Shown here in pieces: positions 1 through 64,000 of a stretch of 64,000 bases of DNA. Numbering within the stretch: the first letter of the stretch is position 1; every line of letters begins with the position of its first letter. This stretch comes from Clostridiaceae bacterium (GTDB taxonomy: Bacteria > Bacillota > Clostridia > Saccharofermentanales > DTU023): the NCBI GenBank assembly GCA_012838795.1, contig DUOO01000031.1, positions 1 through 64,000 of the forward strand, given 5' to 3'. The notes under the pieces were generated by a model, which saw nothing but the letters and a program-made list of their open reading frames with translations, had not been told where the DNA came from and did no database searches. A program made the translations under genes and the position numbers.

Positions 1-368
1 CTCCGTTTATTAATTTGGAAAATTGCATCTTTCATATATCTGGAAAAAGAAGTTTTGCCGTCTTCACCCTGCAAATTTTTAATAAAGGGAAAAATTTCAA
101 ATTGCATCAGATTAAACATTTCTTCCGCAGAACCCAATTCTTTGAATTTATGCCAACGAAATTCCGGATTGTCCTCCGGGAATACAGATACATGAGGAAG
201 CCCTAAAAGATTAGCATCTTGTTCCTTGACCAATTCAGTTTGATCAAGACTTTTCATAAATATTAAATATGTGATTTGCTCGATGTTGGTTAACGGATTG
301 GTACTTCCCTCATTCCAAAGGGTTGTCCAGATTGCATCTACTTTGTTTCTTAATTCACCTGTCAGCAT
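1..368 (-). CDS. hsdM: Type I restriction-modification DNA methyltransferase subunit HsdM (N-terminal part, cut by window edge)
   Basis: This is the first 122 codons of a gene that continues past the left edge. HsdM is the N6-adenine methyltransferase subunit of a type I restriction-modification complex. The translation opens MLTGELRNKVDAIWTTLW and continues with NIEQITYLIFMKSLDQ and KEQDANLLG, the helical N-terminal domain typical of HsdM. The catalytic NPPF region lies outside the window. The start is set by a GGAAG ribosome site a few bases before the ATG at 368. It lies downstream of the AlbA_2 regulator on the same strand with a perfect palindrome between them. hsdS and hsdR would be expected further left. 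Confidence 0.88.
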   Translation of the reverse strand, partial: MLTGELRNKVDAIWTTLWNEGSTNPLTNIEQITYLIFMKSLDQTELVKEQDANLLGLPHVSVFPEDNPEFRWHKFKELGSAEEMFNLMQFEIFPFIKNLQGEDGKTSFSRYMKDAIFQINKR

Positions 369-435
369 CTTTACTTCCTTTTTTATCCTTCATCTACTCT
401 CCTTTGCAATCAGTTATTCCTTAGGCAAATTTTAT

Positions 436-474
436 CCTGACATTTAACCTGACATTCAAAACGTCAGGTTAAAT
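436..474. promoter_or_regulatory. Candidate operator: perfect 12-bp inverted repeat plus an extra half-site before hsdM
   Basis: ATTTAACCTGAC (442-453) and GTCAGGTTAAAT (463-474) are perfect inverted arms around a 9-base spacer. A further direct half-site CCTGACATT lies at 436-444, 12 bp before the CCTGACATT of the left arm (448-456). No T-run follows the arms on the minus strand, so an operator is more likely than a terminator. The same half-site recurs upstream of the AlbA_2 gene at 1855-1900. Confidence 0.6.
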
Positions 475-495
475 ATATTAATCTGAAGAGTCATT

Positions 496-1821
496 TTATT
501 TAATTACAATCCACTTCCCATCTTTCTTGGATCCGATTCTCTCCAAATACCCCTCTTCTTGTAATTTAGCAAATGCTCTGTATATCGTTCTGACTGTAAC
601 ACCTATCTCTTTTGAAAGATCGTCTGCAATCAAATCTGAATTTCTTATTAAAAGCTCTAACACCTTCTTTTCAGTATCGTTTAACCTTATTCCCTTTTCA
701 ACGTTTGGATGATTCTGTTCAGTTTGAGATAAAACTTCCTTGTCGAAAGGAATGGTGCATCGTATATAATTGTCATCTATGTCAAATACATCTTTTCCAT
801 ACTTGTTGACGATAGTGGGGATCCCATGACCCGTATGCTCAGTAAGCCCCATCATTAAAAAGATCCTCATTAACGTTACATTTCTCGGCTTACTAATTCC
901 TTCGAAAAATTGTTTTTCTGTCATTCCGCTTGGTAGTCCGCCATGGGAAAAGATTTCTATACGGTCACTGAACATCGATATTTGAGGTTCTGTAATTGTC
1001 CAATCATTATGAACCAAAGCATTGATGACAGCCTCATTGACTGCATCATGATCAAAGAGATAAGTATCTTTTCTCGGTCTGACTGTCGTATCTGATATAC
1101 AAATATTCTCTGCTTGTAGCCTTGTTTTTATCTTTATATAAGTCGTTATTAAACATCCGTAACCATAATCACTACGCTCAGATATGGCAGCTTTGTTTTT
1201 CCCTTGAAATTTAACAAAAATAAAGGGGATACTATTTCTATCCGCCAAAAGTTCCGCCAGTAAATTATAGTCGCCATTTTCCGTTTTAAGGTTAAAATTC
1301 GCTTCAAAAGATCGATCGTCTAAATGATAACCTTTTTCCGCATAATAAATTTTCAATTCCCTAAACGTTAAACCTATTGAACCGGACTTCTTTTTCAACA
1401 TATACTCTGTATCGATAAAATTCTTTTCATATCTGATTTTAATTTGTTCAGGGGTCATTTCTTTACAAGTTGTTCCGATGCGTATGGTGCAACCGGTTGA
1501 TGAAAATCCATATTTTCTTTGACAATAGATGTTTTTTCTGCCCTTTGAAATATTAATGACCACAATAGTCTTACCATCATCAAATTTCAGCTCTGATGCT
1601 ATTTCATCCTGAGGATTTGGCTCTATTTGGTTTGTGATGATATCGGATATTTTTCTTAAAGATTCATCGACCTTATTCACCCCGACAACTTCTCCGTTAT
1701 CTTTGACACCAATGAGAATGGTGCCGCCTGATGCATTTAAAAACGAAACTATTTCTCGCACGATAGAGTCTGTATATTTTTCTTTTAACTCAAGAGTATC
1801 CGACTCCACATGTTTTGACAT
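496..1821 (-). CDS. AlbA_2-domain ATP-binding protein with C-terminal winged helix, likely transcriptional regulator
   Basis: A 441-residue protein with three parts. Residues 8-125 match the AlbA_2 (Schlafen-type) nucleic-acid-binding fold, including LNASGGTILIGVKDNGEVVG. Residues 258-340 resemble a GHKL/RecG-C-like ATP-binding segment (AVNEAVINALVHNDW, then GLTEHTGHGIPTIV). Residues 382-436 form a winged helix (LSKEIGVTVRTIYRAFAKL). Proteins of this architecture are often annotated as RecG-like helicases but lack helicase motifs and commonly sit beside type I restriction systems. It lies just upstream of hsdM on the same strand, and both genes are preceded by TTAACNTGACAT palindromes, so autoregulation and control of hsdM are inferred. 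Confidence 0.82.
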   Translation of the reverse strand: MSKHVESDTLELKEKYTDSIVREIVSFLNASGGTILIGVKDNGEVVGVNKVDESLRKISDIITNQIEPNPQDEIASELKFDDGKTIVVINISKGRKNIYCQRKYGFSSTGCTIRIGTTCKEMTPEQIKIRYEKNFIDTEYMLKKKSGSIGLTFRELKIYYAEKGYHLDDRSFEANFNLKTENGDYNLLAELLADRNSIPFIFVKFQGKNKAAISERSDYGYGCLITTYIKIKTRLQAENICISDTTVRPRKDTYLFDHDAVNEAVINALVHNDWTITEPQISMFSDRIEIFSHGGLPSGMTEKQFFEGISKPRNVTLMRIFLMMGLTEHTGHGIPTIVNKYGKDVFDIDDNYIRCTIPFDKEVLSQTEQNHPNVEKGIRLNDTEKKVLELLIRNSDLIADDLSKEIGVTVRTIYRAFAKLQEEGYLERIGSKKDGKWIVIK

Positions 1822-1854
1822 CCCCTTTACCTCCGTATAACATTATACAGAATA

Positions 1855-1900
1855 CCTGACATATCTTCAACTTAACATGACATATAATATTTCATGTTAA
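1855..1900. promoter_or_regulatory. Candidate operator upstream of the AlbA_2 gene
   Basis: TTAACATGA (1872-1880) and TCATGTTAA (1892-1900) form a 9-bp inverted repeat with an 11-base spacer. A further half-site CCTGACATAT lies at 1855-1864. The half-site agrees with TTAACCTGACATT in the palindrome before hsdM. It sits 34-79 bases before the AlbA_2 start codon, where a promoter is expected. Confidence 0.55.
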
Positions 1901-1988
1901 ATTAATTTAAGCAATGACTCTACCGCCTAAAGGCTATAGATTAATTATTTAAAAGAAAAAGATTCTTCAGCTTATTTCATATAATTCT

Positions 1989-2084
1989 TTAAGACAACGT
2001 CTCCTTTTCCATGGTTTTTTCTTCCGGAAATGTTGATACATAAGGAATCCTATAAGATTCGCATCTTGTTCTTTAGCAAGGATT
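1989..2084 (-). pseudogene. hsdM fragment (decayed second copy)
   Basis: On the minus strand this reads LAKEQDANLIG, then after a one-base frameshift IPYVSTFPEE. It aligns with LVKEQDANLLGLPHVSVFPED of the hsdM start at the left of the window, and the DNA is also alike (AAAGAACAAGATGCGAATCT against AAGGAACAAGATGCTAATCT). About 45 N-terminal codons are missing and a stop follows at 1989-1991. It abuts the end of the AlbA_2 relic, so the pair mirrors the intact regulator-hsdM order. Confidence 0.72.
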
Positions 2085-2096
2085 TTATAATAGTCA

Positions 2097-2440
2097 CTAT
2101 CTTGATCTTGTCGTATATTTTGTTCCTCGTCCACTTCCGGTTTTCTCTACATATCCTGATTCAATCAATGTTTCAAGTAGTTCTAATACTTTATTTTTTC
2201 CAAACCCCGTTATTTCCGATAATGAAGAACTTGCTAATTCTTTGTTCTCTAATGCACTGTATACAAGATTTTGATCATCAGTTAGTTCTTCTAGTCCTGA
2301 AATGACCGGCAAGGTAATTTCTACAGAATTCTCATATATCTTAAATATCGGTTTTTTCTTACTTTTTCTATATGAATTTTTTATCCTTCTTATACCCGTA
2401 CCAAAACTTTCTATAATATCTAATCTAAAAAACGATAAAA
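2097..2440 (-). pseudogene. C-terminal fragment of an AlbA_2/ATP-binding regulator (relic)
   Basis: The minus-strand frame reads FFRLDIIESFGTGIRRIKNSY, then a linker, then a winged helix (LSEITGFGKNKVLELLETLIESGYVEKTG). The GTGI stretch matches the GHGIP stretch of the intact AlbA_2 protein at 496-1821. The open frame runs upstream to about 2540 without a convincing start or recognisable N-terminal domain, so about three quarters of the gene is missing. A TTG at 2312 could in principle express a 71-residue winged-helix peptide, but no good ribosome site is seen. Confidence 0.7.
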
Positions 2441-2473
2441 CAAACGGTAGTTTTTTCGTTTGTTTTATCGTTT
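2430..2473 (-). terminator. Perfect 17-bp inverted repeat, terminator-like on the minus strand
   Basis: AAACGATAAAACAAACG (2430-2446) and its exact complement (2457-2473) flank a 10-base loop. On the minus strand the second arm runs into TTTTTT, as in an intrinsic terminator, though the stem is AT-rich. It could end transcription of the toxin-antitoxin operon about 150 bases upstream. It lies inside the frame of the AlbA_2 relic, near the point where family similarity begins. Confidence 0.45.
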
Positions 2474-2625
2474 GAAATCTGATGTAAATCTTTTCATAAA
2501 ATTTGAGTTCTTTTTTTAGATAAAGCCAGAGTTCTATATGCCGTTATCATAATTATGACACGAGACCTCATCTCAGGGCTACATATTGTATCTTTCGGAG
2601 TAAGCGTTTATGATGCCGGATAACT

Positions 2626-2973
2626 TTAACTGTCCATCGAAAAACCATATATTTCTTCAAAATCATCGTCAATAAATTCAAAATCGAATATATGGATAGA
2701 ATCAAATGCCTGTTCACAATATGTCACCATTCCAATTTCGTAATTGATTATTGGTTTTCCCAGTTTATTCTTTACGGTCTCTTCCGTGACATTATCAAAT
2801 ATGTCTTCAATATTAGACTTAATAAAAATAACGATCTTATCGAAATTATCATGATAATTATTTGCTATTGTTTTTACTCTCTCTTTAAAATTATCATCCG
2901 GTCTATTCTCCCAAGAAAAAATCAAATCTTCATATTCATATATAAACTGCTCTAAATCTTCGTCATACTTCAT
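2626..2973 (-). CDS. Acidic 115-residue protein of unknown function, third gene of the toxin-antitoxin operon
   Basis: Not recognised. The protein is strongly acidic (EYEDLIF near the start, FEFIDDDFEEIYGF at the end) with no membrane segment or signal peptide. It starts 22 bases after the HigA-like antitoxin stop and has its own AGGA ribosome site 7 bases before the ATG, so it is very likely co-transcribed. Small acidic proteins of this kind can be immunity or accessory antitoxin proteins, but that is inference from context and composition only. Confidence 0.6.
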   Translation of the reverse strand: MKYDEDLEQFIYEYEDLIFSWENRPDDNFKERVKTIANNYHDNFDKIVIFIKSNIEDIFDNVTEETVKNKLGKPIINYEIGMVTYCEQAFDSIHIFDFEFIDDDFEEIYGFSMDS

Positions 2974-2994
2974 GTGATTTTCCTATCTGTAAAA

Positions 2995-3285
2995 TTATTT
3001 ATCGGACTGCATAGGAATAAATTCAATTTTCAATTGCATTCCTAAACCTTTAGCCAGTCGCTTAACCATGTTAAGGCTTGGATTTCTTGTTCCGTTTTCA
3101 ATTCGACTAATATCTGCCTGAGTAATGCCTGTTCGCTCTGACAATTCTTTTTGCGTAATATTCAAGGAATTTCTTGCATCAATCATTGCTTGAATAATAT
3201 CATACTCAGGTTGCAACGCATCATATTCAGCTTTCACTTCAGGATTTTTAAGAACTTTATTTTTATATTCACTATATTTTATCAT
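2995..3285 (-). CDS. HigA-like antitoxin, XRE-family HTH
   Basis: A 96-residue DNA-binding protein. The helix-turn-helix reads NITQKELSERTGITQADISRIENG, followed by NPSLNMVKRLAKGLGM, a standard Cro/C1-type domain in the C-terminal two thirds. The chosen ATG at 3285 lies 8 bases after a GGAG inside the end of the toxin gene; upstream in-frame starts at 3291 or 3327 lack good spacing. It overlaps the toxin gene by 14 bases. Toxin-before-antitoxin order is typical of HigBA. It probably represses its own operon through the inverted repeat in the promoter at 3654-3682. Confidence 0.87.
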   Translation of the reverse strand: MIKYSEYKNKVLKNPEVKAEYDALQPEYDIIQAMIDARNSLNITQKELSERTGITQADISRIENGTRNPSLNMVKRLAKGLGMQLKIEFIPMQSDK

Positions 3286-3628
3286 TGCCATATCTCCGTT
3301 CATAATCAGATTTATATTTTTTCGCAAGATTAATCTCTTTTCTTGGTGTTCTTTGTGTCTTTTTTATAAATCCGTTAGTTAATATTATTTTTTGTCCGAT
3401 AACAAAAAAGTATAATATTCTTGTTAAGTCAGTTCCTTGTTTTGTTCTAAGTTCGAATATTCCATGTTCAAGGAATTTCGAATAAGGTTCTCTAAGCTTA
3501 GGGTCGTTTTCCTCCAGCAAATCAATTGTTCTAAGTGTCTTAGCCAAAAGCTTTGGCTCTAAGGAATCAAGAAATTCTTGAACCGGACACTTGTCATCTT
3601 CCGTATCATAAAGAATAATTTCGTACAT
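3272..3628 (-). CDS. RelE/HigB-family toxin (Gp49-like)
   Basis: A 118-residue protein opening MYEIILYDTEDDKCPVQEFL, with LREPYSKFLEHGIFELRTKQG, TRILYFFVIGQKIILTNGF and a basic tail KKTQRTPRKEINLAKKYKSDY. This is the HigB/Gp49 branch of the RelE superfamily, whose members are ribosome-dependent mRNA endonucleases. A GAGG ribosome site precedes the ATG. Its 3' end overlaps the antitoxin gene, so the two are translationally coupled. No truncation is visible and it looks functional. Confidence 0.87.
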   Translation of the reverse strand: MYEIILYDTEDDKCPVQEFLDSLEPKLLAKTLRTIDLLEENDPKLREPYSKFLEHGIFELRTKQGTDLTRILYFFVIGQKIILTNGFIKKTQRTPRKEINLAKKYKSDYERRYGNDKI

Positions 3629-3653
3629 TTATAATCCTCTTTATTATGTTTCA

Positions 3654-3682
3654 ATAATATGTTTAATGCGACATATTGTCAA
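3654..3682 (-). promoter_or_regulatory. Promoter of the toxin-antitoxin operon with embedded operator
   Basis: Read on the minus strand: TTGACA (3682-3677), a 17-base spacer, TATTAT (3659-3654). The inverted repeat AATATGT (3656-3662) / ACATATT (3671-3677) spans the spacer and touches both hexamers, which is where an antitoxin would block RNA polymerase. It lies about 25 bases upstream of the toxin start. Confidence 0.68.
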
Positions 3683-3902
3683 TAGCCATCTAATTTTCAT
3701 CAAACACGATAATTAAATTTGATTTTTAAGATTATTCCGACTTCAGATTAACTTTACGATATTATTAGTAATTATATGTAAGTATTTTTTGGAAAAAGTA
3801 ATAAAAATATAAAAAATTAATTAATACATCAATATTTTTCAAAAAATCTGATTTCAATATATTGATAAAAAATTTCAAGCTTTAACTTCAGGTTTTTCAT
3901 TT

Positions 3903-4646
3903 TTAAAACAACAACGGCACATTCCCATACATCAATATACGTAAAATTCCAATGATGATCAGATGCAGCGGATAATAGATGTAGAAAAACATTTTCAGCC
4001 AGCCGGCTTTTCCTTTTTCACCGTTGTACATTTTTAACAACGGATAAACCATAAGAACACCTACCAGCACAAGTGCGTATACTTTACTGACAAAGAAAAA
4101 CGATATTACTCCATAGAAAAACACCCAAAAAACAATTGCTATCATCTGTCCTTTCATATCTCCGTGTTTTCTGTACATATGCTGTATTGCCAAAACTGCA
4201 ATACAACTCCAGTCCGCAGGAAATGCGCTCCAAATAAGCACGAAAACAATTGCGAATTTCAAGTATTTGTTCATACTTTTCTCTTCATATTGCAACCACA
4301 ATATAACTACAGAAATAAACAGCGGATACATAACACTTGTTTGATTAAATATCCCGGTACTGAACGGAATCGGATTAATACCGAATGCAAAACAATAGGC
4401 AAAGTGTGAAATGACAGCAAAAATAAACATTCTAAGCATATATTTTTTCACATTTCTTGTGTAATGAAATCCCTCGCAAACAAAGAACCACATAATCGGA
4501 GCTGTCAGCCGGCCGATCAAATGCAATGCAATCGGCAAAGGCTGTGCCGGAAATCCCGGATAAAAAAGATCCGCAATATGATCTATGGTCATCGCAAAAA
4601 TTGCTATTAATTTTAGCTGGTTTGCATTAAGTGTTATTTTATTCAT
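3903..4646 (-). CDS. TraX-family multi-pass membrane protein
   Basis: A 247-residue membrane protein with about seven hydrophobic segments. The opening LNANQLKLIAIFAMTIDHIADLF and the segment LIGRLTAPIMWFFVCEGFHYTRN are the signature of the TraX family (PF05857), related to acyltransferases; F-plasmid TraX N-acetylates pilin. Chromosomal Firmicute copies have no proven substrate. The ribosome site GGATAGGAA precedes the ATG. No conjugation genes are nearby, so a role in surface or exopolymer acylation is only a guess. Confidence 0.85.
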   Translation of the reverse strand: MNKITLNANQLKLIAIFAMTIDHIADLFYPGFPAQPLPIALHLIGRLTAPIMWFFVCEGFHYTRNVKKYMLRMFIFAVISHFAYCFAFGINPIPFSTGIFNQTSVMYPLFISVVILWLQYEEKSMNKYLKFAIVFVLIWSAFPADWSCIAVLAIQHMYRKHGDMKGQMIAIVFWVFFYGVISFFFVSKVYALVLVGVLMVYPLLKMYNGEKGKAGWLKMFFYIYYPLHLIIIGILRILMYGNVPLLF

Positions 4647-4698
4647 TTCCTATCCTCGCCAAATTCTAATTTATAAGTTTCGTTTCACAAATTTGAAT

Positions 4699-5181
4699 TT
4701 ACATTCCACATAAATGAAAGATAAATGCCGGGATAGCTGCCATCATTGGCGATACTACAATAGTACCAAGCCACTTTATTATAAGTGTCTTCTTTGGAAT
4801 GTATGGTTTTAAATCTTCAGTACCTTCTATCTCCCATGCTTTAGTATGACCAACCCAATACCAATCAATAAAGAATCTGTCAAAAAGATTCATGATCAAA
4901 TAGACACAAGTCATCTGGGTAAACCCATCCCAAAATCCCCTTGCGCCATTAACAAAATAAACAAGTACGGGAACAACTATCAAAGTAGGAATATACATTG
5001 CAAGAATCGTTATAATTGTATCTTTCTTGATTTTATCCGTTGTTGTCAGGCCTAATGCGATTACTCTGTCTTGTACATCCTGCTCATAGAAAAAAACCAA
5101 GCCTACCGGTCCGTTTGCTATACCTACAACACATATAAGCAGAAGCCAAAATGACATTACCAAACCTTCTAAAAGTACCAT
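4699..5181 (-). CDS. Conserved membrane protein of unknown function, about four transmembrane segments
   Basis: A 160-residue hydrophobic protein with segments near residues 8-29, 55-76, 85-98 and 135-158. The stretch NLFDRFFIDWYWVGHTKAW between the third and fourth segments looks like a conserved functional loop, but I do not recognise the family with certainty. A strong GGAGG precedes the ATG at 5181. It follows 300 bases of non-coding sequence and precedes the TraX-like gene on the same strand by about 50 bases, so the two may be co-transcribed. Confidence 0.65.
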   Translation of the reverse strand: MVLLEGLVMSFWLLLICVVGIANGPVGLVFFYEQDVQDRVIALGLTTTDKIKKDTIITILAMYIPTLIVVPVLVYFVNGARGFWDGFTQMTCVYLIMNLFDRFFIDWYWVGHTKAWEIEGTEDLKPYIPKKTLIIKWLGTIVVSPMMAAIPAFIFHLCGM

Positions 5182-5490
5182 CTGCCAAACCTCCGCAAAT
5201 TCTTTTTTTCCGGATCTGATTCTACCGGTGCATGTCTACATATCCGCTTTGTGTTAGCTAAAAATGACTACACACCTCTAATACTTTAGAACATCCTTAA
5301 GCAGAAATCTTTTTGTAAAAGTAAAATAATAATAATTTCAGTATAATTTTTAAAATAGAAAAGTCGGTTATTTAGTTGTTTTAATATATACATTTTATAA
5401 AATAGGGTTTTTCTGCATATGTCATTTGATTTACTTCAGAAAATCTGATTCATTAAGAGAATATATGTCAAACAAAAATACAATTGCAGA
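5182..5490. other. AT-rich intergenic stretch
   Basis: About 309 bases between the repeat-protein gene and the membrane-protein gene, both on the minus strand. It is very AT-rich. I see no tRNA, convincing hairpin-plus-T-run or conserved frame. It presumably carries the promoter for the downstream gene. Confidence 0.5.
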
Positions 5491-6492
5491 TCAATAGTTA
5501 TAAAAAGTATCGACGATTTCGAAGTTTTTCTGCAGTCCGCAGCGAGTGCATTCGTCCCACCTGCTTCCGCTTTCATAATCCCTGTGATCAATAACTTTAT
5601 CAATATGGATAAAATCATGGTTTTCCGCATTGCATTGAGAGCAGATGCAGGAGATGGTTTTTCCGTTTTCCGGCCAGTTTTCCGCACCACACGAGGTACA
5701 GATATAACCGCCCAATTTTTTAAATGCCATTTGCTTCACTTTAGTGTTTTTTGCCTGACGTGCAATAGTTGTAAGCGCATCATTATCGGAAATTAAAAGT
5801 ATTGCGTCTTCAGAACTGATCTTATCGCCCAAAGCAATGTCTACAAGAATGGATTGGTCAGTTAACTTTTCCATCGCTCTTCGCCGTACAAAGGAATCTC
5901 GGGCATTAATTGCAACGTCCAGAATCATGCTTTGGCTCGATAACTTATCAAACGCAGGGACACATAAAACGGGATTGTTGGAATTTATGGCTATATCAAG
6001 CAATAACTTCTGATCATTCAGTCTTTTAAATGCATCTTCGCGTATGAATCTGTCACGCTCCGTCAGTATAATGTTCGCTAATGCGGTTTGTACATTTAAT
6101 TTTTTAACCATTCTTATTCGCAAACCTTTGTTATCCGTATTTTGTGCTATTTCAGCAATTAGTGATTGGTCCGTTAACATTTCTTCTGCAGTTTCTCGAA
6201 CAAATGAATCCGAATCATTGAACATAATTTCAAATATAAGTGATTGGTCGGTCAGTTTTTTAACTGCTGCACGGCGAACAATATTATCCTGATCATTTCG
6301 TGCAATATCGGCTAAAATAGATTGATCGGATATTTTTTCAATCGCCGCACAACGCACCTTAGGTAGTGGTACCGTTTTTGCTATTTCCAATAAGATTACC
6401 GAATCTGTTTCATTTTCCACTGCCTTTATTGCTTTCTCATATTTTTTAGGATTTTCGGTCATCCATATCTTTTTTTTATTAAATAATCCCAT
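5491..6492 (-). CDS. HEAT-like 26-residue repeat protein with C-terminal zinc-ribbon-like cysteines
   Basis: A 333-residue protein starting MGLFNKKK at 6492, where GGAGG lies 7 bases ahead; a longer frame from 6522 has no such site. Residues about 30-265 are nine tandem copies of a 26-residue unit with consensus TDQSLIxDIAxNxxDxxVRxxAxxKL, which resembles an armadillo/HEAT-type helical solenoid. The C-terminal part carries CTSCG, CICSQC and CTRCG pairs, so probably bound zinc. No catalytic motif is visible. Solenoids of this kind are usually protein-binding scaffolds. It is 17 bases downstream of another Cys-pair protein and probably in one operon with it. Confidence 0.75.
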   Translation of the reverse strand: MGLFNKKKIWMTENPKKYEKAIKAVENETDSVILLEIAKTVPLPKVRCAAIEKISDQSILADIARNDQDNIVRRAAVKKLTDQSLIFEIMFNDSDSFVRETAEEMLTDQSLIAEIAQNTDNKGLRIRMVKKLNVQTALANIILTERDRFIREDAFKRLNDQKLLLDIAINSNNPVLCVPAFDKLSSQSMILDVAINARDSFVRRRAMEKLTDQSILVDIALGDKISSEDAILLISDNDALTTIARQAKNTKVKQMAFKKLGGYICTSCGAENWPENGKTISCICSQCNAENHDFIHIDKVIDHRDYESGSRWDECTRCGLQKNFEIVDTFYNY

Positions 6493-6509
6493 AATATGTC
6501 CTCCGCACT

Positions 6510-7148
6510 TTAATAATTCCAATATATTTCCAACTTTGTAGCATTCGCGGTTGCCGCCACATCCTGCAAGTATTTTGCTATTTGTTTTTTGCGCCGAAAT
6601 CTCGCAAGGAAAAATCCTAAGATCATTGTAATCACTAAGGGTACAACTGCGTTGATCAACCCGGGAATCCCCATGTTTTCCAAGTTAAACAACTTCATAA
6701 CACCGAAAGACACGGGTAAGCCGATAAAGAAAAAACCTACCGTCCACATTCCCGACGAGGCAAAATATCGTTTTTTCCACGGTTGAACCGCACCACAATA
6801 TGGACAGGTATCAGCCTCTTTAAGATATTCGCTCAAATATTTCAATGATTCAAATGGTAAAGATCCGTTATAGTAATGATTGTCTAAACGCTGCTTTTCC
6901 TCTTGTATCTCCTGAATACACTGAAGCAGATATTCATTGGCTTTTTTCTGTGTTGTCATTACTTCGTCCACAGTAAAATTATTGTTATTACTACCTCGTT
7001 TTGTGATAGTAGATTCCATTTCTATCATACTTTCATAGATATCGGTTTGCCTTCCGCAATGTCCGCAAGTGTAACGGTAACGAAATGTCATCTGTGATTT
7101 ACGCGTTACGCTGTAGCCGACTACCTTTTGTCCTGCGTAATTAATCAT
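6510..7148 (-). CDS. Zinc-ribbon and transmembrane protein, unknown function
   Basis: A 212-residue protein. The N-terminal part has CGHCG (near residue 33) and a central CPYCG, together a likely four-cysteine zinc site. Two hydrophobic segments follow (WTVGFFFIGLPVSFGVM and INAVVPLVITMILGFFLA), then a basic tail. AGAGGG precedes the ATG. The gene directly after it encodes the 26-residue-repeat protein, which also ends in cysteine pairs, so the two may work together at the membrane. No family assignment is possible from sequence alone. Confidence 0.68.
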   Translation of the reverse strand: MINYAGQKVVGYSVTRKSQMTFRYRYTCGHCGRQTDIYESMIEMESTITKRGSNNNNFTVDEVMTTQKKANEYLLQCIQEIQEEKQRLDNHYYNGSLPFESLKYLSEYLKEADTCPYCGAVQPWKKRYFASSGMWTVGFFFIGLPVSFGVMKLFNLENMGIPGLINAVVPLVITMILGFFLARFRRKKQIAKYLQDVAATANATKLEIYWNY

Positions 7149-7463
7149 AATTATACCCTCTCACTTTCTATTACCATTGCCTGAATTTTTATTTATATCC
7201 GTAATTTTTTTATAAACTTGGTTTTCCTTAGTAAATAAAATAATCATCCGTTTGAGAATTAGTAATAGCTTCATATTTGTTCTTCTTTTTTCTTAGTTCT
7301 TAATTATGATAATTCTAAAACGATACCTGATTGTCTGCAAAAAGCATACAAATTGATTCTTTGCATTTTTAATGCAGATATTATGTGCAGCTATTTTTCA
7401 TATGTATTATGAAATGTCTTTGATTTTATTTTTATTAAATGATTTCGCAAATTCTCCCAAACA
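7149..7463. other. AT-rich intergenic region
   Basis: About 315 bases between the flavodoxin terminator and the zinc-ribbon membrane gene. I see no gene, tRNA or conserved motif. The promoter of the 7148 gene should lie at its left end. Confidence 0.45.
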
Positions 7464-7513
7464 AAAAAGGTATGTCACTTTTTCCCTTGAAATATTAAGC
7501 GTTACATACCTTT
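7464..7513 (-). terminator. Intrinsic terminator after the flavodoxin gene
   Basis: AAAGGTATGT (7466-7475) pairs with ACATACCTTT (7504-7513). On the minus strand the second arm runs into TTTTTTGTTT. It starts about 38 bases after the flavodoxin stop codon. Confidence 0.75.
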
Positions 7514-7551
7514 AGTTAGTAATTTTTTTAAAATATTAAGGCTAAGATTTC

Positions 7552-8034
7552 TTACTCTATTTTCAACCCTTCTACCCATGCAGTAAGTTCAGCTTCACTC
7601 ACATAAGGCTTGAACACCTTCCCTTCAAGAAGCTTGGAATTCGGACAAGACGCTATCAGTTTTTTATTGGTCTCTCCCATACCGCTACCACCGGAAGTAG
7701 CAAAAGGAATAATAGTCTTATCTGTAAGGTCATAGCTCTCAAGAAAGCTGTTAATGATCGTCGGTGCAATATACCACCAAATAGGAAAACCAACAAAGAT
7801 GGTATCGTAATCATCCATCTTGTCATTATTACCGGCAATAGCAGGACGAAATAAAGGATCATTCATTTCAATACTGCTGCGTGACTGTTTATCCATCCAA
7901 TTAAGGTCTGCTTTTGTGTAAGGAACTTCCGGCTTAATCTCATAGAGATCTGCATCTAAAACTTTCGATAATGTCTTTGCTACTTTTGCGGTCACTCCGC
8001 TCGCAGAAAAATATGCAACTAATTTTTTGCCCAT
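7552..8034 (-). CDS. Flavodoxin-family protein
   Basis: A 160-residue FMN-binding protein. The N-terminal phosphate-binding loop reads YFSASGVTAKVAKTL. Downstream are the flavin-contacting FVGFPIWWYIAPTIINSFLE and the IIPFATSGGSGMG loop. This is the Flavodoxin_4 type common in Firmicutes, an electron carrier or quinone/flavin reductase rather than a classical long-chain flavodoxin. GAGG precedes the ATG. It is monocistronic with its own terminator, so it is probably regulated separately, but the sequence does not show by what. Confidence 0.88.
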   Translation of the reverse strand: MGKKLVAYFSASGVTAKVAKTLSKVLDADLYEIKPEVPYTKADLNWMDKQSRSSIEMNDPLFRPAIAGNNDKMDDYDTIFVGFPIWWYIAPTIINSFLESYDLTDKTIIPFATSGGSGMGETNKKLIASCPNSKLLEGKVFKPYVSEAELTAWVEGLKIE

Positions 8035-8152
8035 AATTAACCTCTTTCAAAATATATTTAACCTAATCTTATCAAGATTATTCGAAATGTTACAAGAAAT
8101 AACTCCAATATTCAGATGTCGTCAGAATAAATTTGATCGAAACTTCAAAATC

Positions 8153-8488
8153 TTAAAATTGATTAACTATTCCGACAAATAAAGGTAAATCAGATAAGCC
8201 TGTAATCACAAAGACAAAAGGTCTATAGAAAATAAAATCAATTTCATCTCCTAAAGGCATGCATTCTTTTTTTAGAAGCAATATCGTAAAGTTGACAGAA
8301 TTTAAACCTTTTTCATCTATCGCAACTCGACTAGCCTGTTTTGCTTCCGACAAAAATATATCTTTTTCATCCGTCAAAGGACTGAAATTGGCTGTGTCCG
8401 CTGAAAATATATCTATGATACCTAGTGCTGACAGAAACTCCTCTAAATTAATATCGGAACTAACATCAAATTTCGGTACGCTCCACAA
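8153..8488 (-). pseudogene. Serpin C-terminal fragment (relic of a serine protease inhibitor)
   Basis: The frame reads VPKFDVSSDINLEEFLSALG, IIDIFSADTANFSPLTDE, a hinge-like VAIDEKGLNSVNFTI, then FYRPFVFVITGLSDLPLFVG, which follows the last third of a serpin in order. The first 250-300 residues are missing: an in-frame stop lies directly before the TTG at 8488. The hinge, normally EEGTEAAAAT, is degenerate, so no inhibitory loop insertion would be expected. Bacterial serpins are secreted protease inhibitors in gut and cellulolytic Clostridia. I read this as a decayed copy. Confidence 0.75.
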
Positions 8489-8512
8489 TTAAGAATTAAT
8501 TAAAATTTAAAA

Positions 8513-8965
8513 CTAATAAATGATAAAATTTACGATTGTATAAGTTAAATGGCCAACTGTAAACAATAAAATCGGAATAATTGCGATTAGATTTTTCCTA
8601 TCAATTGCGTATAGTAGAAATGATAAACATGGCGTAACAGACAATCCCAAAATAACAATTGTATCTACTAAACCCTGATAGTAAGCAAACCAACTGAAAT
8701 AATACAGAAGACAACTTATTCCCGTGAATACAATCAGCGGTGTTAAACTTATTCTTTGAGTTTCGTTATTTTTCAAGCAACATAATGTTGCAATCATCAA
8801 TATCCGGAAGATAAAAGTAGCTAAATCGATCGTTTTTGAGATTGACTCCGCTCTTAAAATATCATTTGGCGCGGGAATGGACGCCCAAATAAAATTCGGT
8901 ATCATAATTAATAGGAACAACACTAATGACCAAACATCGAGACCAAATTTGTATTTCTTCAACAT
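8513..8965 (-). CDS. Small multi-pass membrane protein of unknown function
   Basis: A 150-residue protein starting MLKKYKFG at 8965, preceded by GAAAGAG. It has about five hydrophobic segments; the first ends in IPNFIWASIPAPNDILR, which resembles a motif I associate with a family of small uncharacterised Firmicute membrane proteins. There are no catalytic or transport motifs. The serpin relic begins just after its stop on the same strand. An in-frame start at 8986 would add seven residues but has no good ribosome site. Confidence 0.65.
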   Translation of the reverse strand: MLKKYKFGLDVWSLVLFLLIMIPNFIWASIPAPNDILRAESISKTIDLATFIFRILMIATLCCLKNNETQRISLTPLIVFTGISCLLYYFSWFAYYQGLVDTIVILGLSVTPCLSFLLYAIDRKNLIAIIPILLFTVGHLTYTIVNFIIY

Positions 8966-9163
8966 AATATACTCTTTCAAAATCATAATTATTAATGTCT
9001 ATCTGTCTTAGTAAGTATAAATTATTGATTATCATAATAAAATTATAATTGTGTTAATAAAACAACAAAAAATGCTGTATTATAAAAACCAATACAATTT
9101 GATCTTTATCATAAATCTTTAAACATGTTAAAAACATAATATAAAACATAAAGGGTGAAATCT

Positions 9164-10453
9164 ATGGTAAAAAAACAAACAAAGCTTTGGCTGGTAATCG
9201 TTTTATTCGGTCTGGCAGGTCAAATCGCCTGGACTGTAGAAAATATGTACTTCAACATATTTCTTTATAACACTGTTACCACTGATCCCGATGCTATCGC
9301 AACAATGGTTGGCACAAGTGCGATTGTCGCAACCGTAACAACAATTTTGATCGGAGCCTTGTCGGACAAGCTTGGTAAGAGAAAACCTTTCATGGTGTGG
9401 GGCTATATTCTCTGGGGACTGTCTACTATGAGCTTTGCTTTTATCAGTACAAATTCTATGGCGGAAATTTTTCCGAAAACCAACGACATTGTTGCCCTGA
9501 CTACATTTGCTATTATCTTTATGGATTGTGTCATGACCTTCTTCGGCTCCAGTGCCAACGATGCCGCTTTTAATGCTTATGTCACAGAAAATGCTCCTCA
9601 AAATAAAAGAACCATGATCGAAGGCTTACTCAGTGCATTTCCGCTCGTTTCCATGCTAATTATTTTCGGAGTTTTGTATCCTCTGACACAAGCAGGTAAG
9701 TGGAAAGAGTTTTTCATTTATATCAGTATCAGCATTATCTTGACGGGAATCATCGGTTTCTTTATCATTCCGCAAGACAAACTTTCACCAAGTAAAAACT
9801 TCCGTATGGCCGATGTGTTATACGGTTTCAGGCCGAATGTCTTAATCAGAAATCCTCCTCTTTTACTTGCTTTATTTCTGCTTTTGCTTGTTTCGATCGC
9901 ATTTCAGGTATATTTGCCTTACCTCTTAATTTATGTACAGCATCACCTGGCTTTTGATAACTATGTTCCACTATTGGGTATTGTCTTAATCGGTGCTTCC
10001 GTTTTCTCCGTTTTAGGTGGTCGTCTGGCTGATAAAACAGGTAAAATGAGGCTCTTTCCCTACACACTTCTTCTCAGCATGACAGGATTGGTTTTTATGT
10101 TTTTTGCCAGAAAATATTTTGTATGTGCTCTGGCCGCCCTGATTTTCATGACCGGTGCATTATTAAGCCAAAGCATCACTACCGCCATGGTCAGAGAAAA
10201 CATACCGGAAGGAATGGCCGGTCGCTTTCAAGGTGTACGCATGTTTTTCGCTGTTTTACTGCCTATGCTGATCGGTCCGTTTATCGGTGCAAGGATTATT
10301 TCCAAGCAAAGCCTGACCTACACGGACTTAGGACAAGTTAAACAAGTACCCGGTCCGGAAATATTTTTGGGTGCGGCTGCTGTTTTGCTGATCCCTCTGG
10401 CTATTTCATTAATATCGAAAAAACATATGGAGAGGAGAAGCAAGAATGAATGA
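9164..10453 (+). CDS. MFS transporter, sugar-type
   Basis: A 429-residue, 12-segment major facilitator protein. The loop between segments 2 and 3 carries GALSDKLGKRKPFMVWGY, the MFS signature, repeated weakly in the second half as GGRLADKTGKMR. The ATG at 9164 is preferred over a GTG at 9155 because AAAGGGTG sits at the correct spacing. The next gene overlaps it by 8 bases and encodes a GH2 glycosidase, so the substrate is probably a small beta-linked oligosaccharide or glycoside that is imported intact and cleaved inside. Substrate and coupling ion cannot be read from the sequence. Confidence 0.87.
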   Translation: MVKKQTKLWLVIVLFGLAGQIAWTVENMYFNIFLYNTVTTDPDAIATMVGTSAIVATVTTILIGALSDKLGKRKPFMVWGYILWGLSTMSFAFISTNSMAEIFPKTNDIVALTTFAIIFMDCVMTFFGSSANDAAFNAYVTENAPQNKRTMIEGLLSAFPLVSMLIIFGVLYPLTQAGKWKEFFIYISISIILTGIIGFFIIPQDKLSPSKNFRMADVLYGFRPNVLIRNPPLLLALFLLLLVSIAFQVYLPYLLIYVQHHLAFDNYVPLLGIVLIGASVFSVLGGRLADKTGKMRLFPYTLLLSMTGLVFMFFARKYFVCALAALIFMTGALLSQSITTAMVRENIPEGMAGRFQGVRMFFAVLLPMLIGPFIGARIISKQSLTYTDLGQVKQVPGPEIFLGAAAVLLIPLAISLISKKHMERRSKNE

Positions 10454-12404
10454 TATTCTATACACAAAATATGGTGAAAATTTATTGGAAAACATAGAAA
10501 AAAATCCTGATTATGAAATTTTTCCCGAATATCCAAGGCCACAATTGAAACGTGAAGGTTATTGGTTAAATCTGAACGGATATTGGGATTATGCGATAGA
10601 AAAATCGGACGGAAGTTTTGATCCGGTCTTAAATATTCCAATATTCTCGGAAGATATAAAAAAACCTGTCAGTGCGTATAAAAAGTTTTCAAGTCAAGGA
10701 AAAATATTGGTACCCTTTTCACCTGAAACGGCTTTATCCGGAGTAAATCGTTCTGTTAAGCCGGACGAAGTCTTATGGTACAGACGAAAATTCAGTGTCA
10801 AGTCACTTGAAAATAAAGGAAGATATATTTTACAGTTCGGTGCGGTGGATCAAACTTGCAGCGTTTTTATTAATGGAGAATATGTTGGTTCTCATAGAGA
10901 CGGATATTTACCTTTTTCTTTTGACATAAGTTCTCGGATCAACAAGTCCCGAGATGAACAAGAACTCGTTGTCGCGGTCATCGATCCGCAAGATAAAGGT
11001 CAGCTTCCCTTCGGCAAACAAAGTACAAATCCAAAAATGATTTGGTATAGGCCAAGTTCCGGAATCTGGCAAAGTGTCTGGCTCGAATCCGTTCCCGCGA
11101 CTTATCTGAAAAATGTAAAAACCACCCCTTCATTTGCCGGTTCTTCCGTCAATATAGAAATTGAATTGGATTATGTAAAATCACCTGAAATCAATTTCGC
11201 TGAAGATATATATGCTACAGTAGAATTTTTTGCCAAAGGAGAATCGCAAGGTAAACAAAATCTGAATCTTCGAGGTAAAACTAATTATATCTTAAAAGAT
11301 CGTTTCGCCTGGTCTCCGGACAATCCGTTTTTATATGACTGGACAATTAATATCTATAAAAATTCAGACAACAACTCTGCAAAAAATGATGAGCTTTTAA
11401 TTGACTCAGTCAGCGGTTATTTCGGCTTACGGGATGTGAGCATCGGTAAAGATAAGTACGGTTATCCTTGTATCTTGCTTAACGGTGAAGTCCTGCGCCA
11501 CATCGGTGTCCTCGACCAAGGATACTGGAGTGACGGACTCTATACGCCTGCAAGTGATGAGGCTTTTATTGATGACATTCTCTTCGTAAAATCTCTGGGT
11601 TACAATATGATCAGAAAGCATATCAAAATTGAGCCTCAGCGTTGGTATTATCACTGCGATCGCTTAGGTATCCTGGTCTGGCAAGATATGGTAAACGGCG
11701 GAAGCGACTATATTCGTTTCTTTGTTAATATATCCCCTTTTATCGGTCTTAATATGAAAGATACAACCGGAAAACTTTTAGGCAGATCCGGACCCAAGAG
11801 AAAAGGTATCTGTAAAAAAGACAGGATTACTATTGCCGAAAAAGGTAAATTGGCTCATTTGGAAATTATGAAAGAAGCAGTCGATGTATTATATAATCAT
11901 CCTTCAATTGTTTGCTGGGTTCCCTTTAACGAAGGCTGGGGACAATTTAACGCTTTAGAAGTGGCCAAAGAATTCCGCAGTTGGGATCAAAGTCGCTTAA
12001 TTGATCACGCAAGCGGCTGGCATGATCAGAACGGTCCGGACTTTGAAAGCAGACACAAATATTTCCTGAAATTCCGGGATAAAGCCAAGCAAAACGGCAG
12101 ACCTTTTGCCCTTAGTGAATATGGTGGCTATACTTTCACGGTACCGGATCATACCCTTGATATGGCTCAATTCGGCTATGGCACATACAAAAGCCAGACC
12201 GAATATAACGAGGCTGTGATCCGCTTGCACGAAGAACAAATCACTCAAGACAAACACTTAGCCGCTACAGTGTATACACAGCTTAGCGATGTTGAAGGCG
12301 AGTCTAACGGACTTATCACTTATGACAGGAAATATGACAAATGGTCAATTCCGCAAAATAGAAATAGGTTTATTAAAATCAATCGTGATTTACAAAAAGA
12401 ATAA
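10446..12404 (+). CDS. Glycoside hydrolase family 2 protein (beta-galactosidase/beta-glucuronidase type)
   Basis: A 652-residue cytoplasmic enzyme with no signal peptide. It has an N-terminal sugar-binding domain (LNLNGYWDYAI, then FGAVDQTCSVFINGEYVGSH), an immunoglobulin-like middle and a TIM barrel. The barrel contains HPSIVCWVPFNEGWG with the acid/base glutamate (NEG) and FALSEYGGY with the probable nucleophile glutamate. The start codon overlaps the MFS gene end by 8 bases, so the pair is translationally coupled: import followed by hydrolysis. Family 2 covers beta-galactosidases, glucuronidases and mannosidases, and I cannot choose among these. Confidence 0.87.
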   Translation: MNDILYTKYGENLLENIEKNPDYEIFPEYPRPQLKREGYWLNLNGYWDYAIEKSDGSFDPVLNIPIFSEDIKKPVSAYKKFSSQGKILVPFSPETALSGVNRSVKPDEVLWYRRKFSVKSLENKGRYILQFGAVDQTCSVFINGEYVGSHRDGYLPFSFDISSRINKSRDEQELVVAVIDPQDKGQLPFGKQSTNPKMIWYRPSSGIWQSVWLESVPATYLKNVKTTPSFAGSSVNIEIELDYVKSPEINFAEDIYATVEFFAKGESQGKQNLNLRGKTNYILKDRFAWSPDNPFLYDWTINIYKNSDNNSAKNDELLIDSVSGYFGLRDVSIGKDKYGYPCILLNGEVLRHIGVLDQGYWSDGLYTPASDEAFIDDILFVKSLGYNMIRKHIKIEPQRWYYHCDRLGILVWQDMVNGGSDYIRFFVNISPFIGLNMKDTTGKLLGRSGPKRKGICKKDRITIAEKGKLAHLEIMKEAVDVLYNHPSIVCWVPFNEGWGQFNALEVAKEFRSWDQSRLIDHASGWHDQNGPDFESRHKYFLKFRDKAKQNGRPFALSEYGGYTFTVPDHTLDMAQFGYGTYKSQTEYNEAVIRLHEEQITQDKHLAATVYTQLSDVEGESNGLITYDRKYDKWSIPQNRNRFIKINRDLQKE

Positions 12405-12426
12405 GAAAGATTATTATCATGCTTAT

Positions 12427-13125
12427 CTATTCTAATTTTTTTGAAAGTAACAGATATTCTGTATAAGCGTTCTCCAAAGCCTTCCCGTAGATACCGGTTA
12501 GCTTTCCCTGATGAACCAATGCTGCAGTTGTTCCGGCTTTACGTTTCTTAATTTCTAAATATTGTAAATACATAATGGCCTGACCTAAACTTTCATGGCC
12601 TTTCGCCACAGCCATGTATAGATGGATATAATGCTTACTGTATTTTTTAAGCCAAAGTATCTTTAAGATATCTAAAAGACCCGGATTTCCGTATGGTAGG
12701 GTTCCGTAATCAGGTAAAGTTAAGAGTACGGCGACCAGCTTTCCATGCCACCGGACTAAATGCAATAAGTCCGGGTCTATCAGATGTTGCAAAGGCTTAA
12801 ACATCGCAGTAAAAGCTTCTTTTGTAATATTCTTACCTATCGGGAAATTAACATACAGAGGCACCAAAAGCTCATAGATATCCATTATAACTTCATTGAA
12901 ATCCTTACCCTTTGCAGTTGAGAATGCATATCCTTTGCCTATAGCCTCTTTATATCTCTGTCTGAACTTTGGCGGAACTTCAGAGTCTTGTATTGCTTTT
13001 GCCGGATAATGATGTGAATAATAAGTTTTCTCTATTGTGTAACCCAGGTCACAAAGCGATTTTAAGTAACGCGGTTCCTGCCATCTTTCACCGGTAAAGG
13101 GCTTCCTTGTTAAAAGTAATATCAA
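12427..13125 (-). pseudogene. GNAT-like (YghO-type) protein, probably truncated at the 5' end
   Basis: The frame keeps a C-terminal acetyltransferase-like fold: DFNEVIMDIYELLVPLYVNF, LIDPDLLHLVRWHGKLVAVL, then a helix that would bind the cofactor. Proteins of this type run to about 370 residues; only 232 are open here. The only start is a TTG with no ribosome site, and the N-terminal third is missing. A stop lies upstream in frame, shortly before the tRNA terminator. It is most likely a relic, although the remaining frame has no internal stop. Confidence 0.5.
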
Positions 13126-13177
13126 TTCAATGATCGTTTACGCAATAAAAAATGATTGTAGGATTAAATTTTAAATA

Positions 13178-13213
13178 TTAAAAAGCACTGAATACATTAG
13201 TATCAGTGCTTTT
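13178..13213 (-). terminator. Terminator of the tRNA operon
   Basis: AAAAGCACTGA (13181-13191) pairs with TCAGTGCTTTT (13203-13213). On the minus strand it is followed by TTTTTAATATTT. It begins three bases after the tRNA-Lys CCA end. Confidence 0.82.
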
Positions 13214-13215
13214 AG

Positions 13216-13291
13216 TGGTGATCCACCGGAGATTCGAACTCCGGACTCCTTGATTAAAAGTCAAGTGCTCTACCGACTGAGCTAGTGGATC
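13216..13291 (-). tRNA. tRNA-Lys (anticodon TTT)
   Basis: A complete cloverleaf read on the minus strand. The acceptor stem GATCCAC pairs with GTGGATC, the D arm is GCTCAGTCGGTAGAGC, the anticodon stem-loop is CTTGACTTTTAATCAAG and the T arm contains GTTCGAATC. The 3' CCA is encoded. Confidence 0.96.
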
Positions 13292-13293
13292 AT

Positions 13294-13368
13294 TGGCTGG
13301 GATGGCAGGATTTGAACCTACGAATGCGGGAGTCAAAGTCCCGTGCCTTACCACTTGGCTACATCCCA
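13294..13368 (-). tRNA. tRNA-Gln (anticodon TTG)
   Basis: Acceptor TGGGATG pairs with CATCCCA. The anticodon stem-loop CGGGACTTTGACTCCCG gives TTG. The T arm contains GGTTCAAATCC and CCA is encoded. Two bases separate it from tRNA-Lys. Confidence 0.96.
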
Positions 13369-13400
13369 ATATTTAGTTGTTTATTTGCATCTTTTTTATA

Positions 13401-13478
13401 TGGGGTGGAATATGGGAATCGAACCCACGACCTCCAGAGCCACAATCTGGCACTCTAACCAACTGAGCTAATTCCACC
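13401..13478 (-). tRNA. tRNA-His (anticodon GTG)
   Basis: Acceptor GTGGAAT pairs with ATTCCAC. The extra 5' G at position -1 faces C73, as expected of tRNA-His. The anticodon stem-loop CCAGATTGTGGCTCTGG gives GTG. CCA is encoded. It is first in the three-tRNA operon. Confidence 0.96.
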
Positions 13479-13521
13479 ATATTGGACCTCTTTTTATATG
13501 CCCTGTAAAAAGACATATCAG

Positions 13522-13551
13522 ATTATATGGTATGGTAAAATCTTTTGTCAA
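13522..13551 (-). promoter_or_regulatory. Sigma-A-type promoter of the tRNA operon
   Basis: On the minus strand TTGACA (13551-13546) and TATAAT (13527-13522) are both consensus hexamers separated by 18 bases. The -10 lies 44 bases upstream of tRNA-His. Confidence 0.82.
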
Positions 13552-13661
13552 GCTTTTAAGTAAATAATTGTTTTATTCTAATTGCAAAGCTAATTTCCAA
13601 TCTGAAACATATAAAGTAATATCCTTATTCGTAATTATCAACATGTTTGGCTCCTTACAAT

Positions 13662-13843
13662 TTCTTTTGTGCCAATAATGACGGCTCTGCGAAGCTACCA
13701 ACCACAGGGCCGGAAATTTTGTCACATCGGAGCCGATCCTGAGTTCTTTTGTGCCAATAATGACGGCTCTGAGAAGTAACCAACCACAGGGCCGGAAATT
13801 TTGTCACATCGGAGCCGATCCTGAGTTGTTTAGTGTCAATAAT
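13662..13843. repeat. 82-bp tandem repeat, two full copies and a short third
   Basis: Copy 1 is 13662-13743, copy 2 is 13744-13825, and 13826-13843 matches the first 18 bases of the unit with changes. The two full copies differ at three positions. The unit is clearly richer in G+C than its surroundings and contains CGGCTC and GAGCCG, which could pair as a stem, and the imperfect palindrome ATCGGAGCCGAT. It is non-coding as far as I can tell. It lies between the tRNA operon and rnfC. Confidence 0.85.
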
Positions 13844-13991
13844 AAAACAAGTTACCATGTAACCCAAAATATAAGTATATTAAATATGATCAAATCAACT
13901 ATTCGCGGCCAAATTATTGAGTTTTTTATATAAATCTGTAAGATAATTATTATTATATAATTTATAATTATTTAATATGAAAAGAGACGTT

Positions 13992-15320
13992 ATGAAAAAT
14001 AAATTATTAAAAGACTTTGAGAGTCCCGTAAAAATTAATCGAGGTGGTATAAGTTTGAATTTTGAGAAAGCAACCGCTTTTTCTGAAACTGTAATCACTT
14101 TATATCCTGATAAAGTACGTATACCTTTAAAAATGCATATAGGGGCTGAATGTGAGCCGACTGTAAAAATTCGTGATCAAGTAAAAGTTGGTCAATTAAT
14201 TGCCGATTCCAAAGCATTCGTTTCCAGTCCAATTTATGCTTCTATTTCCGGTATCGTAAAATCTATACAAATCGCTGATGAAAATAATAGCGGATCAGAA
14301 ACAACGATAATCGAGATCGAGTCAGACGGCAAAATGACTCCGTATGAAAATTTAACTGTGCCGCAAATAAATTCAAAAGAAGAATTTTTACAGGAAGTTC
14401 GTAGAAGCGGTTTAGTCGGTTTGGGCGGAGCCGGCTTTCCTGCTTCCGTTAAACTGACCCTTGAAGATGGTGAAGTAGATACATTGATTGCGAATGGAGC
14501 CGAATGCGAACCCTATATTACGGTTGATGATTATAATATGCGTCATAATCAGCAAGATATTTTGGATGCAATGAACGCAATTATGAATTGGATAGGTATA
14601 CCGAACGGCATCATTGCTATTGAGGATAATAAAATGGAAGCTGCTAACATTCTCCTGCAAAGAATAAATGACGAGCCGCAAAAATATTCCAATATTACCA
14701 TCGTCATAATGAATTCTGTTTATCCGAAAGGTATGGAAAAATTAGTTATTTATAATACCACCGGCAGAACTGTTCCCGCCGGCAAATTACCGAAAGATGT
14801 TGGTTGTGTAGTTATGAACACAACTTCTTTAGCTGAACTCGGAAAATATTTGCGAACAGGAATACCATTAGTCAGTAAATTGATTACAGTTGACGGCAGT
14901 GCCGTATCAAAACCACAGAATGTGATAGTTCCGATCGGTTCGCTCATCTCGGATCTGTTGTCTTTTGTGGGATTAAAAAGCAACCTGGATCTGGTTATGA
15001 TGGGAGGACCGATGATGGGTATTACACTCTCCAGTTTAGAAAATCCCATTCTCAAACAAAATAATGCAATTATTGCCATGTTGAAAAAAGAATTCCAATT
15101 ATCAAATGAGAGTGCCTGTATTCGCTGTGCGAAATGTATTGATGTTTGTCCTATGCGTTTACAACCGACAAATCTTGTCACTGCAATTAAGAAAAATCAA
15201 ATTGCTCAAGCTAAAGAAGATGGTTTATTGACATGTATGGAATGTGGCAGTTGTGATTATATATGTCCTGCAAAAATTCCATTAGTACAGTATTTGCGTT
15301 TCGGCAAAAGTAAAGTCTAG
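13992..15320 (+). CDS. rnfC: RnfC, electron transport complex subunit C (ferredoxin:NAD+ oxidoreductase)
   Basis: The peripheral NADH/flavin-side subunit of the Rnf complex, 442 residues. It has an N-terminal barrel-sandwich domain (PLKMHIGAECEPTVKIRDQV), the NADH/FMN-binding glycine-rich stretch GLVGLGGAGFPASVKL with NGAECEPYIT, and two [4Fe-4S] motifs, CIRCAKCIDVC (C376, C379, C382, C386) and CMECGSCDYIC (C415, C418, C421, C425). The ATG at 13992 is preferred over 13977 because AAAGAG lies at the correct spacing. It is the first gene of rnfCDGEAB, the order seen in Acetobacterium and Clostridium. Its promoter must lie between the tandem repeat and the start. Confidence 0.95.
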   Translation: MKNKLLKDFESPVKINRGGISLNFEKATAFSETVITLYPDKVRIPLKMHIGAECEPTVKIRDQVKVGQLIADSKAFVSSPIYASISGIVKSIQIADENNSGSETTIIEIESDGKMTPYENLTVPQINSKEEFLQEVRRSGLVGLGGAGFPASVKLTLEDGEVDTLIANGAECEPYITVDDYNMRHNQQDILDAMNAIMNWIGIPNGIIAIEDNKMEAANILLQRINDEPQKYSNITIVIMNSVYPKGMEKLVIYNTTGRTVPAGKLPKDVGCVVMNTTSLAELGKYLRTGIPLVSKLITVDGSAVSKPQNVIVPIGSLISDLLSFVGLKSNLDLVMMGGPMMGITLSSLENPILKQNNAIIAMLKKEFQLSNESACIRCAKCIDVCPMRLQPTNLVTAIKKNQIAQAKEDGLLTCMECGSCDYICPAKIPLVQYLRFGKSKV

Positions 15321-15350
15321 AAAAGAAGAGGTCCATTTGAGGTAAATATT

Positions 15351-16391
15351 ATGATATCCGCAAAATCACAAGAACAAAATCATTTGGTCATAGCTTCCAG
15401 TCCTCATCTGCGAAGTCCAAGAACAACTACCGCTGTGATGGGAAATGTGTTAATAGCTCTATTGCCGATTGTCATTGCTACTGCGTTCATTTACGGTTGT
15501 CGTGTGCTCTTATCCATAGCTGTCGCTGCCGCTACTGCAATATTATCGGAGCTTTTAGTCCAAAAAGCCATGAAAAAAAGACAAACAATTCAGGATCTGT
15601 CCTGCATTGTTACGGCTATAATATTAGTATTAAACTTGCCGATAGATTTTCCATTATGGCAATTAATAATCGGTACTATTTTCGCAATTATTGTTGTCAA
15701 AGCTGCTTTCGGCGGTCTCGGTCAAAATTTTGCAAATCCTGCTGTAACGACAAGAATTGTATTGGTTTCCGCTTTCGCCTCGTCTTTTGCAAAAAATACG
15801 GAACCTTTGGCCAGAGCATTACTTTTTAGTAATTCCACGCCTGATCCTGGTTTAAGTGCATCGATGGACTCCTATTCCAGTGCAACCGTTTTAGTTTTAT
15901 TAAAATCAGGGGTTACTCCTGAAAAATTACGTACTTTGCGCGATTTATTCTTAGGCATTCAAAAAACTACTGCTATTGGCGAAACATGTGCTATTGCGGT
16001 AATACTGGGCGGTTTATATTTATTATTTAAAAAGATAATTAAATGGCATATTCCGTTTTCATATATCGGAACTGTAGCTGTTCTTTCCTTCCTGTTCGGC
16101 GGATTTGATATGCAATTTATGCTTTACCATTTACTGAGTGGCGGCTTATTATTCGGTGCATTTTTTATGGCAACCGATTATTCTACCAGCCCTCTGACAA
16201 ATAAAGGTAAAATTATTTATGGTATCAGTTTGGGAATACTAACCTCAATTATTCGTTTTTGGAGTAATTTACCTGAAGGTGTCTCATTTTCTATTCTGAC
16301 AATGAACATATTGACACCTCATATTGATCGATTTACTAAAGAAAAGCCTTTCGGAGAAAATCAACAGATCAAGGATAATGACAGGTGTTAA
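15351..16391 (+). CDS. rnfD: RnfD, membrane subunit D of the Rnf complex
   Basis: A 346-residue integral membrane subunit, homologous to NqrB, with about eight to ten transmembrane segments. It opens with SSPHLRSPRTTTAVMGNVL, has FGGLGQNFANPAVTTRIVL in the core, and contains YSSATVL where RnfD carries its covalent FMN on threonine. ATDYSTSPLT near the end is also conserved. It lies 30 bases after rnfC. With RnfA, E and G it forms the ion-translocating part, which moves Na+ or H+ using electrons from reduced ferredoxin. Confidence 0.94.
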   Translation: MISAKSQEQNHLVIASSPHLRSPRTTTAVMGNVLIALLPIVIATAFIYGCRVLLSIAVAAATAILSELLVQKAMKKRQTIQDLSCIVTAIILVLNLPIDFPLWQLIIGTIFAIIVVKAAFGGLGQNFANPAVTTRIVLVSAFASSFAKNTEPLARALLFSNSTPDPGLSASMDSYSSATVLVLLKSGVTPEKLRTLRDLFLGIQKTTAIGETCAIAVILGGLYLLFKKIIKWHIPFSYIGTVAVLSFLFGGFDMQFMLYHLLSGGLLFGAFFMATDYSTSPLTNKGKIIYGISLGILTSIIRFWSNLPEGVSFSILTMNILTPHIDRFTKEKPFGENQQIKDNDRC

Positions 16392-16392
16392 T

Positions 16393-16977
16393 ATGAAAAA
16401 GAATAATACAGTTTTTGCAAAAATAATAAAACCGACAATCGTTTTAGGGCTAATATGTTTCATTACGGCATTGATGTTAGCTTTAGTAAATAGTATCACC
16501 AAAGAACCGATTAAAGCCCAAGAACTTGCACGTGAAAATGAAGCGAAACAATTAGTTATGCCTGAAGGTGTTACTTTTGTTGAAAAAGAGTATTCGGGCA
16601 ATAAACATTTTATTTACAATGAAGCCTACGATCAGAATGATAATCTTGTGGGTTATATTTTTAAAAACGGAAAACATGGTTATGGCGGACCTGTAATTGT
16701 AAATGTCGGTGTAGATCCCACAGGAATAATTACCGGTGTTAAAGCTCTGGATCTGTCTGAAACACCCGGTATCGGAACAAAAGTCAAAGAACCTGCTTTT
16801 ACCGATCAATTTATCGGCAAAACCCGCGGATTAAAAGCGGTATCAGCTAATAATCCTAATCCGAGTGATAATCAGGTTCAAGCAATTTCCGGAGCGACTA
16901 CCAGTTCTAATGCTTTTATCGAAGCGGTTCAAAAAAGCTTGGAGCAATTCAGCTTAATTTGCGGAGGTAATAAATGA
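16393..16977 (+). CDS. rnfG: RnfG, covalent-FMN subunit G of the Rnf complex
   Basis: A 195-residue protein with one N-terminal membrane anchor (IIKPTIVLGLICFITALMLA) and an extracytoplasmic FMN-binding domain. SGATT at residues 166-170 holds the threonine that takes up FMN through a phosphoester bond. SETPGIGTKV is also typical. The start at 16393 follows AGGTG by a few bases and lies one base after the rnfD stop; longer in-frame starts overlap rnfD without a good ribosome site. Its 3' end overlaps rnfE by 4 bases. Confidence 0.93.
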   Translation: MKKNNTVFAKIIKPTIVLGLICFITALMLALVNSITKEPIKAQELARENEAKQLVMPEGVTFVEKEYSGNKHFIYNEAYDQNDNLVGYIFKNGKHGYGGPVIVNVGVDPTGIITGVKALDLSETPGIGTKVKEPAFTDQFIGKTRGLKAVSANNPNPSDNQVQAISGATTSSNAFIEAVQKSLEQFSLICGGNK

Positions 16978-17765
16978 ATAAATCGAAAGAAGTGTTTTTT
17001 CAAGGATTTATTAAAGAAAATCCGATATTTCGTTTGGTTCTCGGAATGTGTTCTTCCCTGGCCGTTTCCAGTACAATGATTGCTTCATTGGGAATGGGTG
17101 TTTCCGTTATTTTTGTATTAGTTTTATCAAATATTGTTATTTCTTCTTTACGCAAAGTTATTCCGGACATGGTTCGCATACCTGCTTTTATTACGGTCAT
17201 AGCAGGATTCGTCACTATCGTTCAATTGCTTTTGAAGGCTTATTTATTGGAAATCAATAATATGCTCGGTGTATATTTACCCTTAATTGTCGTTAATTGT
17301 ATTATTCTCGGCCGTGCGGAAGCATTTGCCGCTAAAAATTCAGTTGGTTATGCAGCTTTAGATGGTTTGGGTATGGGAATAGGTTATACTATAGCCTTAC
17401 TTTCTATCGCATTCATTCGTGAATTATTCGGTTTCGGTTCATTATTCGGTTTCCGAATTATACCGGAAGAATACACTATTTTAATTTTAACATTACCTGC
17501 CGGCGGTTTTCTGGTACTTGGTTTTCTGATGGCTGTGTGGAACAAATTGGCTGCTTTACAAGGCAAACCGAAAGCAGAATTACATTGTCAAACTTGTCCT
17601 GTTGCCGGTCTATGCGGCGAAGGTCTGATACGATTACAAAAAACGGACGACGTCGAGATTAAAGATGAATACATAAAGTCAGATGCCAACATAGAGAAAC
17701 CTGATGATTCTGTTATATATATTGATGGAAATATTAAACCCGATACGGAAGAGGAGACAATATAA
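16974..17765 (+). CDS. rnfE: RnfE, membrane subunit E of the Rnf complex, with cysteine-containing C-terminal extension
   Basis: Residues 1-197 are the conserved six-segment RnfE/NqrD core (SLGMGVSVIFVLVLSN, YLPLIVVNCIILGRAEAFA). Residues 198-263 are an extra hydrophilic tail containing C205, C208 and C214 (CQTCPVAGLC) followed by an acidic stretch. Most RnfE proteins end soon after the last membrane segment, so this tail is unusual and could bind metal. The gene overlaps rnfG by 4 bases and rnfA by 1, so translation is tightly coupled. Confidence 0.93.
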   Translation: MNKSKEVFFQGFIKENPIFRLVLGMCSSLAVSSTMIASLGMGVSVIFVLVLSNIVISSLRKVIPDMVRIPAFITVIAGFVTIVQLLLKAYLLEINNMLGVYLPLIVVNCIILGRAEAFAAKNSVGYAALDGLGMGIGYTIALLSIAFIRELFGFGSLFGFRIIPEEYTILILTLPAGGFLVLGFLMAVWNKLAALQGKPKAELHCQTCPVAGLCGEGLIRLQKTDDVEIKDEYIKSDANIEKPDDSVIYIDGNIKPDTEEETI

Positions 17766-18358
17766 TGAACACGAATTTATTCTATATTTTATTTGTTGCC
17801 ATTCTCGTTGAAAATTACGTTTATGTTCAATTTTTGGGTATTTGTCCTTTTCTGGGAGTTTCAAAGAATTTAAAAACTGCCATGGGTATGAGTGTTGCTG
17901 TCATCTTTGTCATGGTATTAGCAACAGCTGTTACTTGGCCAATCAATCATTTTCTTTTAGAAACTTATCAATTAGAATATTTGCAAACGTTAGTTTTCAT
18001 CTTAATTATCGCAGCTTTGGTGCAACTGGTTGAAACCTTTATGAAACGTTACATGGTTCCTTTATACAATGCACTGGGCATATATTTACCTTTGATTACA
18101 ACAAATTGTATTGTATTGGGTGTAGTTTTATTAAATGTACAATCCGGATACAATTTCATCGAATCCATGGTCAATTCTATCGGCGGAGGTTTAGGATTTT
18201 TACTTGCCATGTTTATGTTTTCAGGAATTCGCTCTCGCATTGACAAATCCGACATTCCGGATTTCTTATCCGGTTTACCGATCACATTAATTGCTGCCGG
18301 TATCGCCGCTCTCGCCTTCCAAGGTTTTGTTGGGATTGCAGAAAATTTGTTTACTTAG
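17765..18358 (+). CDS. rnfA: RnfA, membrane subunit A of the Rnf complex
   Basis: A 197-residue, six-segment protein homologous to NqrE and RnfE. Conserved features are VENYVYVQFLGICPFLGVSK near the start and YLPLITTNCIVLG in the middle. Each motif includes the cysteine thought to help ligate an iron-sulfur cluster between RnfA and RnfE. It overlaps the last base of rnfE. The length is normal and no anomalies are visible. Confidence 0.95.
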   Translation: MNTNLFYILFVAILVENYVYVQFLGICPFLGVSKNLKTAMGMSVAVIFVMVLATAVTWPINHFLLETYQLEYLQTLVFILIIAALVQLVETFMKRYMVPLYNALGIYLPLITTNCIVLGVVLLNVQSGYNFIESMVNSIGGGLGFLLAMFMFSGIRSRIDKSDIPDFLSGLPITLIAAGIAALAFQGFVGIAENLFT

Positions 18359-18367
18359 GAGGATTCC

Positions 18368-19192
18368 ATGTCAGAAATATTATTTGCAAGTTTAATTATC
18401 GGCATAGCGGGAATTATTTTAGGTATCATTTTAGCTGTATTCTCTAAAATAATGTCAGTTGAAATAGATGAAAAAGAAGAAAAGATCAGAGAAATGCTGC
18501 CTGGTGCCAATTGTGGTGCTTGTGGTTATACAGGCTGCGACGGTTTTGCTCAGGCTTTGGCAAGCGGTAAAGAAAAAGATATTACTTTATGCAAACCCGG
18601 TGGACAGCAGACCGTAGATCAAATCTCTGCTTATTTAGGAATTAAAGCGGATAAAATGATCAAAACAACTGCTGTAGTCAAGTGCCGCGGAAATTGTCTT
18701 AACATGCAAAAAAGAGCGGATTATACAGGCACACAATCCTGTCAGATGGCTAATCTGGTAGCCGGTGGTGATACTCAATGCGGATATGGTTGTTTAGGTT
18801 ACGGCGATTGCGTTTCTATTTGTAAATATGATGCGATTCAGCTTATTGATGGAGTTGCTTTTATTGATGCAACAAAATGTACTTCATGTATGGAATGTAT
18901 CAAAACATGCCCTCGTAATCTTATTGAGCTGATGCCTTTGGGAAAAGCATATTCCATTGTTTTCTGCCAAAATGAAGATCGCGGTCCGGTTGCCAACAAA
19001 GTTTGCCAAGTATCGTGTATCGCTTGCCGACGTTGTGTAAAAGCTTGTCCGGAAAATTGTATTATAATTGAAAACAATCGTGCCGTCATCGATTATGAAA
19101 AATGCACAAATTGCGGCGCCTGTCACCAGGTCTGTCCTCATCAATGCATTCTGTCTATTTATCCTGCAGAGGAATTATTGGCGAAAGTATAA
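18368..19192 (+). CDS. rnfB: RnfB, polyferredoxin subunit B of the Rnf complex
   Basis: The electron-entry subunit, 274 residues. It has an N-terminal membrane anchor, then GANCGACGYTGCDGFAQAL (the four-cysteine domain shared with RnfB and CO dehydrogenase proteins), then several [4Fe-4S] ferredoxin motifs: CGYGCLGYGDCVSIC, CTSCMECIKTC, CIACRRCVKAC and CTNCGACHQVC. It accepts electrons from reduced ferredoxin and passes them into the complex. GGAGG precedes the ATG. It is the last gene of the operon; a strong hairpin follows. Confidence 0.95.
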   Translation: MSEILFASLIIGIAGIILGIILAVFSKIMSVEIDEKEEKIREMLPGANCGACGYTGCDGFAQALASGKEKDITLCKPGGQQTVDQISAYLGIKADKMIKTTAVVKCRGNCLNMQKRADYTGTQSCQMANLVAGGDTQCGYGCLGYGDCVSICKYDAIQLIDGVAFIDATKCTSCMECIKTCPRNLIELMPLGKAYSIVFCQNEDRGPVANKVCQVSCIACRRCVKACPENCIIIENNRAVIDYEKCTNCGACHQVCPHQCILSIYPAEELLAKV

Positions 19193-19209
19193 ATGTATTT
19201 TTCGGTAAA

Positions 19210-19245
19210 AAAGATGATAGCTGTCATTTAAATACTATCATCTTT
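19210..19245. terminator. Bidirectional terminator between rnfB and pap
   Basis: AAAGATGATAG (19210-19220) and CTATCATCTTT (19235-19245) form an 11-bp stem, with T-rich sequence after it on the plus strand and an A-run before it that serves the minus strand. It lies between two convergent genes. Confidence 0.82.
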
Positions 19246-19259
19246 ATTAAATTATCAGA

Positions 19260-20720
19260 TTAATTATTTTCTAAAATTCTTTCCGCTTCCTGAATGAAGG
19301 TTTCGAGGACTTTAACTCTGGCATGTTTCTTGTCTTCACTGGATACAATCGTCCAAGGAGCTTTTTCAGTACTCGTTTTTGCAATCATTTCATCAATTGC
19401 TTCTACATAGACATCCCACTTTTCTCGATTACGCCAATCTTCATCAGTTATTTTATAAGGCTTGTTTATCTGTCTTGCTTCAAAGCGTCTTTTTTGTTCA
19501 TCTTTCGAGATTACCAAAAAGAATTTCATTACAAGCATTCCGTCATCCAATAATTCTTCTTCCATATTGCGAATTTCACCATAAGCTCTTGACCATTCAG
19601 CTTCAGTTGCAAAACCTTCCACACGTTCTACCATCACTCTGCCATACCAGGAACGATCAAAAATTGCGATATGTCCATCGCGCGGAAAATTGTTATAGAA
19701 TCTCCACAGATAATGATGGTCTTTTTCCAAGTCTGAAGGGGCAGATGTCGGGTTAATATGGTAAAGTCTCGCATCCATTTGATAAATCAAACGTTTAATA
19801 GCACCGCCCTTTCCGGCAGCATCCATGCCCTCAAAAACCATAACTGTCGGAATATTGGCTTTAGCTAAAGCAAAAGCCAGTGCACCGGCCCTAGCTTGTA
19901 AATCGTCAATTACTCTTTTGTATTCATCTTTGTTTAATGAAGAGGTCAAATCAAAATCTTCAATTGATTTTTCAGCTTTAAAGTATGGATGTTTATACTT
20001 TTTCTCTGCTTCACGCGTTTGTTTAATCCTTTTAATTTCATCATTGATAATATTTATGGAAGTACCCATCACATGTTTAGAAGCCATTATACGATCAGCA
20101 GAAGGAACAATATGCCATGGTGATATTGCAAAATTTGTTTTCTTTAACAATTCAGCGAAATGCTTATAATATTCCTCATAATTTTCATTTTGTTCTAAAT
20201 CTTTCTTACTTACCAAGATATTACGATAAGGATCTTGTTGATGAGTATCAATAATCCTTTTTTGTTCTTCTTGAGTTTGATGCAAGAAAAACTTAATTAA
20301 TATAATTTCATCGTCATATAAAGTCTGTTCTAAGTTTTTGATATGGCGAATCCAAGTTTGTTGATCTTCAGCAGACAAATCTAATTGATTAAAGAGATGA
20401 TAGTACATACTACGATCAAAAATACCGAAATCACCCATTGCAGGTTTGTGTTTCCAAAATTGGTATGTATAAAAATAGTCATCTTCTTTGCTATAATCCT
20501 CAAAAACAGCTACTCTTGATGATCTGGCATCTAATTCTCTAGCCAAATTATTGATAACCAATCCCTTACCGGAAGACTCCCAGCCGTCAACCATGATGAT
20601 AACCGAAATATCTTCCTCAGTACATTCTCTTTGTAATTCCGCCAATTCTTCCCCTAAAGCAGTTCTGCTTTGATTCGAAAAAGGACTATTGAATTCTTTG
20701 GTGTATACACTCTTTAACAT
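19260..20720 (-). CDS. pap: Polyphosphate:AMP phosphotransferase (two-domain PPK2 family)
   Basis: A 486-residue protein made of two PPK2 domains. The N-terminal domain carries a Walker-A-like VDGWESSGKG, the C-terminal one FEGMDAAGKGGAIKRL; each is followed by an FDRSMYYHL- or FDRSWYGRV-type lid. Double-domain PPK2 proteins transfer phosphate from polyphosphate to AMP to give ADP. The second P-loop is closer to consensus, so that half is probably the catalytic one. It is cytoplasmic. It stands alone here, but ppk1 and a Ppx/GppA homologue lie about 18 kb away in the same window. Confidence 0.88.
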   Translation of the reverse strand: MLKSVYTKEFNSPFSNQSRTALGEELAELQRECTEEDISVIIMVDGWESSGKGLVINNLARELDARSSRVAVFEDYSKEDDYFYTYQFWKHKPAMGDFGIFDRSMYYHLFNQLDLSAEDQQTWIRHIKNLEQTLYDDEIILIKFFLHQTQEEQKRIIDTHQQDPYRNILVSKKDLEQNENYEEYYKHFAELLKKTNFAISPWHIVPSADRIMASKHVMGTSINIINDEIKRIKQTREAEKKYKHPYFKAEKSIEDFDLTSSLNKDEYKRVIDDLQARAGALAFALAKANIPTVMVFEGMDAAGKGGAIKRLIYQMDARLYHINPTSAPSDLEKDHHYLWRFYNNFPRDGHIAIFDRSWYGRVMVERVEGFATEAEWSRAYGEIRNMEEELLDDGMLVMKFFLVISKDEQKRRFEARQINKPYKITDEDWRNREKWDVYVEAIDEMIAKTSTEKAPWTIVSSEDKKHARVKVLETFIQEAERILENN

Positions 20721-20758
20721 TTTTTACGTCTCCTGATTTTCTATTTAAATTTACACTG

Positions 20759-21811
20759 TTATCTATTTCTCGCTCTGCCAATAAATTCCAAATCTAAAAG
20801 ATGTCCTTTCAGTTTTACACCACCGCCAAAACCGGTTAATGACTTATCTTTGCCGATAACTCGATGACAGGGAATCAGTATTCCTAAAGGATTACTTCCA
20901 CAAGCAGATCCGACCGCTCTTGCATAAGCATGTGCTTTGTCCGGATTACCCAACAAGTGTTCTGCTACTTCTTCATAAGAATAAACTGCACCGTAGGGAA
21001 TTTGACTTAGAATTTTCCATACTTTACGCTGAAAATCAGTTCCGGTCTGAACTGCATAAGGTAAATTGAATTCAATTAATTCACCTGCAAAATAATCTGT
21101 AAATTGTTGAATTATTTTTTCTTTGAGTTGTGATGTAATCGGATCTCTTTGTGATAAAATTTGCAGAACTTTATTTCCCGACTTTATTTCACCGGTATCG
21201 GTTAATAGTGTTTGTTTTGCCAGAGCTTTTCGCAAATTATTATCGGTTACAATTTGTTGCGGCTGAATAAATTGAACTTGAATTATTTGATTCGATCTAA
21301 TATATGCAACAATATTGTGCTTATGAAAAGAAAAAATCAAATAACTTACAGGATCAAAATCAGAAGCTGCAAATCGTTTAATTTGAAAACGATTCGGATA
21401 CACGGAATCTCCTAAAAAAACTGCCGGTTCATTACCTAATACTGCTTTTCGACTACGATCCGGTACTTGTAAAATCAGCTGTTCAAAATCTACCTTAAAA
21501 TCATTTAATGCAATACCAACCTGATATAAGAACTGATCATTGATCAAGTCATCAGGAAATGGCAGGTTAAGTAAAATTAAATTACCTGTCAGAGTTTTGT
21601 GATCCAAGAAACTGGATTCAACGAAAAGCAATGCCAGAATCTGCTTATTATCCGAATATACAAGATACACTTCCGCTTGTTTCAGCTTGCGATATTGATT
21701 AATCATTTTACGCATATGTGTCTTATTTCGGAACAAGTTAATACTCAAACCTATTTGATAAATTTGATCCGCATCAATGTTTCGCCAAACTTGCAACGTC
21801 ATTTCCGGCAT
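20759..21811 (-). CDS. Methylated-DNA-protein-cysteine methyltransferase with an extra N-terminal domain
   Basis: The C-terminal ~100 residues are an O6-alkylguanine-DNA alkyltransferase domain: TDFQRKVWKILSQIPYG, GSACGSNPLGILIPCHRV with the acceptor cysteine in PCHRV, then GFGGGVKLKGHLLDLE. The first ~200 residues are not the AraC-type domain of Ada. Residues about 1-150 look like a divergent acetyltransferase-like fold, and about 160-240 resemble the N-terminal ribonuclease-like part of Ogt. The chosen ATG at 21811 lies 6 bases after GGAG; an ATG at 21817 abuts that site. The domain mix suggests a repair protein with an added function that I cannot name. Confidence 0.78.
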   Translation of the reverse strand: MPEMTLQVWRNIDADQIYQIGLSINLFRNKTHMRKMINQYRKLKQAEVYLVYSDNKQILALLFVESSFLDHKTLTGNLILLNLPFPDDLINDQFLYQVGIALNDFKVDFEQLILQVPDRSRKAVLGNEPAVFLGDSVYPNRFQIKRFAASDFDPVSYLIFSFHKHNIVAYIRSNQIIQVQFIQPQQIVTDNNLRKALAKQTLLTDTGEIKSGNKVLQILSQRDPITSQLKEKIIQQFTDYFAGELIEFNLPYAVQTGTDFQRKVWKILSQIPYGAVYSYEEVAEHLLGNPDKAHAYARAVGSACGSNPLGILIPCHRVIGKDKSLTGFGGGVKLKGHLLDLEFIGRARNR

Positions 21812-21907
21812 TTTCATCTCCGTTTAATTTAAAAAAATAAATGTTAAAATCAGGTATTGTGCATGCTGTCTGTAATACGTAGTAATTTAGATTAAAAAGT
21901 TTATTTA

Positions 21908-22432
21908 TTAATTATTATCGATGATTCTTCGATAATGTAAATAGCAAAACCTTAAATTGTTTTTCGTGTCTTCTAACCATTCGGATTGATTAATAAGTTC
22001 CCATTCACGATCAATATCCAAGTTCGGGAAATAACTATCGGCGGGTAATTCTTGATTAATCCTCGTTACATGACATTCAGTACAAAACGGGAGTAATAAT
22101 TTGTAAATACTCTCCCCTCCAACCACAATAAAATCATCATCCCGGTAATTATAATCATTCTTCAGTTCTTCAACTAGTTCCAATAATTCTTCCAAGGAAT
22201 CGGCCAAATATGCTCCGGTCATCGCAGGTTGAGGATTACGCGTCAATATTATGTTTTTTCGCAAAGGAAGAGGTTTGCCATTAGGATAAGTCTGCATGGT
22301 TTTTGAACCATATATAATAACTTTGCCTACTGTCATCTTCTTGAACCTCTGCAAATCTTGTGAAATATGTACTTGCAATGCACCTGCTTTGCCGATTCCC
22401 CAACCGGGATCTGTATTAACAATTGCGATCAT
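21908..22432 (-). CDS. folA: Dihydrofolate reductase
   Basis: Reduces dihydrofolate to tetrahydrofolate with NADPH. The protein is 174 residues, the normal size. MIAIVNTDPGWGIGKAGAL at the start, the substrate-binding aspartate in ISQDLQRFK, and FIVVGGESIYKLLLP (the NADPH-binding glycines) are all present. It begins 16 bases after thyA on the same strand, so dihydrofolate made by ThyA is recycled by the next gene product. The usual GRKT loop reads GSKT, a mild deviation. Confidence 0.92.
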   Translation of the reverse strand: MIAIVNTDPGWGIGKAGALQVHISQDLQRFKKMTVGKVIIYGSKTMQTYPNGKPLPLRKNIILTRNPQPAMTGAYLADSLEELLELVEELKNDYNYRDDDFIVVGGESIYKLLLPFCTECHVTRINQELPADSYFPNLDIDREWELINQSEWLEDTKNNLRFCYLHYRRIIDNN

Positions 22433-22448
22433 TGAATTTCCTTTAATT

Positions 22449-23279
22449 TCAAATAGCTACCGGTATCCGTTTTACTGCAGGTCCATGTTGATAATTTTCA
22501 AATATAAAATCCTCAACGGTAAAATCATAAAAATCCTTAATATTTTTATTTATTTTCAAAGTTGGCGCAGAGTAAGATTCTCGAGCTATTAATTCCTCTA
22601 TTATCGGGAAATGTCTGTCATATATATGTGCATCGGAAATAACATGAATTAACTCTCCTGCTTCATATCCGCTTACTTGTGCGAACATATGGACTAAGAT
22701 CGAATATTGAACTACGTTCCAGTTATTCGCCACTAACATATCCTGTGATCTTTGGTTGAGAATTGCATTGAGTTTGTTACCGGTAACGTTAAAAGTCATG
22801 CTGTATGCACACGGATATAAAGCCATATCATGCAAATCTTCAAAATTATACATTGATGTTAAAATACGACGTGAAGAGGGATTGTTCTTTAAATCAAATA
22901 AAACACGGTCAACTTGATCAAACATGCCTTCTTTATATTTATGTTTGACTTGCATTTGATAACCGTAAGCTTTTCCGATTGTATCATCTTCTCGAGCCCA
23001 TTGATTCCAGATTTTACTGTTCAGATCATTAATGTTGTTCGATTTTTTTTGCCAAATCCACAATATTTCATCAATCGCAGCCTGATAGTTGATCGGTCTC
23101 AGAGTCAATAAAGGAAATTCTTTACTTAAATTATAACGATTGATAATTCCAAAAGATTTTTTTGTATATGCCGGAGTACCGTCCTCCCAATGAGGTCTCA
23201 CTTCTTCACCGGTTTGATCAAACCCATGATCTAAAATCATACGACAATTTTCAATAAACAACTTATCCGCTATACTCAT
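22449..23279 (-). CDS. thyA: Thymidylate synthase ThyA (divergent type)
   Basis: Makes dTMP from dUMP and methylenetetrahydrofolate. In this 276-residue protein the catalytic cysteine is in ALYPCAYSMTFNV, followed by NQRSQDMLVANNWNVVQY with the phosphate-binding arginine and the RSxD motif. The usual PCH is PCA here, a variant I believe also occurs in some other Firmicute sequences. DAHIYDRHF near the end is the conserved dUMP-binding HxY region. It forms an operon with folA. dut, which feeds it dUMP, is elsewhere at 56677-57309. Confidence 0.9.
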   Translation of the reverse strand: MSIADKLFIENCRMILDHGFDQTGEEVRPHWEDGTPAYTKKSFGIINRYNLSKEFPLLTLRPINYQAAIDEILWIWQKKSNNINDLNSKIWNQWAREDDTIGKAYGYQMQVKHKYKEGMFDQVDRVLFDLKNNPSSRRILTSMYNFEDLHDMALYPCAYSMTFNVTGNKLNAILNQRSQDMLVANNWNVVQYSILVHMFAQVSGYEAGELIHVISDAHIYDRHFPIIEELIARESYSAPTLKINKNIKDFYDFTVEDFIFENYQHGPAVKRIPVAI

Positions 23280-23445
23280 GACTCTCTTACCCCACGTTTT
23301 CCTTAAGTTTAAATTATTTTAGCATTGTATGCTCATTTTGACAAAATATGTTACATAAACGGATTATGAAAATTGGTCGGTTATTAGTAGAGGAAAACTA
23401 AATGATTTAATTTATACGATAAAATAATTATTGCTAATATTTTAG

Positions 23446-24210
23446 TCAATTTACTACTATTTGATCTTTGATTTTGGCAAAGCCGGCCTCTTTAATTCCC
23501 GGTACTGACATAATTTCTTCAATCATTTGAAAATCACCGTTTTCCTCTCGAAAATCCAAAATAGCTTGTGCTTTGACCGGTCCGATTCCGGTTAAAGTCA
23601 GCAGCAAATCAAAATCAGCAGTATTCAGATTGATTTTTTCCGGTTTTTCAGTTGTCGATTTTATATCGGAAAATTCCGTTTTTGAATTCAATATCCTTTC
23701 GTATTTAATCAAATCTTGCTCTATCTCAGTCGTATTGGGAATGTAGACTTTGCTGTTAGCCTGGAGCGGTTCAGCAAGATTAATTAACAGCAAGTCGGCA
23801 TCTGCCTTTAAACCGCCGGATAGTTCAATAGCATCTTGGATAATCATGCCTGCATTCACCATATATACTCCCGGATTATTTACTGCTCCCATAATATGAA
23901 CCGGAAACGTCGAAGAAACCGATTCTTGAGCATCTGCCGTAATTTGCTCCGATTCCGGTGATTCTGAAGAATCTTGGTCTGAAACAACACTGTGTATTAC
24001 GACTTTTTCATTGTTGTTTAACGATTGGTTAAGATCATTATTAATATTGTTACTTTTAACCGAATCATTATTATCCGCCAAATCTTCCGCCGATGATTTA
24101 TTTAACGGTATTGATTTCAATTTAGGCCGAGCGATAAACTTATAAAAACCGAATAAAAGCACCAGACAAATAATAAAAACAAGTATCTTACATTTGCGTT
24201 GACGGTTCAT
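23446..24210 (-). CDS. comEA: ComEA-type DNA-binding competence protein
   Basis: A 254-residue protein with a basic N-terminus and one membrane anchor (KILVFIICLVLLFGFYKF), a low-complexity Asn/Ser/Glu linker, an SLBB domain (VHIMGAVNNPGVYMVNAGMI) and a C-terminal pair of helix-hairpin-helix motifs (INLNTADFDLLLTLTGIGPV, then FQMIEEIMSVPGIKEAGFAK). ComEA is the surface receptor for double-stranded DNA in transformation. A strong AGGGGG precedes the ATG. comEC is not adjacent, so competence cannot be concluded from this gene alone. Confidence 0.9.
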   Translation of the reverse strand: MNRQRKCKILVFIICLVLLFGFYKFIARPKLKSIPLNKSSAEDLADNNDSVKSNNINNDLNQSLNNNEKVVIHSVVSDQDSSESPESEQITADAQESVSSTFPVHIMGAVNNPGVYMVNAGMIIQDAIELSGGLKADADLLLINLAEPLQANSKVYIPNTTEIEQDLIKYERILNSKTEFSDIKSTTEKPEKINLNTADFDLLLTLTGIGPVKAQAILDFREENGDFQMIEEIMSVPGIKEAGFAKIKDQIVVN

Positions 24211-24419
24211 AGTTACCCCCTGACAATCTGTTTGGTCTGTTAACTTAAAGATTAAATAGGGAATCCGAAATGCTGCTTCTTTTCTTTTGTTAAACAGATT
24301 TTGAATTCAAATTCAGTTTAACCTATCCGCAAATTTAATTTACTTGTTTTATTTGTAATAAATGATAAAAATGATAAATTTCTCATCAATAATAATGTCT
24401 GATAAAATTCGGCAAAATC

Positions 24420-24770
24420 TCAATTTTGATCAACAACATCTATTGATAAAGGTCCGTGCCATAGTTTTTCCAGTTGATAGAATTCGCGATCTTCATGATA
24501 GAAAATATGTACGATAATATCCCGATAATCTAAAACATTCCAGCGATTACCGGAATCATGTTCGACTTGATGCGGTTTGATATCATGTTTTTCAGATATT
24601 TCGAACAACACATCATCAACTAATGATTTTACTTGTGTGTTGGAACTGCCGCTGGCAATAATGAAATATTCAGCAAGCATCGTTTTTTCTGCTACTTTAA
24701 TTATTTCTACATCAATAGCTTTTTTGTTTTCTAAAACTGCAACAATATCATCTTTCAAAAGTTCAATATT
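24420..24770 (-). CDS. rsfS: Ribosomal silencing factor RsfS
   Basis: A 116-residue protein that binds ribosomal protein L14 and blocks subunit joining under starvation. FIIASGSSNTQVKSLVDDVL and HDSGNRWNVLDYRDIIVHIF are the family hallmarks. The start is most likely a TTG at 24770: AGGGAGG lies 5 bases before it, whereas the longer frame from 24800 begins inside the preceding gene without such a site. The TTG overlaps the end region of nadD-yqeK, the usual neighbour of rsfS, so the two are co-translated. Confidence 0.9.
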   Translation of the reverse strand, partial: NIELLKDDIVAVLENKKAIDVEIIKVAEKTMLAEYFIIASGSSNTQVKSLVDDVLFEISEKHDIKPHQVEHDSGNRWNVLDYRDIIVHIFYHEDREFYQLEKLWHGPLSIDVVDQN

Positions 24771-24786
24771 CAATTCTTCCTCCCTT

Positions 24787-26094
24787 TTAATAAGTATCAA
24801 GATATTTTGTAGCGGCCAGTGTTACCGGATGACCTTTTTTCGAGCGTTGCCTTAAAGACAATCTTACTTCTTTCAAACATATTTTCATCGCAAGATTTAA
24901 ATCTTCTTCTGCAGCTTCTCTAATTATATCTAAATTTGCAAACGGTCTGCCATATTCTATTTTATCTGCCAGATAAATTATTTGATCCAATTTCGTCATC
25001 TTTTGCCTTGATGTTGTATGAAAAATCAATGCATCAAGAATATCTCGATCGGTAATGCCTAAATAACGATGAATATACCAAGCTCCGGCAGGTCCATGTG
25101 CAATATTTTTATTAAGCGGCTTCAGTTTGCCCGTTTTTTTTGCAAAACGATATTGTTTTTCAATTTTCATAGATTTAGCAATATCATGCAAAATTCCTGT
25201 CACCGCTGCTTTCATCAAATCAAAATTGTGAATTGTCGCAAGATGAACTGCGTATTGCATAACATTCAAAGAATGGGTCAGTCTGGAACGTGATACATTC
25301 TTTCGTACTTCTTTTTCGTATACAGCAAGCTGAATTAATTGTTCTCGATTCAATTGTGCCATCTCATCATTGAAAACATAAATTTTGTTATTATTAATAT
25401 ACTGACAAACAGCCGGGGGAATTTTGTTTTTTTGTTTTTTATCCAGCTTCAGTTTTTCACGCAATTCTGTAGACGAAATATCAGTTTCTTCAATATCAAA
25501 GAAATCAATATGAGCTTGGTATTTTGCTCTCAAATAATTTGCTCGTTCATTCATGTGTTTTATTTCTTCGGATCCCCGACGACAAATTAATAAACCGGCC
25601 TTTTTCATGATTTCTTCAGGTTCATACCAGTTTTCAATTGTATCTAAGGCATCTGAACCATAAACCAGATATATTTTTACCTTTACGTTCTGCAAGTTTT
25701 TAAGACTTACGGCATCTGTTCTGTATTTAGTTTTTTTACCTCTGGGAACCCTTAGTTTAGTTAATTTCTTTAATTCTTCGTTAATATATTCGTTATATAT
25801 TTTTTGCTTATAATAATCAATTGTATCAACTGTATATGAATATTGACCCGGACGATTAATTTCATAATCACTAAGAGTTAACCCAGGTAAATCTTTAATG
25901 CCTAATCTCGTCATTTCATAACGATAACCGGAAGGAGTCATATATTTATCTTTATGAGGTGCTAAGCCTAAAGGCATAACAATTATCTGATCGAATTTAT
26001 TTAATTTAAGTAAGCCTTCAAGAACCTTTTTATGTCCGTTATGAAACGGATCAAACGATCCTCCGTAAATTGCTATTTTTATCTTATTAGCCAA
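24787..26094 (-). CDS. nadD: NadD-YqeK fusion: nicotinate-mononucleotide adenylyltransferase plus HD-domain phosphohydrolase
   Basis: A 435-residue fusion. Residues 1 to about 225 are NadD, which adenylates nicotinate mononucleotide in NAD synthesis: GGSFDPFHNGHKKVLEGL and DISSTELREKL are the nucleotide-binding motifs. An insert of about 35 residues rich in Lys/Arg interrupts the middle. Residues about 250-435 are a YqeK-type HD domain (HSLNVMQYAVHLA, GILHDIAKSM, FHTTSR); YqeK enzymes hydrolyse diadenosine tetraphosphate. In Bacillus these are separate neighbouring genes. rsfS follows, as in many Firmicutes. Confidence 0.92.
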   Translation of the reverse strand: MANKIKIAIYGGSFDPFHNGHKKVLEGLLKLNKFDQIIVMPLGLAPHKDKYMTPSGYRYEMTRLGIKDLPGLTLSDYEINRPGQYSYTVDTIDYYKQKIYNEYINEELKKLTKLRVPRGKKTKYRTDAVSLKNLQNVKVKIYLVYGSDALDTIENWYEPEEIMKKAGLLICRRGSEEIKHMNERANYLRAKYQAHIDFFDIEETDISSTELREKLKLDKKQKNKIPPAVCQYINNNKIYVFNDEMAQLNREQLIQLAVYEKEVRKNVSRSRLTHSLNVMQYAVHLATIHNFDLMKAAVTGILHDIAKSMKIEKQYRFAKKTGKLKPLNKNIAHGPAGAWYIHRYLGITDRDILDALIFHTTSRQKMTKLDQIIYLADKIEYGRPFANLDIIREAAEEDLNLAMKICLKEVRLSLRQRSKKGHPVTLAATKYLDTY

Positions 26095-26138
26095 GGAAAG
26101 TATACCCTCTTTTCATAAATATCATCTTAAAAATATTA

Positions 26139-27701
26139 TCAATGTTTAAAGTGCCTTGCACCTGTAAAAATCATTGGAATATCATGTTGATCACAAAAAT
26201 CGATGGAATCCTGATCTCTCAAAGATCCTCCCGGTTGAATGATCCCTTTCACCCCTGCTTTATATGCAGCTTCTACTGTATCCGCAAACGGAAAAAAAGC
26301 ATCCGAACCCATGATAGATCCTTGAGCAAGTTCTCCGGCTTGCTTGATCGCTATATTTGCTGAAGTTATGCGATTCGGCTGACCCGGACCGATTCCGACA
26401 GTTTGTTCATTTTTAATTAAAACAATTGCATTTGATTTTACATGTTTTACGACTTTCATCGCAAAATAATAATCCGGTAAATCTGCTTGCTCCGGTTTTG
26501 ATTTTGTTACAACCTGCTGCTCTTCAGATTCAATAGATTTTTGATCATAATCTTGCAGTAATATGCCGCCATAGATTTCTTTAACCATTTGTGTTCCCGC
26601 CGGATATGGCTCGGCTAAGCCGGGTAATTCCAACAAACGAATATTTTTCCTTTTCATCAATACTTCAAGTGCATCAGGTTCAAATGAAGGTGCTAATATT
26701 ACTTCCAAAAATATTTTCGCCATCTTTTCCGCTTCACTTTTGGTAACCGGTCGATTTTGCACTATGATTCCGCCGAATATTGAAACCGGATCGGCTTGAT
26801 AAGCTTTTTGCCAAGCTTCTTCAATCGAGTCTGCCGAAGCAATACCACAAGGATTACTATGTTTAACCGCCACAACTGTCGGTCTGGAAAACTCTTTTAC
26901 CATTGCCATTGCAGCATCTGTATCCGCATAATTATTATAGGAAAGCTCTTTACCATGTAATTGTTTTGCCTCAACCAAACTATTTGCAAGAGGAATTGCT
27001 TTACTATATATTGCAGCTTTCTGTGCAGGGTTTTCACCATATCTTAAATCCGCAACTTTTTGATATGACAATGTCAAATTTGAATTTTCATTAATTGAAT
27101 CAAATGCATGCGGTTTTATTTTACTATTAAGATATTCAGCGATCATGCTATCGTAAAAAGCTGTTTGTGCAAATACTTTAGCCGCTAATCGCAATTTATT
27201 CGTAATTGAAACCTCGCCTTTTGTCTCAAGTTCATGAATTACGGCCTGATAATCATGAACATCAGTCAGCACTACTACTGAATTATAATTTTTAGCTGCT
27301 GATCTTAACATTGCCGGCCCGCCGATATCTATTTGTTCTATACATGCGGCCATATTATCAGCTTGTTTAAGCATCGTTTCAGCAAAAGGATATAAATTAA
27401 CAACAACCAGATCGATCATTGAAATTCCAAGATCAAAAGCAGATTGCATATGAGACTCTAAATCTCTGCGAGCCAACAAACCACCATGAATTTTCGGATG
27501 CAGAGTTTTTACTCTGCCATCAAAACATTCGGGAAATCCGGTGATTTCTTCTACAGCAGTTACTTTAATATCTTTATCTTTTAAAAATTTTGCTGTACCG
27601 CCTGTTGAAATAATTTCATAATCCAAATCAAGCAAACTTTTAGCTAAATCTGCCAAACCGGTTTTATCTGATACACTGATTAATGCTTTTTTCTTAGTCA
27701 C
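26139..27701 (-). CDS. purH: Bifunctional AICAR transformylase / IMP cyclohydrolase PurH
   Basis: Catalyses the last two steps of IMP synthesis. The N-terminal cyclohydrolase reads ALISVSDKTGLADLAKSL with TGGTAKFL. The C-terminal transformylase contains VAVKHSNPCGIA (the Lys-His pair) and GSDAFFPFADTVEAA, and ends with GARHFKH. The GTG at 27701 is chosen because AAAGGAG sits 6 bases upstream; a longer frame from 27740 has no equivalent site. Length is about 520 residues, normal. The FGAM synthase gene of the same pathway is at 60114-63797. Confidence 0.94.
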   Translation of the reverse strand: MTKKKALISVSDKTGLADLAKSLLDLDYEIISTGGTAKFLKDKDIKVTAVEEITGFPECFDGRVKTLHPKIHGGLLARRDLESHMQSAFDLGISMIDLVVVNLYPFAETMLKQADNMAACIEQIDIGGPAMLRSAAKNYNSVVVLTDVHDYQAVIHELETKGEVSITNKLRLAAKVFAQTAFYDSMIAEYLNSKIKPHAFDSINENSNLTLSYQKVADLRYGENPAQKAAIYSKAIPLANSLVEAKQLHGKELSYNNYADTDAAMAMVKEFSRPTVVAVKHSNPCGIASADSIEEAWQKAYQADPVSIFGGIIVQNRPVTKSEAEKMAKIFLEVILAPSFEPDALEVLMKRKNIRLLELPGLAEPYPAGTQMVKEIYGGILLQDYDQKSIESEEQQVVTKSKPEQADLPDYYFAMKVVKHVKSNAIVLIKNEQTVGIGPGQPNRITSANIAIKQAGELAQGSIMGSDAFFPFADTVEAAYKAGVKGIIQPGGSLRDQDSIDFCDQHDIPMIFTGARHFKH

Positions 27702-27790
27702 ATTTTTCTCCTTTATCAGTCTGTTTATTTTTAAATTCATTCTGCTGATCTGTATATTCAGCTAATTATTCCGATGTATATAATTCAATA

Positions 27791-28894
27791 TCATTTAGCT
27801 TGTTCAATCAAATATGCATTGATAAATCCGTCAAGATCACCATCCATAACTGCTCCTACATCACCCGTTTCATACTCCGTACGATGATCTTTGACTTTCG
27901 TATACGGCATGAATACATATGAACGAATTTGACTTCCCCAGCCTATTTCCAATTGGTCTCCTTTTAAATCCTCTATTCTTTCTGTCTGTGCTTGTAAAGC
28001 TAAGGTAAATAGTTTTGATTTTAACATGTTCATTGCAGTATCCCGATTCTGTTTCTGGGATCGTTCTGTTTGACAAGAAACTACTACACCCGTCGGTATA
28101 TGCGTAATCCTCACTGCTGATGAAGTTTTATTAACGTGTTGACCGCCGGCACCTGAAGCTCTGTAATAATCGGTTCTTAAATCATCCGGGTCAATGTTTA
28201 CTTCTATTGAATCATCAAGTTCAGGAATAACTTCAACCGATGCAAAAGATGTATGCCTTCTGCCGGAAGAATCAAATGGCGAAATCCTAACCAAACGATG
28301 TACCCCGGCTTCCGATTTCAAATAACCGTAGGCATTTTCCCCGGAAATTCTAAAACTGACACTTTTTATTCCGGCTTCATCACCATCCAGATAATCTAAA
28401 ATGTTCAAATTGAAATCATGTTGTTCAGCCCAGCGCGAATACATGCGAAAGAGCATCTGAGTCCAATCCTGAGCCTCAGTGCCACCTGCACCGGGATGCA
28501 ATGTTAACAAAGCATTAAAGCTATCATATTCACCGTTAAACAGAGTCTCCATTTTCAATTGATCAAACTGTTGTTTATAAGATTCGTAACCTTGTTCAAC
28601 TTCTTCTTTAACTGATAAGTCCGCTTCCAGAATTCCCAGTTCGCATAAAATTTGCAAATTCTCCAAGGCTTCCGCAGTTGTATTAAATCTCTCCAATTTC
28701 TTTCGTAAAGTCGTAATCTCTTGCTGGATTTTCTGTGCATGTTCTACATCATCCCAAAAACCGGGTTCCGAAGAATGTGATTCAAGCTCTGAAATTCGTC
28801 TGATCGCTTCATCAAGATGTAATGATTGGCGTAATAATTCCAGTGGTTCATTTTCTTTTGCTAACTCTTGTTGTAATTGTTCAAGTTCAACCAT
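27791..28894 (-). CDS. prfB: Peptide chain release factor 2
   Basis: Terminates translation at UGA and UAA. In this 367-residue protein the stop-codon recognition motif SPF is in RISPFDSSGRRHTSF, and the catalytic GGQ is in ASGAGGQHVNKTSS. Many prfB genes contain a programmed +1 frameshift (CTT TGA C) near codon 25. Here the region reads TTA CAT CTT GAT GAA and stays in frame, so that autoregulation is absent. GGAG precedes the ATG. It is followed 21 bases upstream by a membrane-protein gene on the same strand. Confidence 0.94.
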   Translation of the reverse strand: MVELEQLQQELAKENEPLELLRQSLHLDEAIRRISELESHSSEPGFWDDVEHAQKIQQEITTLRKKLERFNTTAEALENLQILCELGILEADLSVKEEVEQGYESYKQQFDQLKMETLFNGEYDSFNALLTLHPGAGGTEAQDWTQMLFRMYSRWAEQHDFNLNILDYLDGDEAGIKSVSFRISGENAYGYLKSEAGVHRLVRISPFDSSGRRHTSFASVEVIPELDDSIEVNIDPDDLRTDYYRASGAGGQHVNKTSSAVRITHIPTGVVVSCQTERSQKQNRDTAMNMLKSKLFTLALQAQTERIEDLKGDQLEIGWGSQIRSYVFMPYTKVKDHRTEYETGDVGAVMDGDLDGFINAYLIEQAK

Positions 28895-28914
28895 ATAATC
28901 TCCACTAAGATCAA

Positions 28915-29820
28915 TTAAACCGCGTACGGTTGGCGTAATGCCAATATTTGATAAAACAAGCCGTATAATCTTGCAATTGAAAATATACGAACAGCAAAAA
29001 CGACTGCTTCAATAATCAAGTAACTATAATAATAATTGGACAGTATTAATTGGCATATACTGATAATGAAATTCAATATTATATATTGCACGCCAAAACT
29101 GAAAAACATCGATAATTTTGCACCTTTAGTCTGGGCATGACTAAGTTCCATAGAACGAGCTAAATTATTTTGAGTATACATATAATTCAAAGGAGTAAAA
29201 ATCAAAATAAACAGAACCACAAAAAACGGAATCATAAATAAAGTGGAAGAAATAAACAGCACCAAAATTAATAAAATAATCAATATCAACAAGCTCGGTA
29301 AGAAGCGTAATAAATCCTTGATAGCGGTCCTGACATAAGGTAACTTCAGATCAGTCCGTTTGTCTTTATCGGCAAAACGTTTAAAACCGGAAGGGGAAAA
29401 ATTTTTTTTGACATATGAGGTCAATTGGTCAAGATCCTGCATTCCATCATCTTGCCTGATGAGTTTGACCGGAACCATAAAAATATCTTTTGAACTTAAG
29501 CGAATCCGCTCTGTTCTTTGTGATTCATTTTCCAATGTAAAAACTTCAGCATAAAGCAAGCCTATACAAATTGCCAGAAATGTCCCGATACAATATAAAC
29601 CAATTATGATCAGATTACCGGTTGTCGGCAAGACTAATTTTCCGCTTCTTAAAAACTCACCGCTCAAATAATAATCAATGAATGCAAATTTGCGATCTCC
29701 TATCGGAGCCATAGTAACCGCGGCTCTGATCAAAATAAGTAAAACAAGCCAGAGCTTGACAGCTTTATCAGATTTTAATTTATAAAACTTAAATGACTCA
29801 ACAATTATTTTAAAACTCAT
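28915..29820 (-). CDS. Multi-pass membrane protein of unknown function
   Basis: A 301-residue protein starting MSFKIIVESFKFYK at 29820 with AAAGG 7 bases ahead. It has about six hydrophobic segments: two early (near residues 22-40 and 70-95), a hydrophilic region of about 90 residues that is rich in Lys/Asp, then a long hydrophobic block (FLPSLLILIILLILVLFISS and following) and two more. I do not recognise a family. It precedes prfB with a 21-base gap and is probably in the same transcript. Confidence 0.65.
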   Translation of the reverse strand: MSFKIIVESFKFYKLKSDKAVKLWLVLLILIRAAVTMAPIGDRKFAFIDYYLSGEFLRSGKLVLPTTGNLIIIGLYCIGTFLAICIGLLYAEVFTLENESQRTERIRLSSKDIFMVPVKLIRQDDGMQDLDQLTSYVKKNFSPSGFKRFADKDKRTDLKLPYVRTAIKDLLRFLPSLLILIILLILVLFISSTLFMIPFFVVLFILIFTPLNYMYTQNNLARSMELSHAQTKGAKLSMFFSFGVQYIILNFIISICQLILSNYYYSYLIIEAVVFAVRIFSIARLYGLFYQILALRQPYAV

Positions 29821-29942
29821 TGAATAACCTTTACTAAACAATTAGTTTTAGATTAGCACAGTGAATAATTATTGTCACATAAATAATCTCAAATATATTA
29901 ATATTTAATTTAATCATAATCTTTAATCATAAACCATATAAA

Positions 29943-30392
29943 TCAGCCGCGAATTGCATTATGATTTACTTGAATAATTCCGTTGATTTTATGTAAACCT
30001 CGGATGATTCTTTCGGCTTTGGTTTTTAATAAATTCCGGCAAATTATTTGAATAGTACTCATACCCTTCATTACCGGAGATTGCTGAACACTAATAATTT
30101 TCGCCGAATTTTCATCGAAAACAAATAACACATCAAGCGGAGAAACTAAATCTACTTCGCTGATAATATTGAAAATATCGACTGAATCAAAATCCGAACC
30201 TCTATAAGTATAAACTGATTTATGATATTTATAATATGCACTACGTGATATTCCGACTTCTTTGACTGCCTGATTAATTGACGGATAGGTTTTCTTTCGG
30301 ATACCCTCTTTAACTTCAATTACTTTACGAAAAACTTCCGGACAAGCATTTTTCTCAATTAAATAAAATTTTTCTTTGTTTTTAGAAGTCAT
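29943..30392 (-). CDS. ACT-domain protein of the PheB-like (UPF0735) family
   Basis: A 149-residue protein. The N-terminal part has a helix-turn-helix-like NQAVKEVGISRSAYYKYHKS. The C-terminal ~75 residues form an ACT domain (FVFDENSAKIISVQQSPVMKGMSTIQIICRN), a fold that binds amino acids to give allosteric control. The family is annotated PheB or chorismate-mutase-like but lacks that activity; an amino-acid-responsive regulator is plausible. Its start codon overlaps the rdgB stop by 4 bases. Confidence 0.83.
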   Translation of the reverse strand: MTSKNKEKFYLIEKNACPEVFRKVIEVKEGIRKKTYPSINQAVKEVGISRSAYYKYHKSVYTYRGSDFDSVDIFNIISEVDLVSPLDVLFVFDENSAKIISVQQSPVMKGMSTIQIICRNLLKTKAERIIRGLHKINGIIQVNHNAIRG

Positions 30393-30991
30393 AATCCACC
30401 TGAAAATTGTTCATGTAAGAAATCATTAAATTTCGCAAAAGCCAGTGCTCGGTGACTGATTAAATTTTTCAATTCCGGATCCATTTCTCCGGTAGTCATT
30501 TGATATTCATCCATATAAAACACAGGGTCATAACCGAAACCGTTTTCACCACGCATTTCAGAAATAATTTTCCCTCTGCATTCGCCTGAAAATACATGTT
30601 CTTTTTTCTGATCATCAATAAAAGCCAATGCGCAATGAAAAGCCGCTGTCCATCGTTCTTGCGGGTAGGCAGCTAATAAATGCCAAATATGTTGTATCTT
30701 TTCAGGATATGAAGCATGTTCACCCGCAAATCGAGCAGAATATATTCCGGGATAGCCATCCAGCAAGTCTATTGAAAGTCCGGAATCGTCCGCTAAAACT
30801 AAACCGCCAAGTTGAGCATGCGCATAACGGGCTTTGATTAAAGCATTCTCCGAATAAGATGTTCCGGTTTCAGCAACATCTGCTGTTATCCCTGCCTCCG
30901 ACATTGATCGTAGTTTTATACCCGGTAATTTGAGCATCGCCGATATTTCTTTTAATTTATCTTGATTATGTGTAGCTAAAATGATTTCCAT
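30389..30991 (-). CDS. rdgB: XTP/dITP pyrophosphatase (RdgB/HAM1 family)
   Basis: Hydrolyses dITP and XTP to monophosphates, keeping damaged purines out of DNA and RNA. The family start MEIILATHNQDKLKEI, the metal-binding VLADDSGLSIDLLDGYPGIYSARFAG, and GENGFGYDPVF and ISHRALAFAKF are all present. The ATG at 30991 fits family alignments; a TTG at 31009 would add six residues. No strong ribosome site is visible for either. Length, 200 residues, is normal. Confidence 0.93.
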   Translation of the reverse strand: MEIILATHNQDKLKEISAMLKLPGIKLRSMSEAGITADVAETGTSYSENALIKARYAHAQLGGLVLADDSGLSIDLLDGYPGIYSARFAGEHASYPEKIQHIWHLLAAYPQERWTAAFHCALAFIDDQKKEHVFSGECRGKIISEMRGENGFGYDPVFYMDEYQMTTGEMDPELKNLISHRALAFAKFNDFLHEQFSGGL

Positions 30992-31080
30992 GTTCGAATC
31001 ATAGCACAAAACAAAACAAAATAATCAAATATATTATTGATTATCAGATAAAATATATTTTAGAATGTATTTTATGCAAT

Positions 31081-31110
31081 AACCCCGCTTTTTTTCTTTG
31101 AATTGCGTAT
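31081..31110 (+). promoter_or_regulatory. Candidate SigI-type promoter upstream of sigI
   Basis: AACCCCG (31081-31087) followed by a T-rich spacer and CGTA (31106-31109), 23-26 bases before the sigI start codon. Known SigI promoters of Bacillus have a -35 like ACCCCC, often followed by T-rich sequence, and a -10 like CGAA about 16 bases later. Here the spacer is 18 and the -10 has one mismatch. SigI genes are usually autoregulated, which is why this site is suggested. A sigma-A -10 (TATACT at 31108-31113) overlaps it. Confidence 0.4.
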
Positions 31111-31131
31111 ACTGTATATGAGGAAAGAATA

Positions 31132-31857
31132 ATGCAAAATGAACATGAAATTGTACAACAAGTTTATGCTGCTAAAGAAGATAATTTTGCTGCGGATGTT
31201 TTTATTGATAGCTACAAACCCTTCATTAAAGCTGAAACTGCCAAATTTTTGAAAAGACCAACCGATGATCAGGATGATGAATTAAGCATTGCGATGATTG
31301 CTTTTTATGAAGCGATTAATCAATACTCTCATCTTAAAGGATCATTTATCAGCTTTGCCTCGCGCATGATCAGAAATCGTCTTATAGATTACTGGAGAAA
31401 AATCAAACGTCATACCGGACTGGTAGAACTTGATGCTCCGATCGTTAATGAAGAAGATACTACCTTAATAAATACCGTGCGGGATGAAAAGAATAAAACT
31501 GAGGAGTTAATCAATCGTGAAGCTACCGTAGCGGAAATTCAAGAATTATCCAGGCAGATGTCCGATTTCAATATATCTCTTTCCGATGTTGCCGACAACA
31601 ATCCACGGCAAAAAAGAACATTAATAGCTTGTCAAAATGCTGCTGCTGCCGCAATTAATGATGAAAGAACGATGACTCAATTTTTTAAAAACAGAAAATT
31701 ACCGATTACCAGAATTGCCGAATTAAGTCAGGTTGCAAAAAAAACTTTAGAAAGACATCGTGATTATATTATAGCTCTATTGATTATATACAGTAACGGT
31801 TATGATTTGATTCGTAATCATCTCGATCAAGTGAAAATTGTGAAAGGAGAACGCTAA
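31132..31857 (+). CDS. sigI: RNA polymerase sigma factor SigI
   Basis: A 241-residue alternative sigma factor. Region 2 is clear: DELSIAMIAFYEAINQYSHL and GSFISFASRMIRNRLIDYWR. A long charged linker follows, and the C-terminal helix-turn-helix-like part (ITRIAELSQVAKKTLERHRDY) is the SigI-type region that replaces sigma-4. In Bacillus SigI handles heat and cell-wall stress; in cellulolytic Clostridia sets of SigI factors respond to polysaccharides. rsgI starts one base after its stop, as always in this pair. AGGAAAG precedes the ATG. Confidence 0.93.
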   Translation: MQNEHEIVQQVYAAKEDNFAADVFIDSYKPFIKAETAKFLKRPTDDQDDELSIAMIAFYEAINQYSHLKGSFISFASRMIRNRLIDYWRKIKRHTGLVELDAPIVNEEDTTLINTVRDEKNKTEELINREATVAEIQELSRQMSDFNISLSDVADNNPRQKRTLIACQNAAAAAINDERTMTQFFKNRKLPITRIAELSQVAKKTLERHRDYIIALLIIYSNGYDLIRNHLDQVKIVKGER

Positions 31858-31858
31858 A

Positions 31859-33031
31859 ATGAAATATATTGTAATCGAACAATGTAAAACCTACGCCGTT
31901 CTGCTTAGTGAAAATGGTCAATTTTATAAAGCTGCCGACCTGAATTACGAATTAGGTGAAACTGTTCAAAATCCCGTTTTAATGAAAAACAAGTTATCCT
32001 CAAGTTTAGATCTCAAATGGTACAAATTTAAGAATAATTTGAAAAATTCAAGAATGCGATCGGTTATAGTCAGTTTAGCTTTGGTTTTGATACTCATAGT
32101 CGGAGGTTTCGGCGGTTTTTATTATCGGGAAAATTATCTGATAACCAAGTCATCAATTATTATACAAATCAATCCTCGAGTAGAAATGGGGCTAAATTCC
32201 AAAGGATCGGTTATTAATTTAAAAAGTTTGAATCCGGACGGTGAAAAATTGCTGGAAGACTATAAATTAATCAGTAAAGACAAAATTGAAGTAACTAACG
32301 ATTTAATCAAAAGAGCTCAGGATATGAATTTTCTTCAATCGGGCGGTAAAGTTACTCTGGGTATTAACGCAAAAGATGATCATATTTTTGCAGAATTAGG
32401 AACTGAATTACGTCAAAAAATAACTCCGAATAATATTATCATTGAAATAATCAGAGTTAAAAATTTAGAAGAATCGGATTATAGATCGGCTCCGAGTAAT
32501 TACAAAACTGAATTTACAATTGGCCAAAAAAATACTGAAGAAACAACAGCATCTGAGAACACCAATCAAGACAAAACAAATCCGACTAAAACAATTGTTC
32601 CCGGTAAAACTACACCTACATCATCTTCTGTTATAAAACCTACAGCGGTTCAACCGACAACAACAAAACATACTGTGACTCGATCAACAACAAGTAACGA
32701 TGATACCGATTATGATGATACCGATTATGATGTTACCGATTATGACAATACCGATTACGGTGATTCAAATTATATTGATAATTCTGATTATGGCAGTTCA
32801 ACTAATATTGAAATAACCGGAACTACTACTGATAATACTATTAAAACAAGTACTAAAACTACTGACTCTACTACTACATCTACTGATGATAGTGATTATA
32901 TTGACGACAGCGATTATATTGATGACAACGATAATATTGACGACAACGATAATATTGACGACAGCGATTATATTGATGACAGCGATTATATTGATGATAA
33001 TTTATATCACGACTCTTTATATGATGATTAG
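31859..33031 (+). CDS. rsgI: Anti-sigma factor RsgI with an Asp/Tyr repeat extracellular region
   Basis: A 390-residue single-pass membrane protein. Residues 1-60 are the cytoplasmic RsgI_N domain that binds SigI (YAVLLSENGQFYKAADLNYE). A membrane segment spans about 67-88. Residues 95-200 are the conserved outer domain (SIIIQINPRVEMGLNSKG, LNPDGEKLL). The rest is unusual: a Thr-rich linker (226-280), DDTDY-type repeats (281-312), a second Thr-rich linker and a DDSDYIDD repeat block (343-390). Other RsgI proteins carry carbohydrate-binding modules there; none is seen. It presumably holds SigI until a surface signal triggers cleavage. It ends one base before the stop of the convergent next gene. 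Confidence 0.9.
   Translation: MKYIVIEQCKTYAVLLSENGQFYKAADLNYELGETVQNPVLMKNKLSSSLDLKWYKFKNNLKNSRMRSVIVSLALVLILIVGGFGGFYYRENYLITKSSIIIQINPRVEMGLNSKGSVINLKSLNPDGEKLLEDYKLISKDKIEVTNDLIKRAQDMNFLQSGGKVTLGINAKDDHIFAELGTELRQKITPNNIIIEIIRVKNLEESDYRSAPSNYKTEFTIGQKNTEETTASENTNQDKTNPTKTIVPGKTTPTSSSVIKPTAVQPTTTKHTVTRSTTSNDDTDYDDTDYDVTDYDNTDYGDSNYIDNSDYGSSTNIEITGTTTDNTIKTSTKTTDSTTTSTDDSDYIDDSDYIDDNDNIDDNDNIDDSDYIDDSDYIDDNLYHDSLYDD
32885..33010 (+). repeat. 18-bp coding repeats in rsgI
   Basis: About six to seven tandem copies of an 18-base unit close to GACAGCGATTATATTGAT, encoding D-S-D-Y-I-D with D-N-D-N-I-D variants. The copies are nearly identical at DNA level, so the number could vary by slippage. 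A related 15-base array encoding DDTDY lies at 32699-32760. Confidence 0.82.
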
Positions 33032-33032
33032 T

Positions 33033-34772
33033 CTATAAACGCAAAATATCGCAAACTGTAAACGATGCTCTGCGAATCGTATCAAGTTCAAATGGTGAAG
33101 AAAAACCGCTAATCAGAAGTCTTTTAACAAAAGGCAGATCCGTATTCGAGGTTAATAATTTATTCAATTTGGTCTCCAAACGATTGCGTTTATCGCGATG
33201 CGGTCTTTCTGCCAGAATTACTATCAAAGCTAAAACACGATTAAGAGCACTGAAAGGTTTGTCAAAAATTCGCTGAACCAACTGCCATGAATTCCCTTCA
33301 GAAAAATAACCGTCAGATCCATAATCATAATTAATGTTCAGATTTTGTTCAATTTGTTTCCATAAATTTGCATAGTTAAGGTCATTATCAGACTCTGCTG
33401 AATAAACCGTTGCTTCAAAGGTATCGATCGCCATAGCTTTGGGTATTTTCAAAATCTCATAGCATAAGCTTAAATCATTAAATAATTCCGCATTTTCACC
33501 GGCAAATAGTTCTGTTTTACGAGAACTCAAAAAAACCATTGCCAAACCGGAAATCTTACGAACCAAATCAGATTGAACATAACAGGCAATACCCTTAAAA
33601 TTGATCATCGCACTAAGGTCGGCTAAAGCTTTACCTATACTGTAAAAATCATCTTCCAGGATAAAAGCCGGACGAGAAAATGATAATGATAAATAAACAG
33701 AATTCCATTTCGGCAATAATGTAACATCACGTTCTAACTCTCTGCGCAAACGAGGTTCCGATGTCCAAAATTTACCTCTGATCAGATTATCAACATATGA
33801 CCCCTCATCACCGATGATTTGACGAATTGTTTCACCAAATACATTTTTAACAGAAACATCTTTATTGATTAAATTAAAGCGACTTTCAGGTAATAATTTC
33901 AGGTGATCATAGTAAAAATTAATCTCTTTGTGCAAACGCTGATTGCGCAAGGATGTTATTTCCTCAATCAGCGGTAAAAAATATTCTTGTAAATACTTCT
34001 TAAAAAGAATTAATTGTCTTCTGGTATATCCATATCCCTTGTTTTTCGATGTCACAAAATCAAAACAAGTCAGATTGCTTTGTTCAGCTTGTTTTTTGCG
34101 AATAATTACTAATTCACGAAAGTCGTGATTGCGTTCTTCTGCAAATCCAAGTAATTTCTGGCTGAAATTATGATAAATTTGTATTCTGGTTTCGGCATCC
34201 GCCAATCTGAACCAATTATTTATTTCTTCAATATAAATATCAAATGATTTCGGATCCTGAGGGTCCGAATACGAGAAATTCCCCGGTTCATATGTTTCTA
34301 CATTAATCGCTATGTTTTTAATAAAATTGCGATTTGCATCAATCAATTGATGTTCCCGATCCAGCAGATCTTTGTCGACTTTCGCCTCAGTCAAAGCTAT
34401 TCTGCGTGCTTCGTTAATAATCGAAGAACGTGACAATGCATCATCCGCAAATTGAATATCAAGATCTGCAATCATTGCAAATACCTGATTATAACAAGTC
34501 TGTAATTCAGAAATTTTTTCTGAAAACAGTTCATATTCAGCAAAGAAATCTATTGAATTATCATTGTCATTTTTAATGTATCTTAAGATTGAGCACAAAT
34601 TATACATTGAAACGAAATTAAGATACTCTTCAGAAAATTGCTCAAAAAGCAATTTGATTTTTTCAGCTTTCAGAGTAAATTTTTTCAGTTGCTTATGCAA
34701 GTCTCGACAAACACGAGAAATCTTGTCGAAATCTGGTCTAACATATTTTAGATCTGAAAAATTTTCTGTCAT
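33033..34772 (-). CDS. M3-family oligoendopeptidase homologue lacking the zinc site (pseudo-peptidase)
   Basis: 579 residues, matching the M3 oligoendopeptidase subfamily not of PepF type in length and in landmarks: YFLPLIEEITSLRNQRL, a helical middle, and TELFAGENAELFND followed by IPKAMAIDTFEATVY. The zinc motif expected as HExxHAL reads YSIGKAL at residues 377-383 (33624-33644): both histidines and the catalytic glutamate are replaced, and the later glutamate ligand region reads VRKISGLAM. It should therefore not be a metallopeptidase. The frame is fully open, so it is maintained. The ATG at 34772 lies 4 bases after argS; a TTG at 34799 is less likely. Confidence 0.8.
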   Translation of the reverse strand: MTENFSDLKYVRPDFDKISRVCRDLHKQLKKFTLKAEKIKLLFEQFSEEYLNFVSMYNLCSILRYIKNDNDNSIDFFAEYELFSEKISELQTCYNQVFAMIADLDIQFADDALSRSSIINEARRIALTEAKVDKDLLDREHQLIDANRNFIKNIAINVETYEPGNFSYSDPQDPKSFDIYIEEINNWFRLADAETRIQIYHNFSQKLLGFAEERNHDFRELVIIRKKQAEQSNLTCFDFVTSKNKGYGYTRRQLILFKKYLQEYFLPLIEEITSLRNQRLHKEINFYYDHLKLLPESRFNLINKDVSVKNVFGETIRQIIGDEGSYVDNLIRGKFWTSEPRLRRELERDVTLLPKWNSVYLSLSFSRPAFILEDDFYSIGKALADLSAMINFKGIACYVQSDLVRKISGLAMVFLSSRKTELFAGENAELFNDLSLCYEILKIPKAMAIDTFEATVYSAESDNDLNYANLWKQIEQNLNINYDYGSDGYFSEGNSWQLVQRIFDKPFSALNRVLALIVILAERPHRDKRNRLETKLNKLLTSNTDLPFVKRLLISGFSSPFELDTIRRASFTVCDILRL

Positions 34773-34776
34773 TGAA

Positions 34777-36495
34777 CTACATTCGCTCCACCGGATCAAT
34801 TCCGGCCAGTATCAAGCCGTTTTTGATGACTACACTAACAGCAAAAACTAATGCTAATCTCGCTTGACGTAAATTAATATCCTCTGTTTTCAGTATTGGT
34901 GTATTGTGATAAAAACGATTAAAGTTACGAGCCAGTTGAGATATTTTCCGCAGCATAATACTAGGCTCAAATTCTTCTGCGGCTTGGATCAGAACTTCAG
35001 GGTATTGGTACATATTCTTAATCAGTCCGAATTCATCATCTTCAGTTAATAAAGTAAAATCAAAATTATTAAATTCAACACAATTAAAATTCGCTTTTTG
35101 CAGAATACTCCTGGCTCTGGCATATGTATACATCAAATAAGGAGCAGTATCGCCTTCAAAATCGAGTATTTCCTCCCAATCAAACATGATATCATGTTCA
35201 CGACCATTTTTGAGATAAGTATATTTAACAGCTGCCAAACCAACCGCTTCAGCAGTTTGTTCAATTTCCGGTTTACTCATATCGGGATTATTCTTCGTGA
35301 TGATGTCTTTTGTCTTGGCTACACTTTGATCCAAAAGATCTTCCAACAAAATAATGTTGCCTTTACGTGTTGAAAAATCACCATCTTTGAACTTTACTGA
35401 ACCGAATCCGACATGAATATTCTGATCAGCTTTTGCAAAACCGGCTTTTTTCAACACGGCAAAAACCTGCTGAAAATGATTGGTTTGCGGCAGACCAACT
35501 ACATAAATGTTTTTATAATAATCATAAGTGCGATCTCGATAAAGAATAGCTGCAATATCACGTGAAGCATAAATTGTCGTGCCATCTGATTTCAAAATAA
35601 TACAAGGATTTAAGTTGAACTCTTCTAAATCGACGACTTGAGCGCCTCTGCTCTCTTGAAGTAAATTTTTAGTTTCCAGCATTTCAACAACTTCAGGAAT
35701 CAGATCTGAATAGAAACTCTCGCCATTATAATTATCAAAATTAATTTCCAATCTATCATAGAGACGATTAAATTCCAGCAAACTGTAATCTCTGAATTTT
35801 TGCCATAATTCAACTTCTGCCGGTTCTTTATTTTCAAGACGTTTAAAGGCTTCACGAGCTTGATCTTCCAATTCCGGTTGATCTTCAAGCACAGAATGAA
35901 ATTTGACATATACTCTGGTTAACTCGGCAATTGGTTCTTTTGCCAATGCAGCTTCATCTCCCCACAAGCGCCATGCTATGATCAATTTTCCAAATTGCGT
36001 GCCGTAATCACCAAGATGATTCATCCGAATCGTATTAAATCCCAAGGCATCATAAATATTACCGATCGCTTGTCCTAAAATTGTTGTATAAGCATGCCCG
36101 ACATGAAACGGTTTAGCAATATTAGGTGAAGAATATTCAACAATAACATTTCTTTGCTGGCCGATTTCTGATTTGCCATAATCATCCAATTCGGAAAATA
36201 TTGTCTTCAAGACAAGCGATGCATAATAACCGCGATTCAAATAAAAATTCAAATATGGTCCGATGACTTTGGTCTGTTCCAACCATTCAGGCATTGTCCG
36301 ATTTATTTTTTCACTGATCTCAGATGCAATCAAAGCCGGCTTTTTTTTAAATTCTTTTGCTAAACGGAAACACGGAAAAGCATAATCGCCCATATCTTCT
36401 TTAGGCGGAATTTCGATAAGAGCCGAAATCTCAGAAATTTCAAGCTCCGTTTGGTTTACAATCATTTCTGCTATTGCTAATCGAAAATCAAACAT
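34777..36495 (-). CDS. argS: Arginyl-tRNA synthetase
   Basis: Class I synthetase, 572 residues, normal length. The HIGH-type motif is in NIAKPFHVGHAYTTILGQ, the KMSKS region reads DFSTRKGN, and the anticodon-binding helical domain closes the protein (ARNFNRFYHNTPIL). The chosen ATG at 36495 overlaps the stop of the upstream nucleotidyltransferase gene by one base (TAATG). The downstream M3 homologue begins 4 bases after its stop, so the three genes form one operon. Confidence 0.94.
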   Translation of the reverse strand: MFDFRLAIAEMIVNQTELEISEISALIEIPPKEDMGDYAFPCFRLAKEFKKKPALIASEISEKINRTMPEWLEQTKVIGPYLNFYLNRGYYASLVLKTIFSELDDYGKSEIGQQRNVIVEYSSPNIAKPFHVGHAYTTILGQAIGNIYDALGFNTIRMNHLGDYGTQFGKLIIAWRLWGDEAALAKEPIAELTRVYVKFHSVLEDQPELEDQAREAFKRLENKEPAEVELWQKFRDYSLLEFNRLYDRLEINFDNYNGESFYSDLIPEVVEMLETKNLLQESRGAQVVDLEEFNLNPCIILKSDGTTIYASRDIAAILYRDRTYDYYKNIYVVGLPQTNHFQQVFAVLKKAGFAKADQNIHVGFGSVKFKDGDFSTRKGNIILLEDLLDQSVAKTKDIITKNNPDMSKPEIEQTAEAVGLAAVKYTYLKNGREHDIMFDWEEILDFEGDTAPYLMYTYARARSILQKANFNCVEFNNFDFTLLTEDDEFGLIKNMYQYPEVLIQAAEEFEPSIMLRKISQLARNFNRFYHNTPILKTEDINLRQARLALVFAVSVVIKNGLILAGIDPVERM

Positions 36496-37430
36496 TAAGC
36501 CTCCCATAAAGGACTTGAATAGACACCAGCATCTATCAATTTTCGGATTTCTTGTTCTACTTGTGGTTTGTCTTCTTTATATGTAACTCCATGCCACTGA
36601 TCACTGCTGGTTTGAACAACGACTTCTACTGTATCATTTGCAATTAATTTTGCAACGGATGTTGGTAATAAAAACTCCGCTTTTAACGGATTTTCAATTA
36701 ATGCTTTATCCAAAAACGGTGGAAATTGTGCTTTCAGATAATCAATTAATGAGGGATCAAAGCCCCAAAAATTCATTGAGACTGTACTTTCTCGAGGAAT
36801 TACTTCCCAAGTATGACCATCATCTTCAGTCATAAAAGCTTGATTATCACGTTCAACAATCTTTGTACGTTCAACAATATGAAGCAGCTTTTGCTGTGAA
36901 TTTATTTCACAAATACCTCTCGATACATGACCATGTTTGCTTAAAGTTTTCATTAATTCATAACCTACCATTAAATATCGGGGTTTTGATCCTGCCGGTT
37001 TCTCTGCAATATCCGCAAAAAAATCATAAACAATTTTAAATGCTTCACGACCATAATAATCATCAGCATTAATTACACAAAACGGTGCATCAATAACATT
37101 CCGAGCTGCCAATAAAGCATGTGCAGTTCCCCAAGGTTTAACTCTTTCTTGAGAATTTTTATATCCGTCAGGTAGATCATCAATATCTTGAAAAGCATAT
37201 TGAACCGAATAATGTTGCTTAGTTCTGTTGCCGATTATTTCATCAAATTCTTGTTCAATTTCCTTTTTTATAATAAAAACTACTCTTCTAAATCCTACCA
37301 TATAGGCATCATATAAAGAATAATCCATGATTATTTCGCCGTTCGGCCCTATAGGTTCAATTTGTTTTAGTCCGCCATAACGCGAACCCATGCCTGCAGC
37401 TAAAATAACAAGAATAGGTTGCATTGACAT
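36495..37430 (-). CDS. Sugar-phosphate nucleotidyltransferase-like protein
   Basis: A 311-residue protein with the NTP-transferase fold. The nucleotide-binding loop is LAAGMGSRYGGLKQIEPIG, followed by GTAHALLAARN and INADDYYGREAF, where the aspartates bind the metal. It ends with SSDQWHGVTYKEDKP. This matches a group in gut and fermentative Clostridia of unproven sugar specificity, so GalU or RmlA should not be assumed. The ATG at 37430 lies 6 bases after GGAGG. It is first in the argS operon. Confidence 0.82.
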   Translation of the reverse strand: MSMQPILVILAAGMGSRYGGLKQIEPIGPNGEIIMDYSLYDAYMVGFRRVVFIIKKEIEQEFDEIIGNRTKQHYSVQYAFQDIDDLPDGYKNSQERVKPWGTAHALLAARNVIDAPFCVINADDYYGREAFKIVYDFFADIAEKPAGSKPRYLMVGYELMKTLSKHGHVSRGICEINSQQKLLHIVERTKIVERDNQAFMTEDDGHTWEVIPRESTVSMNFWGFDPSLIDYLKAQFPPFLDKALIENPLKAEFLLPTSVAKLIANDTVEVVVQTSSDQWHGVTYKEDKPQVEQEIRKLIDAGVYSSPLWEA

Positions 37431-37529
37431 AATTTTCCTCCAAATCAAATCATTAGCTAATTAAAATTCTATAGATTAAATTTATTATTTGCAAAAATTT
37501 TCCTATTTCAATTTTATATTTTCATTAAT

Positions 37530-39722
37530 TTATAAATGATCCGGTGCCGATAATGGTTCATAACGATTAAAATTCATCGGTCTTTGACGCACTTCTTCAG
37601 CTGCTCTCAAAGCAGATTGCATCAAGGCAATTTGTGAGTCAACTCGTTCATCTGCAGGAATCTGATCTCTAAATCTGATGTATGAACCGTCACCTTGCAT
37701 AATTCTCGCACGATCCGTATCCAGCATTTGATAAATCAGAACTTCTAAAATACGTTCACGACACAATTCATCTTCGATCGGAAATAAAATTTCAACACGC
37801 CGATCTAAATTACGCGTCATCCAATCTGCACTTGACAGGAAAATATCTTCGCGACCGTCATTATAATAATAGAAAATTCTGCTATGTTCTAAAAATCTGC
37901 CGACCAGACTGCGCACTTCGATATTTTCCGATAGATTTTTAACACCCGCTTTCAATCCGCAGATACCTCTGACGATCAAGCAGATCTTAACTCCTGCCTG
38001 CGAAGCCGAATAAAGCTCTTCAATGATCTCGGAATCAATCAAAGAATTAATTTTTGCAACTATTATGGCTTTACGTCCGGCTTTGGCATGATTTTTTTCC
38101 TGTTTGATTCTGGCAATAGTCTCCTTGCGCAACCAACGAGGAGCCGGAATAATTTTACGCCAACCCATGGGTATTGAATACCCGGAAATCATATTAAAAA
38201 AATCAGTGGCATCCTGACCGATTTGTTCAGAAGCTGTCCAAAGACCGAAATCCGTATAAATTTTAGCAGTAATATCGTTATAATTTCCGGTTCCCAGATG
38301 AACATAACGTTTAATACCGGATTCTTCTCTTCTTACTATCATAGTAATTTTACTATGAGTTTTTAAACCTTTAAGACCGTAGATTACATGGCAACCTGCT
38401 CTTTCCAAACGTCTGGCCCAATGGATGTTGCTTTCTTCATCAAATCTGGCTTTTAATTCAAGTAAAACCATAACATGCTTACCATTCTCCGCAGCTTCTG
38501 CCAATGCTTTTACAATAGGTGAATTGCCGCTGACTCTGTAAAGAGTTTGCTTAATGGCAAGTACATCGGGATCTTGTGCCGCTTGTTGTATTACTTTGAT
38601 AGTCGGATCAAAAGATTCAAAAGGATGATGCAGAATCAAATCATTATCACGAATTATTTCAAAACAGTCAGGATCACGCTCAGAACCAAAGGCAGGTGTC
38701 ATTTGACCAATGAATTTTTTATAGCGTAAATCAGGATCGGGATATAAATCTCTGATATCATCAACAAATTTCAAATCTATCGGACCTTTAATCCGAAATA
38801 CGGCCTGATCTGAAACATCCATCAAACTTTGTAAAGTATTGAGAATCTTTTTGCCGGCTTCTCTTTGAATTTCAAGACGAATAATGCTGCCCCGTTCACG
38901 TTTCCATAAAATGCCTTCCATTTCAATCATCAAATCTGAAATTTCTTCATCATCCAATTCATAATCTGCATTGCGCATCACTCTGAAACAAGCAGTTGAT
39001 TCAATTTCTTGATTATAGAAAAGCTGATTGAGAAATTCTGCAATTACCGCTTCAATTAATACAAAGCGTTTCTCTTCACCCGGTAATTTTATTAACCTCG
39101 GAAGAATTGAAGGCACTTCAACAATTGCAAAAAAAGTTGACTCTAAAGTATCCGGTTTTTCTTCCTGATTTTCAAAAGTAACAAAAAGATTTAAATTTTG
39201 ATTTGGAATTAACGGAAAAGGTCTACCTGCATCAACTGCCAAAGGAGTTAAAACCGGATAGATATTATTTTCATAATAATTTGCCAAATAATCATATTCC
39301 ATTTCAGTTACTTCATCTATGGTCAAATAATGAATGTTTTCAGCTTGCAATGCCGGCATAATTTGCTTATTAAAAGTTCTATATTGATCTTTATAAAATT
39401 CATGACAACGAGCCATTAATGCTTCCAATTGTTCTGTAGGAGTTAAATTTGCCGGATCTTTTTTTTCTGAACCTGCTTCAATCAAATTATATAAAGAAGC
39501 AACTCTAACCATAAAATGTTCATCCAGATTCGAACATGTTATCGCCAAGAAATTGAGTCGTTCATAGAGAGGATTCGTAGAATCTTGCGCTTCCTCCAGC
39601 ACTCTTTGATTAAATTCCATCCAACTCAGCTCACGATTAATTATGCGTTCACCTTCCAACTCCGGATACTCTTTTTTTCCGGAAAACTTTTGATCGATAA
39701 TTTCAATAATTGATGGCAACAT
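37530..39722 (-). CDS. ppk1: Polyphosphate kinase 1
   Basis: Reversibly makes polyphosphate from ATP. The protein is 730 residues, in the normal range. The N-terminal domain is INRELSWMEFNQRVLEEA with SNLDEHFMVRV. The two phospholipase-D-like catalytic halves carry the histidines in LKTHSKITMIVRRE (the likely phosphorylated one) and LEHSRIFYYYNDG. GTGNYND is also conserved. The gene follows a Ppx/GppA homologue by 27 bases and is co-transcribed with it, so synthesis and possible breakdown of polyphosphate are under one control. Confidence 0.95.
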   Translation of the reverse strand: MLPSIIEIIDQKFSGKKEYPELEGERIINRELSWMEFNQRVLEEAQDSTNPLYERLNFLAITCSNLDEHFMVRVASLYNLIEAGSEKKDPANLTPTEQLEALMARCHEFYKDQYRTFNKQIMPALQAENIHYLTIDEVTEMEYDYLANYYENNIYPVLTPLAVDAGRPFPLIPNQNLNLFVTFENQEEKPDTLESTFFAIVEVPSILPRLIKLPGEEKRFVLIEAVIAEFLNQLFYNQEIESTACFRVMRNADYELDDEEISDLMIEMEGILWKRERGSIIRLEIQREAGKKILNTLQSLMDVSDQAVFRIKGPIDLKFVDDIRDLYPDPDLRYKKFIGQMTPAFGSERDPDCFEIIRDNDLILHHPFESFDPTIKVIQQAAQDPDVLAIKQTLYRVSGNSPIVKALAEAAENGKHVMVLLELKARFDEESNIHWARRLERAGCHVIYGLKGLKTHSKITMIVRREESGIKRYVHLGTGNYNDITAKIYTDFGLWTASEQIGQDATDFFNMISGYSIPMGWRKIIPAPRWLRKETIARIKQEKNHAKAGRKAIIVAKINSLIDSEIIEELYSASQAGVKICLIVRGICGLKAGVKNLSENIEVRSLVGRFLEHSRIFYYYNDGREDIFLSSADWMTRNLDRRVEILFPIEDELCRERILEVLIYQMLDTDRARIMQGDGSYIRFRDQIPADERVDSQIALMQSALRAAEEVRQRPMNFNRYEPLSAPDHL

Positions 39723-39749
39723 TTTTTACTCCTCAAATCATTTTTTATG

Positions 39750-41297
39750 TTAATCAGTTTCAGGTACTACTGATATTCTTAATTCCGTGCCGAATATTTC
39801 TTGAAAATATCCGGCCGTTTTTTGAAAACTCCACGATTCTAAGGTTAAGTCCTGATTTGATTCAAGTATAACCTTAATATGTCTTTTTTTAACTTCTGTT
39901 CTGATTGTTTTAATTTTACCCTTATGTCCTGTATCCAAAGCGTTGGCCATACTCAGCAATATTGCCAACTTAACGAAGATCAATTGCTCTTGTGATGTTA
40001 AAAAGATTTCTTCATAGTTTAAAGTAAGAAAATCATCTCCATGATGCTTGACCAATAGTGCAATCAATTCAACTTCCTTATTGGTTAAACCAATCAAATC
40101 GGAAGTTTTAATCATTTCATAAGCAATTTCTCCATCTTGTTTTACAGTGAAGAATTTTCCGACATTATGTAAAATAGCAGCCACTCTTAACAAAAATCGA
40201 TGACGTCTATCCAATCCATGTAGCATTTGAAATTGATCAAATAACTGCATTGACAAATTCTCGACTTGTTCCAAGTGTTTCAAATTTGTATAATTTCTTT
40301 TGGCTATTTGCTTAGCAAAACTCAAAGTATCATTAAGCAATTTCTGATCTTTTTCGATTAATTCTAATTGTTCCGCCTTTTTAGCAATTAAACCATCGGC
40401 CAAAATAATGTCCGGTAAGATAATTCGGTCCAACCCGGTGAACTCAAACATTTCTTTTATTACCATGGAAACAGGTAATAAAAGACTTGCCTGTTCCTGA
40501 TTGATATCAAATATACGGATCAATTCAAAAGTAGACTTATGAATTATCATATCAAATAATTCTTCAAATTTTTCTATCACAAGTTCAGCTGTCCCGATTA
40601 AAGGTAAATCAGCCAGATAACGCCAAGTATTTAAATCATTTCCAACTAAAATAAAGTTTTTATAATTTGTCTTTTTCGGAACAAAAGAACGATAATAATC
40701 CAAATCCCCGGAAATATATTCGCGCATTAAAGAAATAAAATCGGCAGTATGTTTTTCTAAAGTTGCTAATCTGTCACGTACACGCAAAGAGCCTAATAAA
40801 ATATTTTGGGTAAAAGTTAATTCTTGTTTGTCAAAGAGCGTTAACTGAGTACTACCTGCACCTATATCAAGAAATAAAGTCGGCTCCTCGGTTAATTCAT
40901 CAAAATCAGGCATTTTCAGTCGAATCGCTCGCAACATTCCGGCAATCTCCAAACGATTCGAGTAAACCAATATTTCAAATCCGGTTTGGCGATAAATCTG
41001 ATCAATTAAAAATAAACTGTTACTCGCTTCACGCACAGCGGAAGTACAGGCTGCAATTACTTCAATAGCAGGATACGAGGAAATAATCTTTTTGAAATCT
41101 TTTAATGTTTCAATTAAAATTGCGATATTTTCTCCGGTGATATAACCTAAACGATAGCTATTTGAGCCGAGATTAATTGTTCTGGACATTGTTTCAATTT
41201 CAGAAATTTTTCCATCAGGTAAAATTTCTACTATTTTTAAGATAACTTCATGTGAACCTACTTCAACAGCAGCAATAAATGATACTCTTGTTTCCAT
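39750..41297 (-). CDS. Ppx/GppA-family exopolyphosphatase homologue with HD-like domain
   Basis: A 515-residue protein. The N-terminal ASKHA fold reads FIAAVEVGSHEVILKIVEI and, at residues 144-152, DIGAGSTQL where the family usually has DIGGGSTEL. The region that normally reads SGEEEA, with the catalytic glutamate, reads SNRLEIA. The C-terminal domain is HD-like (LLRVAAILHNVGKF), with HN in place of HD. These changes make the activity uncertain: it may be a reduced or regulatory member rather than a standard exopolyphosphatase. Its position before ppk1 supports a role in polyphosphate or (p)ppGpp metabolism. Confidence 0.82.
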   Translation of the reverse strand: METRVSFIAAVEVGSHEVILKIVEILPDGKISEIETMSRTINLGSNSYRLGYITGENIAILIETLKDFKKIISSYPAIEVIAACTSAVREASNSLFLIDQIYRQTGFEILVYSNRLEIAGMLRAIRLKMPDFDELTEEPTLFLDIGAGSTQLTLFDKQELTFTQNILLGSLRVRDRLATLEKHTADFISLMREYISGDLDYYRSFVPKKTNYKNFILVGNDLNTWRYLADLPLIGTAELVIEKFEELFDMIIHKSTFELIRIFDINQEQASLLLPVSMVIKEMFEFTGLDRIILPDIILADGLIAKKAEQLELIEKDQKLLNDTLSFAKQIAKRNYTNLKHLEQVENLSMQLFDQFQMLHGLDRRHRFLLRVAAILHNVGKFFTVKQDGEIAYEMIKTSDLIGLTNKEVELIALLVKHHGDDFLTLNYEEIFLTSQEQLIFVKLAILLSMANALDTGHKGKIKTIRTEVKKRHIKVILESNQDLTLESWSFQKTAGYFQEIFGTELRISVVPETD

Positions 41298-41362
41298 AGC
41301 TATCTCCTTTTTATCAAATAAATCAAGCGGACAAATTTAATATAACAAAAAACGGATAATAA

Positions 41363-42445
41363 TTAATCTCCAAAGAAGACTCCCATTTTACGAGCGGCCA
41401 AAATTAACGGGTCATCTACAGGAACTCGTTTGGTTACTCCTGCAACTTCTGTCAAAGGAACCCGAACCATTTTTTGTCCTTTAACACCGATCATTTTCCC
41501 GAAATCACCCTCTATAACCGCATTTGCGGCTTCAACTCCCAATTCCGTTGTAAGTACCCGATCAAATGCCGACGGGGTACCGCCGCGTTGAAAGTGTCCC
41601 GGAACACAAACTCTTATTTCTTGAATCATTAATTCTTGAAGTTGATTTTGCAAATGATATGCTACTGAATGTGTGTTTTTTCTATATTCTTTCAGAGAAT
41701 CCTCATTCATACCTACTTCGTCAACAGCTCTTGCACCTTCGGCAATTGCAATTATAGAAAAACGTTTTTTCTCTTTTTCTCGAACTTGTAAAGCTTGAAC
41801 AACTTTAATCGGATCATACGGTATCTCCGGAATTAAGATAACATCGGCACCTGAAGCAACTCCAGCATGAAGTGCCAGCCATCCGACCTTGTTTCCCATA
41901 AGTTCGACAATAAATACTCTGCCGTGAGAAGTCGCAGTTGTATGAATCCCGTCTATAACTGCAGCAGCAATATTAACCGCACTTTGAAAACCGAAACTCA
42001 AATCGGTCCCGGACAGATCATTATCGATAGTTTTTGGTAAATGAATTACATTACAACCACCTAAACTTAAAAGATTGGCAGTTTTCTGAGTTCCGCCGCC
42101 TCCCAAAACAACCAGAGCATCAAGCGAAAGATCATTATAAGTCTGAATCATCGCTTCAAGTCTGGTTATTCCCTCCGGTTCATTATCATACAGAGGATTA
42201 TTTACAATACTGAAAGGTTGACGTGAAGTTCCGAGAATTGTTCCTCCTAAAGTTAAAATTCCTGAAAAATCGTAATCTTGCATACGACGGTAGCTACTAT
42301 GCATTAATCCATAATATCCGTTATGAAATCCGAAAATTTTTATCTCAGGGTCATAGTTCCACAAAGCTCTGCTCACCCCGCGCATTGTTGAATTCAAACC
42401 TTGAGCATCTCCACCACTGGTCAACATCCCCACTTTTAAAGCCAT
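41363..42445 (-). CDS. pfkA: 6-phosphofructokinase (PFK family)
   Basis: A 360-residue protein with the PFK opening MLTSGGDAQGLNSTMRG, the substrate motif PKTIDNDLSGTDLSFGFQSA and GHFQRGGTPSAFDR near the end. The phosphoryl-donor loop reads GGGGT at residues 115-119 instead of GGDGS (ATP type) or GGDDS (pyrophosphate type), so the metal-binding aspartate is absent. PKTIDND carries the lysine typical of pyrophosphate and mixed groups. Donor use is therefore undecided. AGGAGG precedes the ATG. It lies upstream of the gppA-like gene with a 65-base gap. Confidence 0.88.
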   Translation of the reverse strand: MALKVGMLTSGGDAQGLNSTMRGVSRALWNYDPEIKIFGFHNGYYGLMHSSYRRMQDYDFSGILTLGGTILGTSRQPFSIVNNPLYDNEPEGITRLEAMIQTYNDLSLDALVVLGGGGTQKTANLLSLGGCNVIHLPKTIDNDLSGTDLSFGFQSAVNIAAAVIDGIHTTATSHGRVFIVELMGNKVGWLALHAGVASGADVILIPEIPYDPIKVVQALQVREKEKKRFSIIAIAEGARAVDEVGMNEDSLKEYRKNTHSVAYHLQNQLQELMIQEIRVCVPGHFQRGGTPSAFDRVLTTELGVEAANAVIEGDFGKMIGVKGQKMVRVPLTEVAGVTKRVPVDDPLILAARKMGVFFGD

Positions 42446-42614
42446 AATTACCTCCTAGCCGAATAAATTAAATATTTCTCTTAATTTCATAATATTATAA
42501 ATTATACAATATTCCTCCGTTTTTGTATGTTAATATAATATATATAAAACATTTTTACTTATTATGTTAAATTTATTATATTAAATTATTATAGATACTA
42601 TATTGAAGGTGAAT

Positions 42615-43472
42615 ATGGAAAAGAAGCAAAATCAACAAGATATTCGTATGGCTGTTTTAATTGATGCCGATAACATTTCGCATCACTATATTAAAGGCAT
42701 GATGGAAGAAATTGCCCGATATGGCAATCCGACTATTAAACGAATTTATGGCGATTGGACCAAACCGAATTTAAGCGGTTGGAAAAATCATCTGCTGGAT
42801 TATGCAATCAGTCCGATTCAGCAATTCAGCTATACTACAGGTAAAAATGCAACCGATTCTGCTATGACGATTGATGCAATGGATATTTTATTTTCTGAAA
42901 CGGTTGATGCTTTTTGTCTCGTTTCTTCAGACAGTGATTTTACAAAACTGGCTACTCGCTTGCGTGAATCAGGCAAAACTGTTTACGGGATTGGTGAAGA
43001 AAAAACCCCAAATCCTTTTATTGCGGCCTGTGACCGTTTTATCTACCTGGAAATTCTGGATGAAGATGAAGATGAATCTGATAATGAGCTTGCAGATCCT
43101 GAATCCTCAACCGGTAAAGATAAAGTCAAAAGAAGTTCTGCATCAACTAAAACCGGAGTTGCTAAAACGGCTAAGAAAAAGCGGGCTTTACAAAATCTTA
43201 ATCGTAAAACAATTTCTTTTATTACTCAAACAATTAAAGATGTAGAAGATGAAAACGGCTGGGCTTATTTAGGTGAAGTCGGAAATTTATTAGTAAAAAA
43301 ACAACCATCTTTCGATCCCAGGAATTTCGGTTTTAATAAATTAACCAATATGCTTGAATCAATTGATCAAGTTGAACTTGATATCAGAGATGCAACTATC
43401 GGTGCACCCAATTCCAAACATGTTTATGTACGGGTAAAGAGTCTCAATAAACCGAAAACTACACATTTTTAA
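42615..43472 (+). CDS. NYN-domain ribonuclease-like protein with C-terminal OST-HTH/LOTUS domain
   Basis: A 285-residue protein. Residues about 10-145 are a NYN/PIN-like nuclease domain with the acidic residues in LIDADNISHHYI, TDSAMTIDAMDIL and SSDSDFTKLATRLRE. A basic Lys-rich linker follows, then an OST-HTH (LOTUS) RNA-binding domain (GWAYLGEVGNLLVKKQPSF, FGFNKLTNMLE). Members (LabA/Limkain-like) are thought to act on RNA; no specific target is known for the bacterial ones. The ATG at 42615 follows AAGGTG. It is monocistronic and divergent from pfkA. Confidence 0.87.
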   Translation: MEKKQNQQDIRMAVLIDADNISHHYIKGMMEEIARYGNPTIKRIYGDWTKPNLSGWKNHLLDYAISPIQQFSYTTGKNATDSAMTIDAMDILFSETVDAFCLVSSDSDFTKLATRLRESGKTVYGIGEEKTPNPFIAACDRFIYLEILDEDEDESDNELADPESSTGKDKVKRSSASTKTGVAKTAKKKRALQNLNRKTISFITQTIKDVEDENGWAYLGEVGNLLVKKQPSFDPRNFGFNKLTNMLESIDQVELDIRDATIGAPNSKHVYVRVKSLNKPKTTHF

Positions 43473-43515
43473 TACTAAATAGTTTTGAATTCTTTTGCGA
43501 TAATCCGGGAAATAT

Positions 43516-44349
43516 TTATTTTTCTCTGATTATTGTGTCCCTGATTTTTTGAATGATTGAGTAAATCACGAAAGCCATGATATTGCAGATAACGATACTT
43601 GCGCCTGTAGGAGTCGAATACTTATAAGATAAAATCAGACCTGACCATAAGCAAATTATTGACACAAGTGCAGAATTCAAAGTTACCGTGAAGAATCTTT
43701 TGGCCAAGCGCATAGCTGTTAATGCCGGAAACACAATTAAACTGGTAATCAGCAATGCTCCCATTAAACGCATGCCTACAACAATTACCAGAGCAGTTAA
43801 AAACGCAATAATCATATTAAAAGCTCGTATATTGGTTCCTGTGGCTTTGGCAAAATTTTCATCAAAGGTAACAGCGAATATCCTGTTGTAAAATAAAACA
43901 AAAATAACAATAACTATTATCGATAGGCCGAAGCTTATTAAAACATCATTTTGTGACATGCTGAGAATACTGCCAAACAAGTAATTACTCACGTCAGTAT
44001 TCATACCGCTGCTCAAGGAAATAACCATTACTCCGATTGCCAAAGAACCGGTAGAAATTAAAGAAATTGCTGCATCACCTTTAATTTTGCTGTTTTCACT
44101 CAAACGCAATAAAAGAAAAGCGGCAACAACTACTATAGGGATCGATACTGTCAACGGGGAAGCATTCAGAGCGGCAGCTAAAGCCAATGCGCCGAATCCG
44201 ACGTGTGATAATCCGTCTCCGATCATTGCATAACGCTTCAAAACCAAACTCACGCCCAGCAGCGAGGCACACAGAGCTATCGGAGTTCCGACTAAAAAAG
44301 CCCGTAACATAAACGGATAAGAAAACATTTCTTGCAGTAAATCAAACAT
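43516..44349 (-). CDS. znuB: Zinc/manganese ABC transporter permease (ZnuB family)
   Basis: A 277-residue membrane permease of the ABC-3 family with eight or nine transmembrane segments. Typical features are LVLKRYAMIGDGLSHVGFGA near the start, GMNTDVSNYLFGSIL in the middle and RLMGALLITSLIVFPA. It overlaps the ATPase gene by 8 bases. It lies last in the zur-znuA-znuC-znuB operon, and zinc is the probable substrate given the regulator and the histidine-rich binding protein. Confidence 0.9.
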   Translation of the reverse strand: MFDLLQEMFSYPFMLRAFLVGTPIALCASLLGVSLVLKRYAMIGDGLSHVGFGALALAAALNASPLTVSIPIVVVAAFLLLRLSENSKIKGDAAISLISTGSLAIGVMVISLSSGMNTDVSNYLFGSILSMSQNDVLISFGLSIIVIVIFVLFYNRIFAVTFDENFAKATGTNIRAFNMIIAFLTALVIVVGMRLMGALLITSLIVFPALTAMRLAKRFFTVTLNSALVSIICLWSGLILSYKYSTPTGASIVICNIMAFVIYSIIQKIRDTIIREK

Positions 44350-45049
44350 TTAATTCACCTATAAATTTTTCCCCTATGTTGCTTTCTAAATATTCCTCAG
44401 TTGTACCGAAAAACAATTGTGTATTCTGTAAATGCAAAATATGGGTCGCATATTTGATCGCTGCTTGTATATCATGAGAAACCATAACGATCGTTATTTG
44501 GTGGACATTATTAATATGATAAATCATCTCATATAGTTCCTGTGTCACAATCGGATCCAAACCTGCGGCAGGTTCGTCTAATACAATAATCTTTTTTGTT
44601 GCACAAAGCGCTCTTGCCAAAAGTACTCGTTGTTGTTGTCCTCCGGATAAATCGCGATAACAAGAATTTTTTATATGAAGAATTCCCAGCTTTTCCATAT
44701 TACTTTTAGCTCTATTTCTTTCTTTTCTTGTAAAAAAAGGTTTTAGACCCAAACTATTTAAACAGCCTGACAGAACAACTTCAGATACACTAGCCGGAAA
44801 ATCTTTTTGAATTGGAGTTTGTTGCGGTAAATATCCGATGGAATCAGCCGTTAATTCATCGTTATAAATAATATCACCTTGAAAAGGCTTTTTTAGTCGT
44901 AATATACCTTTAAGCAAAGTACTTTTTCCCGTACCGTTCTCACCTACTACACATAAATAAGCACCATCCGGTACACTGAAATTAATATCTTTTACCGCCA
45001 GGATACCATCATACTCAAATGATAAATTTTTACAGGTAATTAAGCTCAT
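44342..45049 (-). CDS. znuC: Zinc/manganese ABC transporter ATP-binding protein (ZnuC family)
   Basis: A 235-residue ABC ATPase. Walker A is GENGTGKSTLL, the signature is LSGGQQQRVLLARAL, Walker B is KIIVLDEPAAGLD, and the switch histidine is in MVSHDIQAA. It energises import by the adjacent permease. It overlaps znuB by 8 bases and follows znuA by 36 bases on the same strand. Confidence 0.92.
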   Translation of the reverse strand: MSLITCKNLSFEYDGILAVKDINFSVPDGAYLCVVGENGTGKSTLLKGILRLKKPFQGDIIYNDELTADSIGYLPQQTPIQKDFPASVSEVVLSGCLNSLGLKPFFTRKERNRAKSNMEKLGILHIKNSCYRDLSGGQQQRVLLARALCATKKIIVLDEPAAGLDPIVTQELYEMIYHINNVHQITIVMVSHDIQAAIKYATHILHLQNTQLFFGTTEEYLESNIGEKFIGELNV

Positions 45050-45085
45050 TTATTCCTCGTAAATTAGCTATTAATAATCTATTTA

Positions 45086-46216
45086 TCAGTTCAAAGCTTT
45101 TTCTAAAACTTTAAGGTTTTTTTCCATCAATGAAATATACGTTTCGCCCGCAGCTAACTCTTCTACCGACAAGTTATGAATTGAATGGAAAGTTAATTTT
45201 TCAGCTTCTGTAGCCTCTACAATTGAATCAGCAATTTTTTCATTAGAAAATTCTATCGCAAATACGACCGGTAATTGAAGTTCCCTCACTTTATCAATCA
45301 AAAATGCAACTGTTGCCGCACTTGCTTCAGTATCTGCCGAACATCCGGTGAATGCTGCATAATAATCTAAATCATATTCATCGGCAAAATAACGGAACGG
45401 GAAACGATCACCGAATAAGATTACTTTACGTTTACCTTTATCAACAACATTCTCAAACTGTTGATCCAGATCCTCTAACTTTTCAATATAAGCGTTACAA
45501 TTTTCTGAATAAATACCGGCATTAACAGGATCTTTTGCTTTCAATGCGTCAGTTATCTGTTCAACAATTGCTATTGCATTAACCGGTGAAGTCCAAACAT
45601 GTTCGTCAATTTCATGTATATGTTCATGCTCATCTTCTTCATGATTATGTCCTTCTTGGTCTTCATGGTCATGTTCTTCTTGGTCATGGTCCTTATGGTC
45701 ATGGTCATGTTGCATTCCTTCTATAATCTCTTCATCAAGAGTATCGACCAAATCTAATATTTTCATTGTTTCAGGAGCTTGATCGCCCATAGACTCAATA
45801 ATGCTGTCTACCCAAGCATCATTCTCACCCCCGGTATAGATGAACAAATCACCGGCTTGGATGGTCTTTATGTCTTGCGGTGTAGGTTCATACGAATGAC
45901 CATCTAAACCGGGTTTTAAAAGCATTGTTACATTTGCTTTATCTCCGACAATTTGTTTTGCAAAATCATATTGCGGAAAAATGGTAGTTACAATTGACAA
46001 TTTTTTATTTGTTGCTACATCGGTATTATCATTATTATCAACTTCAGTGACAGAATATTCTGTTTGATCTTGTTCTGTTACCGAATCATTTGCAGCAGAA
46101 ATATTCGTATTAACTGTTGAATCACCATTTTTTTGCGTATCAGCTTTGTCAGCACAGGCCGATAATAATAACAAAATTAACAACAAACTAAAAATAACTA
46201 TGATTGTTCTTTTCAT
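45086..46216 (-). CDS. znuA: Zinc-binding lipoprotein of the ABC transporter (ZnuA family)
   Basis: A 376-residue solute-binding lipoprotein. The signal peptide ends in LLSACAD, where the cysteine is lipidated. The cluster A-I features are VTTIFPQYDFAKQIVGDKA, LKPGLDGHSYEPTPQDI with the first ligand histidine, a long His/Asp/Glu-rich loop near residues 170-200 (HDHDHKDHDQEEHDHED and on), DEHVWTSP and FTGCSADTEASAA. The His-rich loop favours zinc over manganese. The start lies one base after the regulator gene stop, so the two are co-translated. Confidence 0.9.
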   Translation of the reverse strand: MKRTIIVIFSLLLILLLLSACADKADTQKNGDSTVNTNISAANDSVTEQDQTEYSVTEVDNNDNTDVATNKKLSIVTTIFPQYDFAKQIVGDKANVTMLLKPGLDGHSYEPTPQDIKTIQAGDLFIYTGGENDAWVDSIIESMGDQAPETMKILDLVDTLDEEIIEGMQHDHDHKDHDQEEHDHEDQEGHNHEEDEHEHIHEIDEHVWTSPVNAIAIVEQITDALKAKDPVNAGIYSENCNAYIEKLEDLDQQFENVVDKGKRKVILFGDRFPFRYFADEYDLDYYAAFTGCSADTEASAATVAFLIDKVRELQLPVVFAIEFSNEKIADSIVEATEAEKLTFHSIHNLSVEELAAGETYISLMEKNLKVLEKALN

Positions 46217-46217
46217 C

Positions 46218-46655
46218 TTAATCAGATACCTTCTCTTTTAATGCTAAACATTTTTTGCATGTTCCGTAAAACACTGTTCTGACGGGATCAATAATAAATC
46301 CATGTTCAGCTTTAACATGATTCTGAAGTTCCATAACTTCCTGACATTCAAAATGAATTAGTTGATCACAAATTTCGCATTTCAAATGAAAATGATCCTG
46401 ATCCGAATTTTTACAATTAATATCAACATATTCAAAACATGAGCCTGATATCTCATCAATAAAGTATTTTTTTACAAGACCGGTATCAACCAATCTGTTT
46501 AATTGTCGGTATATTGTAGTGACACCTATTTGTACACCTATTTCAGAAAAATGTTCAATGATTTGATTCACTGTTACATGTTTCCCTTTCATCTGTTCTA
46601 AATAGGACATTAATTCGGTTTTTTGTTGAGTTTTATATCCGCCTGTCATAATCAC
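46218..46655 (-). CDS. zur: Fur-family metalloregulator, probable zinc repressor Zur
   Basis: A 145-residue regulator. The winged helix reads VTVNQIIEHFSEIGVQIGVTTIYRQLNRLVDTGLV. Two cysteine pairs, CEIC and CKKC, make the structural zinc site. HFHLKCEICDQLIHFEC has the His and Cys residues seen in Zur. It is first in the znu operon, so it would respond to zinc excess by shutting off its own gene and the transporter. Two operator boxes of the same sequence lie 63-101 bases upstream. PerR or Fur function cannot be fully excluded, but the znu context points to Zur. Confidence 0.87.
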   Translation of the reverse strand: MIMTGGYKTQQKTELMSYLEQMKGKHVTVNQIIEHFSEIGVQIGVTTIYRQLNRLVDTGLVKKYFIDEISGSCFEYVDINCKNSDQDHFHLKCEICDQLIHFECQEVMELQNHVKAEHGFIIDPVRTVFYGTCKKCLALKEKVSD

Positions 46656-46717
46656 AATCCCAAATCTTATATTTTATAAGTTTTTATCATCCTTTATATC
46701 TTGGTTTCAAAACAAAA

Positions 46718-46756
46718 TGAAAACCATTGTCAAATTGAATTTGAAAACGATTTTCA
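46718..46756. promoter_or_regulatory. Two Zur/Fur-type operator boxes upstream of zur-znuACB
   Basis: TGAAAACCATTGTCA (46718-46732) and TGAAAACGATTTTCA (46742-46756) are two copies of a 15-bp 7-1-7 inverted repeat, consensus TGAAAACNATTNTCA, 24 bp apart centre to centre. They lie upstream of the regulator start, where Fur-family dimers would repress the promoter. Confidence 0.72.
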
Positions 46757-46885
46757 TTTTAAGCAAATAAATAAGATTTGTCAAAATTATTTTTTATTAA
46801 TGTTGTTTTAAATTAAATTAAATGTTGCCTTCGATAATATTTCAGTTAACATACTAAAAATTTTATGCCTCACTAAATTTTTATG

Positions 46886-49375
46886 TTATCTGAATAAGTC
46901 TAAGAAACGCTCCCAAATATTTTTGTCGGGTTCTGCTTCAATTAAAGGCTCGGGTTCTGCTTTTTTCGGAATCGGTTCGCTCATAATTACAAATTGAACT
47001 TTTGCCGGAGTCGGATTCTTAGCCGAAGCAAAAGAAGGCATTGGTTCATCGCTTTGATATTCAGCCATCAGATCATCAACCATAGCATTAATATTTTCAT
47101 CCATTGTTAATGTGCCTTTATGCAATTCTTCTGCACCGTCTGCCAATTCAGCACTGCCTGTTTCAAGTTGAGTAACACCATCACTGAATTCGGTAAATCC
47201 TGTTGACAATTCGGTTAATCCGGAAGAAAGTTCACTTGTACCGTCAGTATAATCTTGAACACCGCTACTTAATGTTGCAGAATTATCCGCTAAGGTATCT
47301 ACACCCCCGGTGTAACCGGCAACACCGGAAGACAGGTCGGAAAGACCGTCGCTTAACATGCCTAAGCCTGTTCCCAACTGTTCGTACCCGGTTGTTAAAG
47401 CAGCCGTATCCTGTAATTGAACACCTCCATCTGACAAACCGGAGCCTCCTTCTGCAATTTGGCTGATTCCGCCAAAATATTGAGTCAAACCGCCATAGAA
47501 ATCAGGTTGATTCGGATCATCGTTTTTATATCCGAAGCTCAATTGATTTACACCATCAATATAGGAACCCAGTCCGGCATTAAAGGTAGAATATTCATTA
47601 TTCAGACTGATGATACCGCCTGCTAATTCTAAAAGACCTGCCAGTTTACCGACTTGAGACAACGAAGCCAGACTGCCTTCAATTGTAGTCAGGCTATCAG
47701 TATTAATATTATTCTTGATTACAGTCAATCCATTTATTAATGAGGTTAAATTAGCTCTCGGACCTTCTTCATGCTCAAGGTAAGCAAAAATACTTTGAAC
47801 CATCAGATCAGCATTAATTTTGTCTTCTGTAAAATCAAATCCTTGCTCTTGGAGACTTTGGAGATACCCTGAAAGGGCCGTCGAACTGATCGAATCATTT
47901 ACTAATGATAATCCGTTGATGATGTCTTCAAGGCCGTCTTTTAGTTCTGTCATTTCTTCAGAAATATCTGAAAGATCTGTGCTAAATTGATCGATCTGTG
48001 TGTTCAAATTTGAGAGCTGCAGCGCAAGTGAATCTCTTTCTTCCGCAGTTCCAAGCTGACTTACTCCATCCGACATAGATTTTATTGCTCCGGCAATTTC
48101 ATTTGAACCATCCGTCAATTGATTACCGCCGCTAAGACCTGTAAACCCTTCGGCAATCTGATCAGCACCGTTAATAATCTCTTCAGCTGCTCCATTCAAT
48201 TCAGAAATGCCGGAAATCAGTTGACTAACTCCGTCAACATATGAACTGACACCCGTCGTATATTGTGTAAGTCCTTGGTTCGCAGTATTTAATCCGATAG
48301 ATAATTCAGATGCTCCTGTTGCCGAGTCTTCAGCTCCGGAACGTAAATCTGAACTGTTTTCCGCCAACTCCGAAACACCGCTTGTATACTCATCGACACC
48401 CGAAGCAAGATTCTGACCGCCTGTTGCAAGATCAACACCTCCTTGATCAATCAAGTCAAGAGCGGCTTCCAGCTCAGTTACTCCGGCATTCAACTCTTTA
48501 ATACCGTCAGCCAACTCGCGACTTCCTTCAGAAAGTAATTTTGTAGCATCCTGCAAAGTTGTTATGTCTTCATTTTCATCAAAATCAGGCATTTCAAAGG
48601 AGAACATCTCTTCTGAGAAAGGAGTCGCTGCAATTTGTATTGCCGGTAAATAGAAATCAGAAATTTCCGCTTCAACACTGAAATCAGAATTTTCAGCATT
48701 AGGTAAAATGGTGAAATTAACTATTTGATTACTTCCGGCCTCAGCTACCATCCCATTAGTTATAGTAATATTTTCAGCAACACTGTCAGCTAAAGTCAAA
48801 GAAATTTGAATCAACGAATTTTTCGCCCATATATTTTCACCTTGGTCATCTGACAGCTGAGAATTCGGTTTTACATTTATTGCCAGTTCCCACTTACCTG
48901 AAGCACCTGATAAACCTTCCGGTTTAATTTCTTGTCCGTTTAATTTATGTGTAAAGCTGAATTTCCAAGGTAACTGATCTCTAGTCAGTTTACCTTTATA
49001 ATAGAAATTTTCACTCCCTTTACTAATCTCAATTTTATCTGCATTCAGCTTGACATCACCGTACATAGTTAAACTCTGAACTGAACTATAGTCGCCGTAT
49101 TCACTCAATTCGCCGGCAGTTTGAGAAGCAAAACGATTAACAATATAGATTTCTTTCGCTGTCCCGTCTGAACCTAAACTGGCATAGATTACTTCAGACT
49201 TTTTGTCATTAGTGTTCATATCAGATGTTAAGGAAGTTTGAGTAGATTCATTTTGTTTTGAATCCTTTTCGGCAGAAACAGAATTTGGTAAGACAAAACT
49301 AAGTAAAATTCCGAAAATACAAAGCAAACTTAGTCCTTGCTTGATTTTTCGTTTTGTTTGTTTATTTTTCATCAT
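46886..49375 (-). CDS. Secreted heptad-repeat protein of the YhgE/xxxLxxG type, partner of an MMPL transporter
   Basis: An 829-residue protein. A signal peptide opens it (LSLLCIFGILLSFVLPNSVSA), an Ig-like segment follows, then residues about 270-790 are long arrays of a seven-residue repeat with Leu and Gly (LSDGVSQL, LASGVDEY, LSSGVQDY and many more), predicted to be a helical rod. Unlike classical YhgE/Pip proteins, the C-terminal end has no clear membrane segments and finishes EPDKNIWERFLDLFR. Its gene overlaps the MMPL transporter gene by 4 bases, so the two probably form an envelope-spanning export device. The exported substrate is unknown. Confidence 0.8.
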   Translation of the reverse strand: MMKNKQTKRKIKQGLSLLCIFGILLSFVLPNSVSAEKDSKQNESTQTSLTSDMNTNDKKSEVIYASLGSDGTAKEIYIVNRFASQTAGELSEYGDYSSVQSLTMYGDVKLNADKIEISKGSENFYYKGKLTRDQLPWKFSFTHKLNGQEIKPEGLSGASGKWELAINVKPNSQLSDDQGENIWAKNSLIQISLTLADSVAENITITNGMVAEAGSNQIVNFTILPNAENSDFSVEAEISDFYLPAIQIAATPFSEEMFSFEMPDFDENEDITTLQDATKLLSEGSRELADGIKELNAGVTELEAALDLIDQGGVDLATGGQNLASGVDEYTSGVSELAENSSDLRSGAEDSATGASELSIGLNTANQGLTQYTTGVSSYVDGVSQLISGISELNGAAEEIINGADQIAEGFTGLSGGNQLTDGSNEIAGAIKSMSDGVSQLGTAEERDSLALQLSNLNTQIDQFSTDLSDISEEMTELKDGLEDIINGLSLVNDSISSTALSGYLQSLQEQGFDFTEDKINADLMVQSIFAYLEHEEGPRANLTSLINGLTVIKNNINTDSLTTIEGSLASLSQVGKLAGLLELAGGIISLNNEYSTFNAGLGSYIDGVNQLSFGYKNDDPNQPDFYGGLTQYFGGISQIAEGGSGLSDGGVQLQDTAALTTGYEQLGTGLGMLSDGLSDLSSGVAGYTGGVDTLADNSATLSSGVQDYTDGTSELSSGLTELSTGFTEFSDGVTQLETGSAELADGAEELHKGTLTMDENINAMVDDLMAEYQSDEPMPSFASAKNPTPAKVQFVIMSEPIPKKAEPEPLIEAEPDKNIWERFLDLFR

Positions 49376-51495
49376 AATATTTCCTCCAAATCTTGCTCTG
49401 TGTTTAATTCATGATCATTAATATTTTCATTTATTTCTGATTGATCTTTACGTAAAAAAGTTCGCTTATAACTCGTTTTTTCAATAATTTTATCGAATAA
49501 GAACAGGAAACCGGGCAAGACAAAAATTACCATAAATAAAGACAATATCGCTCCGCGGCCCAAGACTAAACCTAATTCCTGAACAATTGTTAAAGTTGAC
49601 GTATAGTACAAGGCAAAGCCGGCTAAAGTCAATATTAACGCCGGAGGCAATAAAGACGGAACTGATTCACGAATACTTTGAATCAAAGCATTTGATTTAT
49701 GAAGCTTGACTCGATTATCTAAATAGTGTTCCGTATATAGAATTGCATAATCAACCGTAGCTCCCAGTTGAACCGTGCTGATGATTAAGTACCCGATATA
49801 ACTTAAGGACGTTCCGACAAAATACGGTATTGAAAGATTTATCCAAATTGCAATTTCGATTGTCAAAACTAAAATGACAGGTACACTCAACGAACGGAAA
49901 GCCGCCATAATAACCAAAGCAATTGCCAGAATCGCCAAACCGTTAACAACAATATCATCAGCTTCAATCGTATTCTTCATATCAAGCATGACAACATTTT
50001 CACCAACCAAATAACATTGGTCGCCGTATGCCTCTTTTCCGATTTGACGAACTCTTTCGACCAATTCAAAGGAATCTTCACCTTCTGAAGCCACTTCGCC
50101 GGTAATAATAAATTGTGTATAGTTATCAGATACAAGCATGTCCAATGCAGGATCGTCAATTACTTCAACCGGAATCGCTTTATCAACTTTACTTACATAT
50201 GAAATTACAGATAACACATTTTCCGTATTTTCCAGTTCACTCTGAAGCATCAGTTCCTTTTGAATGTTTCCTTTCGGTACCATCAAAGCCATTTGTTGTT
50301 GTATCCCAAACTCTTCTTCAATTGCTTTTTTATCTGTTTCTAATTTCGATCCCTTTGGTAAACCGCCCATTCCGTAGATAAAATGATTTGCTCTGCTTCC
50401 CATAAAGCCCGGTATTGCAACTATCAGAGCCAGAATCAATAACGGCATTTTTATTTTATTAACAAACTTACCCAAAAAATTAAAATCAGGCAGTAACGGT
50501 CTGTGAGTTGTTTTATCGATTAATTTATACAACGCCAATAAAACTGTCGGCATGAAAACCATTACCGAAAAGAAAGATAATACGATACCTTTGGCCATTA
50601 CAATTCCTAAGTCCGTACCAATTCTGAAACGCATAAAGATCAGAGCCAGAAAACCGAAAACCGTTGTCATCGCTGAAGAAGCAATTGCGGTCAATGCTTT
50701 GCGCATCGCCATAGCCAATGCAACTTCAGGTTCATATCCCATTTTGCGATTATCATTGAACCGATTTAATAAGAAAATAGCATAATCCATTGAAACAGCT
50801 AATTGGAGTACTGCAGCAACAGCTTGAGTAATGAATGATACTTCGCCAAAGAAGATATTTGTTCCCATATTGAGAACAATACCGACTCCTATCGTAAGTA
50901 AAAAAATGAATGGCTCAATCCAAGAATGTGTACCTATGATCAGAATAATAATTACTAACGGTGTCATTACGGTGACAATCTTAAGCATTTCTGATTGGAC
51001 AGCATTTTGAGCATTGGCAAGATCAGTTAATTGTCCGGTTACGGCAACTTCAGGATCAATCTGATATATTCCTTCTAAAACCTCAACTGCATTATCCGTT
51101 TCAGCCGTTAATTGGAATAAAGCCTTTTCTCCGGTATAAAAGGCTTCAACCAAATCCTGATCCTGTAATTCAAGGGGTATCATTAAGTCTACAGAGTCAT
51201 CAAGCCACAAAACCTGAGTTATACCTTCACTTGCTTTAAGTTTTTCTTTAATTACTAATGCTTCTTGTAATGATTCAACTTTAAAGACTGCTCTGGCATT
51301 GGGTATGGAATATTCATAGGAATTTTCCAACTCATTCAATGCTTTGGTTGAAGGAACATCTTCCGGAAGATACTCCTGCAAATTATAATTAACTTTAACC
51401 TGCAGCATCAATATCCCTGAAATAACAGTTAAGAGAATAAAAACAACTAACACCGCTTTATGATGTTTGATAATCCAATTTATAATTTTTTGCAT
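49372..51495 (-). CDS. MMPL/RND-superfamily transporter
   Basis: A 707-residue transporter with twelve membrane segments in two halves. The first outer loop lies after residue 30 (VKVNYNLQEYLPEDVPSTKA). Proton-relay signatures are LAVSMDYAIFLLNRF in the first half and LGATVDYAILYTEHY in the second. MMPL-type proteins export lipids or small hydrophobic molecules in Gram-positives. It is followed, with 4-base overlap, by the heptad-repeat protein, and divergent to a TetR regulator, a layout often seen with drug or lipid exporters. Confidence 0.9.
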   Translation of the reverse strand: MQKIINWIIKHHKAVLVVFILLTVISGILMLQVKVNYNLQEYLPEDVPSTKALNELENSYEYSIPNARAVFKVESLQEALVIKEKLKASEGITQVLWLDDSVDLMIPLELQDQDLVEAFYTGEKALFQLTAETDNAVEVLEGIYQIDPEVAVTGQLTDLANAQNAVQSEMLKIVTVMTPLVIIILIIGTHSWIEPFIFLLTIGVGIVLNMGTNIFFGEVSFITQAVAAVLQLAVSMDYAIFLLNRFNDNRKMGYEPEVALAMAMRKALTAIASSAMTTVFGFLALIFMRFRIGTDLGIVMAKGIVLSFFSVMVFMPTVLLALYKLIDKTTHRPLLPDFNFLGKFVNKIKMPLLILALIVAIPGFMGSRANHFIYGMGGLPKGSKLETDKKAIEEEFGIQQQMALMVPKGNIQKELMLQSELENTENVLSVISYVSKVDKAIPVEVIDDPALDMLVSDNYTQFIITGEVASEGEDSFELVERVRQIGKEAYGDQCYLVGENVVMLDMKNTIEADDIVVNGLAILAIALVIMAAFRSLSVPVILVLTIEIAIWINLSIPYFVGTSLSYIGYLIISTVQLGATVDYAILYTEHYLDNRVKLHKSNALIQSIRESVPSLLPPALILTLAGFALYYTSTLTIVQELGLVLGRGAILSLFMVIFVLPGFLFLFDKIIEKTSYKRTFLRKDQSEINENINDHELNTEQDLEEIL

Positions 51496-51525
51496 AAAGA
51501 CCTCTTAAAATTCAACATTAGCTAT

Positions 51526-51563
51526 GGTAATAATATGAATCTTTTGTGGCAATAATATGAATC
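51526..51563. promoter_or_regulatory. Direct repeats in the MMPL promoter region, candidate TetR-family operator
   Basis: GGTAATAATATGAATC (51526-51541) and GGCAATAATATGAATC (51548-51563) are direct repeats, 22 bp apart, about 30 bases upstream of the MMPL start codon and in the intergenic region shared with the tetR gene. Two turns of spacing suit a pair of dimers on one face of the helix. They are not palindromic, so other roles such as duplicated promoter elements are possible. Confidence 0.45.
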
Positions 51564-51767
51564 ATTAATGAATAAATATATATTGATTTTTCGACAATTT
51601 CATTTGCGTATATTATTCAAGAAAATTTTATCTAACTTAATAAATTATATAATTTCTCAAATATATCTGTTCAACAAATCTCTGATATTTGTTGATTAAA
51701 TTCAATATTTTTAGTAATATCCATTAATAGTCTCGTTTAATCAGAATTTTTTTAGAGGATATTAGAT

Positions 51768-52412
51768 GTGTTTGATCAATCAGCAGAATTTAATAATATA
51801 ATAACCGATGATCCCAGAATTTTACGCACAAAAAAATCTTTATATCGAAGTTTATGCTCTCTTCTGAAAGAAAAGCCGCTTTCTCAAATAACAATCAGTG
51901 AGATTACAAAGAAATCTAAAATAAATCGTTCAACTTTTTATCTTCACTATACAAATTTGCTTGACTTGCAAAATGAAATTGAAGAAAATTTGTTCCGTAT
52001 ATACAAAACCTCTCTGGATAATTATTTGACAAGCCTGAATTTACATGATAATAATTCCGTGAATGAAGAATACGGCAAATTTAAAATGATCGATCTGACT
52101 CCCGAGATCAACTTATACGAAAACACCTTTCGCTTTTTACAAAAATATAAGCAATACGCTCCAATTCTATTGGCCGAATCACCAAATAATAAATTATTGG
52201 AAAACATTATTGCTCTGGGTTTTGAAGCATACTTCGCCAAGTGGAAATCCGCAAATACGGTTTCTGATTCCCTTTATTTCAAATACAGCTATCCCTATAT
52301 TGTAAACGGATTAATAGCGGTGTGCAGATTATGGTTAAGCGATGGCATGAAAGAAAGCCCGGCGCAAATGGCAGAATTTGCCATCCGATTTTCCGCCAAA
52401 AACATGCGATAA
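51768..52412 (+). CDS. TetR/AcrR-family transcriptional regulator
   Basis: A 214-residue regulator. The N-terminal helix-turn-helix reads KSLYRSLCSLLKEKPLSQIT, then ISEITKKSKINRSTFYLHYTNLLDL, a typical TetR domain at about residues 20-65. The C-terminal ligand domain has YSYPYIVNGLIAVCRLWLSDG, as in the DhaS-like subgroup. It begins with GTG, with AGAGG upstream. It is divergent from the MMPL exporter pair, the classic position for its repressor. Confidence 0.88.
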   Translation: MFDQSAEFNNIITDDPRILRTKKSLYRSLCSLLKEKPLSQITISEITKKSKINRSTFYLHYTNLLDLQNEIEENLFRIYKTSLDNYLTSLNLHDNNSVNEEYGKFKMIDLTPEINLYENTFRFLQKYKQYAPILLAESPNNKLLENIIALGFEAYFAKWKSANTVSDSLYFKYSYPYIVNGLIAVCRLWLSDGMKESPAQMAEFAIRFSAKNMR

Positions 52413-52490
52413 CATCCGCTCTTCCGCATACACATTTTCAACTTGCACAGATCAATATTTCAGGCAAAAACGAATATTAAGACAATAAAT

Positions 52491-53618
52491 TCAGCCACGT
52501 ATATAGATCAACCAATACAGGAATATTAACAAGATACCGATTGCCAGTCCTACACCGTAACTTTTCAAAAAAAGCAGCAAGCCTTGCGTTAATTTTGATC
52601 CGGTTTGATTTTTAATTTCAAATTCAGATTCTTGATTTGTATGGTCTCCATTAAAGTAAGAATCATCTTGGTCCTCATAATCTTCATCTCCGGTTAAATC
52701 ATCATGGTCAGTGTAAACATCCAGATAATTACTATTATCCGCAGAATATTCCTCTTCCGATAAGTAGTCGAACTTTTGCCAAGCTGCCTTTTTAAAATCT
52801 GAAATATTAATCGGCTCAGTCGGATGATTTTTCGCAATATCTTCCATAATCCGAATACTGCTTGATTCCAGCACCCTCAAGCCCAATACCGTACAATCAT
52901 CATGTACTTGCTCAACATTCAAACTATCGTGAAAATTATTAATAACATTCACAAATGAAGAATCACTCAGGCACAATTCTAATATTTCCTCATCGGATAA
53001 AAGATCATAAACACCGTCTGATGCCAATAAAATAATATCATCCGGATGTAAAATCAGTTTATTCAAATTATCCGGTTCAATCACAATATTATCAGAATTA
53101 TTTCCGAAGTATTTTAGAGGTCTGCCAATACCGTCTATGACTGATCTATGTTCATTAACCATCGGATATATTTTTTGATCACGGATTAAATAAATACGAT
53201 TTGTACCAATTGACATCGTATACGCCAGTGAACCGTTGATCAGCAAAAATGCCAAAGAACAACCCACTTCTTGTCCTTTGTAGCGTGCCAAGCGTTCAGC
53301 TAATTTCTCATTTACCTCGTCAATAAGCTGATAGGAAAAATCTACTATGTCAAAAGTTTGCGGATCAAACTCACCTAAAGAAGCAACTTGCCGAATCAGA
53401 GTTTCTTGCACCATACGACCTGATAAATCACCGATGCCTGATCCTCCCATACCATCAGTAATACTGTAAACTTGCCAATGATCTTCAGATTGTCCGGATT
53501 GGATTTCCAATTTATCCAAAGTGTCGGGATAAATCCTGGTCATACAGTGGAACGAATCTTCATTTATATTTTTTTCAGAACCGGCTTTCGTTAAACCGAC
53601 CGCAAGAATCTTGCTAAT
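52491..53618 (-). CDS. PP2C-type protein serine/threonine phosphatase with C-terminal membrane anchor (apparent ATT start)
   Basis: A PP2C phosphatase of about 376 residues. Metal-binding motifs are NEDSF near residue 19, ITDGMGGSGIGD, LLASDGVYDLL and VHDDCTVLG. A long acidic linker and one membrane segment (GLAIGILLIFLYWLIYI) close the protein, so the enzyme faces the cytoplasm. The first in-frame ATG (53543) would cut away the conserved NEDSF motif. Upstream in the same frame there is no ATG, GTG or TTG before a TGA, but AGAGGTG sits 7 bases ahead of an ATT at 53618. I therefore take ATT as the start. A paired Ser/Thr kinase is not in the window. Confidence 0.82.
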   Translation of the reverse strand: MSKILAVGLTKAGSEKNINEDSFHCMTRIYPDTLDKLEIQSGQSEDHWQVYSITDGMGGSGIGDLSGRMVQETLIRQVASLGEFDPQTFDIVDFSYQLIDEVNEKLAERLARYKGQEVGCSLAFLLINGSLAYTMSIGTNRIYLIRDQKIYPMVNEHRSVIDGIGRPLKYFGNNSDNIVIEPDNLNKLILHPDDIILLASDGVYDLLSDEEILELCLSDSSFVNVINNFHDSLNVEQVHDDCTVLGLRVLESSSIRIMEDIAKNHPTEPINISDFKKAAWQKFDYLSEEEYSADNSNYLDVYTDHDDLTGDEDYEDQDDSYFNGDHTNQESEFEIKNQTGSKLTQGLLLFLKSYGVGLAIGILLIFLYWLIYIRG

Positions 53619-53733
53619 TGAGATTCACCTCTTTACTTTTTTATATTGCTTTGTATTTCTTTGCATTATTAAATTATCCAATAACTATGTTGATAACTCA
53701 ATTATTGTACATTATACAATAATTCTAAAGCAA

Positions 53734-54189
53734 CTAAATTTCAACACGTTTGCGAATTTGCTGTTCGAGTTCACGTGTTTTTAAATCTTGTCGTTTGTCA
53801 TATGATTTTTTACCGCGTGCAACAGCAATTTCAATTTTGACTAAACTGCCTTTGAGATAAAGTTTAGTCGGTACCAATGTCAGTCCTTTTTGTTGAATAT
53901 CCGTTTGAATTTTTCGAATTTCTCGTTTTTGTAATAATAATTTACGTTTACGATCCGGATCAACCCTGAATTGACCTGCTTGTTTATATGGACTTATATG
54001 CATTCCGATAATCCATGCCTCACCATCAATAATTTGGGCATATGTATCCGCTAAACTAACTTTATTTTGCCTGATCGACTTTACTTCCATACCGAATAAT
54101 TCTATCCCCGCCTCATACTTTTCAAGCAGATGATAGTCATGTCCGGCTTTGCGATTGACTGCTATATTTTTAATTACTACTTTACTCAT
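53734..54189 (-). CDS. smpB: SsrA-binding protein SmpB
   Basis: Binds tmRNA and delivers it to stalled ribosomes. The protein is 151 residues, normal size. IAVNRKAGHDYHLLEKYEAG, GMEVKSIRQNKVSLADTYAQ and AVARGKKSYDKRQDLKTREL are the family hallmarks. I see no ssrA gene in the neighbouring intergenic regions, so tmRNA must be encoded elsewhere. Confidence 0.95.
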   Translation of the reverse strand: MSKVVIKNIAVNRKAGHDYHLLEKYEAGIELFGMEVKSIRQNKVSLADTYAQIIDGEAWIIGMHISPYKQAGQFRVDPDRKRKLLLQKREIRKIQTDIQQKGLTLVPTKLYLKGSLVKIEIAVARGKKSYDKRQDLKTRELEQQIRKRVEI

Positions 54190-54397
54190 TTTTTACCTAA
54201 TATTTCTTCAATCTGTCTTTTACAAAATTATAACATATGCTAAACACTGTTGTTTCCGTTTTTAATCTTAATAACATTATTAACATTGTTATTAACTTCT
54301 ATTCGGTAGAAAACACACTTATATCGGTTGATTCTAAAGTTATTAACACTATTCACATATGTATTTTTAACATAACCGTAACAAAACACCTTGAGAT

Positions 54398-55435
54398 CTA
54401 ATTATCCATTTCTAACATTGCATAAGCATTTAATGATAAGGTCTCAGGCTGTTGTTCCTTAAATGCATAAAAACCTTGTGCGGCAATCATCGCGGCATTG
54501 TCAGTGCAATATTGCAATTCAGGTAAATATAGTTTCAGTCCAAGTTCTTTCGTTGCATATTGAAATTGCAATCTCAGTTCACTGTTTGCAGCAACACCAC
54601 CCGCCAAAACCAACTTATTTTGTCCGGTTAACTTAATCGCTTTCATTGTATGATCCAATAAATAATTAATAATTGCAGACTGAAATGTCGCAACAAAATC
54701 AGATTTATTGACTAACTTCTCCCACGGTTGATTTATTAATGCGGCTTTTTGTTTGATTTGATTTAACTTATTTAAGGTAGCAGTTTTTATACCGGAAAAA
54801 GAAAAATCCAAGTTGTCTCCAAATTTAGGTTGTGGCAAATCAAAAAGATTGTTCTGACCATATTTTGCCATAGAATCAATAATCGGACCGCCGGGATAAC
54901 CCAAGTTAAGTTCTCGCGCAATCTTATCGAACACTTCTCCCGGAGCATCATCTCTGGTTCTGGCAATTATTTCAAATTCCAAATAAGATTTGACTAAAAC
55001 AATATGACTATGTGCTCCGGAAACTATCAATGACAGAAAGGGCGGTTCAAGTTCTCTATACGTCAAATAATTAGCAGCAATGTGTCCTGCTAAATGATGA
55101 ATTCCATAAAGTGGTTTTCGCCAAATCAAAGCCAAGGTTTTTGCTGCAGAAACTCCGACTAAAAGTGAACCAACAAGTCCCGGTCCTTTGGTTACTGCAA
55201 TAGCTGCAAGCTGATCTCTGGTAATACCTGCTTTTATCATTGTTTGTTCCAAAACATAAGGAATAACTTCAACATGTTTACGTGAAGCAATTTCCGGAAC
55301 TACACCACCGTAAATTTTATGTAAATCAGCCGAGCTGAAAATAATGTTTGAAATTACTTCTCTGCCATTTAAAACTATTGCAGCTGCCGTTTCATCACAA
55401 CTTGATTCTATTCCTAAAATATATATTTTTTGCAT
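54398..55435 (-). CDS. tsaD: tRNA N6-adenosine threonylcarbamoyltransferase TsaD
   Basis: Transfers threonylcarbamoyl to adenosine 37 of ANN-decoding tRNAs. In this 345-residue protein the ASKHA-type start is GIESSCDETAAAIV, the metal-binding histidines are in YGIHHLAGHIAANYL, and LIVSGAHSHIVLV and VLAGGVAANSELR follow. Length is standard. It is divergent from the alpha/beta-hydrolase gene. About 200 AT-rich bases separate it from smpB; they contain several TTATTAAC stretches but no gene. Confidence 0.95.
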   Translation of the reverse strand: MQKIYILGIESSCDETAAAIVLNGREVISNIIFSSADLHKIYGGVVPEIASRKHVEVIPYVLEQTMIKAGITRDQLAAIAVTKGPGLVGSLLVGVSAAKTLALIWRKPLYGIHHLAGHIAANYLTYRELEPPFLSLIVSGAHSHIVLVKSYLEFEIIARTRDDAPGEVFDKIARELNLGYPGGPIIDSMAKYGQNNLFDLPQPKFGDNLDFSFSGIKTATLNKLNQIKQKAALINQPWEKLVNKSDFVATFQSAIINYLLDHTMKAIKLTGQNKLVLAGGVAANSELRLQFQYATKELGLKLYLPELQYCTDNAAMIAAQGFYAFKEQQPETLSLNAYAMLEMDN

Positions 55436-55519
55436 ATTTTAAAATATATCTCATTTCTTTTATTTGCTTTATTATTATGCATTTTTTATACTTGCTTTAG
55501 CAAATCCTGCGAGGTGAAA

Positions 55520-56680
55520 ATGAACTCTTATCCAAATTTAGCAAAAATTCAAAAAGATAAAAAAAAGAATAAAATTTTACCGCTTTTCATCGCATTGATT
55601 TTTTTGGCTTCACTCTTGACAGTTGTCTTAACTGCAGTAAAAGTATATCGCCAGGCAAATCAGTTGGTCCGAATACCTTCAGATCCCTTCCCGGATGTAG
55701 CGGAGAATACGATGCCGGTTTATACAGAAACAAATTTTAAATCTTTGGATAATTTGACCACTTTATCCGGTTGGTATTTCGCACATACTGCCGAGCACTT
55801 TCGCGGCAATATTATTTTGGTCCATCATAATCATGCTGATCGAGTTCAATTCGGTTTGGATACCGCTGATTTATTTTCTAACTTTATCCAATCCGGATTT
55901 AACGTATTAGCTTTTGATCTCAGACATTCAGGCAGATCACAGGGTGAAATTTCCAGTTATGGTTATTCGGAATACGAAGACGTAATTGCAGCAATGAATG
56001 TAATGCGTAATATTAACGGGAAAACCGATTTTATTTTATTTGGTGTAGGTACCGGAACTGTTGCAAGCATGCTGGCCTGGGATTATCTGCCGGTTGAAGA
56101 TGCGGCTGAAAAGGATATACCTGACAATATTAAAGAAATGGAATTAACTCGTGCTGATATTATAGGTTTTATCTTAGACACTCCCACTGCTTCGGCCAAT
56201 GATTACATTTGTGCTGATTTGCCCAATCAAACTTTTTACGACAAACATATAGCACGTCGTTTTGTTCCTACCGCCGTTAAAGCAACTTCCGGTTCAAATC
56301 GGGACGGCAATATGATCTCCATAATCACCAAAATTCAATTACCGATCTTAATTACACGCAATTTGCCTGATACAAAATTGGAAGCGTCGGCAATAGATAC
56401 TATAATTGATGAACGTTTACGTTTACACCCCGATACAACCAAAGCTTTCGAAACTGCCGAGCCCGGTCATCTGGAAGGTTTTAACTTTCAAAGTATGAAC
56501 TATCTTTCAAATCTAAATCGCTTTTTGGATATTTGGTACCCTAATCCGGTAAATCTTATAGTACCCGACAATAAATATGATGAAAATAAAACCGACGATA
56601 AAAACACGAACGAAACACCGAACGAGATTCCTGATGAAATCCCCGGTGAAACACTCGCTGAAACTCCGGACGATAATTAA
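55520..56680 (+). CDS. Alpha/beta-hydrolase-fold membrane-anchored protein lacking the nucleophile serine
   Basis: A 386-residue protein with an N-terminal membrane anchor (LPLFIALIFLASLLTVVLTAV) and an outer hydrolase-like domain. LSGWYFAH, NIILVHHNHADR and FDLRHSGRSQGE fit the YqkD/BAAT-like group. The nucleophile elbow, normally GxSxG, reads GVGTG at residues 175-179, so the serine is missing. The putative histidine (EPGHLEGF) and an acidic residue remain. A Pro/Glu/Thr/Asp-rich tail ends the protein. The ATG at 55520 follows GAGGTG. It may be an inactive binding member of the family. Confidence 0.75.
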   Translation: MNSYPNLAKIQKDKKKNKILPLFIALIFLASLLTVVLTAVKVYRQANQLVRIPSDPFPDVAENTMPVYTETNFKSLDNLTTLSGWYFAHTAEHFRGNIILVHHNHADRVQFGLDTADLFSNFIQSGFNVLAFDLRHSGRSQGEISSYGYSEYEDVIAAMNVMRNINGKTDFILFGVGTGTVASMLAWDYLPVEDAAEKDIPDNIKEMELTRADIIGFILDTPTASANDYICADLPNQTFYDKHIARRFVPTAVKATSGSNRDGNMISIITKIQLPILITRNLPDTKLEASAIDTIIDERLRLHPDTTKAFETAEPGHLEGFNFQSMNYLSNLNRFLDIWYPNPVNLIVPDNKYDENKTDDKNTNETPNEIPDEIPGETLAETPDDN

Positions 56681-57309
56681 TCTTTGCCGGTTGAACCAAA
56701 ACCACCACCGCGATCAGTACCGATGGAAGTGATGTCCCGGACAATTTCAAATTGTGGCATACAGTATTTTGCAACAACCATTTGAGCAAATCTCTCACCT
56801 TTTTTTATTTTAATTGTACCAAAAGGATAGCCGGATTGATCCAGATAAACTGCTGTTTTTTTCAATTGTTTTTTTAGTTTTTCGGATAGTAAATCAACTA
56901 AACCGGTATTCAGATTATTGTTTTCGAAATAGGTCAATCCGTCTACCATATGAAATTCTTTTAATCGCTCGACAATAACAGGGTTAAATAAAATCAGATT
57001 AGGTAAATCCGTGATTTGAAACGTGTTATGAGCAATTACTTTTATCTCATCTCGATAATCCGAATCAATTGTGCCCGGACTATTCGGAATACGTAAAGCA
57101 GTTCGTAAAGATATACCGCTGCGCGGTCGAATTTGAATTTCGTAACCGGCGGAAATTGCTGTTTTGATACCTGTGTCGATCAATTTCGTTTGTCCCGGCA
57201 AAATTATACAGTCTTGAGCAGCAATCAAATCCCATCCTGCAGCACCTGATGAACCGCTTTGCGGAAGATTGTTTTTAGTTGTTTCTATATAAACTTTTAC
57301 TTGTTTCAT
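56677..57309 (-). CDS. dut: dUTP pyrophosphatase with an internal insertion
   Basis: Hydrolyses dUTP to dUMP. A 210-residue protein starting MKQVKVYIETT at 57309, 8 bases after AGGA. The five motifs are present: SGAAGWDLIA (24 on), RPRSGIS, GTIDSDYRDEIK with the catalytic aspartate, GERFAQMVV, and RGGGFGSTG near the end. Between motifs III and IV is an extra block of about 65 residues (100-166) absent from standard 145-residue trimeric dUTPases. It overlaps the end of the convergent hydrolase gene by 4 bases. Confidence 0.9.
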   Translation of the reverse strand: MKQVKVYIETTKNNLPQSGSSGAAGWDLIAAQDCIILPGQTKLIDTGIKTAISAGYEIQIRPRSGISLRTALRIPNSPGTIDSDYRDEIKVIAHNTFQITDLPNLILFNPVIVERLKEFHMVDGLTYFENNNLNTGLVDLLSEKLKKQLKKTAVYLDQSGYPFGTIKIKKGERFAQMVVAKYCMPQFEIVRDITSIGTDRGGGFGSTGKD

Positions 57310-57396
57310 AATGTCGATCCTATCATTATACACTTTTCACAATATTCAATATTTTTACCTGCCGGTGCTAAAACCTCCGGCTTAAATATGTCAGTA

Positions 57397-57891
57397 TTAA
57401 TCATCTTCGGAACCGATTTGGATTTCAGCAAAACTGGTTTGTAATTTGTCCAAGGGTTTTTGTTCCTGCAGAACTCCATCAAGCTTATTGGTTATTTTTT
57501 CTGCAAAAGAAATTTGATTCAATTCATCAATACGATCTTCATAAACTTCACATAGATTTTTATAATACAATAATTCTTTTTTGAGTTCCCAACAGGTTTC
57601 ACGCAAACTAAGAACATTGGCATTAAGCTGATTATATTTTTCAAAATATTCTTCAGCGTTTTCTGCTAATTTCGAATTGTTAAGATCGTCTTTGGCTTTT
57701 TTATCCAAGGTGTTAATTAATGCTAAAATTGCAATATTGGTTGTACTGAGACCCGGGTTTTTATCGCGAATATCACAGATTAAACGATCTGCTTCCTGTG
57801 CAATATCTTCAATATATTGAGAATTTTCCTCTGCAGATATATGATATGTCATTTGACCGATTTTTACTGCCACAGTTTTTTTCTGTTTCAC
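57397..57891 (-). CDS. zapA: Cell division protein ZapA, long form
   Basis: An FtsZ-ring stabilising protein. The GTG at 57891 is chosen because GGAGG lies 5 bases upstream; a longer frame from 57948 begins inside rsmA. The N-terminal ZapA head reads VAVKIGQMTYHISAEENSQY, then ALINTLDKKAKDDLNNS, followed by a long coiled coil (ETCWELKKELLYYKNLCEVYEDRIDELN). At 164 residues it is almost twice the length of Bacillus ZapA, due to the coiled-coil tail. It overlaps no gene but starts 12 bases after the rsmA stop. Confidence 0.85.
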   Translation of the reverse strand: MKQKKTVAVKIGQMTYHISAEENSQYIEDIAQEADRLICDIRDKNPGLSTTNIAILALINTLDKKAKDDLNNSKLAENAEEYFEKYNQLNANVLSLRETCWELKKELLYYKNLCEVYEDRIDELNQISFAEKITNKLDGVLQEQKPLDKLQTSFAEIQIGSEDD

Positions 57892-57902
57892 TTCTGCCTC
57901 CG

Positions 57903-58772
57903 TTAATTTATGTCTATATAGTTTGCCACAGACTGATATAATTGCCAAAATTTTTCTGCAGGAATTTGTTCGGGGCGCAATTTTAAATCAACGATATCTG
58001 ATTGTTCTATTTTATCTGTTATTTGATCCAAAAGTTCATTTTTAAAATAATTATTCAAATTATTGCGAATAGTTTTTCTTCTTTGGGCAAAGCATTGTTG
58101 CAAAAAAAAGTTAAATCGGAATAAATCAATTTTAACTCGAGTTGAAAATAACACTGATTGCGGATGTCTTTTAATTTTTATAACTTGTGAGCTAACTTTT
58201 GGCTGCGGATAAAAACAGGAGGGAGCAACTCTGACTCGATCCGTTATTTTACCATATAATTTAAGCAGTATAGCCGTCGGACCGTATCTGCTGTTATTCG
58301 GACCTAAACTGATTCTTTCCGCAGCTTCTTTTTGTAACATCAAAGTCATGCTCTCAGCATTGGGAACTTCGATCAGAAGTTTTTCTATTATTTCTGTAGA
58401 AATATAGTACGGTAAATTAGCAACTATCTGTAAATTAGATTCTTCAGCATAGAGTTTCCGTAAATTCACTTGCAGAATATCTTGCTGATATAATGCTAAA
58501 TTCATTTTATCTTTCAATCTTTGTTCTATTACCGCGATCATTTGTTTATCTATTTCATAAGCTGATACTCTGGCAGCACACTTAAGCAAGGCCGAGGTCA
58601 AAGTTCCCAATCCGGGACCGATTTCCAAAACATGACTTTGATCTGAAATATCGCTAATTTCGATAATCCTTCGCAAGATTGATTTTGAAATCAAAAAATT
58701 CTGCCCCAGCGATTGCCGGGGCAAAATATTAAAGTCACTTAATATTTTTTTTGTAGCCGTTAAATCTAACAT
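57903..58772 (-). CDS. rsmA: 16S rRNA (adenine1518-N6/adenine1519-N6)-dimethyltransferase
   Basis: KsgA/RsmA modifies two adjacent adenines in helix 45 of 16S rRNA. In this 289-residue protein the family start is FNILPRQSLGQNFLISKSIL, the SAM-binding glycine loop is VLEIGPGLGTLTSALL, and the catalytic NLPYY is in IVANLPYYISTEI. The start codon overlaps the 3D-domain gene stop by one base, and zapA follows after 12 bases. Confidence 0.95.
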   Translation of the reverse strand: MLDLTATKKILSDFNILPRQSLGQNFLISKSILRRIIEISDISDQSHVLEIGPGLGTLTSALLKCAARVSAYEIDKQMIAVIEQRLKDKMNLALYQQDILQVNLRKLYAEESNLQIVANLPYYISTEIIEKLLIEVPNAESMTLMLQKEAAERISLGPNNSRYGPTAILLKLYGKITDRVRVAPSCFYPQPKVSSQVIKIKRHPQSVLFSTRVKIDLFRFNFFLQQCFAQRRKTIRNNLNNYFKNELLDQITDKIEQSDIVDLKLRPEQIPAEKFWQLYQSVANYIDIN

Positions 58773-59959
58773 TAATTGGTTGCTAAAACAAATACTCTGC
58801 TAGTTGTTCTTCCCGGATCAATGCCGGATGCAAGTTCATTATCATAATAGCAAACATCCAACCAGCTGGAATCTACTGCACCCATACCGTTATAATCGGC
58901 AACTACAACTAATCCGTATCCTTCAATGAAAAGAACTGTCCCGAATGGATATCCGCCAAACTCAGGCATAACCGTGGCTACTAAACCACGTGTTGTACGG
59001 AGACCGCTGGCAGTACCTGTATCATGACTTTCTATTCCGTCATAACCGGTTATTGTACTGTAATTCGTACTCGTGTAAGCAAAAGTATAACCATCAACAG
59101 TAATTGTTCCATCACCATTTTCAGTAAAATTGTAATAAGATGCCTTACCGTTCGGTTTAATTAATCCGGCAATTAAACTGTGATTGACAGCCGCTGCCGA
59201 AGATGATCCCGGACTGACAAATTGAATACTTTGTCCTGCCGGAGCACCGGGTGGTTCGGCCGAAGCTTCAGTTTGAACGATTGATTCAGTCGGAGCTTCA
59301 GTTTCAATGATCGGTTCAGTCGGAGCTTCTGTTTCAATGATCGGTTCAGTCGGAGCTTCTGTTTCAATGATCGGTTCAGTCGGAGCTTCTGTTTCTGCCG
59401 GAACTTCGGTTTGAATGGTTGGTTCCGCCGGAACTTCAGTTTGCAAGCTGCGTTCAGCCGGTACTTCTATCGATACTTCAGGCTCATACCATGATTCGCT
59501 GATCGTTTCATCCTGAGCCGCCGTTTGATCCCATACTTCAACCGGTGTTTCAGCCACAACCGGTTGTTCTGATACATCCGCAACATAGTCTGTGACTGTA
59601 CCTATATTTACGATTTTTCGACCAAGTTCAATAATCAAATCTTCACCAAATTCATCTTTAACATTATTATGTTTTTGGTCATTAAAATTAATTTCCAAAC
59701 TATCCGACAATCCATTTAGAGAACGATTATAATTGTTTTTATAAATATCACTCAATGTATCAAGCTTAATTGATTCAATATCGGCCATAGCTTTTATATC
59801 TGAATTATCAATTGATAAATGATCAGCAGCGTCATTTGCCGGTAAGAAGGCGATTGATTCTTCCTTATCATCTGAATGGAAAAAGTACACAAAAACAACA
59901 GCCAGCACTAAAACCAGCGTAACTGTACCTAATATCCATTCTATTGTCTTCTTCAACAT
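58772..59959 (-). CDS. Exported 3D-domain cell-wall protein with Pro/Glu/Thr repeat linker
   Basis: A 395-residue protein anchored by an N-terminal membrane segment (IEWILGTVTLVLVLAVVFVYF). A long acidic linker includes tandem ETEAPTEPII units. The C-terminal ~85 residues are a 3D domain (DTGTASGLRTTRG, YPFGTVLFIEGYGLVVVADY, WLDVCYYDNEL), the fold of YabE/MltA-like lytic enzymes. The first of the three signature aspartates (usually VDP before IPLGT) is not seen; the second and third are present. The ATG at 59959 follows GGGAG. It is first in a 3D-rsmA-zapA operon. Confidence 0.8.
   Translation of the reverse strand: MLKKTIEWILGTVTLVLVLAVVFVYFFHSDDKEESIAFLPANDAADHLSIDNSDIKAMADIESIKLDTLSDIYKNNYNRSLNGLSDSLEINFNDQKHNNVKDEFGEDLIIELGRKIVNIGTVTDYVADVSEQPVVAETPVEVWDQTAAQDETISESWYEPEVSIEVPAERSLQTEVPAEPTIQTEVPAETEAPTEPIIETEAPTEPIIETEAPTEPIIETEAPTESIVQTEASAEPPGAPAGQSIQFVSPGSSSAAAVNHSLIAGLIKPNGKASYYNFTENGDGTITVDGYTFAYTSTNYSTITGYDGIESHDTGTASGLRTTRGLVATVMPEFGGYPFGTVLFIEGYGLVVVADYNGMGAVDSSWLDVCYYDNELASGIDPGRTTSRVFVLATN
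59281..59397. repeat. 30-bp coding tandem repeat in the 3D-domain gene
   Basis: Four 30-base units starting at 59281, 59311, 59341 and 59371; the second and third are identical, the first and last slightly altered. They encode the ETEAPTEPII linker units on the minus strand. Copy number could vary between strains. Confidence 0.87.
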
Positions 59960-59995
59960 TATTGCTCCCATATATTTTTAAACATTATTAGTTAA

Positions 59996-60025
59996 ATTAT
60001 ATTGTCTTATTTTAGAGTTGGTCAA
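59996..60025 (-). promoter_or_regulatory. Sigma-A-type promoter of the 3D-rsmA-zapA operon
   Basis: On the minus strand TTGACC (60025-60020) and TATAAT (60001-59996) are separated by 18 bases. The -10 lies 37 bases upstream of the ATG at 59959. Confidence 0.72.
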
Positions 60026-60095
60026 TAATAATCCATAGATAAAAAGAATTTTAATATAAAACACAATAAAAACAAGAATTTTTTAAACTTTTTGC

Positions 60096-60131
60096 ACAAA
60101 ACCGATAAAAGCCTTATATTATCGGTTTTGT
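60096..60131 (-). terminator. Hairpin overlapping the FGAM synthase stop codon
   Basis: ACAAAACCGATAA (60096-60108) and TTATCGGTTTTGT (60119-60131) are perfect 13-base arms with a 10-base loop that holds the stop codon. On the minus strand the GC part of the stem is followed by TTTTGT, as in an intrinsic terminator. Confidence 0.68.
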
Positions 60132-63100
60132 CAGCATTTTCACAAATCTTCTGAAAAATTCCGAATCTTGTTTTCTCGGTCGATTAATAATCTCAGAAGC
60201 AATAAATTCAGGATGAGAAATTCTACCTAAGATTTTGCCGTCCGGGCTGGTCATAGCTTCAATATAATCCTGATTATCGGTTTTGAACTTAGTTAAAATT
60301 AAATTATGTTCGATGCAATAATCCCACAAAGACGGAGGCATATTCAAATTCCAATAATCTGCAATAATCGGTGATTCAAAAATTATATTTTCTTTCTCAA
60401 ACCAATTACCGGTGTTACTAATTACTTCCAACTCAAGCAGCCTATTATTTCCGAAATATTCTTGATGAGACGCAAAATAACCTTGTTTGTCACCCCATTC
60501 TCTATACCTGCCGTAAGGTAGTAAGCCACAGGCAATCAATGCTTGAAAACCGTTGCCGATACCTAGTATTCTTCCGTCTCCGGCTAATAATTCATTGATT
60601 GATTTTTTGACCGCATCTTGTTCTAAAATCAAGCCGAGAAATTTGGCCACTCCATCGGGCTGATCCCCGAGATCATAACCGCCCGGCAATACTAAAGCAT
60701 CTGCACTGTTAATTTTATCCGCAAAAATTCTGATTGATTGCTTAGTCCATTCTTCTCTACCGGAGCTGAAAATCAAGCATTCTACTTCTGCTCCGGCATC
60801 CGATAAAACTTGCTGCAAACGGTCAATACCGATTGAACTTTCAAATACCGGAAGTAAAACTTTCGGCTTATTTACCTTTTTGCGCAACTTCTTTTGAACC
60901 GATTGCTCAAGGCCAGTTACAAATTGCGAATTATTATTCTCCGGATTTATCTGATTATTTGTCGCTTCACTGAACATATTTGCATATCTATTCTCTACCG
61001 GATAAATTTTAGATAATCCGGTTTCATACAAATGATTCAATTTTGCCAAATCCAATTCTGTATTACGACGCTTGATTACTCTTTTTTCAGTTGTCCGCCC
61101 AAGATAAGTCAGACTTGGTTTTTCGCGCAATATATCGGCATTGTCCTGATTAACAAAAATAATCAGTCTGCCAAAATTATTCTGCAGAAGGTCTCGATTT
61201 AATAACTTGGACTCGAATTCAAAGCCTAAACCTTCACCTAAACAAGCCTTGGTTATATCCGAAACCGAATCATGCTCACTAATTAAAGCATGTCTGATTT
61301 GACCTTGATTGAGCATACGATGGAGTAATGATAAAACAGATTTCATTTTTGTTTTGCTGATCTTTTCATATGGATTATTGATCGCATCTACCAGATAAGC
61401 TTGCAGATCCGGTTCAGATAATGTTGCAGTTGCAAATCTGTTTTTATTTTTCGTGTTCAATGTAAAACCAATCACTATCGGCAAATCCTCACCGGCATTG
61501 GTTATTGATTCTGTTACGGAATCAACTTCGTTTTCATCGAATGAAATATATTCTGTTTGCAGTTTAATTATAGGTAAATCAAAATCTTTTTTAGCCTGAT
61601 AAGCTCCTAGAATTGCACTGTAATAATTACCCCATGCTCGATTTTGCTGTGGTTTATGAATTCCTATAAAAAGATGAATTCTTGCAGTTTTCGGGTTGCC
61701 GCCCATAGCGATATTTTTAAGATAAGAACTCAAAACCGCCTGATAAGCACCATGATATGGGCTTTGGCTAATTATTTCCGGATAATAGCTGTGTGTAGTC
61801 AGCAAAAATAATTTTGACCGTTCAGACTTTAGTTGCACAACTTTATTAATTATATCTCGATTCAAATCAATTTGAGCTATCATTCCCTGTTCCGGAGATT
61901 TTTCGAATTTGCCTCCTAATTGAGCCAAAATATTATTTCCTCCAATAAAAGACGAAAAATTATTAATTAATCCTCTTTGGACAACAACGTTCATGCTTTC
62001 GATTTTTTCAGTTAAAAATTGAGGAAAAGATTTTTTTGATTCTTTATTCTCAAATTTACCTAATTCAATAATCGGATTTACCGTCATACTTTGATTTGTA
62101 AAGCTGAATAATGATTTATCTAAGTCGATAATCGTTTGTCCCCGGAAATGAACCTTAATCTTATCAGTTGAGATTATCTTGCCGATTACTGTAGCTTCAA
62201 GTCCATTAGCTTGAGCAAGACTGATAAATTTGTGGCGATACTCAACGCCGACAATTACTAACACACGATCATCGGTTTTTGAAAAAGCTATATCCATACC
62301 GGTAAGACCGCCTTGAGCCAATGGCATTACATCTAAATTCAACATAATACCTCGTTCAAGTTTTGCAGCTGCCACAACCAAGCCGTCATGATCTAAAACA
62401 GACGTTTGCTTCAACATGGCTTGTGTCCGATAATCAATTAAGAATCTTTGTAAAATCTTGTTTTGCTCAGCATCCGATCCCCTATTATTTTCCTCCAAGT
62501 CTGTACGTGCACCTAAGATAATGGCTATATCATTCGGAATAAGCTCTTGGTTTTGAACCGGTATTACCGATTTATACGATAAAAGACCGGAAATTTCATA
62601 TCCTTGTCCAAAGGTATCGGAATAATATTCCTTGACATAACTTATCGGTAAATTGGACTTTTTCGCATATAAAGAAACTTGCTTTGTTTGTTCCCGCAGC
62701 GTTTTAATTTTTTTTGAATAATATAAATTATCTGCTTGCTGTTTTGAACTTCTTGGTGTTTTTACCGGTTTTTTTAACGGAGAATGGATACTCAATCGCA
62801 TTGCCTGAATCGGTTTTGTACCTTGTATCATGCTTGATTTAATCAATCCGGCAAAAGTGTTCACTTTATAAGTTTTTGTTTGATCTGATATAATATCTAT
62901 TTGCAAATCAAATTTCCAATCTGAATTATCAACAGAACCGCAATTTGCAATTTGTTCCAGATATTCAGAAAAATTCATATTGCCCATATCTTCTATAAAT
63001 TGAGCATGACTTGCTGCAATTCCCGGATCAATATTTTCTGCAAGAGATACTTTGCCCAAATCTATTTTATTTATCTTGTTCTGAGAAGACCGGATGCGAT

Positions 63101-63797
63101 CCAATAATAAGAGTTCACTTTCCAACGGATTGCGATTTTCTTTTTTAAATTCAGCTTGGATGTCTTCTAATTCGACCGGAGCAATTATTAAATCATATTT
63201 TTCTTTGAGCTTGGTTAATTCTTCGGTTGATAATTCTACAAAATCGGCAATTTCTGCAACCTCATCAGGTTGATCAAATTCAATCATTAAATCATTAGTC
63301 AATCTTAACTTTGAAATACTCAAATTAGTTTGATCAACTAACAATTCTTGAATTATCATTTTTTCAGCATCAGATACCGGTTGCGAAAACACTAAGATTT
63401 CCGAACTGCGGACAAACAAGTCACGATACGGATAATAAAACTTTAATAAGCGTAAGCTACTCGCTGCTTTCAAATCATATTTTTGGTGAATCGGAGTTAA
63501 AGGCAAAATATATTCCTGATCAAATAATTCAGTCGGATCTATAAGATAATCCAATCCCAGGGTTGAAAACACTTGATAATTAACTCGCCAAACTTCTTCT
63601 ATACTTAAACCATGTATTTCAAAGCGAGAAAAACGCCGCATTCCTGCCGCAGCTTTTATACTGAAATTCGCATATAGTTCTTTCTTGATTGATTGTAAAC
63701 GTACATCATGGATCGGTTCACGTTCAATAAATATTGCAGAAAAATTTTCACCCTCAATTTTGGTCGATCTCTGTTGATTCAAAGGCATACTCTGCAC
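60114..63797 (-). CDS. purL: Phosphoribosylformylglycinamidine synthase, clostridial single-chain type, with altered glutaminase nucleophile
   Basis: A protein of about 1,227 residues combining the PurS-like, PurL-like and PurQ-like parts. The synthase region has LAQGGLTGMDIAFSKTDDRV and SPEQGMIAQIDLNRDII. The C-terminal glutaminase domain begins near residue 960 (VLLPVFESSIGIDRLQQVL) and has ALVLPGGYDLGDQPDG and HPEF (His, Glu). The nucleophile loop, normally GICNG, reads GIGNGFQALIACGLLPYG: Cys to Gly at residue 1081 (codon GGC at 60555-60557). The start is uncertain: the GTG at 63797 or ATG at 63788 overlaps the previous gene, and family alignment would fit a start nearer FSAIFIERE, where GAGGGTG is nearby. 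Confidence 0.88.
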   Translation of the reverse strand: MQSMPLNQQRSTKIEGENFSAIFIEREPIHDVRLQSIKKELYANFSIKAAAGMRRFSRFEIHGLSIEEVWRVNYQVFSTLGLDYLIDPTELFDQEYILPLTPIHQKYDLKAASSLRLLKFYYPYRDLFVRSSEILVFSQPVSDAEKMIIQELLVDQTNLSISKLRLTNDLMIEFDQPDEVAEIADFVELSTEELTKLKEKYDLIIAPVELEDIQAEFKKENRNPLESELLLLDRIRSSQNKINKIDLGKVSLAENIDPGIAASHAQFIEDMGNMNFSEYLEQIANCGSVDNSDWKFDLQIDIISDQTKTYKVNTFAGLIKSSMIQGTKPIQAMRLSIHSPLKKPVKTPRSSKQQADNLYYSKKIKTLREQTKQVSLYAKKSNLPISYVKEYYSDTFGQGYEISGLLSYKSVIPVQNQELIPNDIAIILGARTDLEENNRGSDAEQNKILQRFLIDYRTQAMLKQTSVLDHDGLVVAAAKLERGIMLNLDVMPLAQGGLTGMDIAFSKTDDRVLVIVGVEYRHKFISLAQANGLEATVIGKIISTDKIKVHFRGQTIIDLDKSLFSFTNQSMTVNPIIELGKFENKESKKSFPQFLTEKIESMNVVVQRGLINNFSSFIGGNNILAQLGGKFEKSPEQGMIAQIDLNRDIINKVVQLKSERSKLFLLTTHSYYPEIISQSPYHGAYQAVLSSYLKNIAMGGNPKTARIHLFIGIHKPQQNRAWGNYYSAILGAYQAKKDFDLPIIKLQTEYISFDENEVDSVTESITNAGEDLPIVIGFTLNTKNKNRFATATLSEPDLQAYLVDAINNPYEKISKTKMKSVLSLLHRMLNQGQIRHALISEHDSVSDITKACLGEGLGFEFESKLLNRDLLQNNFGRLIIFVNQDNADILREKPSLTYLGRTTEKRVIKRRNTELDLAKLNHLYETGLSKIYPVENRYANMFSEATNNQINPENNNSQFVTGLEQSVQKKLRKKVNKPKVLLPVFESSIGIDRLQQVLSDAGAEVECLIFSSGREEWTKQSIRIFADKINSADALVLPGGYDLGDQPDGVAKFLGLILEQDAVKKSINELLAGDGRILGIGNGFQALIACGLLPYGRYREWGDKQGYFASHQEYFGNNRLLELEVISNTGNWFEKENIIFESPIIADYWNLNMPPSLWDYCIEHNLILTKFKTDNQDYIEAMTSPDGKILGRISHPEFIASEIINRPRKQDSEFFRRFVKMLTKPII

Positions 63798-63999
63798 TCA
63801 ATTCTAAAAACTCAATAAATTCCGTACCCTTTAAACTTCCCTGACCTAACTTGGCCAATTTCAACAAATAATCTATCAGATCTAGCGCCTGATCTTGATT
63901 TAGTTTTTTCAAACGCTCTAAGAGCGGCTGATCCGTATTCACAATCAAGGAAGGTTTATTTTCCTCTTTGTCCAGCATTTGTTGCATGGATTCCAGCAT
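63754..63999 (-). CDS. Small helical protein of unknown function (possibly cut by window edge)
   Basis: 81 residues from an ATG at 63999, one base from the window edge, so the true start may lie outside. The sequence is predicted to be helical, with LLERLKKLNQDQALDLIDYLL and LLKLAKLGQ. I do not recognise a family. It overlaps the start region of the FGAM synthase gene by up to 43 bases, so the two are transcribed together. Confidence 0.45.
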   Translation of the reverse strand: MLESMQQMLDKEENKPSLIVNTDQPLLERLKKLNQDQALDLIDYLLKLAKLGQGSLKGTEFIEFLELSAEYAFESTEIDQN

Positions 64000-64000
64000 T

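Follow-up and report, generated by a model that had tools for sequence, protein, structure and literature searches.

The sigI–rsgI locus described here is probably the half of a conserved SigI module that carries out regulation, with the outer tail of the anti-sigma factor RsgI reporting the state of a surface layer. This is the best explanation of what we find in the window, the whole 64,000-nucleotide stretch that was analysed, and in the genomes of its relatives. The same type of tail is found on a lipoprotein which, along with a CotH-type kinase, appears to be under the control of the switch, so that what the bacterium monitors is probably the condition of its own surface coat, to which the kinase is linked. 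At the level of sequence, the module, its promoters, the shared tail and the covariation of that tail with CotH are all established.

The sigI–rsgI pair and the RsgI exterior

The two genes are adjacent open reading frames (ORFs) on the plus strand, where the first-pass annotation had placed them: sigI (31132–31857), encoding a SigI-type sigma factor of 241 aa, and rsgI (31859–33031), encoding an anti-sigma factor of 390 aa that is recognized by its RsgI_M match and its same-genus orthologues. That annotation called both protein cores standard, which is right as to family and does not hold as to divergence. SigI matches Sigma70_r2 (E=1.4e-11) and scores 162.9 bits against TIGR02895 (spore_sigI), under the curated cut-off of 185, while RsgI gives a weak 17.2 bits against the cut-off of 25 for RsgI_N (PF12791), a family with no match in a whole-genome search of the window's genome. 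Gene order, the promoter, the SEAL fold and the Asn-Pro motif identify the two genes as a SigI/RsgI pair. An ORF of 588 aa on the minus strand (33033–34799) converges on rsgI, with 1 base between the stop codons, and sigI–rsgI is therefore a closed two-gene unit. Elsewhere in the window (24787–26094, minus strand), a NadD-like nucleotidyltransferase appears, by eye, to be joined to a YqeK-like HD domain in a single ORF.

An AlphaFold2 model of RsgI, built from 27 sequences, has confident cytoplasmic and SEAL domains and a disordered tail. The cytoplasmic RsgI_N-like domain (residues 4–36, 31868–31966) is modelled as a beta domain with pLDDT above 90, and a transmembrane helix (residues 66–94, 32054–32140) is predicted from the model and from the hydrophobicity of the sequence. 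The extracytoplasmic SEAL, or RsgI_M, domain (residues 98–201, 32150–32461) is matched by PF23750 over residues 100–201 (E=3.5e-17), and the closest solved fold to its model is that of Bacillus subtilis RsgI (8t9n, TMt 0.82). Within this domain, Asn105-Pro106 (32171–32176), the predicted autocleavage site, is invariant in both alignments; the Asn-Pro pair is present in 83/83 RsgI proteins and in 75/75 of the lipoproteins discussed below, and chain 8her_B of a Clostridium thermocellum RsgI structure starts at the Pro equivalent to Pro106. In the published RsgI mechanism, autocleavage is followed by RseP and ClpXP steps (PMC12203970), and by analogy with such relatives the window's RsgI may be expected to undergo autocleavage at Asn-Pro and intramembrane proteolysis. 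No Pfam domain was found past residue 201, and the window's RsgI is not of the CBM type, as it has no folded carbohydrate-binding or enzyme domain at its C-terminus.

The tail begins with a Thr-rich linker (residues 209–280, 32483–32698; pLDDT mostly 40–60), which leads into a first block of D-[ST]-x-Y repeats built of DDTDY units (residues 281–311, 32699–32791). A second Thr-rich linker (residues 312–342, 32792–32884) separates this from a second block of six DDSDYI/DDNDNI units (residues 343–378, 32885–32992), and the protein ends in an acidic C-terminus, DDNLYHDSLYDD (residues 379–390, 32993–33028), all of these on the plus strand. TRF reports a 15-bp array for DDTDY (32699–32757, 3.9 copies) and an 18-bp array for DDSDYI (32884–32997, 6.3 copies). 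[ST]DY occurs ten times in residues 202–390, as compared with a mean of 0.94 and a maximum of 6 in 10,000 composition-preserving shuffles, and Ser or Thr stands at position −2 of 13 of the 14 Tyr residues of the tail. The DDTDY and DDSDYIDD repeats between Thr-rich linkers that had been read from the RsgI exterior are thus borne out by the arrays and the shuffles.

The first-pass annotation itself named a tail that is random and unconserved in orthologues as evidence against its reading, and this objection fails, because the tail is conserved in orthologues: same-genus RsgI proteins, 64–74% identical in the matched part, keep the tail type while its length and repeat unit vary. DNA slippage alone was rejected as the source of the pattern, as the units differ between lineages (5-, 6- and 15-residue) yet [ST]-x-Y is kept. 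Pairwise codon differences among the units of the second block amount to 17 synonymous and 16 nonsynonymous. In two of its six units (32921–32956) DDSDYI reads DDNDNI, with Ser and Tyr absent together from the same units.

The lipoprotein–CotH genes and their SigI-type promoters

When the 2.09-Mb genome of the window is searched with the codon pattern for D[ST]DYxD, 21 matches are obtained, of which 5 lie in rsgI, 13 in tandem genes on contig C62, and 3 are isolated. The tandem genes encode two lipoproteins whose RsgI_M domains score 56.8 and 56.9 bits and whose repeats resemble those of the RsgI tail, and downstream of them, on the same strand, lie VTC, DUF4956 and CotH genes. The module is split in this genome, with sigI–rsgI in the window and the lipoprotein–VTC–DUF4956–CotH genes on C62. 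The outer layout of RsgI matches that of the lipoprotein, a SEAL domain plus a repeat tail, with a membrane helix replacing the lipid anchor.

Published SigI promoters have a C-rich −35 element and a CGAA or CGTA −10 element (PMC6056542). A SigI-type promoter with −35 ACCCC (31082–31086) and −10 CGTA (31106–31109), separated by a 19-bp gap, lies upstream of sigI at 31082–31113 on the plus strand, and by this motif sigI–rsgI appears to be autoregulated. Each C62 lipoprotein gene has upstream of it a SigI-type promoter spaced like that of sigI, and the pattern ACCCCR-N18-CGWANNCT has three matches in the window's genome, before sigI and both C62 lipoprotein genes, while its reversed control has none. 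In all 59 relatives taken together the pattern gives 43 matches versus about 26 in the control, so that lone matches elsewhere can be chance. Promoter matches at C1:1854 and in L234, which fall inside genes, were judged to be chance. SigI-type promoters are found near the start of 64 of 68 lipoprotein genes and 66 of 80 sigI genes (0 and 1, respectively, in reversed controls). More than one such promoter is common in the Oscillospiraceae-type loci L171–L196 and L201, many of which have two ahead of the lipoprotein gene, in many cases some 70 bp from each other.

The contigs of relatives' genomes were scanned with an RsgI alignment, which yielded 80 named loci, and genes were called there with home-made HMMs; as the scan was seeded with this RsgI type, these counts are no measure of its frequency among RsgI proteins at large. 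In 79 of the 80 Clostridia loci sigI is found beside rsgI. Among the 53 loci whose contigs extend 3.9 kb or more downstream, lipoprotein, VTC, DUF4956 and CotH genes are all present in 41, in part in 9, and not at all in 3, two of which (L122 and L123) are from the window's own genus. We read sigI–rsgI, the SEAL lipoprotein, VTC, DUF4956 and CotH as a conserved SigI module. Many Clostridia of the gut and of digesters carry it, including Faecalibacterium, Blautia, Flavonifractor, Gemmiger, Intestinimonas and others, and we found no published description of it in the open-licence literature. The phyletic pattern of DUF4956 was discarded as a marker of the module, being too noisy because DUF4956 also occurs outside it.

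The Ser/Thr-x-Tyr motif and its link to CotH

The first-pass annotation saw the key unit of the tail as an acidic aromatic array. Comparison of tails replaces this with Ser/Thr-x-Tyr, which is the conserved unit and is common to RsgI and the co-regulated lipoprotein. Ser or Thr precedes Tyr at position −2 in 83% of 645 Tyr residues in 83 RsgI tails (20% after shuffling) and in 79% of 1115 Tyr residues in 59 lipoprotein tails (14% after shuffling). Tripeptide similarity between tails is 0.41 within the same operon versus 0.27–0.28 between operons (0/20,000 permutations), and the distances among RsgI tails and among lipoprotein tails correlate given SigI distance (partial Mantel r=0.28–0.30; 7/5000 and 3/5000). 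At least two [ST]xY per 100 aa are present in 73/83 tails of the window type versus 0/29 tails of canonical RsgI from a class-wide survey, of which only 2 are net acidic. The conservation and distinctness of the tail support its assignment to a separate RsgI type, and partly bear out the earlier suggestion of a new SigI sensing type. The premise that clostridial RsgI sensors usually end in carbohydrate-binding or enzyme domains has to be corrected, as many end in disordered tails.

A simpler possibility is that RsgI is a generic wall-gap sensor, the tail being merely a polyanionic disordered rod through the peptidoglycan and its motif having no partner. For RsgI of B. subtilis, the disordered region has reportedly been proposed to thread the peptidoglycan as such a rod. 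The window's tail is likewise modelled as disordered, net acidity is nearly universal (82/83 RsgI tails and 59/59 lipoprotein tails), and lineages without CotH keep both an acidic tail and a promoter–lipoprotein unit. We consider this explanation unlikely, since a generic rod does not predict Ser or Thr at −2 of some 80% of Tyr residues across differing repeat units, nor the covariation with the lipoprotein tail, nor the loss of the motif with CotH, and the disordered tails of canonical RsgI do without the motif.

The link of the motif to CotH is seen in both kinds of tail. Lipoprotein tails encoded beside CotH have the motif in 59/59 cases, at a median of 7.4 per 100 aa, and those in genomes without module-type CotH in 0/6, with acidity no lower; this first comparison was made after motif-poor tails had been noticed, and the distinction between module-type CotH and the longer CotH proteins encoded in the L184 and L200 genomes was drawn post hoc. 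Under a stricter contig rule, set later, at least one motif per 100 aa is found in 69/71 RsgI tails with CotH and 0/7 without. The independent contrasts are few, and all 5 supported ones agree (5/5, sign test p=0.0625). The strict test omits L129, L133, L153, L164, L167, L170, L171, L175, L190, L112/L191 and L118, loci cut off by a contig end within the module or shortly beyond it; of these, L167, L190 and L118 would support the link, and L129, L133, L153 and L171 resemble counter-examples cut by the contig end. There are two exceptions. At L135, where CotH is present and the lipoprotein is motif-rich, the RsgI tail is poly-Asp and lacks the motif; at L122 there is just one core motif.

At five loci with CotH and without VTC or DUF4956 nearby, the lipoprotein keeps the motif. 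Genome G027 lacks VTC, DUF4956 and CotH between its lipoprotein and dehydrogenase genes, where its congener G029 has all three, and the RsgI and lipoprotein tails of G027 are Asp-rich, with neither Tyr nor [ST]xY. SigI promoter–lipoprotein units are kept without CotH in G027 and at L174, which indicates that the sensor can outlive the kinase. Where module-type CotH is missing, lipoprotein tails often consist of Asp/Trp repeats (DDDDW, DNDW) and not of [ST]xY, as at L174, L190, L118 and L200.

In the sequences compared, then, what tracks the module's CotH is the Ser/Thr-x-Tyr motif and not the acidity. Since the motif is lost with CotH while acidity stays, neither charge as such nor Ca2+ binding accounts for it, and acidic charge alone was rejected as its cause.

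The same evidence bears on the possibility, raised in the first-pass annotation for Ca2+, basic wall polymers or a mineral or fibre surface, that the acidic repeats bind Ca2+, another metal or a basic surface polymer, which RsgI would sense directly. Of all properties of the tails, their high Asp content varies least, and the Pel polysaccharide is cationic. The families CotH, polyphosphate polymerase and DUF4956 stand side by side as accessories of the Pel locus in some streptococci and clostridia (PMC7112168); unlike in those loci, the trio in the module follows a SigI promoter and a SEAL lipoprotein. We regard cation binding as very unlikely to be what the tail is for: it leaves [ST]xY and its CotH link unexplained, and no folded Ca2+-binding domain is predicted in the RsgI model. 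PelG occurs neither in the window's genome nor anywhere in the sampled family, being present in 3 of the 59 relatives, and no pel genes lie beside the C62 cluster; Pel was accordingly rejected as the ligand for the window's family.

CotH and the proposed circuit

The module CotH is homologous to CotH of known structure (5jd9/5jda). It has one N-terminal helix, predicted to be oriented N-in/C-out in 54/58 proteins, and the catalytic-type NxDG..HNY and PWDYN-type motifs are kept in 54/58. The CotH of B. subtilis acts as a Ser/Tyr kinase on CotG, where most of the phosphorylation falls in the tandem repeats (PMC9765600). The module resembles the CotH–CotB/CotG system in pairing a CotH kinase with a disordered tandem-repeat protein, and, as judged by genes and promoters, Ser-containing tandem repeats are co-regulated and encoded with CotH. 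CotG repeats, however, are basic, made in the mother cell and located in the spore coat, while those of the module are acidic and extracytoplasmic, and the module CotH, unlike the spore-coat system, has an N-terminal membrane helix and a domain predicted to be outside.

CotH proteins may act in assembly besides their kinase activity (PMC12484212), and the module could accordingly serve surface assembly, for example through Tyr cross-linking or fibres formed via [ST]xY, with CotH as assembly partner and RsgI reading the occupancy of the sites. Such a role would suit the long repeat lipoproteins, of which the window's genome has two, and the fact that within the motif Tyr is as constant as Ser/Thr. 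It seems distinctly unlikely given that kinase-type motifs are retained in most module CotH proteins, that a characterised CotH relative modifies repeat proteins (PMC9765600) and that the module shows neither an oxidase nor a cross-linking enzyme.

In the reading that we prefer, where the RsgI tail reports on the surface layer, SigI would transcribe its own operon and that of one or two SEAL repeat lipoproteins, a VTC-domain protein, a DUF4956 membrane protein and CotH. RsgI likely carries a membrane-tethered copy of the regulon's repeat protein, itself a likely CotH substrate. CotH would modify the tails of both, most likely by Ser/Thr and possibly by Tyr phosphorylation, and both kinds of tail would join the same surface layer or ligand, through which the RsgI tail could report the state of the layer. 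Altered modification, binding or mechanical load of the tail would then part the SEAL halves cleaved at Asn-Pro, and an RseP-type protease would cut the RsgI stub and free SigI. More lipoprotein and CotH would be made as a result, and the lipoprotein copies would compete for RsgI's partner and damp the signal. Phosphorylation of the tail, its ligand and this feedback logic are inferences. A fuller version of the circuit is tentative and rather doubtful: here RsgI would mimic the cell's own CotH substrate as a decoy, the output of an external kinase would be read into transcription via SEAL separation and proteolysis, and VTC/DUF4956 might supply a polyphosphate donor outside, where ATP is scarce.

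Other SigI–RsgI systems share parts of this design. That of B. subtilis has a SigI-type sigma factor and an RsgI with a SEAL domain (8t9n), the Asn-Pro motif and a long outer tail, but canonical RsgI tails lack the acidic [ST]xY repeats of the window type, and we know of no CotH–lipoprotein module in the B. subtilis SigI regulon. C. thermocellum RsgI has an autocleaving periplasmic domain and the RseP and ClpXP steps (PMC12203970), and its binding modules (CBMs) suit what the regulon handles outside, the signal being plant polysaccharide (PMC12484212). It has a CBM, PA14 or enzyme-like domain outside and serves a cellulosomal regulon, whereas the window's RsgI has a repeat tail that matches the lipoprotein. 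SigI/RsgI would gain a class of sensor directed at the cell's own surface product, not at an outside sugar. The CotH–VTC–DUF4956 genes, to which no role has been assigned, would gain a regulator together with a likely substrate and a regulon that can be tested, and the module offers a route into bacterial extracytoplasmic protein phosphorylation, a little-explored area.

The regulon may also extend beyond the module. A SigI-type promoter (ACCCC...CCGTAATCTAT) precedes the gene for a secreted CAP/SCP-like protein on contig C5 of the window's genome (G000; 70452, minus strand; L110), and a secreted CAP/SCP-like protein with a SigI-type promoter is found again in G052, from another family of the order (L235, 589). 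Going by these promoters, the CAP/SCP-like secreted protein is likely a further member of the SigI regulon.
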